Shown piece after piece: positions 1 through 64,000 of a DNA stretch of 64,000 nt (position 1 is the stretch's first letter; each line of letters opens with the position of its first letter). The notes below the pieces were generated by a model. It did no database searches, had not been told where the DNA came from, and was given only the letters and a program-made list of their open reading frames with translations. The translations under genes and the position numbers were made by a program. This DNA is from Maylandia zebra (lineage: Eukaryota; Chordata; Actinopteri; Cichliformes; Cichlidae): contig NC_135172.1 of NCBI RefSeq assembly GCF_041146795.1, positions 36,441,623-36,505,622 on the forward strand, given 5' to 3'.

Positions 1-1
1 A

Positions 2-5217
<5,216 letters not shown>

Positions 5218-5470
5218 AACTCGCTATTCCACCTCAAAGAGAAAAGAATTGATACAGCATTTTTCTTCCATCGGGATCCATTAACATTTCTGCAGTTTTG
5301 TAAAGGAGCCAAACCGAGACAGTCTACTGTTTGTGCTTGTTTCAGTTTGCTGTTTGGAGGCCAATGTGATGTTTATACGACACAAAAAAGGGTGATGGCA
5401 CATTGGTATATTAAAAAAAAAAAGATAGTAATAACATGTCTACTCATTTTCAATAAACAGCTTATTTATG
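5218..5470 (+). other. sec23b: sec23b 3' UTR with poly(A) signal
   Basis: The sequence after the sec23b stop codon holds an AATAAA at 5452-5457, which I take as the main polyadenylation signal. This would give a short 3' UTR of about 250 bases. A later ATTAATAAA near 5704 could serve a longer form. Confidence 0.65.
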
Positions 5471-5778
5471 AGAAATGTTTAGAGTTCTCCTCAACCAAAC
5501 TGTCCTCATATCAATAATATCCCTACTTCTGTTTAATATTTGGTATTACCTATGAAATGCAGAATGATTATACTAATACTTTCATCTTTTTTTTTTATAA
5601 AATATGTATCTACTGCATCAGACTGTGTATAAGGTTTAATAAGATGATTATTTGTGTCTGCTTTTGTCTATAGCTAAATTTGACATGTCTAGAAATGTTT
5701 TCATTAATAAATTATAATGGTACCACTTGTTTAAAAAATATCCGCAATGCTGTACCGTCTTGGTGCTGATTTCTTGTC

Positions 5779-6420
5779 CCGATCCAATCCAACTTTATTT
5801 ATACAGCACTTTAAAAACAACGTGGTTGACCAAAGTGCTTTCCAGTGAAAAACTGAGTTCGCTCAAAACAGTGTTCCTCCCTGTCCAAGATGTGTACATC
5901 CTCATCCTTGAAAGAGTGTCCACTGGCCTGTAGGTGTAAATAGACTGCAGAGTCCTGGCCAGTACACATCTTGGACAGGGAGGAACGCTGGTTTGAGCGC
6001 GGAGTCAAGGAGCCCATTTACGTGAAAAGGAAAAGACCATCTCTGAATCGAGGAGGGGCCTAAGGGTACGTCTATCGCCATCTTACAATGCTGTGATTGC
6101 AGCCATTCCCCAACTCTCTGTGAATGGTACTCATGGCCATTGATCAGTCGTTGTTGATCAGTGGTCATGAGAATTTGCATAATTAAGATTAAGGAACTGA
6201 CCTCCCAGCCCATTGTTCCTTCAGTGGGCTGGTTTCACTCATTATGCAAATGTACTGTTTATGCGATTTGGGGAAACCTGCAGTCAGCTGAGACTGAAGA
6301 AGTCACTTGGATGAGTGACGAAACATTTCTCCCTCAAAACGCTACGTCCAGATGAACAGAATCAACTTTTGGAGATTTACTTACCTGGATGATTGAGCAT
6401 CCATCAGGAAGATCTTAAAT
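5779..6420. mobile_element. Penelope-like element fragment, rearranged as inverted copies
   Basis: Two relics of the same reading frame point in opposite directions. On the minus strand, about 5960-5855 reads GQDSAVYLHLQASGHSF then KDEDVHILDREE. On the plus strand, 5962-6063 reads VHILDREERWFERGVKEPIY, then a basic stretch and a stop. This matches the tail of the GIY-YIG endonuclease region of teleost Penelope-like elements, as I remember it. The 25-base sequences at 5873-5897 and 5962-5986 are perfect reverse complements. 5779-5845 is a LINE/SINE-type tail (TTTATTTATACAGCAC). 6064-6420 looks like the 3' non-coding part. No intact reverse transcriptase is present. Confidence 0.6.
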
Positions 6421-7896
6421 GTTTTCTGTGGATTTTCTCTCCCTGAATAGTTCTGAGTAATGGAAGTGGGGTGTGAATGAGACACGGCGGGTCCAGAGAT
6501 CATAGTTTTGAGCCATCTTTATTGACTGCGGCTGCCAGCCGCACATGCATCACACCACAATGCAACTTGCAGCTCCAGTTACCTCCGTGCAGGTGCGTCC
6601 ACACGGAACCGCAGTCCACGCCCCACCACAGGAAGTTAATCAGTTCAGCTCAGCTGTGACTGAGTATGTTCTCTATGACAAACATTTAGATATTCTTTTT
6701 TAGAGTGTACTATAATCCTGTCCTATTCACTATCTCATTCTCCACAACCCAGGTGCACTGTCAGGTGTCTCCTGAACTCAAACTTTATTATATTGTACAG
6801 CTGTGTAAAACACTGTTGCTGTTTTTTGTAGAACAGGGAAACCGCATAGTCTTTCCTTGCACTTGTATATTAGGTGTAAAATCATGTTTTGTCATCAGCT
6901 CTGGATTTTCTCTTGGCAAACATGCTCAGTGCAGACACCAAGGTTCTTGAACAGAATAAAGAATACTCTTTACTGTCTAGCACTGCAAATATGAAAGGTT
7001 GCGTGCAAGTGTGAGCACTGGAATGGCATGAACCGTGCTGCTGCTACAGTCTACATCCTCTGTGCAGATTGGACGCAACACCCAATACCCAAACAATTGT
7101 CTTTTTTTTTTTTCCATTCACTGCTACTGTATGAAAAGCCCACATAGAACACAATCCCAATCATAAAACCACTCACACACCATCTACTATCACTGTAAGC
7201 TGATTTCAGAGCACCCAGACCGTATGATTTCGAGGATCAGTGAACGGCAGATTATGAAGACTAATCCTTAGGGGCTATCTGTTTAGAGGCACATTGTACT
7301 CTTAGCAGCTTTAAGTGGAAGTTGCTGTGGAAATACAAATGAATGCTGTGTCTGTCAAGAGCTTAGCCCTTACTATGTGCGCTATGAGACTGCATATGCT
7401 TTAAAGGTATTCATGACCAAATCAAAACATAAGTGCAATGACTTTTAATCTCTTTTGACATGGGTAGCTGTGCATACTATCAAAATATCCTTGTAAATCT
7501 ATGCATTTTGCAGTTAAAAATTGCTATGCTGCATGTATTTTGTGGTCATATAGAACACAGATATGAAATAATCTCCTGAAGGAAAATTTGTGTCTGTTAA
7601 TCTGTGTGTCTATATACTTGGTCATCTTGATTCGTGCAAAAGCTGTCACCCAAAGATGTTCCAAGGGACAAAAGAACATTACAATTGCTTTTAATGCTTT
7701 AGTTTTTTTCCTTTTTTTTCTCTTCTTCCATCAATGATAATTCATGACGCTTGTGCCCTAGGCTTAGGAAAAGCTGTAAGGAAATGTGCCAACTTCTTTT
7801 CTCCTATCGAATCCTAACATTTCAGTTGTATTTTTATATTCCAGCAACTAGAGAAATCCATTCTGGCTTCTGTGCCTGAAAGCTAAGATGTCTATG
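6421..7896. other. Intergenic DNA without recognised gene
   Basis: AT-rich sequence between the Penelope-like fragment and a Tc1 relic. 6480-6660 is more GC-rich and could be a fragment of an LTR or another repeat, but I see no paired ends or coding signal. The short open frames here have no recognisable domain. Confidence 0.5.
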
Positions 7897-8880
7897 CACT
7901 ACCAGTCGAAAGTTTGGACACACCTTCTCATGGTTTCTCTCGTGGTTTTCTTTATTTTTACTGCTTTCTACATTGTATATACAAACTGAAGACATCAAAT
8001 ATATGAAGCAAGATATATGGATTTACGTAGCAAGTAATTATATTTTAGATTATATTTTTGAAATAGCCACCCTACACTTTGTTGACGGCCCTGCAAACCC
8101 TTGGCCTTCTCTCGATGAGATTCATGATGTAGTCATCTGAAATGGTTTTCACTTCACGGTGTGCCTTTTCAGGGTTCATTTGTGGAATTTTTTGCCTTCT
8201 TAATGGGGTTGGGACCAGCAGGTGTGTTGTGCAGAAGTCAGGTTGGTGCACAGTAGACAGTCCTATTTGACAACTATTAGAATTCATATTATGGCAAGAA
8301 CCAATCAGCTAAGTAAAGAGAAATGACAGTCCATCATTACTTTAAGAACTGAAGGTCTAAAAGGGTAAAAAAAAAAAAAATAATTCATCCGAGTCACCAG
8401 CCTCAGAAATCGCAAGTTAACAGATTAGAGCCCCACACAGAGTTGTCTGCCACACAGAGTTCCAGCAGCAGACGCATTTCTACATCAACTGTTCAGAGGA
8501 GACTTCACGAATCAAGCCTTAATGGTCAAATAGCTGCAAAGAAACCATTACTAAGGAAAAGCAACAAGCAGAAGAGATTTGTTTGGGCCAAGAAACACAC
8601 GGAGTGGACATGATACCAGTGGAAATTTGTACTTTGGTCTGATGAGTCCAAATTTGAGATCTTTGGTTCCACCCGCCGTGTCTTTGTGCAACTCTGACAA
8701 GTTGAATGCATGGTCTCTACTTTCCTGTTTCCCACTGTGAAGCATGGAGGAGGTGTGATGGTGTGGGGGAGCTTTGCTTCTAACACTGTTGGGGATTTAT
8801 TGAAAATTGAAGGAACACTGAACCAACATGGCTACCACAGCATCCTGCAGCAACATGCCACGCCATCCAGTGAACAGCAG
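7897..8880 (+). mobile_element. Tc1-like transposon relic (plus strand, truncated)
   Basis: The left end CACTACCAGTCGAAAGTTTG is a typical Tc1-like terminal repeat of fish. A transposase start, MARTNQLSKEK, begins at 8291 and stops at once. An A-run at 8368-8381 sits where several hundred bases of N-terminal coding sequence are missing. The later part still reads RFVWAKKHTEW, LWSDESKFEIFG (first catalytic Asp) and [15 protein letters not shown], with frame breaks between. The region with the second Asp and the Glu and the right terminal repeat are absent. It cannot encode a working transposase. Confidence 0.85.
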
Positions 8881-8924
8881 TGACAATGTGTGAACTACCT
8901 CAGCTGCAAGATGATTTTTTGCAT

Positions 8925-10330
8925 TTAGTATCTCTTACAGCATCCTGACTATGACTGTGAAGAGTATGGCGACAACTGTGGACACAAGGTCAAAGCCAAG
9001 AACCCATGGACATGAGCAAATGCTGTATTTCCTTCCCTTAAGATACTCTGCCAGGCCTTTACTGCCTTCAGGTGTTGATTGTTTGTGACTCTTCCTCAAC
9101 TCAGTTTTGTCTTCAGTGATTGAAAGTATGCCATATGGCAGCGGTCCCCAACCTTTTTTGCGCCACGGAACAGTTTATGTCCGACAATATTTTCACGGAC
9201 CGGCCTTTAAATACAACAAAATAAAACCAGTACCGGTACCTAAGAAGAATTATTCATAACACACAGGAAAAGACCCAGGGAAACCGAGTTAACGATAAAA
9301 ACGCTTAAAAAAAATGATAAAACTCCTGAAAAGCATAAATTTCACACCCGAGCCTCAACTCTCGCGGCCTGGTACCAAACGACTCACGACCGTGGCTCGG
9401 GGACCGCTGCTGTATGGCCATGCCTCAAGAAACTCCTGGTTTGCTTTAACAGTATTCTTTAAGTCATTAGGACTGTAATCCCTTCTGAGCAGATAGTATG
9501 GACACTGCAGAATTAATCCTGCTACTTCTATCAGCAATCACATTATCAGTAAACACTAATGACCCGGTTCCATTGGCCCTTCCATAACATTGCCACCATG
9601 TTTGATAGATAATTTGGTATTCTTTGGATTATAAGCTGTTTCTCTCCTTTTATACACTTTCCTCTTCTCATCATTCTAGTTCAAGTTAATCTTGGTTTCA
9701 TCTGTCCAGAGATTTTTTTCTTTGCAGTACTGCACATGCTCTTTTAGATGTTTTCTGGCTAAATATAATCTTCCTGATCTTCAGTGTAATCACTGGTCTG
9801 CAACTTATTATGAAATCTCTGCATTTCCATTCATGTATGTCTCTTGATTGTAGACTCTGAAAATAATATACCTACCTCCTTGTGACATCCTCTCACTCCT
9901 GTTTGGTCACAGACGTTTAATTTGCAGGATATTTTGAAGCGGTAACCAAAGAAAAGAGTATTGTGATCATCCTTTTTGGCTCCCATTCCTGCTTTTCCAG
10001 GCTTTTTAGTGTTGCTGAGCTGACCACTGCATTCATTCTTTTTAAGAATGTACCAGATAATTGATTTGGGCACCCCTAAATATTTTGCTATCTATCTGAT
10101 TTTGACTTTTCAGGGTAATGATGTCCTCCTTCATTCTCACTGACATTCTTTTGGATTTCATCTTGAGAGTTCCAGGGAATAGCTGGATTAAACAATGCAA
10201 CTACAAGTACAACACTTGGAATTAACTCCAGATCTTTTATATGTCTAATCTGTCATAAAGTAATGAGGGAACTAGTATTTTTGTCAGTCATCTGTCTAAT
10301 TTCCTTTGAGCCTCTAAAAATGAGTATAAA
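8925..10330 (-). mobile_element. Older Tc1-like relic (minus strand), split by a hAT MITE
   Basis: Minus-strand fragments recall Tc1 transposase: NLWTDETKINLN near 9700, then NTKLSIKHGGN, LLIEVAGLILQCPYYLL and RRDYSPNDLKNTVKANQEFL, with stops and shifts. The short open frames at 9355-9537 and 9831-10073 are pieces of it. The MITE at 9139-9409 sits inside the C-terminal side. Outer limits are uncertain because no clear terminal repeats remain. Confidence 0.55.
9139..9409. mobile_element. hAT-type MITE (271 bp)
   Basis: The ends are inverted: CAGCGGTCCCCAACC at the left, GGGGACCGCTG at the right. The 8-base flanks are CCATATGG (9131-9138) and CTGTATGG (9410-9417), a 6/8 match that fits a decayed 8-bp hAT target duplication. 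There is no coding capacity. It lies inside an older Tc1-like relic. Confidence 0.75.
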
Positions 10331-11509
10331 AATGTTCATTATTCCTAAACAGTCAGTGCAATACTTTTGTTAAATCCCTTGGATTAAAGATGAAAGTCTT
10401 CAGTTTTTGCATACCAATGAGATACTTACATAGGTCTGCTAAGTGCAGTATTATACCACAGAAGTACTGCTATGAACCACTGTACATCCTGTCACTCCTG
10501 TTTGGCCACAGATAATTTGGCTAAAGTGAGAGTACACTACATCCATTCTCTGGATCTACTCTGGATCTACTCTGTGGTCTCCTCCTTGCTACACTGCCTT
10601 GCTACTTTTCTTTCTCTTCTGTGAGGGGGTTTGTTTTACAATAGTCATATTTACACTTGTGGCATAAGCAGATTTTGACTTGTAGATGGATTACTGTCCA
10701 TGCAGTGCCTCCCAAGATAAAAAAAAAAATCAAATCAAATAAAAAATATATATTTTGGAGAGTAAAACTATCTGAAATAGTATCTACTTTGATCACAATT
10801 TGTAATTAGTTGAAGTGCTTGAACAATTGTGCTTAGCCATTTGCCTTAATGCCCTAAACATTTGCCAGTGCTAACAAAGAATGAGAAATGCCATTCCCAA
10901 TGTGCACAAGTAAAAAAAACACTGCTTTGTTTTACATGCTTTGACAACTTCAGCTACCATCCAAAAACTGAAAGCCCTGGCTGTTCCAAAGTTATAGTTC
11001 CTAACCAAGAGTATACTTTAAAAAAAAAAAGCTGGACTTTAAGTACAAGAAAACTAGAGAACATCTATTTTGCTTAGCTTTATACTACGTTGATATGAAT
11101 ACTGAATCAGTCTTAATTTCCGTTGGTGGATGACGTGTGCATAGCAAAACTCTCTGACACATTTACGAACTGAATTATTGTGCTCAAAGTCTTGGTTGGA
11201 TGTGTGATTGGATTTCCCACATTACAGGAAAAGACTGGTTAACTTAAAAGCGTGGATTAACTTCTTGTCACGAGCTTAAGAGACGGCCTATGACCATCAC
11301 AGAGATGTCATAAGCAGTTTACCATACTGTAGACAAGTGCAGGGCCTTAAAAATGATTTGACTCCTGAGCTCTTAGTTTGTTGCACATTTTTCACATATG
11401 CAACAATATGTTTCAGATTGAAGAACTGTAGTGCAGAAAAAAAACAACCCAAATGAATACAAAATGCCATTTTTAAATGATGATTTCATCTATTAAGAGA
11501 GAAAAGTTA
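10331..11509. other. Intergenic AT-rich DNA
   Basis: No gene seen. It contains an imperfect local duplication (CTCTGGATCTA at about 10551-10571) and A-runs. The open frames at 10602-10796 and 10862-11077 are short, AT-rich and without recognisable motifs. Confidence 0.5.
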
Positions 11510-11718
11510 TCCAAACCTATGTGGAAAAAGTAATTGCCCCAAAAAACTAATAATTGGTTGTGTTACCCTTGGCAACAAGAACTGCAATCAAGTATTTGTG
11601 AGTCTTTCACATCATGGTAGGGGGGATTTGGTATTCTGTTCTTTGCAGAATTATTTTAATTCAGCCACTTTGGAAGGTTTTTTTAAGCATTAACTGTCTG
11701 TTTAAGATTATGCCAAAG

Positions 11719-11899
11719 TGTCCGTGTAGGTTCTTAGTTACCCAGGTCATTCTAGCCTAAGTAGCTTTGAAAGAAAATAACTAGACTTCTTAAGTTTTCT
11801 TGAAGACTTTTACTTCTCATCCGAGAAGAACTGAGGGAGCTTCTTGAGTGAAACGTCTTCGAGATACTACAAGAAGACAGTCGCTGCCTTTCCAATTTC
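11719..11899. mobile_element. 181-bp insert with 14-bp target duplication
   Basis: AGATTATGCCAAAG occurs at 11705-11718 and again at 11900-11913, directly flanking the insert. The insert has the CTTCTCATCCGAGAAG and GTGAAACGTCTTC motifs seen in many fish repeats that I associate with Penelope-like or SINE-type elements. The exact duplication shows retroposition into the Tc1 relic. Confidence 0.7.
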
Positions 11900-12240
11900 A
11901 GATTATGCCAAAGCATCTCAATAGAATTTAAGTGTAGAGCTTGACTAGGCTACTCCAAAGCATTCATTTAGGTGGACTTGCTATGGACTCGCCATTCTAG
12001 TCCTGCTATAAAACCCAAGTGTGCTATGCTTTATAGGGAACAAACTAATGGCTGGACATTCTTCTTCAGGATTTTATGGTAGCACATTCATGGTTCATGG
12101 TTATGCCTATTTAACGGGACTCCGACTTTCCAATAAACATTAAGCTTTTGTTTCATCAGTCCACAGAATATTTTCCCCAAAGTCCTGGGGATTGTTTTGG
12201 GCAAATGTGAGACGAACCTTTGTGTTCTTCTTGGTCAGCA

Positions 12241-12973
12241 GTCCTGTCATAGAACCCTCCAACGCATAGTGAGAGCTGCAGAGAGGATCATTGGTGTCTC
12301 TCTCCCCTCCCTCCAGGACATTTACAGCACCCGTCTCACTAAAAAAGCCCTTTGCATAGCGGCTGATCCCACGCACCCAATGCAAAGCTTCTTCAAGCTG
12401 CTGCCGTCGGGGAGGAGACTGCGGAGTCTCCAGGCCAGGACCAGCAGGCTGAAGGACAGCTTCATCCATCAGGCTGTCAGGAAGCTTAACTCCCTCCCGA
12501 TTCTGCCCCCTCTCCCCTCTCTCCTCCACGGTCTCACTGAACTCTGTCACACACACTCACACACACACACTCTCTGACTCACTCACTGGCCTGCACCAGT
12601 TACCAGTCACTTTGTGGAGCATTGGACTGCCATTACCTCATAAGACTTTGTGTTACACTATCTCATACCGTACATTACCAAATCTCCATTTGCACTATTT
12701 GCCTATTTGCACTACTCTGCCTGGTTTGCACTCAATGTCATTTACCCTTATATTGTATATTGTATAGCTTTCTTGTTATATGTAAAATTGTATTATATTA
12801 TTTAATTTTTTTTTACTTTAAAATATTTTACTTGCATTTTTAATCACTCTTATATTTAAATGTTCATTTTCTATTTTATCTAGGGATTGAGAGTAACGAA
12901 GTTTCTATTCTCTGTATGTCCTGTACATGTGGCAGAATTGACAATAAAGTTGACTTTGACTTTGACTTTGACT
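12241..12973 (+). mobile_element. 5'-truncated LINE fragment inserted in Tc1 relic
   Basis: An open stretch reads RIVRAAERIIGVSLPSLQDI, then STRLTKKALCIAADPTHPMQ, FFKLLPSGRRLRSLQARTSR and LKDSFIHQAVRKLNSLP. This is the C-terminus of a fish non-LTR retrotransposon ORF2 (CR1/L2/Rex1-type group; clade not settled). A 3' UTR follows with AATAAAGTTGACTTTGAC and (TTTGAC)n repeats at the end. The reverse transcriptase core is missing. The Tc1 sequence resumes immediately after. Confidence 0.8.
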
Positions 12974-13094
12974 TTTCTCTTTGGAATTCTCCCAATTCGC
13001 CATTTTTGCCCAGTCTCTTCCTTATTTTTGAATCATGAACACTGACATTAACTGTGTAAAGTCAGGCCTGCAGTTTTTTAGGTGTTTTTCTGGC

Positions 13095-13096
<2 letters not shown>

Positions 13097-13172
<76 letters not shown>
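13097..13172. repeat. (TG)n microsatellite, ~38 units
   Basis: Uninterrupted TG dinucleotides inside the Tc1-like relic; a likely polymorphic marker. Confidence 0.98.
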
Positions 13173-13173
<1 letters not shown>

Positions 13174-13330
13174 ATTAATTATCAACACATTCTGAATCTT
13201 TGGTAGTCCAGCCTCTCCTGGGAAGGCTCAGTACTGTTCCAAGTTTTCTCCATTTGTGGATAATGGCTCCCACTGTGGTTCACTGGAGTCCCAGAGCCTG
13301 TAACCCTTTGAGGACTGGTAGATGTCAGTT

Positions 13331-15047
13331 AAAGATTAAACCAACAACAACAAATGTTTTCCTCACGTCTTAATCATCTTTGATCTTATAAGGTGTTTAC
13401 TACCTTGCCCTGCTACTCTAGTATGACTAGCAGTTTGTTCATGAGTATTTGGGACACTCTGGTAAACATGCTCTGGCCTATTTTATCAGTTTTCATAGTC
13501 ATGTTGAAGTGCGGATTAGCTTCCCAGGCTGAAAATGACAGCATGTTGCTGAGCTAACAGAGATGGCAGGCCTATTTGCCCTCTTTTTCCCCTGGGGTTG
13601 TAAATATTTACTGTACAGTAAATATATACTGTACCAGTTTTTTTTTTTGTTTGTTTGTTTGATAAGCACGTTTCCGGCAAAATTCAGATTAGAAGTCATT
13701 CTCTGAGGACTCGGCACCTCGCCTCTAGAGTCTGCAGTTTTCTCTGCTTATATCAGTGAGCAGAGCTCAAGTCTGTTGAGCTCTGCTCACTTTTGATTTT
13801 GTCCGGAGCAGCTGCAGGCTCATCATCCTCCCCACATGACCTCCCTCTAAATGCAAGCGCGCAGGTCAGCTTCTCTGAAAACAAAACCAACTCTCAGAAA
13901 TGAAGGCAAGAAGTAGAAAGTGTTGCAATGAATTTCAAATGAACTCTTATGCAACTGAATTCTATTAGATTTCATTCATTTTAAGAACTGAATGAACTGG
14001 TGAGGACATCATAGATATTCTTTATTCATCTGTAATGTTTTAAGTCTGATACTCTTTTTTCAAACAAAAATAAATTAAAAATAATTCTTTCACTGAGTCT
14101 TCTTCAATTAAGATCGACAGATACACATCTGAAAACATTTCCTGCATTACATTTTTAATAAGTTTTAACAGCTTTTGCTAAGTTAATTGACTGATTATTT
14201 ACAGTTATTGTCACTGGTCACAACATAAAATTAACCGAAACTTCATGAGGTTCATTTATTGTTGAGTTTTATTTTTTTAACGTCCTCACGTCAGTAATTT
14301 TCATTGTGCTAAATAGGCTATTGTCCTCTAGGTGTAGCATTATTATCATTCATCTTAAGGCAAAATAGCCACTATTATTATATTAAAGAATACAGTTACA
14401 AAGTGGTTTCCAAATAGAGGACTATTGAGATGTCAGAAGAAAGTCTCTTTTTGCCGTATTGCTTTAAAATAGCTTGTTGAAGCTGAACTCTCCATGTGAA
14501 CTGTTTTATAGGTCTGAGATTTTTTTATTTTAATTTTCCGCTTCGTGAAAATACACTCACATATCCCTGAATAGCCTCTTACAGCTTTCACTTTTCAACT
14601 CTTGCTGCATCTTATTTCAACGTTTCCGTGGTAACTTCCTACGCATCAGTCTGATAATCGTCTTGCAGCTGATAAATTTTAGGCATGGAGGGAGGGGAGG
14701 CGTAAATGACCGCGAGAGGGAGTCCGGGAGAGAGAGCGTCATAAGAAAATCCTTGGTCAAACTTGGACAAATCCTCACGCAACGTGACATCCTATAGGGT
14801 GGACACTCGTGGGGCAGCGCGTGTGAAAATGACGGAAATGTGACATTTTGGCGCACAGCTCAGCTCTCTCGGAGATGATGTTTGCACTTTGTGCACCAGT
14901 GGAAGTTGTTGAAAACTGCCGAGTGCCGAATGTGATCATCGCCTCACCTGTTGTGCTTGGAAATTAGCTGCGGCTCGCGCGTCCCTCCTACTTCGCACCC
15001 ATGAACTTTTCGGAACGCCGCGCGCTGCCTCATCCTTTACGCAGACA
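13331..15047 (+). promoter_or_regulatory. gsg1l: gsg1l upstream region and probable 5' UTR
   Basis: 13331-14600 is AT-rich with no gene seen. From about 14680 the sequence becomes richer in GC and CG dinucleotides up to the gsg1l start codon, as in a vertebrate CpG-type promoter. I see no clear TATA box at a convincing distance, and the transcription start is not determined. Confidence 0.4.
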
Positions 15048-19108
<4,061 letters not shown>

Positions 19109-20240
19109 GTGAGAAAGGACAGTAGGTGGCAGCATTTCTCTTAATGTGGCATCTCATTGGACTGACGCATAGTTGTCTTTGGTAAGTTTTCACTGTGGGA
19201 CAAACACCTACAAAGATAACAGGCCGCGGTGTTAGCCCTGTCTGACACATTTAAGTACTGCCTTAATGAAAACCCATCATGAAAGTTTAAGTCATAGAAG
19301 TTTAAAGTTGGAAAATTGCAGCTAAAAGTGGACATGAAGGTGTTTTTTCTTTTGTGCAGCTTACCACGATGTAGATTTAAAATGTAATGTTAAGTGTATC
19401 TATACTGTTTCAAAAGAATGAGTGTCTCTTTAATGCTTCTAGCCTTATTAGACATGTTCAGTCAGAAAATCTAACTGGGTTTTCATTCTTGCGAATCAAA
19501 GCCATAAATGTATACTGCAAATGATGTGCCTGTTTACAGTATTTATGGTACTATTTATTGTAAAATAGATGTAAAGTTTGTACACAGCATGATTGTTGGT
19601 AATAATGTATCATTTTTCTTTTGAATGTTCACCTTGGCTAAGTTTGATGGTGTCATAAAGGTCAAACGATCATTTGCAAAACACTTTTGATGGACTAGAA
19701 TTTTTTTTTTTTTTTAAACTGGAAAGAAATTTACCGCAGAGAACAAAATTCCCATAAACACTATGGTAAATGGCCTGTATTTGTATAGCGCTTTTCTAGT
19801 CCCTAAGGACCCCAAAGCGCTTTACACAACCTGTCATCCACCCATTCACACACTGGTGATGGCAAGCTACATTGTAGCCACAGCCACCCTGGGGTGCACT
19901 GACAGAGGCGAGGCTGCTGGGCACTGGCGCCACCAGGCCCTCTGACCACCACCAGTAGGCAATGGGTGAAGTGTCTTGCCCAAGGACACAACGACCGAGA
20001 CTGTCCAAGCCGGGGCTCGAACCAGCAACCTTTGGACTACAAGGCGAACTCCCAACTCTCCAACACTCCAATAGTGCTAAACACTAGCACTATTGGAGTA
20101 ATCACAGTCAGTACACCACATTTCTAACAGTGTAAGTCATTTTCATTTGATGATTCTGCTTTAACTGGAGAAAAGTAGAAACTTCATGACGGTAAAAAGG
20201 CTCTGCGGAGTGTTTCAAGCAAGTATGATGACTATTAAAG
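19109..20240 (+). other. gsg1l: gsg1l 3' UTR (inferred)
   Basis: About 1.1 kb after the stop contains a SINE (19764-20077) and ends near ATTAAA at 20234-20239, the last plausible poly(A) signal before the convergent tmc5 gene. Earlier AATAAA-type signals are not obvious, so the SINE is probably transcribed in the mRNA. Confidence 0.45.
19764..20077 (-). mobile_element. tRNA-derived SINE (copy 2, in gsg1l 3' UTR)
   Basis: Same family as the copy at 774-1091, with scattered base differences. Direct repeats TAAACACTA at 19755-19763 and 20078-20086 flank it as a 9-bp target duplication. The tRNA-like head is cut short at about 20060 and followed by about 17 foreign bases, part of a perfect hairpin (20065-20099). 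Confidence 0.85.
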
Positions 20241-20335
20241 TTCCCCATTTCAAAATTGTGTTTTGATTGACTGTTACTTTCTCACCACAAAACACATCTG
20301 GTGTTTTTAGTATGATACAAATATAGAACACACAG

Positions 20336-20966
20336 TTTATTAAACCTTTTCAGTTACATTTTTGAACTGTAAAAATAGTACAAAGTTGATTTCAGTATTT
20401 TTTAGTGAAGCTTTTTTTTTTTTTTTTGCACAAATAAAAGAAATAATATTCAACCTAGTATTTTTTTTCCTGTTTCTGGAGAGTGTTCTAAAAATGTCCA
20501 GAACAAGAGCTGTCGTTTGGGGGGGGGGGGAAAAAATCAACTGTAGCAATGTATGCATAGTTCCTGAAGAGGGCAGTGTTGTCTTTATCAGCCACTTGGG
20601 AAAATTACATTTCACTCCAGTAACAACTGTAACAAATTTTGCAGGGGCATTTTTTTTTTAACCTTTGCCTTTATTTTGCCTTTTCTAGCTCACATTTCAT
20701 TATGTGCAACAATTAACAACTTATACAACATTTACATTACAAATGGCACAAATTTATGTTTAGGATTACTCATCACACAAGGCTGACATACCATCATAGA
20801 AAGATTTCAAAATTTACTTGTATAAAAGTTGAATTAAGAGGTGGACCTGCACACTCATCTCTTTCATATATTCTTCGCAAAGTGCAAATTCAGTCTTAAA
20901 AAGCCACGTGGATGTTTTTCATACATCTGTTTTTTCATCACTGTAAGATAAAACTCAGCATTTTGT
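20336..20966 (-). other. tmc5: tmc5 3' UTR (inferred)
   Basis: Minus-strand AATAAA signals lie at 20675-20670 and 20341-20336. Using the distal one, the 3' end would fall about 100 bases from the inferred gsg1l end on the other strand, so the two genes converge closely. The G-run at 20519-20530 and several T-runs lie here. Confidence 0.5.
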
Positions 20967-23900
20967 TCAGTAACCATCATCGTATTCATTCTGGGCCGCC
21001 TGCCGGGCTAGCATGGCCTGGATAAGAGCACTAGAGCCTGAAGGCCCAGGGTTTTGTGGTGGAGCAGTCATCCACTGAATTCTGTCATCTTCCTGTGCTT
21101 GCTGCCTGGCCTGCATGACCTGCATCATGACACTTGACACTGGATGCGGCAGGTCACCCATGTCATCTTCTGTGTCCTCTGCTCTTCTTCTGGCTTGCAT
21201 GGCCTGTGTGACGGCACTGGATCTGTTGAAAATGTCATATTGATTATTGTCTTCATCCTCCACCCTGTTTCTGGCTGCCATGGCCTGAGCAAGTGCACTG
21301 GAAGATGATGGGTTTTCATCATGCATCGGATACTGATCTTCATTCTCCTGGTCAGCTAGTTGACGGGCCAACATGGCTTGCATCAGAGAACTAGAGTTAG
21401 ACATTTCAGAAGGAACAGGTACTCCACCAATGCTGTATCTTTTCTCCTCCTCTTCAAGTTGCTGACGTGCAAGTAAAGCTTGAACCATGGCATTTGAGTT
21501 GGACTGATCACCAGATGAGTGATCATATGAATGCTGTTTCATGCTCTAAACAGTAAATAAAATATTCAGTAAGGCTGATAACAAGCTTCTACATGCAAAG
21601 TGATGTCAGCATGAAATAATTTTAACAACAAACCCCTTTTTGTTTCTTCTGTTTGGTGTTTTTGTTTGGGATAGATTTTTGAAGGTCCTGTAACCTTTTT
21701 AACAAGAAGGACTTGTCTTTCCCTTCCTGGTGGGAGGGAAACAGAAGCAGTCAGGCAAACAAAAACAAAAACATAAAATGTAAATGTATTCAAGACTAGA
21801 TAAGTTCCACTTGTTCCTGATGTCTGGTGAAACATATATTAAGGGAAACAGTTTCTAGAACAAACTCACATTGACAATCTGTTGTCTCAGACGACGAATA
21901 AGCTCCTTTCGACCATTAGTGACTTGCCACAATATGTATATGATGACACTGAGCAGTAAAATTGCACACAGGAAAACCATTTGCTTAATGACACAAATTT
22001 TGCATCAGTACATATGTGCATTTATATGCAAAGCTCAGTTATATGCAAAACATGGCTTGGACTTTTTCGGTCAACGTTACAAAGTACATGCTGTGTACAT
22101 AAGACAGCACTTGCACTATGCACTTACAGGATGATGAGTGTGATTAGAAAATAGAAGATTTCACTCCGGATGACATTATTGTAAATCTCGACGACCCACT
22201 GAGAGCCAGTGATGTTTTTTAGATCATCTATCCAGACATCAACCGCACTGAAGGAATTGTTGAGTCCACGAAAAGGGCCACAGGACTTTGAGGGAGTCAG
22301 GCTATGGAGCAAGACAGAGTGAACAAAACAAGACTGAGACTGGAACCTTTCTGTATTTTCAGTACAAAATGCATTATTAATCAAAGACAAATATATATAA
22401 ATATATTATTTTATTTTAGCTTAGAAAATAATAAAATAGAATTGATGGATATATTTTTCTCTTTTTTAACAGTTGAAGTCATGTCCTCTTACCTCCAGGC
22501 AGTGTATGCAACAATTGACAGGGCTCCCACGAAGAACGGGAAGAAGAGAAGGAAGATGAAGATGGTTTGCATCTGAGCTGCTCTGCCAGATCGCCGTGGG
22601 GGCTGACAGTTATGTGTGAGACTGACCTGAGAAGTGCAAAAACCAAACTTGTACTACCCCATAAATACACATCCATAAACAAATATATTGATTTATTTTT
22701 GTAGTAACTTTGCTAATAAACTTGTGAGCCATAACAGAAAACAGAGCTTGGAATTGACTTTTTAAAAGATCATTCAGCAGGTTCATGAAACACACAGCAT
22801 CAGCAGATCCGGCCTAGATCAAATTACAAATCCTACAAAGTTCATTAAATTTCAGTGATTGATTGATCTTGTCTGGTACCATTAAACCATAATGGTTACT
22901 CCTTAAATCCGAAACCCAGGCTGTCTTTTCCATTACCCAAAATAAAGCATCCATTCAATGTGATGAAAGGATTTTAATTAATTATTGACTGAGGTGTGCA
23001 AATAGAGTAACATGACCCTTATGGAGCATGGAGCAGTCCTGGTAGCAGCATTTACCTTCTTTAGATAAAACAGGATGAAGAATTTGAAAATCTGCATGGC
23101 AGGTAGCAGAGGAGAGAAGTAGATTCCAATCCTGTGGAGAGAAAATAGACGATTGCATTTAAATAATTTAAAAAGGTCCAAGATCAAGATAGATAACATA
23201 AGATTTGACTAAAATCCACTGACACACTGCTAGAACTTATGAAATGTCGAATGTATTGTTCATATGGTTCATACCAGGCCAGCGTCTGTGAATAGATGAG
23301 TTCAAGCACATTTCTGGCTACGTCAAACTCAGGAACCCCCATGCGTGGTATTAATTTTGTCCCGATCACACTATTAGACAGAAATTGAGTATGTGATTTT
23401 AAACATAGGTTCATCTAACAATATAAAATATGAATTGAAATTCTATAACTCACTTGCTAAGAAACTCTCCAAAGAAAGATCCCAACATCAGGAAAAGGAA
23501 GTCAAAAAGGACCAGACGGTACAAAGACTGCCCTACCATGGACTCCCAACCCTGATGAATGAAACAAATTCACGAATGAATGTCTATGCCTAATGAATAA
23601 AGTAGGGACAGATAAAATAAACGTATGTTGTGTTTAAAAAACACAAATAAATAGATAAATGGATATTTATTACTTACTTCTGAACCTTTATCAGGCACCT
23701 TCTTCATCCAATAATAACACAAAACAGACAGAATGGACATCTTGAGAAAGACATTTCTGTATGTGAAAAAAGAAAGTATTTCAATTTTTATTATTGGTTA
23801 AATAAATAATTATATTTGCTTTGTGCTAGATGTCCAAATCCAAATCCAAATCCAATTTATTTATATAGCACATTTAAAAACAGAAAGTTTTCCCAAAGTG

Positions 23901-26900
23901 CTGTACAGAAACAAAGGAGTAAAACACAAGATGAAGCCACTGACACTCACATAAAAACACAATACTACACATAATAAACATATCAACTCACACCAGTCTG
24001 AACGCAATCGAAAATGGGTGTGTTTTCAAAAGCGACTTAAAAACAGGAAACAAAGATGCCTGTTTAATATTTAAAGGCAGCGTAGTCCAAAGTTTTGGAG
24101 CCATAATTGAAAAGGCTCGTTCTCCTCTTTGTTTTAGCCTAGATTTTGGGACAACCAAAAGCAGCTGATCTAAGGGTCCGCGAAGGAATATAAGGCTGAA
24201 GTAACTCGGAAAGGTATGGGGGAGCAAGACCATTAAGGCATTTATGGTCTATAAATTTATAGATGTGTCGATAGCTGCACCACTTTACATATATACAGTC
24301 ATGGCTTTACATAGATACCACTATACTTTATATATACTTTTGTTTAAGCCTGGTCCTAGAACTGTTCCTAGATCCTAGCACTCCCAGTCTTCTCACTATA
24401 CTTCAGGAAGTCCTACATTGTTTTATAACACAGCCCACAAATTACACTGCAATTAACTCTAACAAGATTGGGAGCCTGCTACCATGCTGGTGACTCTGTG
24501 ATGATGTCATAGGCACACCAAAACAAGGTTAGTTGCCTCCTTATTTCCGGTCTAATGGTAAACTAAGATATCTGTATTTTGTTATCTATCTAGACATAGA
24601 CATAGACATATTTATATACATATATTGTTTTATTTCACCTGATCAACAGAGCATATATCTGTTTGCGGTGGGTGGAGTAATGCTCAAATTTGTTGAAGAG
24701 GGAGTAGAAGAGTGGAATAACCAGGTTTATTAAAGACACCACAAAGGGAACCAGGAGTGTCTTTGCCTCCTCAAGCAGAGACCAATTGTCATTTTCTGTT
24801 GGCTGCAGTAAAACATAAAACAGGTAAAGATAGTGGATAATGACAAATACTGTATGCAATGAAACAATAAAAAACCCTGCACTGTTGGTAAATGACAAGA
24901 CTTTCAGTAAATTTATGACACCTGGTTTAGATTTTCACGCTCTGAGAGTACAGGTGAGGTATATATTTTTACATGTTTTTTAGCTTCTACTAGTTTTACT
25001 AACAAGAAAAGTGATTTCTCTAGAGAAAAAATATGCATTCACATTGCCTGTAGTCTACATTTAACAGACACAAGTAATTCCAAAGTCTAATTATTCCATT
25101 TTAACTTATGTACCTCAATCTCATACTTGCAGAGATAGTAAATACCGGCTGCACAACCAAAAGCCAAGCTTGTGGAGAGAAGCCAGCAACTAAAATGAAT
25201 CCCATAGTGCTTCAGTTTTTCAGAGACTGTAAGGCGCTCCTGCTGGGCCGTTTCTGATAAAGACTCCTGAGTGAGCAGCAAGAGGACAAACAATGAAATA
25301 CTGATGTGTATGTAGGTGTAAAATACAGAATTTCAATCTGTCACAGTTAATTCAGCATTTGATATTTTTTAGAAAAAGAAAAAAGCTATAAGTCACCTTG
25401 AGCTGGACACAAAGGTTGTTCCTGCGCTGTTTCACTGCTTTCTCATTGGTTACACTAAAATCCCAGGTGCAAAGAAGTTGCCATGCACTGTTTGATGTCG
25501 AGTCTGCTAGTACATAGTTGTTCTTGAAATTGACTGCCATGCTGCACGTGGACAAATCAAGATTCAGAATCATTGTTAGAATCAGAGCTATTGGAGCAGC
25601 TATGAGAGTTTTTATATCTACAACTATTAATCAATGTTATGATTGCTTGTTTTGGCATACTTATATTAGAATTTTCACATTTCCTAATAATTTATTATTA
25701 TATTTATCAATTTTTTCTTTTAACTTATCTCCTCTTCTCCCACATGCATGTTGAGGAGTCATAACAAAGCAAATTCCCTGTGGACTTGAGTAAAATCTTT
25801 AGCATGATGAGGACTTAACTAACCTGAAAATAAGTGAAATTCCACATAGCACCATATAGACTGCAATGGTGAAGAAATAGGCCAGCTGCATGTTGTAACC
25901 CACCAGAGATTCATTGCTGTAGCTACCGTAGTACATGACCGTATACTTGAAGTAACCCTAGGAAATCCAAAATATATGCAACTCTTGTTCACTCAGTACA
26001 GAGAGAATTAGAAAACATCTAACATGATATTACATAATACATATCAACAGTGTTTGCTAGTTCTAATTGATTATGATCTGCCATCTAGAGCAGATTCATG
26101 TTTTAGATTTTCTTTTGTGAAAACAAATGCTGTTGCACTGTCACTCCACTTGACGAAACCCCACTTGTGGTTGGGGTTTGCATGTGCTCTTTGTGCATGA
26201 ATGTTAGGTTAACTGGTGACTAAACTGGCTATAGGTGTGGATGTGAGACTGGTGATCTGTCCAGACTGTATCCATCATTGGAAAACAAATAACTGCATCC
26301 AAAATAATGCAGATTTGAGCCATGAGCATGAGCCATGACTGAGAACCTTCACAGACATGAGCATAAACCAAATAATTAGCTCTTTAAATATTACATAGTC
26401 ATTTAATTAAATGGTAATTATTACATTAGCTTTAAATTTTAAAATAAGGATGGTTGTGACTTCAACAGAAGATAAATGCATGTACTACTTACAGCTCCAG
26501 TTAGTATCTCCAGTCCTCTGAAGGTCACATTTTGGGGTACGTTGTTCACAATTTGAGAAATATTTGGGGTTTGCTTGTAAACAAGCAGAGGGATGGTGAC
26601 AAAGCCAAAGTTGACCAGGAATGAGAAAATGTTAAACATGAGAAGCCACTTCAGGAACACAAAATAGGTGAGAACACTGGTCCCAAACTTCCCACCAATG
26701 CTTTTCATAGCGCCTTGCCACAGTTTCAGGGTCTGCTTGGCTGACTTTACATGGTACCCGCATTTTCGTGAAAACTGAAAAAAGATCATAACATTCTGTA
26801 TGTAGCATATGAGCACAAATTATGAATGAGCTAGGCTCATAAAGAGATGCAGCTGTTGCTTTTATGACAGATAAAACACTCACCAGAGACAGCTTTTCAG

Positions 26901-29900
26901 AGCAATCTGCCAAACATGTGAATTGGCGAGACTTCTTGGAAGACTGTAATTCCAATTCTTTCCTGTAAGAGTAAAACCATTGGGATCCTTGTCAAGCAAA
27001 TTACCTGCATCACAAGTTTCTGCAGGCTGTAGAAGCCCCTTTGGACTTCAGTTAGTACTTTCTTGTGTAATTTGTGTTGGACAAATACTTCCTTCTTCCT
27101 TCTTTATTGCAACACCTGTGGCCTCCAAGCATTTGCATACAGCCTAGTTTATGGTTCCCAGCAGGATGCAATGTTTAACTAAATGTTTCGAATGACACTG
27201 AGAAGGATTTTGTTATCATCTTTATTTGTTTGTGGCTCACCCACCTGATATGTTTCTTGTCTTTAAAGCTCATTGGAAGATCCCGAATGGCCTGGATTCT
27301 GTCTCGTGTTGACAGAGCAGCAAGTTCCTCGAGCAAGTTTTGTTGCTCTGCCAGACACAAGATGACAAGACAAGTGCTGGCTGTTAAATCTTTGCGAGTA
27401 CTGCCTTTCAGAATACATATCAGGTGTCATAATTCACTATCCAAAAATCCACAGGATAATCTGACACCCCTCAGGTGTGCTTACCATTTTGCATCTCATT
27501 CCAGATGGCATCCTCTGTGAAAGCTGTTTGGGTATGATCTGCATTAGGAAACATGCTCATCCTTCTCATCGCTATTCCTCTCCACCGCATTGTCATTTTT
27601 CCTGGATTTGCACACAAGCAAAAGACAGCCAGCCTTCTGTTGTGATTATTGTGGATTTTCAAACTCAAAAGCATGAGATTGATACAAGAACAGAGTGACA
27701 GTCAGCAAATGAACTGGGTAGCATTTTTAAATGTAACACCTGCAGCCGTTTATGCAGCCTTTATCACTTACTCTTTTCTATAATAACAATAAGCTGCTAC
27801 TTATTTATAAATCTAAAGATAAATATCGACTGCAAAAACATTGACAGAAAGCACTGCTGATAGTACAGGACACAGCACCATATACAAACTAATGTGGGTC
27901 CTAATATGCAACTGTTTGTTCAAAATCTTTATTTCTGATGAATTTATGATTTCATATTTATTTTCATTTCATATAATGCTATGATACTGAAGGTGTTGGT
28001 GCCATTGCCCACCAAACTGTATTACTTTGCAGTTATTGTCAGAGTATCAGTCTGTGTGTATTATTTGCATGCATTAGTTTTAGTCTTGGTATGACTCTGG
28101 AATTTCTTTTTAGTCTTTCAGAAGCATAAAGATTAAATAAAATGGGAGGAAATGGAAGACATAGTTATAATTCATCCTGAATTTCTATCTATATGGATTC
28201 CATGACAGTCCATCCAACAGTTGCTAATACAGTTTACTTGTGTATTTAATGTAATAGGTGATGAAATAGATATTAGACAAGTGAAAACAGATGTAAATCA
28301 AAGTTGTATATCTGTGTCATGTTCTATGGTAATCAAACTATACACTGAAAAAAAGGCCATGTTGGATTTACTTGATTCAATAGTGGACATTGGTTGCACA
28401 CAAATGTTTTGCTTTGGCAGAAACTTAGACAAATGAGTTAAATCAACACAACTTATTCCTATTCAATAAACCTGTGCATTTTGTGTTCAGAAAACACAAC
28501 TGAAACATGTTTAGATGAAGTAAGTTGAGCTCTTGGAATATTTTAATCCTTCACAATTTTGTCATTTTATTTCAACACTATTCAATAACTGTTACCCCAG
28601 TACTACTTGGTCACTTAAATACTACATGTTGTCTTCATATTACATAATGTTCAACAAAGTCTAGAGTCTGGTTACTATAAAAAGTGAACGGGTCTACAAC
28701 AACTACAATCCTCCTATCTTTCAGGGGCATAAGCCTGAAGTGATAGGTCACTCGGCAGCGAACACCCTGGACAGCTCACCAGTCTACCACAGAGACAAAC
28801 AACCATTCACATTAAATTGTGGATTTGAACCCAGGACCTTTGTGAGGCAACAGCACTAATGCCACCATTACATGTGGTTAAACCATGATAAAAAGCGATA
28901 GCATACATGTGGTGTGTTTGTAGTTGTCTGTGTAATTTCATGAGTCCAGCAACTAGCCACTCTTACTAGATTGTATCAGATCATCTCAACAAGAACAAAT
29001 TAAGTTGTTGAATTTCATACAGATCCTACATGATTTAATTACGTTCAAGATAGAAACATGAAATTTTTGTGTTCAAATTAAAAGGTAGGCTTTTTTAATG
29101 TAACAACCACCCAATTTACTTCTTTCGGTTTACCAAAAAAGTAGAGGCGGCTGCTCGACTTGACTGAGATGGATGCCTTCGTCAAACCACGATCCAAAGC
29201 ATGCGAGACTGAAATCCTGTGTGATGTAAACATTGCTATATTATTGACTTACTTCACTCGCTGTTGGTCACATGAACAATAACCGTATGACTGTTCCCAC
29301 CACTAGCTCATGACCCTACGCTGTGTTCACTGCATGATTCCATGTTTTGGCACTGATCACCACCTGCACTCATGTATATATCTTTCTACGTAGCACTTTT
29401 AATTCTTATTCTCATGTATATATCTCATGTATATCTCATGCATATATCTTTCTACGTAGCACTTTTAATTCTTATTCTTACTTTTATTTTTTCATGTCTA
29501 TTTAAGCGCAATTTATGACAGCATGTTTGCACTGAAGCAACGCAGCAATTTCCTAATGTTGTAAACCTGCTCAACATTTGGCAATAAAACCCTTTCTGAT
29601 TCTGATTCTGATTCAAACATGAACAATTTAATCTACCCTCTCTGCATATTATGTAGTTTCTACACTATAGAGTTACTATAGAGTTACACTTAACTTTAAA
29701 GCATGAGGCACTTGTGTTAAATACACACAAGATACTTACATAAATCCAAGAGCTGGCCAATCCCTTTTTTTCAGTGTAGTTGAAAAACCGACCAACAAAC
29801 ACTTCTACTGTATGCTGTAACTTTTTATTTGAACTTCATGCAAAAAACATTTACTAAATAATCCCCTTTGCTCTGTTTTATTTTCTATGCCAATTTCCTT

Positions 29901-32026
29901 GTAGCTTTTATTGTTGACATCCATTATATCCACAATTAAGGATACAGTCTAGTGAAGACATGAGTATGAGGATGAATGGCAATGTTATTTGAACACTCAA
30001 AAAAAAAATGAAATTGGGTGGTTGTTACATGTACAAGATTCAAACTTGTAATTTGAACTAAATAATTTCATGTTTCAATGGTGAATGTAATTAAATCATG
30101 TAGCATCTGCATGAAATTCAGCAACTTAATTTGTTCTTGTTGAGATGACATGATACAATCTAGTAAGAGTGGTTAGTTGCCTGGACTCACAAAATTCACA
30201 AGATCACATTAGATGTCAAACTGCAGGAAAATCGCTGGAGTTTTAAGAGGCAGACAACTACACCACGTGTATGCTATCGCTATTTATTGTGGTTTAACCT
30301 GTCAAGGACAAAAACATACAGAAAATTCTGCATCAAGCCTTCTAATCATAGCTTTCCTTTTGGTAAGCCTGGATTGACAGCTTGGTGGCGTGATGGTTAG
30401 TGCTGTTGCCTCACAGCAAGAATTCTAAATTACCCATGAATATAAGTGCAAATGGTTGTTTGTCTCCATGAAATCATCAACCCCCATATTGGTTCATTGA
30501 GCACGACTAGCAGTAATTGCCTTGATTAACAAAGTAGTTGTTCAAACAACAAGATTTCATTGCGTTTTCCTAAAGTTTTTAACTTGTGTAGAATCAATTA
30601 AAACAAATTTCACTCTACATACTTAAATAAATCACTTCAAGTCAATGTAAGTATACTACGCTGATCCAACATAATCTGATTACATTAAGCCACCAAATGC
30701 CAAATGTGTTGGTTTGACATGGTCAAAAATCGGTTATTGTACTTGGTTAAATCACGTGGAAAAAGGCGCCATGATTAAATTGTGTTCATCCAACAACAGA
30801 TTTTTTTGAGTGAAATGATTATCCTGTGATGGAAACTTTACAGATTAATGTGTGTTTAGTTATACCATAAAGGAACTGTGTAATCTTAAGTGTCATGAAG
30901 CGTATTACCTGAAGACGATGGAAGTGGAATAGATCTTGACTGATTATATTCAGGGTCCATCCCAAATATACTGTGATCTAAAATGTAGAGGAGATAGAGA
31001 GGAAGTATCAACAAAAGGTTACTTAGCAACATCCACTGGCATATACAAAAAACGAAGCTGCTGAACAAGTAACACAACTTTTTCAATCAAACAAACACAA
31101 ATGTGTACAAAAACTTTATGTTGCTTTATAGTTAAATAATTTAACATGGCCACAAAGAGGTGATACACATACTGGGTCCATGGTGCCTTGGAGGACTCCT
31201 TGGGCGTATGGAGATGGCATCCATTGGGATGTTTTCTCTACCCCTCCAGCTTTGTTCCTGCCAGCCACCTTGAGGCACTCTCCCTATAGCAGCATCATTG
31301 CTAGCCCTGTCACCCCACCAGGTTGGGTCTTTGTTGTCATAGGGGTTAGTATGATGGGTTTTGCTGGAAGCCCTAGAGCCCAAACAGAATAAATTAAATT
31401 ATTAATAAATTATATAAATGTATGACACCTAAGAGCACTGACGTTATCACATCAGGAAGAGAACAGAAATTTCAAGTCACCGATATAGTTATTTGAATTT
31501 AAACTGTGGAGGTTTTATTTAATTTAAAGTACATTCAGTCTTATAGAGTATTGGACTCATTTTAACAGTAAACTGCAGAGACTAGTATGCTAAAGTTTAC
31601 TCTAGGGCTCTCATATAATCATCCACAATCCTCAGACCTTAAATCTTGTACCAAAAAGATTAACACTAAAATGAACCAGCCGAGGATAAAGCAAAGATAT
31701 ATAACAAATTCGCGCTGTTGCCTTTTTCTTGAGGCGATCCTGTTGAAGCTAGTTTTTCATTTGCTTGCTTGACATTCTGACCTTTTCTTCACAGTACTTC
31801 CTCTTACTACAAGCACACACAACACACCACTCAAACTCCTTCACAAACACATTCTTTGACAAATTGTAATTCTATACTTTTCAGGAAAAAAGATTTCTCT
31901 GATGCACATTTGAGGACAAAAACAAATTTTATGTTATAATATAAACACAAACCTTCTATCAATTTCCAGAGTCTCGGTGTCATGGTATGCATGGTTGAAA
32001 AATCCCCCGTTCCTGTAACTTGTCAT
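20967..32026 (-). CDS. tmc5: TMC5, transmembrane channel-like protein with repeat tail
   Basis: TMC proteins are multi-pass membrane proteins related to the OSCA/TMEM16 fold; TMC1/2 form hair-cell transduction channels, while the role of TMC5 is poorly known. Exons in coding order: 32026-31953, 31372-31173, 30977-30909, 27601-27485, 27347-27245, 26962-26884, 26774-26493, 25957-25824, 25541-25397, 25266-25114, 24802-24639, 23756-23678, 23551-23454, 23370-23275, 23131-23056, 22626-22493, 22301-22128, 21948-21870, 21726-21634, 21545-20967; 975 aa. GGKFGTSVLTYFVFLKWLLM, GYFKYTVMYYGSYSNES and the EGKDKSFLLKRLQDLQ helix match TMC5. The TMC signature reads GWESMVGQSLYRLVLFDF; the usual Cys is Gly. 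Residues 784-975 (last exon) form a six-fold repeat tail. The start chosen is the first ATG after an in-frame stop; a further 5' exon is possible (33797-33675). Confidence 0.88.
23828..24240 (-). mobile_element. LINE 3' fragment in tmc5 intron
   Basis: The minus strand encodes VVPKSRLKQRGERAFSIMAP, then KLWTTLPLNIKQ and FKSLLKTHPFS, the C-terminal end of a fish L2-like ORF2. It ends in a tail with TGCTATATAAATTGG and (GGATTT)n at 23828-23855. It is 5'-truncated and lies in the intron between the exons ending at 24639 and starting at 23756. Confidence 0.8.
28343..30812. repeat. 2.5-kb foldback (long inverted repeat) in tmc5 intron
   Basis: 28876-29117 and 30011-30299 are inverted copies; for example ATGTAACAACCACCCAATTT pairs with AAATTGGGTGGTTGTTACAT, and the outer parts pair through GGTTAAACC and GCGATAGCAT. 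The right arm has about 45 extra bases. Pairing continues outward in weaker form: GTGAGGCAACAGCACTAA near 28841 with its complement near 30399, and GAGACAAACAACCATT near 28792 with its complement near 30447. The outermost ends are CACTGAAAAAAAGG and TTTTTTTGAGTG. It could be a non-autonomous DNA transposon with very long inverted ends or two opposed copies of one repeat. No target duplication was found. Confidence 0.65.
29140..29613 (+). mobile_element. LINE tail inside the foldback spacer
   Basis: This ends in GGCAATAAAACCC followed by TTCTGATTCTGATTCTGATT, the typical 3' end of a fish LINE on the plus strand. It includes a ~40-bp direct duplication (CTTTCTACGTAGCACTTTTA at about 29391 and 29449). 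No open frame survives; the 5' limit is approximate. Confidence 0.5.
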
Positions 32027-33499
32027 GAGATCCTTCAAATCGATCCGTTTGCTTTTCTTTGGAGACAGCAGTGATTCCTCAGCTCAGTATGCCCCAGTCG
32101 CTCCCAATATGAGGATTTCGGTGTCAAGTGGCAAAATGTAAACGACTTATTCCATATAAAAGACAAATATTAAAATAAAGCAATAGAATTGTGCTTGAAG
32201 TCAAGTTATCAAGCTAAAGACTAAACCTAAACAAGTAGTATAACATGTTAATACCACATAGTTTTCTGTATAGAGGCAGCTTCATAGAAAGCATGTGCAA
32301 TTTGATCTCTAGAGCGCTCGGTCCGATCATTATAAATTCATGTAGGAGGTTTGGTTTCAGCCTGTGGAAAGAGGTTTGGTTGCAGTGGTATAGCTCTGTG
32401 GTTCTCACAAAAACCATTATATTATGGCAAGAGAACACCTCGGTCTTATATAACAATGAACAGAAAACAACAGACTGATGGCTGAACTATGGAAACAGGA
32501 AACCTATAAGAAATGTGTAGTTAGAGTTAGGTTCTCATATAATAACAAACCTGTAAAGATTAAAAGAACTTGTCAAATGACATTCTGCTCTGTTATTAGC
32601 CTCTGCTTACCTGGTTACTGTCCTGTAATGGAGAGAATATATCTAAAAGGGCGTCCTGACAATACAGAGTTGCAGCTTAAAAGTCTGAGGAGTATCTCTG
32701 AATTACCGTCAGTGACATAAAAAGAAGGACTGTCCTCCTACCAGGAAGTTTAGCCTGAGCTCACAAAGGCAAAAGTCCGCTGCTTTTGGACTGGCACTTG
32801 GATATTGAAAGGTTACGCTAGATTGTGACATGAATAATTAAACCGCCAGTGCTAATAATTATTTAGCATCCTTATTAAAACTTAAGGTGATAAGGCTCAA
32901 AAGGCTGACCTATAGGGTTGAATCCTGTTACAGACAGATAAATGAAACCTAACCAATAAACAAATAGTCGGAAACCGGTGGGTTTACTATGCTCCACACA
33001 GGGAAGGAAGAGTTGTGAGCAAGCATTTTAATGAAGTGAAAGGACAAACATAGACAAACTGGGAATATATTGTGTGACTGTGAAACTAACTAATATAATA
33101 TGTAATCTGTATGTTCATAATTTTGTTTTTTTCTTTTGAGACTGTGAGTTAACTAAAACCTATTTTAAACTTAAACCTGTCATATTAGTATAATTAGCAC
33201 ATTCGCTTAAAAAATCCTACAAAAATGACTACATAGCATAGAATATAATATTAAACATGTAACTAGCAACACAGACTATTATAAAATGAAACCAAACACG
33301 ACACCCAGATATAACATAAATAAATAATAGCTAGTGTCGCTCCCGGAGCTGTATCCACATCCAGGAAGTAGATGTTGGGAAAGACTGCTATTATCTTCCT
33401 GACAGCTGGGAGAGTTAACTCCTTGTTTTTGACGAAGTCTGATGGTTAATTGTTAGCTAATACATAAATAGCTGTATTTATTCTGTCGGAAAGGAAACA
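32027..33499. promoter_or_regulatory. Interval between tmc5 and tmc7 starts
   Basis: The two TMC genes are head-to-head. The 1.47 kb between the tmc5 ATG (32026) and the tmc7 ATG (33500) should contain both promoters or one shared promoter. It is not strongly GC-rich. 33330-33440 (GTGTCGCTCCCGGAGCTG and following) is the most promoter-like part. 32214-32720 holds random short frames and no recognised domain. Confidence 0.4.
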
Positions 33500-36400
33500 A
33501 TGGAAGTCGACTCAGGTATTTTTGAAGTTCGTGCATTACTTCAGAACATTAATTAACCCAATTTATTTCTACATTAGCTAACTAGCTAATAATGCTAGCC
33601 GCTAAAAAGTAGCTAAAAGTTTGTTGTGCTGGTGAATGATTTGACAGAGGGTCATATAACGATTACAGGAAGACCTTCAAATGAGAGCAGGAAGAGATTT
33701 TGTTTGTCTGGTTTGGCTCGAGTGTGTTTACGGTGTCGAAACTCAATTGTCGGCTCATAAAACAGTCTGCTCCCTTGGTTAGCCATTGTCTTTTCTCCTG
33801 GGAGGCAAACGTAAAAAGGAGTGTCGAATTTTAACAATGTTTTTGTTAGCTGTAGATACATATACTTGAGTTGTGACGTGATGTTATTGTTTGTATGTGT
33901 AAACTTATTATAAGGCGCAGGGTGTTAGGGACATTAGGGTAGCCAGTAGTGACCTGTTCGTATACAGTACTTATTAAAAATCTATTAAAAGCTCATAAGT
34001 GTGCACAGTTTGAAATATCAGTATCCTGTGATCTACAATTTATCATTAATTACTTTTGTGGAATGTCGAGTTTAAGGGTGCATCATTTTCTTCATTTGTA
34101 TTGATTTTTATTATTATTCCCATAATATAAAACAGCTTCTTCTCAGTTTTCTGTCACTTAGAAAAGTGTTAGAAAACTCTGTCCTCCTCTCGTTCTTCTC
34201 ACCACTCTCAGTCAGTGCAACCTCAATTCCCCCTTTCTCTTCCTTTCCACCATCCTCTATCACATGTTCTTGCTCACCCTGCTACACAAACTCTTACTTG
34301 AAGTATAATTTTTCAGTTTTCATCCTTTTGGGGCTCATGTCAGAGGTCAACTCTGATCATTGAGGCACAGTTTAACTCTTGCGAATAATGTAGCTATCTT
34401 TATATTTGTGAAATTTTAAATGAATCCCAACACTATAACAACAGTACCTTGAGAAGACCTGATATCAGTATGTTAAAGTATGTTAAAAATACATTAGATT
34501 AAATTAGATTTATGATATGTTCAATGTTTTGAACTTGTGACAGCCATTTTCTGTTTGTTTTACTTTGATGTTATCAAACAGAAGTCATATGGCAGTTTAA
34601 AGGTCTTGCAGATATAAACCAGGTGATTCAGTAATACGTAAAAATGGTTTCCACAGACATGCTACCAGAGGGTTTTCTAGATGTAGAAAAAGCTACATCT
34701 AACGAAACTATTGGCATGTGAATGTTTTTTCCTTTTCATTCTTTTTTTATTTAGATTAAGAAGAAGTGTCAGTTCGGTATTTTAAGCCTTAAGATATACC
34801 AGCTTCCTCAAAATGCCTTGCTTGCCTAACAGCTGGCTCCACATACAGAAGCAGAATTCTACTTGATGTTAGTCTTAGTAAAGTTTCAGTTCAAGCTGCT
34901 ATCGAAACAAATGATTACTTGAAATAACTTTTTGTTCTCAAGATACGAGCTCATCATGTGTCAAATAATTTGGAGGAGACCTGCTTCTGGTTATCTGGCT
35001 GTTTCTGAAATTCATGGCCACATGTTATAATGGTGTTAAGTTTAGCTTGGTAAATTTGAGAGACATCCTATATTGATTTAACGTTTTCAACAGCCTCTTA
35101 ACCATTCTTAACCTGTTAGCTGTTATCTTTGCTGACCTTCCTTTTGAACGAAATGTGTTAATGGCTGACAAGTGAACTCAGTTTACCTCCTTTGCCTCTC
35201 AATTCTTTTGTTTTAATGCCATTTCTCAATTTTGCTTTCTTGGAGAAAGACATGAGTAATGAGACTCATTAGCAGTCACCTGGAGAGAATAAAGTAACTG
35301 TGCTATAAGGTTGAGCCTCAATGTGTGTTGGACTAAACCATTTCTAAATTTGTAAGTCTGGCAGAGAGCTTCTATTATTTTTGTAATCATCCAACAGATT
35401 TATTCAGGCAGTTTAATTATGACATAATTTACATAGGGATTAAAAAATGTAAACAAAAGCATTTTTTTCATTCCTGGCTTGGAAGGGCCCCTCCTGCTGG
35501 AGCTCTAGGTAGTACTTTTCTCTCCACTGCTACAACCTATTTTTTAAATGGTGTTGATGAGCATTTTTTTAGCCTTTCTGGAGTTTTTTTTTTTTTTTTC
35601 ATGGTTTAAATTTTATCTTTAGTCACTATGTTAATATCAGTTTGTTCTCATTTCTTTTGTCATGGTGTGTGGTGGTCCTTTGATAAAACTGAATATATGG
35701 AGGGAAAAAAATAGGAAAAAAATAAAAAGCAAACTTGTCTAAGAGAATTCAGACTGTGCTGAAGAATAAAGGTGGTCAAATGAAATGTTGACTTTCAAGC
35801 TGCATTGTATTTGTACAGTACAGCTGTACAAATATAGCATTTTTACGCTATTTCTATGCATGATTGCACTTGTCAGTAGATCTCTGCACTTATTTCTCAA
35901 TTTCATAGCAAAACATGAAGAAATGAGGGATGGTTTGTGTCTTTTGCATGGTGATGTAGTTATTATCTCAACTTGAATCCAACTTGAGTCTGCAAATAAA
36001 AAAAAGTTTAGTTTATGCAAATCTCAGACAACATATACATCCTTAGAAATATATCTGTGCTAGCCCAATATCAAGTGAATCGTGTAGCTGTCCATATTTT
36101 TATGTGGACGTGAATGGATTGGATGGATGGATGGATGGATGGGTTGATCCTGATTTGAAGTGACTGTTGTGAAAATGCAGGGGTAATTAGCTCAGTGTTA
36201 AACACAGTCATATTACTTTGTATTATGTATATTTCATCGAGTTTTGTTTTCTGTACAGATGCAATATTAGCATCTGTTCCAGAAGAGCAAAAATAAATGT
36301 CATGTAAGAAACATTACTTTGTTTGTCTTTTCAAGTGTTTGTCACTGATCACAGTGGGCGAATCAGCAGTAACCCTCTGCTGGACCAGCTCCCCAGTTAC

Positions 36401-39400
36401 CAGTCCCTGCTGTACCGCAGGAAGTCGTCAACTGTTGGCTCCAAACAAAGAGGCAGCTCTAGAGCAAGGGTTGGCTCATCTGGCAGTTGGAAATGGGGTA
36501 TAAACACCTTTGTAAGACAAACCGTGAAACAGAAGAGTCAGACTGAGAAGCGACACATCAGAGAACTAGCCAAGCCCATGGCTGAGAAACGCAAACAGTA
36601 GGAAACTGTAGTCTGTTATGACTTCTTTCACTAATAGCTAAATAACGTTTTTGTGTGTCAGGAGTTTATTTGACTGTTTGATGTTTTAGGAAACGGTGTG
36701 CAGAAGATGCTCAAGAGTTGAGCAGCTGGCAACAGTGGCGACAAAGCACCCGCAAGTATCTGAGGAGGATGAGAGATGAAAGCGAAGAATGGCTGAGCTC
36801 TTTGAAGCTCTGGAGGGGAGACATCCACCTAATAGAAGGTAAAAGAAAGACAAACAGATTGTCTGACAGAAATTGTTTCTTTGGTCTCAAAGACTTGTTT
36901 GGATTTCTGTTCAGATGGTGCTAATCGGTAATTATAATTTTGCTAAGACAAAGTGTACCTTTGTGTTATGTCAGACTTAAGTTCTCCCTTTTTGCCTCTT
37001 TCACTTGTCACTAGGGATGTTTGGAACAGGGATCCTGTCTTACTTCTCCTTTCTGCGCTTCCTGGTCACACTCAACTTTATCATCTTTCTGCTCATGTTC
37101 GGTTTTGTCATGTTGCCCATCATCATTGCACCCCATGTTTCAGGAAATATCACCTTCAGCCAGAATGATAGTGAGAGGATTATTTGTTTGTTTGTTTCAA
37201 TTAGAAGCATATACTAAGCAAGAAAGATGAAAAAGCTTAGCTTATCTGTTATATTACAGGTTACTGCAGCGTGTATGAAAGTGGCAGTCGTCGAGGTCTT
37301 GTTAACTATCATAAGTATATTACTGATCTGCTTTCTGGTGAAGTAAGTGTTGTCACATTATTAGTCTCCTGAGAAAGAGTCCACTCTGTAGTTTCTGTAC
37401 TCACCTGCTGTGCTTCATCTGCAGGGCTTTCTGGAACAGACCTATCTTTTCTACGGCTTCTACAATGTGGAAAAAATCCATTTCTCCCACATAACTTATA
37501 ATTTGGCACTGGCATACCTGCTGGTCACTATAGGGTACCTCTTCCTCAGTCTTATCTGGATTGTTAAAAGGTATGAAAAAGGCAAACTCATAAGAAATAA
37601 CATTTATGTGATGAGATGTGGTCTTGAGTGTTTTCTTCTTTCGAAGGTCTGCCACCGGGTTCAAACATAATCTGATTCAGGATGAGGATTGCTTTCAGAG
37701 TTTTTGCAACAAGATCTTTGCTGGCTGGGATTTCTGCATCACCAGTGAGAATGCTGCAAAGCTGAAGAAAAAGACGTTGCTCTATGAGCTGAAGGTTAGT
37801 TTATACATCAGAAGCATGATTGTAAAACTGGCTAGTCAAAACAATGGCCAGTTTACAAATTTGTTTTAAACTAATTTGAAAAAATGGGTGCTTACATGAC
37901 ACCCCAGCAGCTACATACAATTACTCTAAAGTAAAAATAAGATGTGCATTTTAATATAATCTACTTTTATGGCTTTAGTGACATTCAAGGCCCCAGTTCC
38001 CACATGCATTACTACCGGGGTCACATGCTAATCAGCGGTATTCTGTGCTATCATTGGTAGTCGCTTCAAATCCTCACCAGGAAGTTAAAGGCAAGGCAAG
38101 TTTATTTGTATAGCACAATTCAACAACAAGGTGGTTCAAAGTGCTTTACAGAGACATTAGAAACAAAAACAAATAAAAAGCATGATTTAAAATTGATTAA
38201 AACAAGCAAACAAACTAACTAAATAACAAACAAACAAACAAACAAACAAAACAGTATGTAAAATCAAAACAGATAAAATCAGAACAATAGATAAAATCAG
38301 TAGTTAAAATGAGCTTAAAAGCTTAAAATAAATTTATCACAGGTCCCGCCTGCTTCACAGTGCCAGCAGTTATTTAGCCTCTAACCACGTGAAGTCACTG
38401 AATGTCATTCACTTTCTATTGCCCCTGGTTGCCACATAGCTGCCAATTGTTTTCAGTGTTGATGCAGCTCTACCCTGTACCTGTGTCCTGGAGGTAGTAG
38501 TTCATATGCATGTTAGAGAGGGTGCAATACATCACTGAGAATTGCTTACACTTGTCCCTTGATGTTCCTTAAAGTAAAGTAAAAGAAAAATTTTATTTAT
38601 ATTGCACCTTTCAAGATAAAAATCACAAAGTGCTTCACAGAAGCTAAAACATAAAAATCAAAATCAACCAAAAGCGAGTTTAAAACAACAACAACAACAA
38701 AAAAAACTTCATTAGTCTTACTGATGAGTCTAAAGTAAAGAAAATTAATAATCAAACACCATCATTTTGTTGTCTTGCCTTATTTTAAAATTCATATTTT
38801 TATATCTTTAGACTGATTTGGAGGATGAGAAGATCAAGCAGAAAATAGCAGAGCGCACCCACAAAGAAAAATGTCGGCTTTACTTCATCCGTCTCATCCT
38901 GAATCTTTTCGTCATTGGTGTACTGGCTGCTTGCTTCTACTGCATTTATTTAGCCACTATCTTCTCCCAGAAAGCCCAAATGAATGACCAAAAGGTAAGA
39001 CAATTTTTTTTAATATTCTTTCTCTCCACCCACTTTGATTCAACCTTTATGTAGAAATTTCTGGTAAATGTTGGCAACACAGGATAAAAGGTATTTGTTG
39101 TTTCTCCTCTTTTGCAGGTGAATTTCATAGTAGATCTCATTTTTGAGTATCTACCTTCAATTGTTATCACCTTTGCCAACTTCATTACCCCAGTACTTTT
39201 CTCTTTTATCATCAACTTTGAGGACTATTCTCCTGCTTTTGAGATCCGCTTCACTCTTATGAGGTAAAATGGAGTCTTGTGTTTTGACCTGCTTACTCAT
39301 AGATGCAGATTTGAACTTGAAAGTATTTCTGATTTGCCTTCTTTCTTCCTATCCTCACAGGTGTGTCTTCATGCGGTTAACCAGTATTGTGGTTTTGCTC

Positions 39401-42400
39401 TTTTCTGTCTGGTCTCGGATCACTAAATGTAAAGATGATCCCTGTATTTGTGGCTACAACCACGATCTTTACCCTGTAAGTAATCCTCTTTTGCCATAAT
39501 GTAATATACAGTGGTTTGCAGGGGTAGTGCCACAGGTACCAGTGTCAAACTCATTTGTATCTTTGCATTAGCTGTTATACATACAGTGGGGCAAAAAAGT
39601 ATTTAGTCAGCCACCGATTGTGCAAGTTCCCCCACCTAAAATGATGACAGAGGTCAGTAATTTGCACCAGAGGTACACTTCAACTGTGAGAGACAGAATG
39701 TGAAAAAAAAAATCCATGAATCCACATGGTAGGATTTGTAAAGAATTTATTCATAAATCAGGGTGGAAAATAAGTATTTGGTCAATAACAAAAATACAAC
39801 TCAATACTTTGTAACATAACCTTTGTTGGCAATAACAGAGGTCAAACGTTTACTATAGGTCTTTACCAGGTTTGCACACACAGTAGCTGGTATTTTGGCC
39901 CATTCCTCCATGCAGATCTTCTCGAGAGCAGTGATGTTTTGGGGCTGTCGCCGAGCAACACGGACTTTCAACTCCCGCCACAGATTTTCTATGGGGTTGA
40001 GGTCTGGAGACTGGCTAGGCCACTCCAGGACTTTCAAATGCTTCTTACGGAGCCACTCCTTTGTTGCCCGGGCGGTGTGTTTTGGATCATTGTCATGTTG
40101 GAAGACCCAGCCTCGTTTCATCTTCAAAGTTCTCACTGATGGAAGGAGGTTTTGGCTCAAAATCTCACGATACATGGCCCCATTCATTCTGTCCTTAACA
40201 CGGATCAGTCGTCCTGTCCCCTTGGCAGAAAAACAGCCCCATAGCATGATGTTTCCACCCCCATGCTTCACAGTAGGTATGGTGTTCTTGGGATGCAACT
40301 CAGTATTCTTCTTCCTCCAAACACGACGAGTTGAGTTTATACCAAAAGGTTCTACTTTGGTTTCATCTGACCACATGACATTCTCCCAATCCTCTGCTGT
40401 ATCATCCATGTGCTCTCTGGCAAACTTCAGACGGGCCTGGACATGCACTGGCTTCAGCAGCGGAACACGTCTGGCACTGTGGGATTTGATTCCCTGCCGT
40501 TGTAGTGTGTTACTGATGGTGACCTTTGTTACTTTGGTCCCAGCTCTCTGCAGGTCATTCACCAGGTCCCCCCGTGTGGTTCTGGGATCTTTGCCCACCG
40601 TTCTCATGATCATTTTGACCCCATGGGATGAGATCTTGCGTGGAGCCCCAGATCGAGGGAGATTATCAGTGGTCTTGTATGTCTTCCATTTTCTGATGAT
40701 TGCTCCCACAGTTGATTTTTTCACACCAAGCTGCTTGCCTATTGTAGATTCACTCTTCCCAGTCTGGTGCAGGTCTACAATACTTTTCCTGGTGTCCTTC
40801 GAAAGCTCTTTGGTCTTGGCCATGGCGGAGTTTGGAGTCTGACTGTTTGAGGCTGTGGACAGGTGTCTTTTATACAGATGATGAGTTCAAACAGGTGCCA
40901 TTCATACAGGTAACGAGTGGGGGACAGAAAAGCTTCTTACAGAAGACGTTACAGGTCTGTGAGAGCCAGAGATTTTCCTTGTTTGAGGTGACCAAATACT
41001 TATTTTCCACCCTAATTTACGAATAAATTCTTTACAAATCCTACCATGTGGATTCATGGATTTTTTTTCACATTCTGTCTCTCACAGTTGAAGTGTACCT
41101 CTGGTGCAAATTACTGACCTCTGTCATCATTTTAAGTGGGGGAACTTGTACAATCGGTGGCTGACTAAATACTTTTTTGCCCCACTGTATGTGTTAGAAT
41201 GTGAATATTACATATGTTAAGTGTAACTGCACGAATATGTGCCCATATTTTGGTCTCTTAGACTTTTAATTTTAAAAAGTATTAAAAAAATAGTATATTC
41301 CTAATCACCCTATAAAATACATTTCTTAAATCGTGACATTGTATGTATGGTAAAATCCAGTCTCTATATCCTTGTTGCTGTCGACAGTGCTGGGAAACGC
41401 ATGTGGGCCAAGAGATGTACAAACTCACCATCTTTGACTTCATTGTCATCGTTTCCGTCACCATCTTTGTGGAGTTTCCTCGAAAGTAAGACCTCATTTA
41501 TCCACAGTAGAAAAAAAGTACAGTTCATCTAGTTTTGTGATCATCTCATGACATTTGAAGAGGTGTAAACATGTCACCTTCATAAAAGATTAAGAATCTC
41601 TAATGTAACAGTTACAGGAGCTGACTTGGACTACCGTATTTTTCGATAGTGCGCCTTATAATCCGGTGCGCCTTATGTGTGAATTCTGGTTGTGCTTGCT
41701 GACCTCGAACTGATTTTATGTGGTACACTGCGCTAAAAAATCTGTCAAAAATGTTTTAGTTTGACTAAGCTACAGAGCCGCACCGCTTGGATGGATTGTC
41801 GGAGAATTACGGCTACTGTAGTCAGGAGCCTCGCGGAGTAATCTGGGTCTAAAACTTCGTCCGCTTCAGGTCCCAAAGTTAGATGAATACTGCGACATCA
41901 CTGAGAGTTAGAAACTGTCTAAATTCCTTCATCTTTAATAAAAATGATCAGCGTTGCTGCTTTACCAGGTGGAACAATTAAGTTTAACATCCAGGCATCC
42001 ATCAAAACAGAATTTATTAAATTTAACAGAGTTAGAAGTTAGCATGAAGTTAGCTCGCTAGTTTACACCGAAACATGATATAGCATGTTCTGACTGAGAT
42101 TTCTGAAAAAATTAAAATGTACAGCTCTGCTATCACTTCCAGCATAAATAAGGACAGAAAACTAAACAGCAGTGATGTTTGTAGAGTTACTGAAGTTGGA
42201 TTAACTGGTATATAATGATGTGCTACGTGATCGCTAATGACACAGCTATGTTAGCATAACATAAACACAGTGAAACTGGAGGATGAACGCTAACTTTTTT
42301 CCACTCGATAAAAGTTAACGTTAGGGTTCCCGATGGTTAGGGACAAATGCAATCGCATGGCAGGATGCTGTAAATGCACCAAACTTCAGTCAGGAGAACA

Positions 42401-44282
42401 ACTGAGACAATCCATCCACAATACAAGGTTAGTCATTAATATACTGCAACAACATGGGAATAGAGCAGCTGTGAGAGAATTCAGCATTAATGAATCAATG
42501 GTACGGAAGTGGAGGAAGAAAGAGGAATGAGTTGAGTCAAGTTTGACTTGTTTTGTTTCGCTTAATGCGCCCTATAATCCGGTGCGCCTTATGTATGAAA
42601 ACAGATCCATTCATCGACAGTGCGCCTTATAATCCGGTGCACTTTATGGTCTGAAAAATATGGTAGTTTTAGTGTTAGCTTAGTTAGTCTAAATAAATGT
42701 AGCTAAAATTATTCTGTCACTGAAGGCTTTGTTTTCTCTGATTATTTCTGCTTTAGTCATTTTTGTCCTTCTTGTTCTATCCTACCCAGACTGCTTCTGA
42801 GGTACAGTAATTCTGCCCTGGCTAAATGGATGAGCCAACAGGAGTTTTCTATTCCTCAGAATGTACTGGAGATCGTCTATGGTCAGACCATCTGCTGGAT
42901 CGGCACTTTCTACTGCCCACTGCTGCCTGCTATCTGCACCCTCAAATATTTCTTTATTTTTTACATCAAGAAGGTGACATTTTGGTTTGAATGCATGTAG
43001 TTTTTTTCCTTGCAAGAGTGAAGGAAAAAAGCATGAAATATTCTAGTAAGCCTCATTTGCAAATTTTTGTTTGCTAGGTATCATTAATCAAAAACTGTCG
43101 TCCAGCCACACGTCCTTTCCGAGCATCCAGCTCCAACTTCTTTTTCCTCGGCGTGCTGTTGATCGGCCTGACTCTTGCCTGTGTGCCTGTCATAGCTAGT
43201 ATAGCACAGTGAGTAATGTTCATACTGTGTTCTAATTATATTTGTATAGTTTGTATGGAGCTTTAAAAGAACCTCTAGCAGAAATATTCATGCCAAAGGT
43301 CAAAATCTGGCCACTGCCATATAATTATTTTTTTCTTAATATGGATAAATATAGGAACTCTTACTTGTATGCACTCACTTATACTTCCTTTTTGTTCAGG
43401 ATAAACTGTTCTCGGGCCTGTGGACCTTTTGTTAATTACGAAACCTCCTGGTACGTGGTGCCAGCTACAGTTTCTCAGCTACCCAAAGGAGTCGAAAAGC
43501 TTCTTCGTGCTCTCTCTTCAGAGGCCTTTGCTGTCTCTTTCTTTGTTATCACATGGTTGGTCCTCTTATTATATATTTTCACCTTTTTAACATTGTTTTT
43601 CCTCTGCTGTAATTTTATACTTTGTTTCCATGTTTTTTCCAGTTTGGCCATGTTTTATGTGATTGCACTTGCTGGAGCACACAAGAGGGTCATTAATGAA
43701 CTAAGACACCAGCTAGAAATGGTAGGTCTTATTCTTCCCCCCCCCCCCCCCCCCCCCCAAGGGAGGGAGTATGTAATTGGTTCCGTTTGTTAGAAGTCTA
43801 GTGCCCACACTTTTAAAGATATCGTTTTCAAATTTTGTGTGATTGTAGATACAGATAACGGCTTAATTTATTGTTGGTGAAAATCTAGTCGAAGTTACAC
43901 ACCTTATTTTTTCAATATGTTCTGTACGATATCAGTAATAAAAACATCATAAAAAGTCAAAGTTTTATTATAGCTCTTGTCCTTCAGGGGGAGTTGCGTA
44001 CTCTGAGTGTTCTTGTTATCAATTCAGTTATTGCCAAATACAGTGTGAACTGAAATCTGTTTGTGTTAATTTGTCAATCAGGAGGGCCGCGACCGGCGTT
44101 TCCTGATCCAGAAGCTGTGCCAGGCCCAGAAGCGCTCAGGTGTGAGATCCCCACAATCCAAATTCCAACCCCGCCGCAGCAGCAGCAGAAGCAGTCCTAG
44201 CTACCACACTAGCTTCGCCACCAATTTCAGTGATGCGGTGTTCCTGGCCCATGCAGCTCCAAGCTCCTCCACTCAAGTTTAA
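33500..44282 (+). CDS. tmc7: TMC7, transmembrane channel-like protein 7
   Basis: A multi-pass TMC-family membrane protein; the specific role of TMC7 is not well established. Exons: 33500-33515, 36336-36597, 36690-36838, 37015-37170, 37260-37342, 37425-37570, 37647-37794, 38812-38994, 39118-39263, 39361-39475, 41388-41485, 42790-42973, 43078-43208, 43400-43555, 43643-43721, 44082-44282; 750 aa, against about 723 in human. Exon 1 codes only MEVDS plus one base. Seen hallmarks: [37 protein letters not shown], the canonical TMC signature [31 protein letters not shown] and the C-terminal [18 protein letters not shown]. The tail is Ser/Arg-rich ([11 protein letters not shown]). Intron 10 contains an intact Tc1-like element and intron 11 a pogo-type element. 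The exon 14 donor is weak (ATG|GTTGGT) but required by phase. Confidence 0.93.
33675..33797 (-). CDS. Candidate upstream coding exon of tmc5
   Basis: The minus strand has an acceptor-like TTGCCTCCCAG, then GAGAAAAGACA and ATGG in good Kozak context at 33786. The frame begins [20 protein letters not shown] and continues to FLLSFE before a possible GAAG|GTCTTC donor at 33675. The phase (one base left over) fits a splice to the tmc5 first exon at its ACTGAG|CTGAGG acceptor, giving FEAEESLLSPKKSK. A second choice (CCT|GTAATC to the next AG) is also in frame. Both splice sites are weak, and the acceptor near 32060 lacks a good pyrimidine tract. No known family was recognised, so this is a hypothesis. 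Confidence 0.35.
36116..36142. repeat. (GGAT)n microsatellite
   Basis: Six tandem GGAT-type units in tmc7 intron 1. Confidence 0.9.
38093..38345 (-). mobile_element. LINE/SINE-type 3' tail with AAAC repeats
   Basis: GGCAAGGCAAGTTTATTTGT, then ATAGCACAATTCA and CAAAGTGCTTTACAGAGACA, is the reverse complement of a common fish LINE 3' tail. CAAA-rich simple sequence follows at 38210-38250. It lies in tmc7 intron 7. Confidence 0.6.
38577..38712 (-). mobile_element. Second LINE-type 3' tail in tmc7 intron 7
   Basis: TTTTATTTATATTGCACCTT followed by CACAAAGTGCTTCACAG is a diverged relative of the tail 480 bases upstream. It ends in CAACAACAACAA simple sequence. No coding part remains. Confidence 0.55.
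39584..41187 (-). mobile_element. Complete Tc1-like transposon (1604 bp)
   Basis: The ends are CAGTGGGGCAAAAAAGTATT at 39584 and its reverse complement at 41187, with TA on both sides (39582-39583, 41188-41189). The inverted repeats are about 200 bp (39584-39784 and 40989-41187). By eye they differ by four substitutions and a length change in an A-run, about 98% identity. The transposase frame is open over its full length. It sits in tmc7 intron 10, antisense to tmc7. Such a complete, barely decayed copy suggests a recent insertion. Confidence 0.95.
39801..40823 (-). CDS. Tc1-like transposase, apparently intact (340 aa)
   Basis: It cuts and pastes its element at TA sites. Residues ~1-110 form the paired-like DNA-binding region with two helix-turn-helix parts ([33 protein letters not shown]), joined by a GRPR-like segment (PRSGAPRKI). 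The catalytic triad of a DD34E enzyme is present: Asp in [10 protein letters not shown], Asp in [12 protein letters not shown], Glu in [15 protein letters not shown], with 34 residues between the last two. The glycine-rich box is [15 protein letters not shown]. There is no stop or frameshift, and the length is normal for the family. The opposite-strand frame (39895-40842) is a shadow. Activity itself cannot be judged from sequence. Confidence 0.95.
41634..42663 (+). mobile_element. pogo-type non-autonomous element (1030 bp)
   Basis: Left end CCGTATTTTTCGATAGTGCG and right end (reverse complement) CCATATTTTTCAGACCATAA are related. TA flanks both (41632-41633, 42664-42665). Subterminal GCGCCTTATAATCCGGTGCG motifs recur at both ends. 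The frame at 42333-42530 reads [20 protein letters not shown] then [13 protein letters not shown], the N-terminal helix-turn-helix of pogo/Tigger-type transposases, and stops. The catalytic domain is missing, so the copy is defective. It lies in tmc7 intron 11. Confidence 0.8.
43737..43758. repeat. C22 homopolymer in tmc7 intron 15
   Basis: Twenty-two consecutive C starting 16 bases after the exon 15 donor. Long C/G runs are unstable and prone to sequencing error, so the true length may differ. Confidence 0.9.
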
Positions 44283-45013
44283 GGCAAAGGCCTTATTTTA
44301 CTGAACAAAGCAGAGGTGCATGCTTAGACAATTCTTCAATTGTCTAAGCAGACAATTGAACTTTTCAGACTAATATCTTAAATGTGTTTAATTAACTGTG
44401 AAAACACTGCATTGTAAACAAATATCCTGTTCACAGTGCTTCTGACCTTTTCAGTGGTTTTTTTTGCTGTTTGTTTGTTTGTCCAAAAAAACAGTCTGAA
44501 TATTTGTGAATATATGAATTGACAATCTCAAAAAAAAAATTTTCCTTTAATCAAAACTTTATTTTTGTTGAGCTGCAGAGTATTTACTTGCATGTAATCT
44601 TTTCCTTCTGAGAAGGATTTCGATTCTTTTAAACTACTGGACTTGTTTTTAAAACTTTTCTCAATCTCATGCACTTTAAATGTATTAACGCAGGGTTTTG
44701 GGGGTTTGTTTTGTTTTTTTACTACAGCTTCCTTGTTGACTTGTTTATTTGTGGGTGTTGTTGCATATGCAAATGAATATTTATGACTGTGCTTAATACA
44801 TTTTGAATGAAATTACTTTTAACACTACTTTTTACTTAGTTTTAGTACCTTTTTAAAATATCTTCTGGACTGTGGGCATGTTATTAACAATGTCCCTGCT
44901 CTGGGGTTGTTTTTTTTTTTTTTTTTTTTTTTTTTTGTCAGATTTGGATGAAAATACTCTTGTACTTTCATGATGCCTTAATTTGATTGTGGGTACTGTA
45001 CATATGAAATAAA
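44283..45013 (+). other. tmc7: tmc7 3' UTR with poly(A) signal
   Basis: AT-rich sequence ends at AATAAA (45008-45013). A T27 run lies at 44910-44936. No other feature was recognised. Confidence 0.65.
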
Positions 45014-45638
45014 TGTTTTCCTAAGTATATTTTCTCATTTAATTGTTTTAAATCTCACTCTGTCAGTCTCATCATGCAGATATTTTATGGAACAAACTGA
45101 TATAAGTGAATGTGAAATACTGTTTTGAAAAGTCAAATGGTGGTAAAATCTCTGTCATGGTGCTATGACAAAAGGCAGTTCGATGATATATAAAAAGTGA
45201 TAAAGGGTAATCAAGGAGAGGGTAATAATAAGATTACGAATTGGCCATTGAAAAAGTAAATGGAATAATTACAAGGCCAACACAATACGCTAACACTATA
45301 GATGAGTTAATTGGTATTTTTCTCCTCCTACTTTAAGTATAGTATTTTGCAGGGTATGATACTTCAGAATATGAAAAAGCAATGTCTTCAACAACCGAGA
45401 TGTTAGAAAATGGATCAGGGATGTTAGGGTTCGGTAAAAACGTAGACGTTTGTAACTTTAACCAGAAGAGGGCAGTGATACAACTTAAAACGTTACAAGC
45501 GGCCGTGAGCGAAGGAGAAAATGGCACCTCCTACCCGCCAGAGGTCGCTGCAGACGCCGCCTGTGACAGTTCATTGACAGCCCCTCAGCTGGTACGGAAC
45601 CGGAGGCAGCGTGCGGTTGCTTGGCTCAACCACTCAAA
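45014..45638 (+). promoter_or_regulatory. nomo1: nomo upstream region
   Basis: 45014-45380 is plain AT-rich spacer. 45480-45638 rises in GC and CG content (for example AGACGCCGCCTGTGACAG and GGAACCGGAGGCAGCGTGCG) just before the nomo ATG, as in a housekeeping CpG promoter. tmc7 ends about 600 bases upstream. The short frames here are not genes. Confidence 0.4.
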
Positions 45639-48600
45639 ATGCTCAGAATTACGATCCGGGCAGAAATGGGATCCCTTTGGATTTTGTTCGGTGTCATCTA
45701 CTCCCAGTTCTTGGCCGTATCCTCTGATGACATAGTTGTGGCATGCGGTGGATTCGTGAAATCCGACGTTGAAATCAATTACTCTCTGATCGAGGTGAGA
45801 GTGCAAATGTCCCGACTAGCGTGCTAGCAGCTAACCAGCAGCTAGCTGGTTTGTGGTAGAAAGCTAAAGGTTGGGCGGAGTTTTTCGTTTCAATGACAGT
45901 TTGAATGAAATGAATACAAAAGCAGTGTGTTTGTGTTTAATCTGTTTCTGATTGCTCGCAAACATTTGTGAGTTTGGTCTTGTTTGACATTGATTTAGCT
46001 ACTTACTTGATAGCTGATGGTAACTCCGCATTAATATCCATATATCACACAAGGCATTCACTGCTAATCCTAAAACCTGCAGGCGTTGATGAGTAAGTGC
46101 TCCCGTCCTAATCCCTTCTTTTTCACGGGCTACATGGGATTAGCAATTTGGTTAATTAAGATATTGAAATGAACTAAATCCGACAGACTAGATTGTTTCT
46201 TTGTTGCTAGTTGACATAAATCGCTCAGTTTAGTTATTATAGTATGAACACTATAATAACTTTCATTATGATTAATGATCACTGTGTGTTCTTCATTCTC
46301 AGATTAAACTATATACCAAACAAGGATCACTGAAATATCAAACGGATTGTGCTCCAATCAATGGTTACTTCATGATCCCTCTCTATGACAAGGTATGCCA
46401 GCAACTGATTTGATTAGCTCTAACTAATTCTTTCACTGATGGTGAATTTAATCAAGCTGTCACTTTAACGCAGGGAGATTTCGTTTTGAAGATCGAGCCT
46501 CCGCTTGGGTGGAGCTTTGGTAAGACTCTCACAGAAACATCCCCATAATTCACAAATTATCATATAAAAGCCATTGTGCATTGTCCCATATTCTCTGGTC
46601 TCTTTTCCTTTTGGACTTTTAACTATCATCAGAGCCTACCAGTGTCGACCTGCATGTGGATGGAGTCAGTGACATTTGTACGAAAGAAGAAGACATCAAT
46701 TTTGTTTTTACGGGATTCTCAGTGTCAGGAACGGTGAGAATGGTCTTCTTGAAAAGAAATTTAGATTGTTATAGTATGTAGACAGAAAGTTTAAGAGTTA
46801 AGACTGTCTACTTTGCAAAATGTGTGATTTTAAAAAAAAGTGCTTTGACACATTTGATGGGGTTTATCTAAATGCAAGAAAACTTTGGAGCGCTTTAAAG
46901 CTTTAAAGCTTCTTTAACCAATGCAACACAGGTTATTGATAAAATAAATAGTATCAAGTGGTGATTAGTGTCTAGTTTCCTCAAATATATTGTGTTTTGC
47001 TCAGGTTCTGAGTAAGGGCCATCTCATGGGCCCAGCTGGCGTGGAAGTCAAACTCAGCCGAGCCGGAACAGGGGAGAAGCTCCAGAGTGTCACCACACAG
47101 CCTGGAGGAAAGTAAGTTACTCACACCTTATGTTTGTTTCTGCATTATACAGATGTTTGAAATGAACTTGCCCCTTTCTTTCTTTTTTTTGTGGTTTTTT
47201 GCTTACACAGGTATACCTTCTTTAAAGTACTACCAGGAAAGTATGACATCACAGCTTCTCATCCTTCCTGGACTCTCGAACAGGTTTGTTCACGTTAGCA
47301 ATCGATATTAAACTGCACGTTGCGTTAAAAACGTGTTGTCCATGTTCTATTATGAGTGCCTCATGTCAGTTTTTTACATCTTACATCTGCCAAACCCCAT
47401 TTAGAATTGATGATCAACTTATCATGCATGTCTTTGGACTGTTGAAGAAAGCTGGACTTTGCAAGATGTAAAATAAATGACACAAAGTGTAACTTGGTTC
47501 ATATCTGATGTTAAAATTAGATGAAAAAAGAGTGTGGTAAACTTTTAGTGAAAGATTTAAAATCTCTGTGTACAAAAATACACTGTCAGATTTGTAACTG
47601 ATGATGCGAATAAGCTCTCCCACATTATTTCCCCCCCCATACCCACCTGCCATCATGCTCAGTACCACAGCATCCCAGTTTCCAATTAAAGTACTGTCAT
47701 TAATACTGTAGAGAATGCATGATCTCAGAGGTCTGTTTGATTCTGTATCGCTTGAGGGTAGAAAACTTCATTATTCACCTACTTGCTTAGCTGATACAGT
47801 TCCTTGTCAGGTGAGCAAGGTTATAACTAATGAGCTCCAGCAGTAATCACAGTGAACCTGACAGGGCCATTATTCCATCTCTTAATGCAACTTATGGGTG
47901 ACCTCTGCCATCTTCATATAGAGTACTACCTCAGTGCACGTCTCCAATGCAAATGCCCCGGCCGCTGACCATCTGGTGGTTGGAGGCTACGATGTCTCGG
48001 GGGAGGTCCGCAGTGATGGAGAGCCCATGAAAGAGGTCACCTTCCTGCTTTACTCAGCCACAGTCAAGAGAGAGGTAAACCTCCATAATTTCCATTTTTG
48101 CACAGAAATATGTCGACTTTTCATATCCGTCTTACATTATATGTAAATGATCACACTTTAACACTTTACCTTAACTTAACACATTTTCCACGTCCTTTAA
48201 TTTCTGGAATATGCTGAATTTCGCATTGCTCCATTGGTTCAATTTGAATGTTTGTCATTTCCAGGACATAAGTGGTTGTAATACTTCCCCAGTGGAGGGT
48301 GCAGATTCTGGAGACAGCACGCTGGTATACCTGTGCAGCGCTCTGTCCAGAGATGATGGTGTCTTTGTCTTTCCTTCGTTAGCCAGCGGCGAGTACACTG
48401 TGGTGAGTTATTGTCGCAAAAGCCAACAGAAGACTGCTGTCAAATTGAGCTATTGTGTCAGAAATACAACAGAAGACCAAATGATGTATAAGTACACAGT
48501 GCAGCTACTTTGATTTAATAAGGAAGTCTTTTCCTTTGTGCCATAAGATTAGCTACATCATCTTCTGCTTTGTGAATTCCTATGTTGAAGCCTCTATTTG

Positions 48601-51600
48601 GCTGCTTCCATGTTTCCTATTTCTGGATGAGAGGGTGGAGTGTTTAATTATCAGATAGCGCCAGCAAGTTACATCCATTAACTCCAACAGGGCATTAGAC
48701 AGTCATAGATACACTCTAATTAGCGCTGCATAACATACAAATAGAGTACTACAATTTGATCCGAAAACCGGACCACAAATGCAGCCTTATTAATCTCTGA
48801 AAAGCACCAAGAGCACAAAAATGATTGAGTTCATGTTCAGTGACTTGGCTTGGCTGAGGTCAAGCTTAGCAGACAGCTGCCAGAATAGCCACCTGCATAG
48901 GTGTCCACCTATCAGTCAAAGCTGCTTCACTCCTAATTGAATCCATTGGAGCCTGAATAGAAAGTAAACAGGAGAGTTGGAGCGAGACACGGTAAAGTCA
49001 GTTGTTATCTTGCTGAGGAGTTAGAGGTGATGAAACTCACAGCTCCTTATCCAACCACTCACAGCAGGTACTCGTTATTCCATTACTCCTCTCAGTATTT
49101 CAAAAACAGCGCAAATTTAAATCTTGCTTTTTTAAACTTGATGACACACACACACAAATTTTACTTCAACAGTACTATTTGAACTATTTAAACAGCTCTA
49201 ACGCCATTTAAAGAGGTTTGGGTGATTTACTTAAATTAACCAAACAAAGACTTTCATAGGATTGTATTACAATATATTGTAATGACAACTACAACATGTT
49301 TTATGTTTCCTGTTTTCTAATCCACCCCACATTTAGCTAGGTAATCCGAATCCAGTGCAGGAATTACATGTGTATGAACTTTTTTTTTTTTACCGATATA
49401 ACTACAAGAGACAAGGTGGTATGAATGATGGGTTTTATGAAAGCATCATTTTTATTTGCGAACAATGAAATTCTATCTCCTCTATCTTAGAGATGTAATC
49501 GTTTTTCCATCTAAATGTGCTTCTGTGAAATCCTTCACTTCAGATACCTTTCTACAGAGGAGAAAGGATCACTTTTGATGTTGCTCCTTCTAGGATGAAT
49601 TTCAAGGTGGAACACAACAGCTTGAAACTAGAGGTAAAGAGAACTGTTATATCTTAATTTTTTTAAAATAGTTATTATTAATGTGTATCAGCAAGTTTCA
49701 AAAGGAAACAAGTTTTGTGCAAAATATTCAAGTTTGACATTCTGTCTCTTTATGTGTAGCCCATCTTCCGTGTGATGGGCTTCTCTGTGACTGGCCGGGT
49801 TCTCAACAGTCCTGATGGGGAAGGTGTGCCCGATGCTACAGTCTACCTAAACAACCAGATCAAGGGTAATCGCAAAAGAAGACTCATGTTTTCAGTAGAA
49901 TATCTAACTATAGTTTTTGAAGTGGTTCTCTGTCACACTTTAAACTGTAGCTTGCTTTACCACTCTGTCCTCACAGTTGTCAGCAAAGAAGATGGCTCTT
50001 TCCGGTTGGAGAACATGACAGCTGGTACCTACACCATCCGTGTCAACAAAGAGCTCATGTTCTTCGAGCCAGTCACAGTGAAGATCGCTCCTAATACGCC
50101 TCAACTTCCTGATATCGTCACAGCAGGGTACGTTATAAGAATTAGTAGCTTATTACATAAATTTAGCTGCAGTGTAGTTCTTCATATTGTCATGACTTCC
50201 TCATTTTGGTCCAACACAGGTTCAGTGTTTGTGGCCAGATCTCCATCAGCCGCCTGCCTGAAGGCATGAAGCAGCAAGGTCGCTACAAGGTCACTCTGAC
50301 GCACAAGAGCACAGACAAGGCTTTCATTCGGACTGTTGAATCTGACCATCAGGGGGCCTTCTGCTTTCAGGCCAAACCCGGAGACTACAGTGTCCATGTA
50401 AGACTCGAGCAGCATTTTATTTTATATGACATATCCATATCTTAATTTTTATAACCTCTTATTTAATCAGTTTGAAAGCTAATTCAAATGGTATTAAATA
50501 TATACAAGAAACCGACATATGTCACGCATACTAAATTTTAATTGGTGAGCCTCCTAAAAGATGAACAGATGTCATGTTGCCTAAAGCGCAGATGGTGCTT
50601 TTTACCCATATTCTATGATATTTGCACATTTACGGCTTAACAGTTGCAACAGATCATCATCTGAAAAACTCATTTGTCATTGGAAAGCAAAAAACCCAAA
50701 TCTTTAACTTTTTTTTTATTCAGAAATACAGATTCATCTGTGTCATCAAACCAAAGCAGTTAAGCTTAGTGTTCATGTAGCTGTTTGATTAAAAAATATG
50801 GTTTTAAGCAAAAGGATATTTGTTTGTGTGTTCAGGTATCTCTGCCTGAAGCAGAGGTGAAAGCAGGCCTGGCTCTGCAGCCTCAGGCCCTGGACATCTC
50901 CCTTGTGGATCAACCACTCACAGACCTAGTTTTCACCCAGTTCATGGCTTCTGTTTCTGGAAAGGTGTACTGTCTAGGTAAAAGTCTTAGTAATTTACAC
51001 TTTACAGTCTTTTTGAGAAGACAACGTTTACCAAAGATGCAGCTTTAATCCATAAAGAAATATATTTTCACACGAGCCAACCTTGTGTTCTCTGGTTGTC
51101 CTTTAGCTTCCTGTGATGACCTCTCTGTAACCCTGCAGCCAGCGAGTAGGCAGGGGGAGAGGAGGACAGTGGCTCTGTCTGGGAGCAGCGACATCCTCAG
51201 CTTCTCTTTTGACAACGTTTTGCCCGGGAAATACAAAGGTTTTAAGTATACTTCTAGTTTTTTTTAAATTATATGTAAACTCTGCATGCAGTCAGGTTTT
51301 CACTGGAACAACTGAGTCAAGCATTCTGTACAATATAAACCCCTCAATCTATGCACACTTCTATTTGAAAGTTATAGTAGTTATTCTTAAATAGAGAAAT
51401 GAGCGGGTAATCATCAGCCTTTCAATCACTGGTTTATAGCAGCAGCTTTCAGCAGGCATGCCATTACTCAACTAGTGTTTCCCCACCTTCTGGTAATGTG
51501 GATCCATCTGTTCATTCCACACAAACTCTTTCACTGCCTGCAAATGATCTGCACACATGCATGTTTATTCAGTTTATAGTGTTGCTGGGACAGTTTTTAT

Positions 51601-54600
51601 ATATAATATGTGTGCAATCATTTTTTAAATTCTTTTTTTATTCAAAGATCCTGAACGGAACTTGTGATATTTTTCCACCTATAATAGTGTGACATATTTA
51701 ATTCACATATTTCTTTTTTCCCCCTGTCATTTAAAATGTATTTCTCACTTTTTATTCTCTCTAATCTTTACCACTTGTAGTAAGTATTTCTCACGAGGAG
51801 TGGTGCTGGAAACATAAGTCAGTGGAGGTGGAGGTTCTGGAATCGGACGTCTTGGGGGTGGAGTTCAGACAGATTGGCTACATCCTGCGCTGCTCCCTTT
51901 CCCATGCCATCACTTTGGTTAGTAATCAGTAGCTCACTCCACTTGCACTACATGCTGCCTGTTAGATCAGATGCTTACACTTCCATATGTATTATTGAAT
52001 GTGTGGTGCTGCACAGGAGTTCTTCCAAGATGGCAGCAAACCTGAAAACGTTGGCGTGTACAACCTCTCTAAGGGAGTCAACCGCTTCTGCCTCTCCAAG
52101 CCTGGTGAGTTTCTTTATTCTGACCTCTCATTAGCTCAACATAGGAGAAATTAGCATAATCAAAAAATATCAGACTGTACCAACTGTACCATGTCCGACT
52201 TATCTAAATATACCACTGGAACGTAATAAGTAATCAGCCAAAAATGGCTTGTCCAGGTGTTTACAAAGTCACCCCTCGCTCCTGCCACCAATTTGAGCAG
52301 GACTTCTACACCTACGATACGTAAGTAATGTAACGTCGTGTGTTTTTATTTCTGGGTTAATGCAGTGCAACCATGCAGCCAAAGCATTCTAATGACTGCT
52401 GTTGACCTGTGTGTAACAGTTCAGCCCCCAGCATTCTGACCCTGACTGCAGTGCGGCATCACATGACAGGACTCATCACCACCGACAAGACTCTAGACGT
52501 CACAGTCACGATCAAGTAATTATGACTCTGCATGAGTAGTCTCGTATGCTCAAATGCTGCCGTGCATTTGCGTGTTTGGTAATGACCAGCTTTAGCGTTT
52601 TTATTTATTTTTAAAACCTCATCCCCCTGGTCAGGTCGTCCATCGAGAGCGAGCCGGCGCTCGTGCTGGGTCCGCTGCGGAGCCTGGAGGAGCAGAGGCA
52701 GGAGCAGCAACTGCAGGAGATCGAGCTGCGACGTCAGGAGCGAGAACGCCGTGCAGCTGAAGAGGAAGGAGGTGCCAGAGACGATAGTCCTCCTATCCAA
52801 GAAAAGGCTGATGAACTGACAGGCCCTTTCCACTATGAGTTCTCCTACTGGGCTAGGTCAGTTTTTGCTCTTTAAAATACCATGTAGGGCTGACGGCAAA
52901 ACTTCTGTTCACTTTAGTGTTAACTTGGAAATTCCAGCTTTATATCTCTGTAGAAAATTAACAGGACTTGAGAGAAATTAAGAGTGGAATTCTGACATCT
53001 GCTAATAATAACCATCAGAGGCTCACTTGAGTCTAGAACTGTTGTTCATTGCTGTTAGTGATTTTTTTCTTTCTGTGTAAATATGCAGGGCTGGTGAGAA
53101 GATCACAGTGACTCCCTCCTCGAAGGAGCTGTTGTTCTACCCTCCTGAAGTAGAGGCAACTATCACCGGAGGTAAATTCACACAAGAAGAAAGTCTATTG
53201 GAAACCTTAAAACGGACTCTGATACAACCCACGCAGGTTATTCTAAATAAACCGCATCTTTGCTGTTGACAGAGTCGTGTCCAGGTCGGCTGGTGGACAT
53301 CACCGGTCGTGCAGGTCTTTTCTTAGAAGGCAAGGTGTCACCAGAGCTACAAGGTGTGGAAATATCTATCACTGAGAGAGGCGCTGCTACACCACTCATT
53401 ACTGTGGCCACTAATGAGATGGGAGCATACAGGTATGAGAACACAGTGATAAAAATAGGGTGTGTGAAAATGAGAGCGAGGATATTCAAGCATTTTTCAT
53501 TCGGGTAATGCTGCCTTCGGGTTCTGCTATAAATGTTATTGCCTTAGCAAGTCATTATACTAACAGGGTAGTTCATAAATGCATTTTTTTTTTTAAAGAA
53601 TAAGGTTTTTGGCCTGGAGTGAGGTGTGAAGTCTTTTCTATTTAGGACCAAAAAGTTAAAGTTAAAAAAGAAAAAAAGTTGAGATTCATGGCTGTGGGCG
53701 CAGCCATCATCATTTTGTTACTGACTAAAATAACCCAACAACTGTTGGATTCATTACCTCGGAGCCCCAGATGTTCATGGTGCCCAGAGGATGAATTTCA
53801 ATGACTTTTGTGTTCACCTGTTTATTCCTCTTTTCTTTATTTGAAAAAAAAAAAAAACCCTGGAAACTTACGAAGCATCAGCCAGGCTAGCATTTTTACA
53901 GCAGATATTTTTGGCTTGTCATAAGAGCGAAAGCACAGGTGGCATTAGAGACATTGGCGCTGAATCAGTATGCAGAAAAGCAGGGCTTGCAATACATTAT
54001 CAAGCCTGTGATCTGCGATCTTGATGCTGTTGTAAGCATCTTAGTCTGTAAAATTAGGGTCACGGGGACAGCCTCACAGGGCTGCAAGTAGACTTTGTGT
54101 CCTTAGAGCAAAGAAACATGCCTCTTTTCTTTCACATGAGTAAAGCTTGTGTTGTATGTAGTGCTGTCAGCGTTAATCTCGTTAAAATGACGTTAACGCC
54201 ATAACCGCATTAACGCGGCAAATCTCCATTAGCGAGTTAACGTGGATCGCCCCGTGCGTTAGGCTGCACGGCGTTAACGAGGCGCGTTGACGCCGTGCAG
54301 CTGGCGGTTATGGCGTCATTTTAATGAGATTAACACTGACATTGTTCCATTGTTTTAGTATTGACGTTATAATAGGCTTTATAGATTGGCTTGTGTTCAA
54401 ATCACGTTGCATTTAGTAATAAACAAGTATCTTGAAGAAATTCCGACCTTCACTTAACTTTTCCCCCGCTTTTCTTCAGTGTGGGTCCGCTCCACAGTGA
54501 CCGGCAGTACGACATCAGTGCAAGTAAAGAAGGTTTCGTGCTGAGTCCCGTGGAGGGCACCCAGGGAGATTTTAAGGCATTTGCTTTGGCTGGCGTCACC

Positions 54601-57600
54601 TTCAAGGTATATGCAGCCATCCTCACGTGCATGTTTTACCTCCCAGTAATCATCAGACGTTTAGGTACTTTTTATATTTGTCCAGCTGTTTGTTCACAAC
54701 TACTAACCCTCAGTGATTATGGTGGTTGGACATGAGATAAAGAAGTGACATAATGAAAAGTACTTGTTACTGTATGTTTTGGAAAAATGTTTTTTTTGTG
54801 TTTTGCCGCGTGCTGTCAGTACACTGCCTTTGTGCTGCCCTTTGTTAAAAGGATCTGCAATTACCTACTGCGACCGTGAGATCCTGACACAAATGATCAG
54901 TATTAGTTTCCTTTTCACACTGTGTGATAAATTGCTTTGAAATCTTCTGCTCAGCATTGACAGAGCATGTTTATTTTTCACTTGTACATCTTCTCTGAAA
55001 TTAAGCCCACCTGTCAGCCTGATTACACCCACAATTTGGCGCTCACTCGAGCCACGGGCTTTCATTATATTTTCTCCGTGTGATCTTTTATTGTGAAAAG
55101 ATTAAAGGGGTTTAATTGATTTGGTCCCTGTCTAGCAGTAAAATCAACAAGTATTCTGTCTGTGCTGTAGATCAAATCGGAGGACGGTCAGCCTCTCGCC
55201 GGCGTGCTTCTTTCTCTGAGTGGGGGTCAGTTTCGCTCCAACCTTTTGACTCAAGACACTGGCATCCTCACTTTCAATAACTTGGTAAGAAACCTCTTTT
55301 AGTAGTATGTCAGACTGCCAAACATTGTTGGTGGTTGACGGTAATTCTAGGGATGCTTTGCCCTGTGTCTTGGTTCACTTGTCCATCCTGTATTTTCTGC
55401 TTCCCACCTTTTTTTCCTCAGAGTCCTGGTCAGTACTACTTCAAGCCCATGATGAAGGAGTTCCGCTTTGAGCCGGCATCTCAAATGATTACAGTGGAGG
55501 AGGGTGAAAACCTCAGTATTGATATAACTGGAATCAAAACTGCGTACAGGTAAATGAGTGTACATTGTCCACTGTTAGCTTGCAAGCATAGGAATATCTT
55601 TCAGTGTGCAAATTACTGAGCCTATACTCATCTGCTGGTGGGTACTGCAGCTTGCACATGTGCTCATTGCAGTCTTGTACACTTGTCCTCAGCTGCTACG
55701 GAATGGTGCAGTCTCTCAACGGGGATGCAGAGTGGGACGTGGCTGTGGAGGCCGTGGGTCAGGGAGACTGTAGCCTCTACAGCGAGGACACGGTCACTGA
55801 TGAGGAGGGCCGATTCAGACTCAGGGGTCTGCTGGTGAGGACGGGATGAGCTGTTAAAATAAGACCAGACTTGAGAATTGAAACAGATCATGGCCTCTAG
55901 GTGTTGTCTTGGATTACTAGGGAAACTGGTGATTTTGCAAAGTGTGATTTGTAAGCTGTATATGATTTGCTCAGTTGTAATGGAGTGTATGTGATTATAC
56001 CTCTAACTCATTTAATGTTTTTCTTGCAGCCGGGTTGCAAATATCTCATTCAACTGCGAGCTGAAGGCAACGACCACATAGAGAGGGCCTTGCCACAACA
56101 CAGAGCTATAGAGGTAGGCAGCAGCTTGCTTCAAGTTTGTCTGGTGCAGATGTTCAGCATCTTTGGCTTTTAATGGGGTGGAGAAATTACAATTATACCA
56201 AGTTTCTTAGAGCTTTAAATATGAGAGGGGTCACTTGAGTGTCATGAAGGCACACATGCTTAAGCATAACCGGTTAGTTTTACATGTTTGGCTACATATT
56301 TAGACTTTTTGTCAGTAGCTAATGGTGCAGTTATCTATGTTTAGGAAGTATGTTGTTTTGACTTAAAAGCTGTGGGTCAGAGTTGACTTGGATTACTCTT
56401 GAAGGCAAAGCTGCTACTAAATGAAGCTCACTGAGTGCTTTAAGTTCAGGAATTTTGCACACATTTTCAAGTCGTACTCGCACTGCTTTAACACTTCTGA
56501 AAACTATTAAGGGGGCTATGGAAAACTTTAGTAATTGAATTGTTAAAATAACTGTGGGAACCCTGTGATTATGACTTATCGGCACCCTCATCACATGGGT
56601 CCTTTCAATATTCAGAACAAAAGCAGCGATAATCCCATTGCCAAAGTTTAAACCTCTCACTTCATAATTTTAGCTTGTCTGAAAAGTGCAGCGCTCCTAA
56701 TCTCTCTCGCAAGGCTGGAAATGCCTTAATTCCCTTTAATTCTCTGTTATTATCACACCGTGTGACTTGAACAAAAAACTTGATCCGTGGTTCACATTGG
56801 ATATTTTCTTCACAAGTTTCATTGTTACATCTATATAATGAGCTCTATATTCCCTTTCAGGTTGGCAGTAGTGACATTGAAGGGGTCAACATTATCGCCT
56901 TCAGGCAGATCAATCAATTTGACCTCAGTGGAAACATCATCACGTCTCCTGAACACCTTCCAACACTATCAGTAGGACGTTTAAAACCCGGCATTTTTGT
57001 CTTTCTTTTGAAACTTTTAAGTCTCTACAAGGCTTTTGCATTAGCTGTAGATAAGTTAGACCTGTAATCATTTTGCTTTACCTTTACACTTTTCCCCCCC
57101 CAGGTGAAATTGTACAAGAGTGACAATCTGGACAATCCAATCAACAGCGTCTCTCTGGGACAGTCCCTTTTCTTTCACTTCCCTCCTTTGGACAGAGATG
57201 GCGAGGTAATTCAGTCTTAAAGAGCTCCTGTTATGCTTTTACTGGTTTGAGTAATGAGGTCAGTGTACGTTTAGTAATCCCAGTAAGCCAAAAGGTTCGT
57301 GTTTCAGACCACTAAGACAATTCTTTCCTACTATTAGACATGTATAATGTCAGTGTGAGAGGACATCCCTAACATGGTTATGTCAGGGACAGCGCTCTTC
57401 ATATGTGCAAATTTACCACCCACATGCTGTTCAAACCTTCTGTTTAGCAGTAGTAGCCAATCAGAAGAAACCTGGCTTAAAGGGAGAGCGGTTTTAAAGA
57501 GAGAGGAGGTAAAACACCTTTCTGAAGGTGGTGCAGGCCCTCAGTTCAGTGAGGCCGAGTATAAGATAAAAGTAGGATTATTTTTCGACTGTGAAACATG

Positions 57601-58600
57601 CAAAGCAACTTGATGGTTTTTGGTTTTTAAGCCAGTATTATTAAAATATAGTGCTGTCAGTGTTAACGCAACATTAACGTGCTTAAGCTGCATTAACGCC
57701 GAGTGACCCCTCACACTAATCTGCGTTAACTCGTTAACAGGGATTTGCCAATTTTGACGCGTTAACGTGGGTCAGTTCACGTTAATGCTGACAGCACTAC
57801 TGAAATATCATTTACTTAGTCCTTAATTGCGTATTTTACGTAATTCATAGTAAAACGTGACCCAGAATACACTGCTGTTTATCCATAGTCACCTTTCTCT
57901 TCTCTTTTCTAGAGCTACGTACTGATGCTGTACTCCACACTGTCCCGTTCCCAATATGATTTCACACTGCCTCAAGTCTCCTTCACTTCCACTGGCTACT
58001 ACAAACATGTCACTCTTACCTTCCACCCTACTGTAAGATACAGATGTTTTTAAGTATATATTTTTCCTACAAAGAATATTTGTTTTGTCTTATTTGTTAC
58101 AGAACAGTATGTTTCTATATAAATGTGTGTGCACTTTCCCACAGCGTAAAGTGCCCGACCAGGATGTTGCTCAGGGGTCTTACGTAGCTTTGCCGCTCAC
58201 TCTACTTCTCCTCTTAGCGGCCTACAATTATGAGAAGGTACAGAACAAGTTGCATCTAATCAAGGCAGACTATTCAACCAAGCTTTTGTTTGATTTGTCA
58301 ATTTCTAAATGTGAGGAATAAATGTCACTAGAAGTGAGCCTTGTCCAGGCCAAGCCTATAATGTATTAATACCCTGTAATTCTCATAGTTGTCGCATGGT
58401 TGGTTTTTATAGTTAAAGTTTTTGATCCAGTAAGCTTCATTTAATGCCTTTTCCTGACCTGTTTGCAGGTGATTCCCCTTTTGTTACAGTTGGGGAGCCG
58501 CATCCAGGGAGTGAGGAGCATGGCTCAAGCCAGCAGTGAAAGTGCTGCTATGGATGAAGCCAAACGTCAGGCCAAGAGACAGAAAGCCAGGCGAACATGA
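45639..58600 (+). CDS. nomo1: NOMO (nodal modulator), ER membrane protein
   Basis: NOMO is a type I ER protein with a chain of beta-sandwich domains. With NCLN and TMEM147 it forms the BOS complex at the multipass translocon beside SEC61 (established in mammals), and it was first described as a Nodal antagonist. There are 31 coding exons: 45639-45794, 46303-46392, 46474-46519, 46633-46733, 47005-47111, 47211-47283, 47922-48074, 48265-48402, 49544-49633, 49760-49865, 49977-50127, 50220-50397, 50836-50977, 51107-51238, 51781-51917, 52017-52104, 52257-52320, 52420-52515, 52635-52856, 53089-53171, 53273-53432, 54480-54606, 55171-55284, 55422-55549, 55693-55834, 56030-56113, 56861-56971, 57104-57205, 57913-58032, 58145-58237, 58469-58600; 1221 aa (human 1222). 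Signal peptide ~1-30; mature start DDIVVACGGFVKSDVEINYS; a Glu/Arg-rich coil near residues 680-720; one TM near the end (YVALPLTLLLLLAAY); basic tail KRQAKRQKART. Confidence 0.96.
54161..54340. mobile_element. Palindromic MITE, GTGCTGTCAG family (copy A)
   Basis: The left GTGCTGTCAGCGTTAATCTC and right GAGATTAACACTGAC are inverted, and most of the interior pairs (ATGACGTTAACGCCATAACC with GGTTATGGCGTCATTT). A TA precedes the left end; the right end is worn. It is non-coding and lies in nomo intron 21. Confidence 0.75.
57651..57797. mobile_element. Palindromic MITE, GTGCTGTCAG family (copy B)
   Basis: The ends GTGCTGTCAGTGTTAA and TTAATGCTGACAGCAC are inverted, and TA occurs on both sides (57649-57650, 57798-57799). 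It shares the GTTAACG-rich interior style of copy A. It is non-coding and lies in nomo intron 28. The TA duplication suggests mobilisation by a Tc1/mariner-type transposase. Confidence 0.75.
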
Positions 58601-60285
58601 GGTGCACATTAAGCCACATCTTCGTACACTAAACTGCCCGCTAGCATCCGTGACCCCAGCATCGGAAAGCAATGGGTTACCAGGGTTACACTTCTTCATT
58701 GTTACCAACCAAGTGCTGTGTGTGCTAGTGAACTTTTTAGCTTGCTAAGGTGTGTTTGAAACAGGGCCCAGGTGAAGCCCAACATGAACCACTCAACACC
58801 CTTTACCACCACCACCACCTCCACCTCATCTGCCACTTTGATTCACTGGACCGATAGCTGACATTTTACAGACTGTTTTTTGTCCACAATTAATCTTAGT
58901 CTAAGAAAATTGTTGATATTTGTAATAGAATATGAGCCATTTTTTATATTTGTAATTTATCCAGGTCAACAACAGCGTTTTGTGGGGTTTTTTTGTTGTT
59001 GTTTTTTTTTAAATGAGTACACTGCTTATTTTAATAGTCCTAACAATGTTTGGGTCCGTGAGACATTGTATGCCTATCAACACTGGGGCCAAGTCATTGA
59101 AACGTGGCTTTAATTTGATAAAGTGTTAGCTTAAAGCAGCAGTTCTCAAACTTTTTTCCCTGGCATGCCTCCATTTAGATGCCACACACACACACACTTT
59201 CTCAGCATCAAGTTGATTATTTTACATACCGTACATAAATTATAGCCATAAAGCTTAATTTAACTTTGTATTTTTCCCTGGGTCGTCCGCAACCCTCCTG
59301 CAGTGGATTTATGTCCCACCAGAGGGCCCCGCCCCATAGTTTGAGAACCGCTGGCTTAAGGATATTTAAGGTTTCCAAACTATGTGCTGGTTTTTTCACA
59401 AGCTTAAAATGTTTTTAACTTGATGTGTCCCCATGGACTTGATCTAAGACTGAACTGAGCCTTATAATCCCATCACAAACAAGGGACTCTGTAACTTCCA
59501 GTTACAAATGAAAGACAACCAAAGATGTTAACGAGCTAATATGGTTGTTAGTCAAATGACATCACACAATGTCAATCACCAATGAAATACTGTAATGCAT
59601 TCACTCCTGATGGCATTTTATTAGGCGTTAAGTGTGATGTTAGACTTTTTGACTCCTCCGTTTGCTCAGGTACAGGATGCGGGAAATTTTGGTTTGAATA
59701 CTGTGTTTTTGTTTTCTTTGAAGGATGGGCTGCGGTGGCGGGGTAGGGAGTGATAGGGCTAACTAAGAGTTGATTAATTTATTAACATGTTTAATCGGAT
59801 GTGAACGATAACCTAGTCTGAATGCTATGACGTGTTTTTTCAGAAGTGTGGTTGATTTCATTTTTTTCTCATTTATATTCCATAAGATTAAATATGTGTG
59901 ACAAGCTAAATTAAATTTCAGAAGACCCATGTACTGAATCGAAAATGAATATCTACAAAGGGTCGTTCATGACCTTTAGATAAACTTGATGAGGCAGGAT
60001 TGTGATTTCATAAGCTCATTGTCTTACTGCAGAGCAGTTTAATGCACTGTGAAATCTATGTACCCCAGCTCTTTTTTTCTGTATTGAATTCATCTGAACT
60101 CAGCGGTGGCTGCCTTTTACAGAAAGATGAAAAGGCCACTGACTATTTACTGAGTTGAAAGATATTCCAATTAGTCTACATTCAGAAGTTGATTACTTTG
60201 GTTGGGGTGGGAGACGGAAGATGAGGGAGGTGGGGTGTAATTGTCATTTGTTCAGAATCTGTTAATTTTTCAGATAATCAATAAA
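58601..60285 (+). other. nomo1: nomo 3' UTR (inferred)
   Basis: The first clear poly(A) signal after the stop is AATAAA at 60280-60285, giving a UTR of about 1.7 kb that contains a hAT MITE (59137-59353). Weaker signals could end it earlier. Small frames inside are not supported as genes. Confidence 0.5.
59137..59353. mobile_element. hAT-type MITE (217 bp)
   Basis: Left end CAGCAGTTCTCAAAC and right end GTTTGAGAACCGCTG are inverted. The flanks GCTTAAAG (59129-59136) and GCTTAAGG (59354-59361) agree at 7 of 8 bases, a hAT-type target duplication. It includes a short CA repeat and has no coding capacity. Confidence 0.85.
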
Positions 60286-61280
60286 GTTTGACTGGAATAA
60301 GATTACCTTTTTTATGGCTTTACCTGTAGGGGGCAGTGTAATGCTATAGGATAATATAACAGACAAGAACTGTAACTCCTCATCCTTTAAGTGTTACAGT
60401 ACAAAACTCCTATTATATCAGTTCTGGATCACAAGAAGTAGACTCAGAAAATCAATAAGTCTGAGTCTGACTTCTCTCATTACTCCCCTTCACCCGAGCA
60501 GTACGTGTTATAAAGTGCCTTAGGGCACATTAGAGAACAGCCTGCACAAGTTGATGTTTTGGGAAGCGAGGTTAAACGGCTTAAATCACAGCAGAGCTGC
60601 CTAAAAGGAATATGTTTCAACTGAAATCCTATTGTTTTAGTGTGAAAAGGAAGCTTACACATGAATAACAAATGTGCTCTGCGCTGTCTTGAGAACTTCG
60701 CCCCACCCTGTCTTTGTACACAGCATCAGACAAAGCCGGAGCACTGGACAGTTTTTAAGCATTAACTGATGGAAAAACAAGCTAAATTGATCACAGTTCG
60801 TATTTTTTGACTAGCCTTTGCCAACTAATAATAAACAAACCACATTATTGATCAGGTTTATGACCTCACATCTGGCATTTTGACCTGCAGTAGAGGAAAC
60901 ATCAGGGGGAACAGATCGCATTAACCATGCCTCTTCAACCTCTAAGGTGCAGCACTTGCAAGGCTTGGGTTAATTGCCTGTTGGTGTGCTGGCATGGCTT
61001 ACAGGAACACTAAAATTAACTGAATGCACTATTTTTATGAGTTATTCATGTAGCTTTCTACATCACCCATTTGTTTAGTATTCTGGCATGTGTTTGGTTT
61101 TTCTCAGAAAATTCTCAGACACAATTTACCATATTTGCACAAAAGTCTGGACTAAGTTATCAGCTAACACCAACAAGATTGCTTAGCAAGCTGCTAACCA
61201 TGAAAATTAGTGCAATTAGCAGATGACTAAAATACAAAAATGGAGCATAAACGCCTTGGACCGCACAGCGAGATATATTA
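60286..61280. other. Intergenic DNA downstream of nomo
   Basis: No gene, RNA or complete mobile element was seen. Frames are short and without motifs. Confidence 0.5.
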
Positions 61281-62181
61281 CGGTGCTGCGCAAAATTCTT
61301 CAGCCAACACAAAGCCAAAAAACTCCCAAAACCTTGAAAATCAGTATTTGGTATGAAAACGTTCTCAGTAAAGACCCTGCACTGCCTCAGTTATGCTGAG
61401 TTCTGCACTTTGGGAAGGCCAATCCATGACTGATAGTGTTCTCAGTGTGTTTGTCTGTCCAGGTATGCTTTTACTATATTGACAGTGATGTTACATCAGT
61501 TTTGAGATCACCACCACTGGCTGAAAACGCCGGCCCCAAACCATGGTTTTTTTTGTGTAATTGGCATTCCTCAGCCTCATGTCCCTGGTTTCCGTCCTGA
61601 AGAATAGCTGCTTGACAGACACCCTTCCACTGAGACCATTTCTGATGAGGCTTCAGCAAACACATACATCAACTGAAAGGTTTTTTTTTTTTTTTTAGGG
61701 TTGTGACTTTTTCTCTTGTCCTTCCCCTTTTGTTGAGTTTCCTCAGATTTTTTAAGAACACATTGCACACAAAATATGCCAAGTTTTTGCTAATAGCTCT
61801 TTGAGTCAAAAATACTATTTTAGACCTGTCGAACTGTCGTCTCTGGCTATGACTAAAGACGTGGAACCAAATTATGTTGTTTGTTTGTTTTTGCTTAAAA
61901 TCTCAAAATGCCTTAAGATATGATTAAAAATGAGTTCTTTACTAAGTCATCTGTTATGTGTAGGCAACATGCTGGTTCATCCCTTGAGTTAGGTGCCTTT
62001 TAAGTGTTAAATGGCTTGCCAAACACAAACACCACTGAAAATGGTCATGTACAAGGACTGGACTGAAAGATTGAGAAAACAGTCAATTTCCAAAGAAAAC
62101 CTTCAAACGACCACAAGTCTAGCTCCTTGGAAGCAAAATATAAGGAAATGAGAGGTAATGGAAGACTTTTGCACAATACTG
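61281..62181 (-). mobile_element. Tc1/mariner-type relic with TA flanks (901 bp)
   Basis: The left end CGGTGCTGCGCAAAATTCTT and right end (reverse complement) CAGTATTGTGCAAAAGTCTT are related inverted repeats, with TA on both sides (61279-61280, 62182-62183). Minus-strand pieces such as ETRDMRLRNANYTKK are in the style of a transposase but broken by shifts and a 16-base T run. It is defective. Confidence 0.65.
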
Positions 62182-64000
62182 TATGTCTTCATTTAAAAAA
62201 AGCTCCTAATAGTACAAACATTGTCAAGACCAGTTCATTGACTCCAATTAGCAAAGGTAAAACCTGATGGACAGTATTCAGCTACAGCTGCCACTGCTGA
62301 GATGCCTGTCAATCAAAGCAAACATGCTATATAGATGAACTATAAAAAAAAATAAAGTTCATTATGCAGTTCACTATCCAGAGACCAAAACCTGTTTTTG
62401 TCCCAGGCTATTAACATGCTTTTTAATAACATAATTTTGGGCATTTTAACACAGGAGTCTGTAGGGATGTACTCGCCTTTGGGCCAGCCTCTAGTGGCTA
62501 CTGAACACTTCTGATTGGCTTTGCTGTTTAGCCCTGGAGGATGCTAACAGAGTCAAATTAATGAGGTTTTATGAAGCTTAATTAATCACATAAATGGCAG
62601 TAACAATGGCTACAGCATGCATTATATAACATAGTGTATATGGGTAAGCTGGAAGGCATTTATTCAAAAGTTAGCCTAAAAGAACCTTTATACAGGTAGA
62701 ATGCATAGTTGATGACAAGCAAAATTACTTTTCTGCCCTTTTCCTCTTCATCAGTTTGTGCTTTAAATAGAGAGCTTTTTGACCATCATTATTATTATTA
62801 TTTTTTTTTTTATATCTGTGACAGTTGTTAGGCTGTCTCCTCTCCCACCTACACACTGTACATGTGACAACAACGCTTATGTGAATCCTGGATGGACTAC
62901 CTCCTTTTGCTCCATCCATTTCATTGAAAAGGAGTGCCGGTGTCTTGTCACTCAATGCACAACGTTCTGACAGCAGCTGAGACGCCATACTGGGGCTCCT
63001 CTGCTGGCATTTTGAATTGATGAGATTGAGATGCAGCCAATTAGTGTGAGCCACTCAGCTCAGCGTCTGTCTGCAACAACCTGGGGAATAAAAGCTGCAA
63101 CAACAACACACACCGGTGTCATCAGTTTAATCACATAACATTGTCACTCAACTTCAATACACATGGCAGTCTTCTATAGACATGAGTTACTATTACTTCT
63201 ATATATTTCTTGAGAAAATTGTTTTTCCCTCAGGTACCTCTGCAAGCAGGGATCCTTATCTTACAGTCTGCTGACATTCTAGTGTGATTTTATGGGTCGT
63301 TCCATTGCATATATCACACGCTGTCATTGCTTATGCTTAGAAAACACTGCCTGTGCATCTTAAACAGTGTTATTGCAGCTCCCGGTTGTATTTCAGTGAC
63401 CCATGAGGTCTTATACTAATGACAACAGCAGACTGTGGAGTAGTGTGAACTTTATAAACCAGATGATCTGTAAATTCCCACAGTTAAACAGCTCCATTCT
63501 TATTATAGAAAACCTTTTTTCCAATGAGGTTTTCGTTCTTACAGCAAGTGAATTTATACAAATTTCCTGGGCCTTCGCCTGCATATTTGCATCACGCTGT
63601 CACTTAACATAACTCTCTCCATTCATGTCGTCCCACACTGCAGTGGCTCACTGCCCAGCCTGAGTCACCTATACCAGTCATAGTGCATTGGCCAGGACAC
63701 AAGTCATCGTAGAGCAGTGGAGGGAGAGCGGCGCAGCACACCGTCTGTGGCACATTAATACCAGACGTTTGATGAGAAGGCCAGAGAGAGGGGGCACGGG
63801 GGTGGGGGGAAATTAAATATTCATTAGGAATGATGACAAGACGGGCAGCGGTGGGGATGATGTGTAATAGTATCTACTGGCTGCTTTTTGTGGGAGCTGA
63901 AGCCTGTATGTGTGTGTGTGTGTGAGCCTAGATGCAAACCAGGCCGACTCTAAGTGCCAGTCTCTATCTGTACAAAGAGGTGTGTCATGTCACCCTTTTA
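62182..64000. other. Intergenic DNA to window end
   Basis: Mixed AT-rich sequence with a T-run near 62803, a short (TG)n at about 63908-63924, and a somewhat GC-rich stretch at 63620-63800. I see no exon with convincing splice sites and coding similarity. The 62725-63054 minus frame and the 63403-63612 frame are not supported. Confidence 0.5.

Follow-up and report, generated by a model that had tools for sequence, protein, structure and literature searches.

What closes the tmc5 gene of Maylandia zebra, and what might such an ending do for the protein? Within the window, the whole stretch of 64,000 nucleotides analysed here, the last tmc5 coding exon occupies positions 20967..21545 of the minus strand, an open frame of 192 codons plus stop, exactly the extent that the sequence-only reading had given it. 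This exon completes a model of 20 exons and 975 residues (coding region 20967..32026, minus strand) that was joined by eye from the sequence and then checked by script; all 19 introns are GT...AG, and joining yields a single open frame. The acceptor of the last exon, TTATTTACTGTTTAG, is good, and both acceptor and phase (0) fit. Exon 19 (21634..21726, minus strand) encodes a post-transmembrane element, EGKDKSFLLKRLQ, followed by a Lys-rich stretch; the order in tmc5 is the last membrane helix region, the conserved post-membrane element, and the repeat-tail exon. About 290 bases past the stop codon is an AATAAA, a possible polyadenylation signal (20670..20675, minus strand). The donor of the last intron, between exons 19 and 20, is a weak GTTTGT, and an unspliced reading past exon 19 (21622-21640, minus strand) stops within about four residues, after VCC. 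Given the weak donor and the early stop on read-through, a tail-less TMC5 could conceivably arise when the intron is retained.

The gene is best named tmc5, as had been claimed. Its product contains the TMC domain PF07810 at residues 535-640 (E 4.3e-37; 127.5 bits against a cut-off of 25) and aligns with the structures of worm TMC-1 (E 1.3e-41) and TMC-2 (E 3.1e-35). It lies beside NOMO and head-to-head with a second, divergently oriented TMC gene, probably tmc7 (36308..44282, approximate limits, plus strand), whose last exon at about 44082-44282 encodes a 66-residue tail without the repeat. NOMO begins at about 46 kb; SEC23-like exons lie at 3-4.5 kb and a GSG1-like exon at 15 kb. A second TMC gene, NOMO and a GSG1-like gene in the window are neighbours in keeping with a TMC5 orthologue. 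Genome-wide, PF07810 matches at least 18 stretches in at least ten places on at least six contigs (30 candidates scored). The contig also carries a second divergent TMC pair at a distance of about 0.9 Mb (35542387-35567449, with genes at 35.54 and 35.57 Mb). NOTUM adjoins the minus-strand gene of this pair (E 2.8e-13, PDB sequence search), which marks the pair as tmc6/tmc8-like; Pfam gave no match for one exon of the NOTUM candidate, a second stretch on the other strand yielded nothing, and a TUG match farther along is below cut-off. In human, TMC6 and TMC8 are near NOTUM and ASPSCR1 at 17q25, and TMC5, TMC7 and NOMO2 are on 16p12. Set against that map, the neighbours mark the window pair as probably tmc5/tmc7 rather than tmc6/tmc8, and the other pair as tmc6/tmc8. 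Tmc56 and Tmc487 are described as separate clades of the TMC family in PMC7003098. Two head-to-head TMC pairs on one contig look as if an ancestral Tmc56 plus Tmc487 pair had been duplicated in cis. The tmc7 gene also contains a 361-residue open frame (39804-40886, minus strand) for a Tc1/Sleeping Beauty-type transposase with HTH_SB, HTH_Tnp_Tc3_2 and DDE_3 domains.

The tmc5 tail carries six units with an approximate consensus of S-S-A-[LMV]-x-Q-A-M-x-A-R-Q, and an acidic linker comes after each of them. All on the minus strand, and delimited by unit alignment and leave-one-out profiles, the cores are SNAMVQALLARQQLEEE (unit 1, 21447..21497), SSSLMQAMLARQLADQE (unit 2, 21345..21395), SSALAQAMAARNRVEDE (unit 3, 21252..21302), SSAVTQAMQARRRAEDT (unit 4, 21171..21221), SSVMMQVMQARQQAQED (unit 5, 21087..21137) and SSALIQAMLARQAAQNE (unit 6, 20985..21035). 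The anchoring Q of the core falls at tail residues 22, 56, 87, 114, 142 and 176, with spacings of 34, 31, 27, 28 and 34; this periodicity of 27-34 residues is close to the unit length of 25-33 proposed earlier. Numbered from that Q, columns -5 to +8 read S, S, A/S/V, L/M/V, variable, Q, A, M, variable, A, R, Q/N/R, variable and A/L/V. Every unit shares S(-5), Q(0), A(+4) and R(+5), and five of the six are identical at S(-4), A(+1) and M(+2). Past column +8 the residues are mostly acidic or Gln, and the acidic residues after each core give the net charge of -2 to -6 that an acidic stretch, as first described, would imply. Between units, the linkers vary freely in both length and sequence.

Two kinds of comparison bear out the six-fold repeat. 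In ungapped self-alignment the tail reaches a best score of 104, against a maximum of 52 among 500 composition shuffles, and 13 diagonals reach 30, against five or fewer in the shuffles. Each of the six units is also recovered by a profile built from the other five (E 3e-6 to 1.9e-3 for a database size of 2000). When the unit profile was run against the six frames of the window, the next best match had an E of only 0.44, over seven columns; the window therefore contains six copies and no more. At its default score, Tandem Repeats Finder listed no DNA-level array at the tmc5 tail.

These are six diverged, old copies of one core, in which the protein was kept alike while the DNA drifted. The invariant Arg is spelled by four codons (CGT, AGA, AGG and CGG) and the invariant Ser by TCA, TCT or TCC. 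Between units, pN/pS is 0.22 for columns 0 to +5, 0.30 for -5 to +5, 0.37 for -5 to +11 and 0.45 for the acidic flank (+6 to +11), ratios that are biased downward since the columns were picked for likeness. Pooled over 15 unit pairs, pS is 0.75-0.96 and pN 0.18-0.43, with synonymous sites near saturation and many pairwise dS values not computable. The protein likeness kept in spite of this drift suggests a possible role for the tail as a strip of several docking sites.

The repeat appears to be confined to a single gene. Searched against the 962-Mb genome, the tail protein has one match at E<=1e-3, namely itself (four candidates scored). The unit profile detected no repeat in the second TMC gene of the window. 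Nor did it find one in the 80 kb surrounding the tmc6/tmc8-like pair or in 10-kb stretches at six other TMC places (best E 2), of which the 10-kb stretches may miss some last exons. The genome pattern A-Phi-x-Q-A-M-x-A-(AG/CG-), which as designed cannot match tail units 1, 2 and 5 and has zero matches when reversed, occurs in six places; three are tail units 3, 4 and 6, and the other three are solitary and have Ser instead of Arg at the last position. Viral contigs gave seven matches to the tail pattern and prokaryote genomes 38, none confirmed, and vertebrate relatives are not expected in either set. An EGxDxxFLxx[RK]L element past the last membrane helix is common to tmc5, tmc7 and the tmc6-like gene. 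Beyond it, the tmc7 end is Ser/Arg-rich, while no more than about 20 residues seem to be left in the tmc6-like gene. Because the post-membrane element is shared and the repeat is found only in tmc5, we regard the tail as an addition after the common end in one paralogue; it could be lineage-specific and dispensable. In the literature, the letters QAMLARQ have no match, and no mention of such a TMC5 tail occurs among the matches listed for TMC5 and the TMC family.

We next consider the shape of the cores. Each had been read as a short amphipathic helix, an idea that fails: measured at 100 degrees, the hydrophobic moment does not rise above shuffles (unit p 0.99, 0.81, 0.82, 0.40, 0.71 and 0.86; combined 0.99), because Q, R and Q/N/R fall on different sides of the helical wheel. 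Kyte-Doolittle, one of the two hydrophobicity scales used, gives p 0.73, 0.053 and 0.55 over three stretches, and amphipathic helices are rejected for the cores on both. Nor did 12 tests find any clustering on a conserved helical face of the cores (p 0.14-0.54), while for a face of smaller residues p is 0.046 or 0.31 depending on the register. A better description of the core is that its first half is hydrophobic and its second charged. Helicity itself is plausible. With a single sequence as input, AlphaFold2 predicts helices at tail residues 13-36, 52-68, 83-125, 136-159 and 170-189, which cover all six cores and place units 3 and 4 within one long helix, at low confidence (mean pLDDT 58.7; pTM 0.18). 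A simple helix-propensity scan marks the same six core positions, and the agreement of the two predictions makes helical cores plausible, weakly so at all six and without the amphipathic character.

We then compared the protein with known families and motifs. The TMC domain is familiar, and the six-unit tail, absent from tmc7 and the tmc6-like gene, matches nothing in Pfam (whole tail or any of the six units, E<=10) or among PDB chains (sequence and profile searches, E<=10). IQ and WH2 motifs were rejected, with no Pfam match and with their consensus patterns unmatched in the tail, as were the patterns for LIR, PPxY, NPF, dileucine and C-terminal PDZ ligands. The tail contains one Y-x-x-Phi (YDIF, residue 886) and one PxxP (946). 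Closest in layout are proteins with tandem ubiquitin-interacting motifs (UIMs; PF02809), which likewise combine short helix-prone tandem motifs with acidic surroundings and an L-x-x-A spacing; unlike them, the tail has Arg in place of Ser and no acidic lead. Identity with the UIM is rejected, given that none of the six units matches at E<=10, that the yeast Vps27 UIM matches PF02809 at 1.5e-5 as a positive control, and that the UIM pattern, Phi-x-x-Ala-x-x-x-Ser with an acidic lead, is unmatched in the tail.

A precedent for helix docking exists within the family. In the docking of CIB by TMC1/TMC2 (and in TMC6-TMC8-CIB1), helical segments of cytoplasmic TMC parts sit in the groove of a small calcium-binding protein, CIB, according to PMC10895266 and PMC11900603. 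That site is in a loop, here tmc5 residues about 366-407 (exons 9-10), outside the repeat tail; the TMC1 peptide in the structure with CIB3 (6wud_B) aligns to this loop at E 8.3e-5. With a CIB-docking loop recognizable in its sequence, TMC5 may be a candidate for CIB binding that is worth testing.

Our preferred reading, to which we give about an even chance, is that TMC5 ends in an acidic, largely disordered cytoplasmic extension bearing six copies of a putative helix-prone docking motif. Three points make it the likeliest: constraint is concentrated in the cores rather than the linkers, repetition multiplies a short site, and docking through helices is already in use between TMC proteins and their cytoplasmic partners. 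One alternative is a functionless spacer, the drifting product of old internal duplications, consistent with linkers that vary freely and with the lack of anything alike in the tmc7 or tmc6-like tails. We judge this unlikely, as the core codons show, per site, far fewer amino-acid-changing than synonymous differences, and four residues have stayed the same in all six old copies. Slightly less expected is an assembly strip in which the cores pack against one another or against the TMC body, within one molecule or from dimer to dimer. Small residues recurring at -3, +1, +4 and +8 (at 40-100 degrees on the helical wheel) and the merging of units 3 and 4 into one long predicted helix would suit such packing; the small-residue face, however, depends on register, Pro/Gly linkers and strong negative charge disfavour tight self-packing, and the pTM of the AlphaFold2 model is low.

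Two other explanations appear improbable. The cores might form a degenerate ubiquitin-binding array, with L-x-x-A-M-x-x-R at UIM spacing and Arg at the place of the UIM Ser; five of the six units fit [LIMV]-x-x-A-[LIMV] and acidic residues lie close to each core, yet the failure of the tail and all its units against Pfam, where the Vps27 control succeeds, and the missing Ser and acidic lead make this a slim prospect. About as slim is the prospect that the exon was annotated in error and represents a chance open frame apart from tmc5. The weak GTTTGT donor and the protein end reached after about four unspliced residues would be expected of such an artefact; an open frame in phase 0 whose six repeats seem to be constrained, flanked by a good acceptor and a downstream AATAAA, would not.

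If the docking tail is the correct interpretation, each core would turn helical on docking to a cytoplasmic partner, with the invariant Q-A-M-x-A-R set as the putative contact. Worm TMCs are dimers; six copies would give avidity, and twelve would be available were TMC5 a dimer as well. Such avidity suggests that the tail may gather or anchor the channel rather than take part in gating. The multivalent cytoplasmic binding site first imagined for this tail is in this respect a fair reading of a repeated, acidic C-terminal tail, minus its amphipathic helices. We also raise, as a doubtful extension, that the core represents an undescribed class of helical docking motif that arose when the end of a single TMC paralogue underwent old internal duplications, and that a dimer displaying twelve sites uses its avidity for one partner to cluster or anchor the channel, separately from the CIB site.

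Apart from the expression in olfactory neurons reported in PMC13164078, TMC5 is not known to have a function. A constrained, repeated tail provides a ready handle for the discovery of TMC5 partners: as bait it offers 192 soluble residues with six equivalent sites, and the invariant Q, A and R can be mutated as a control.
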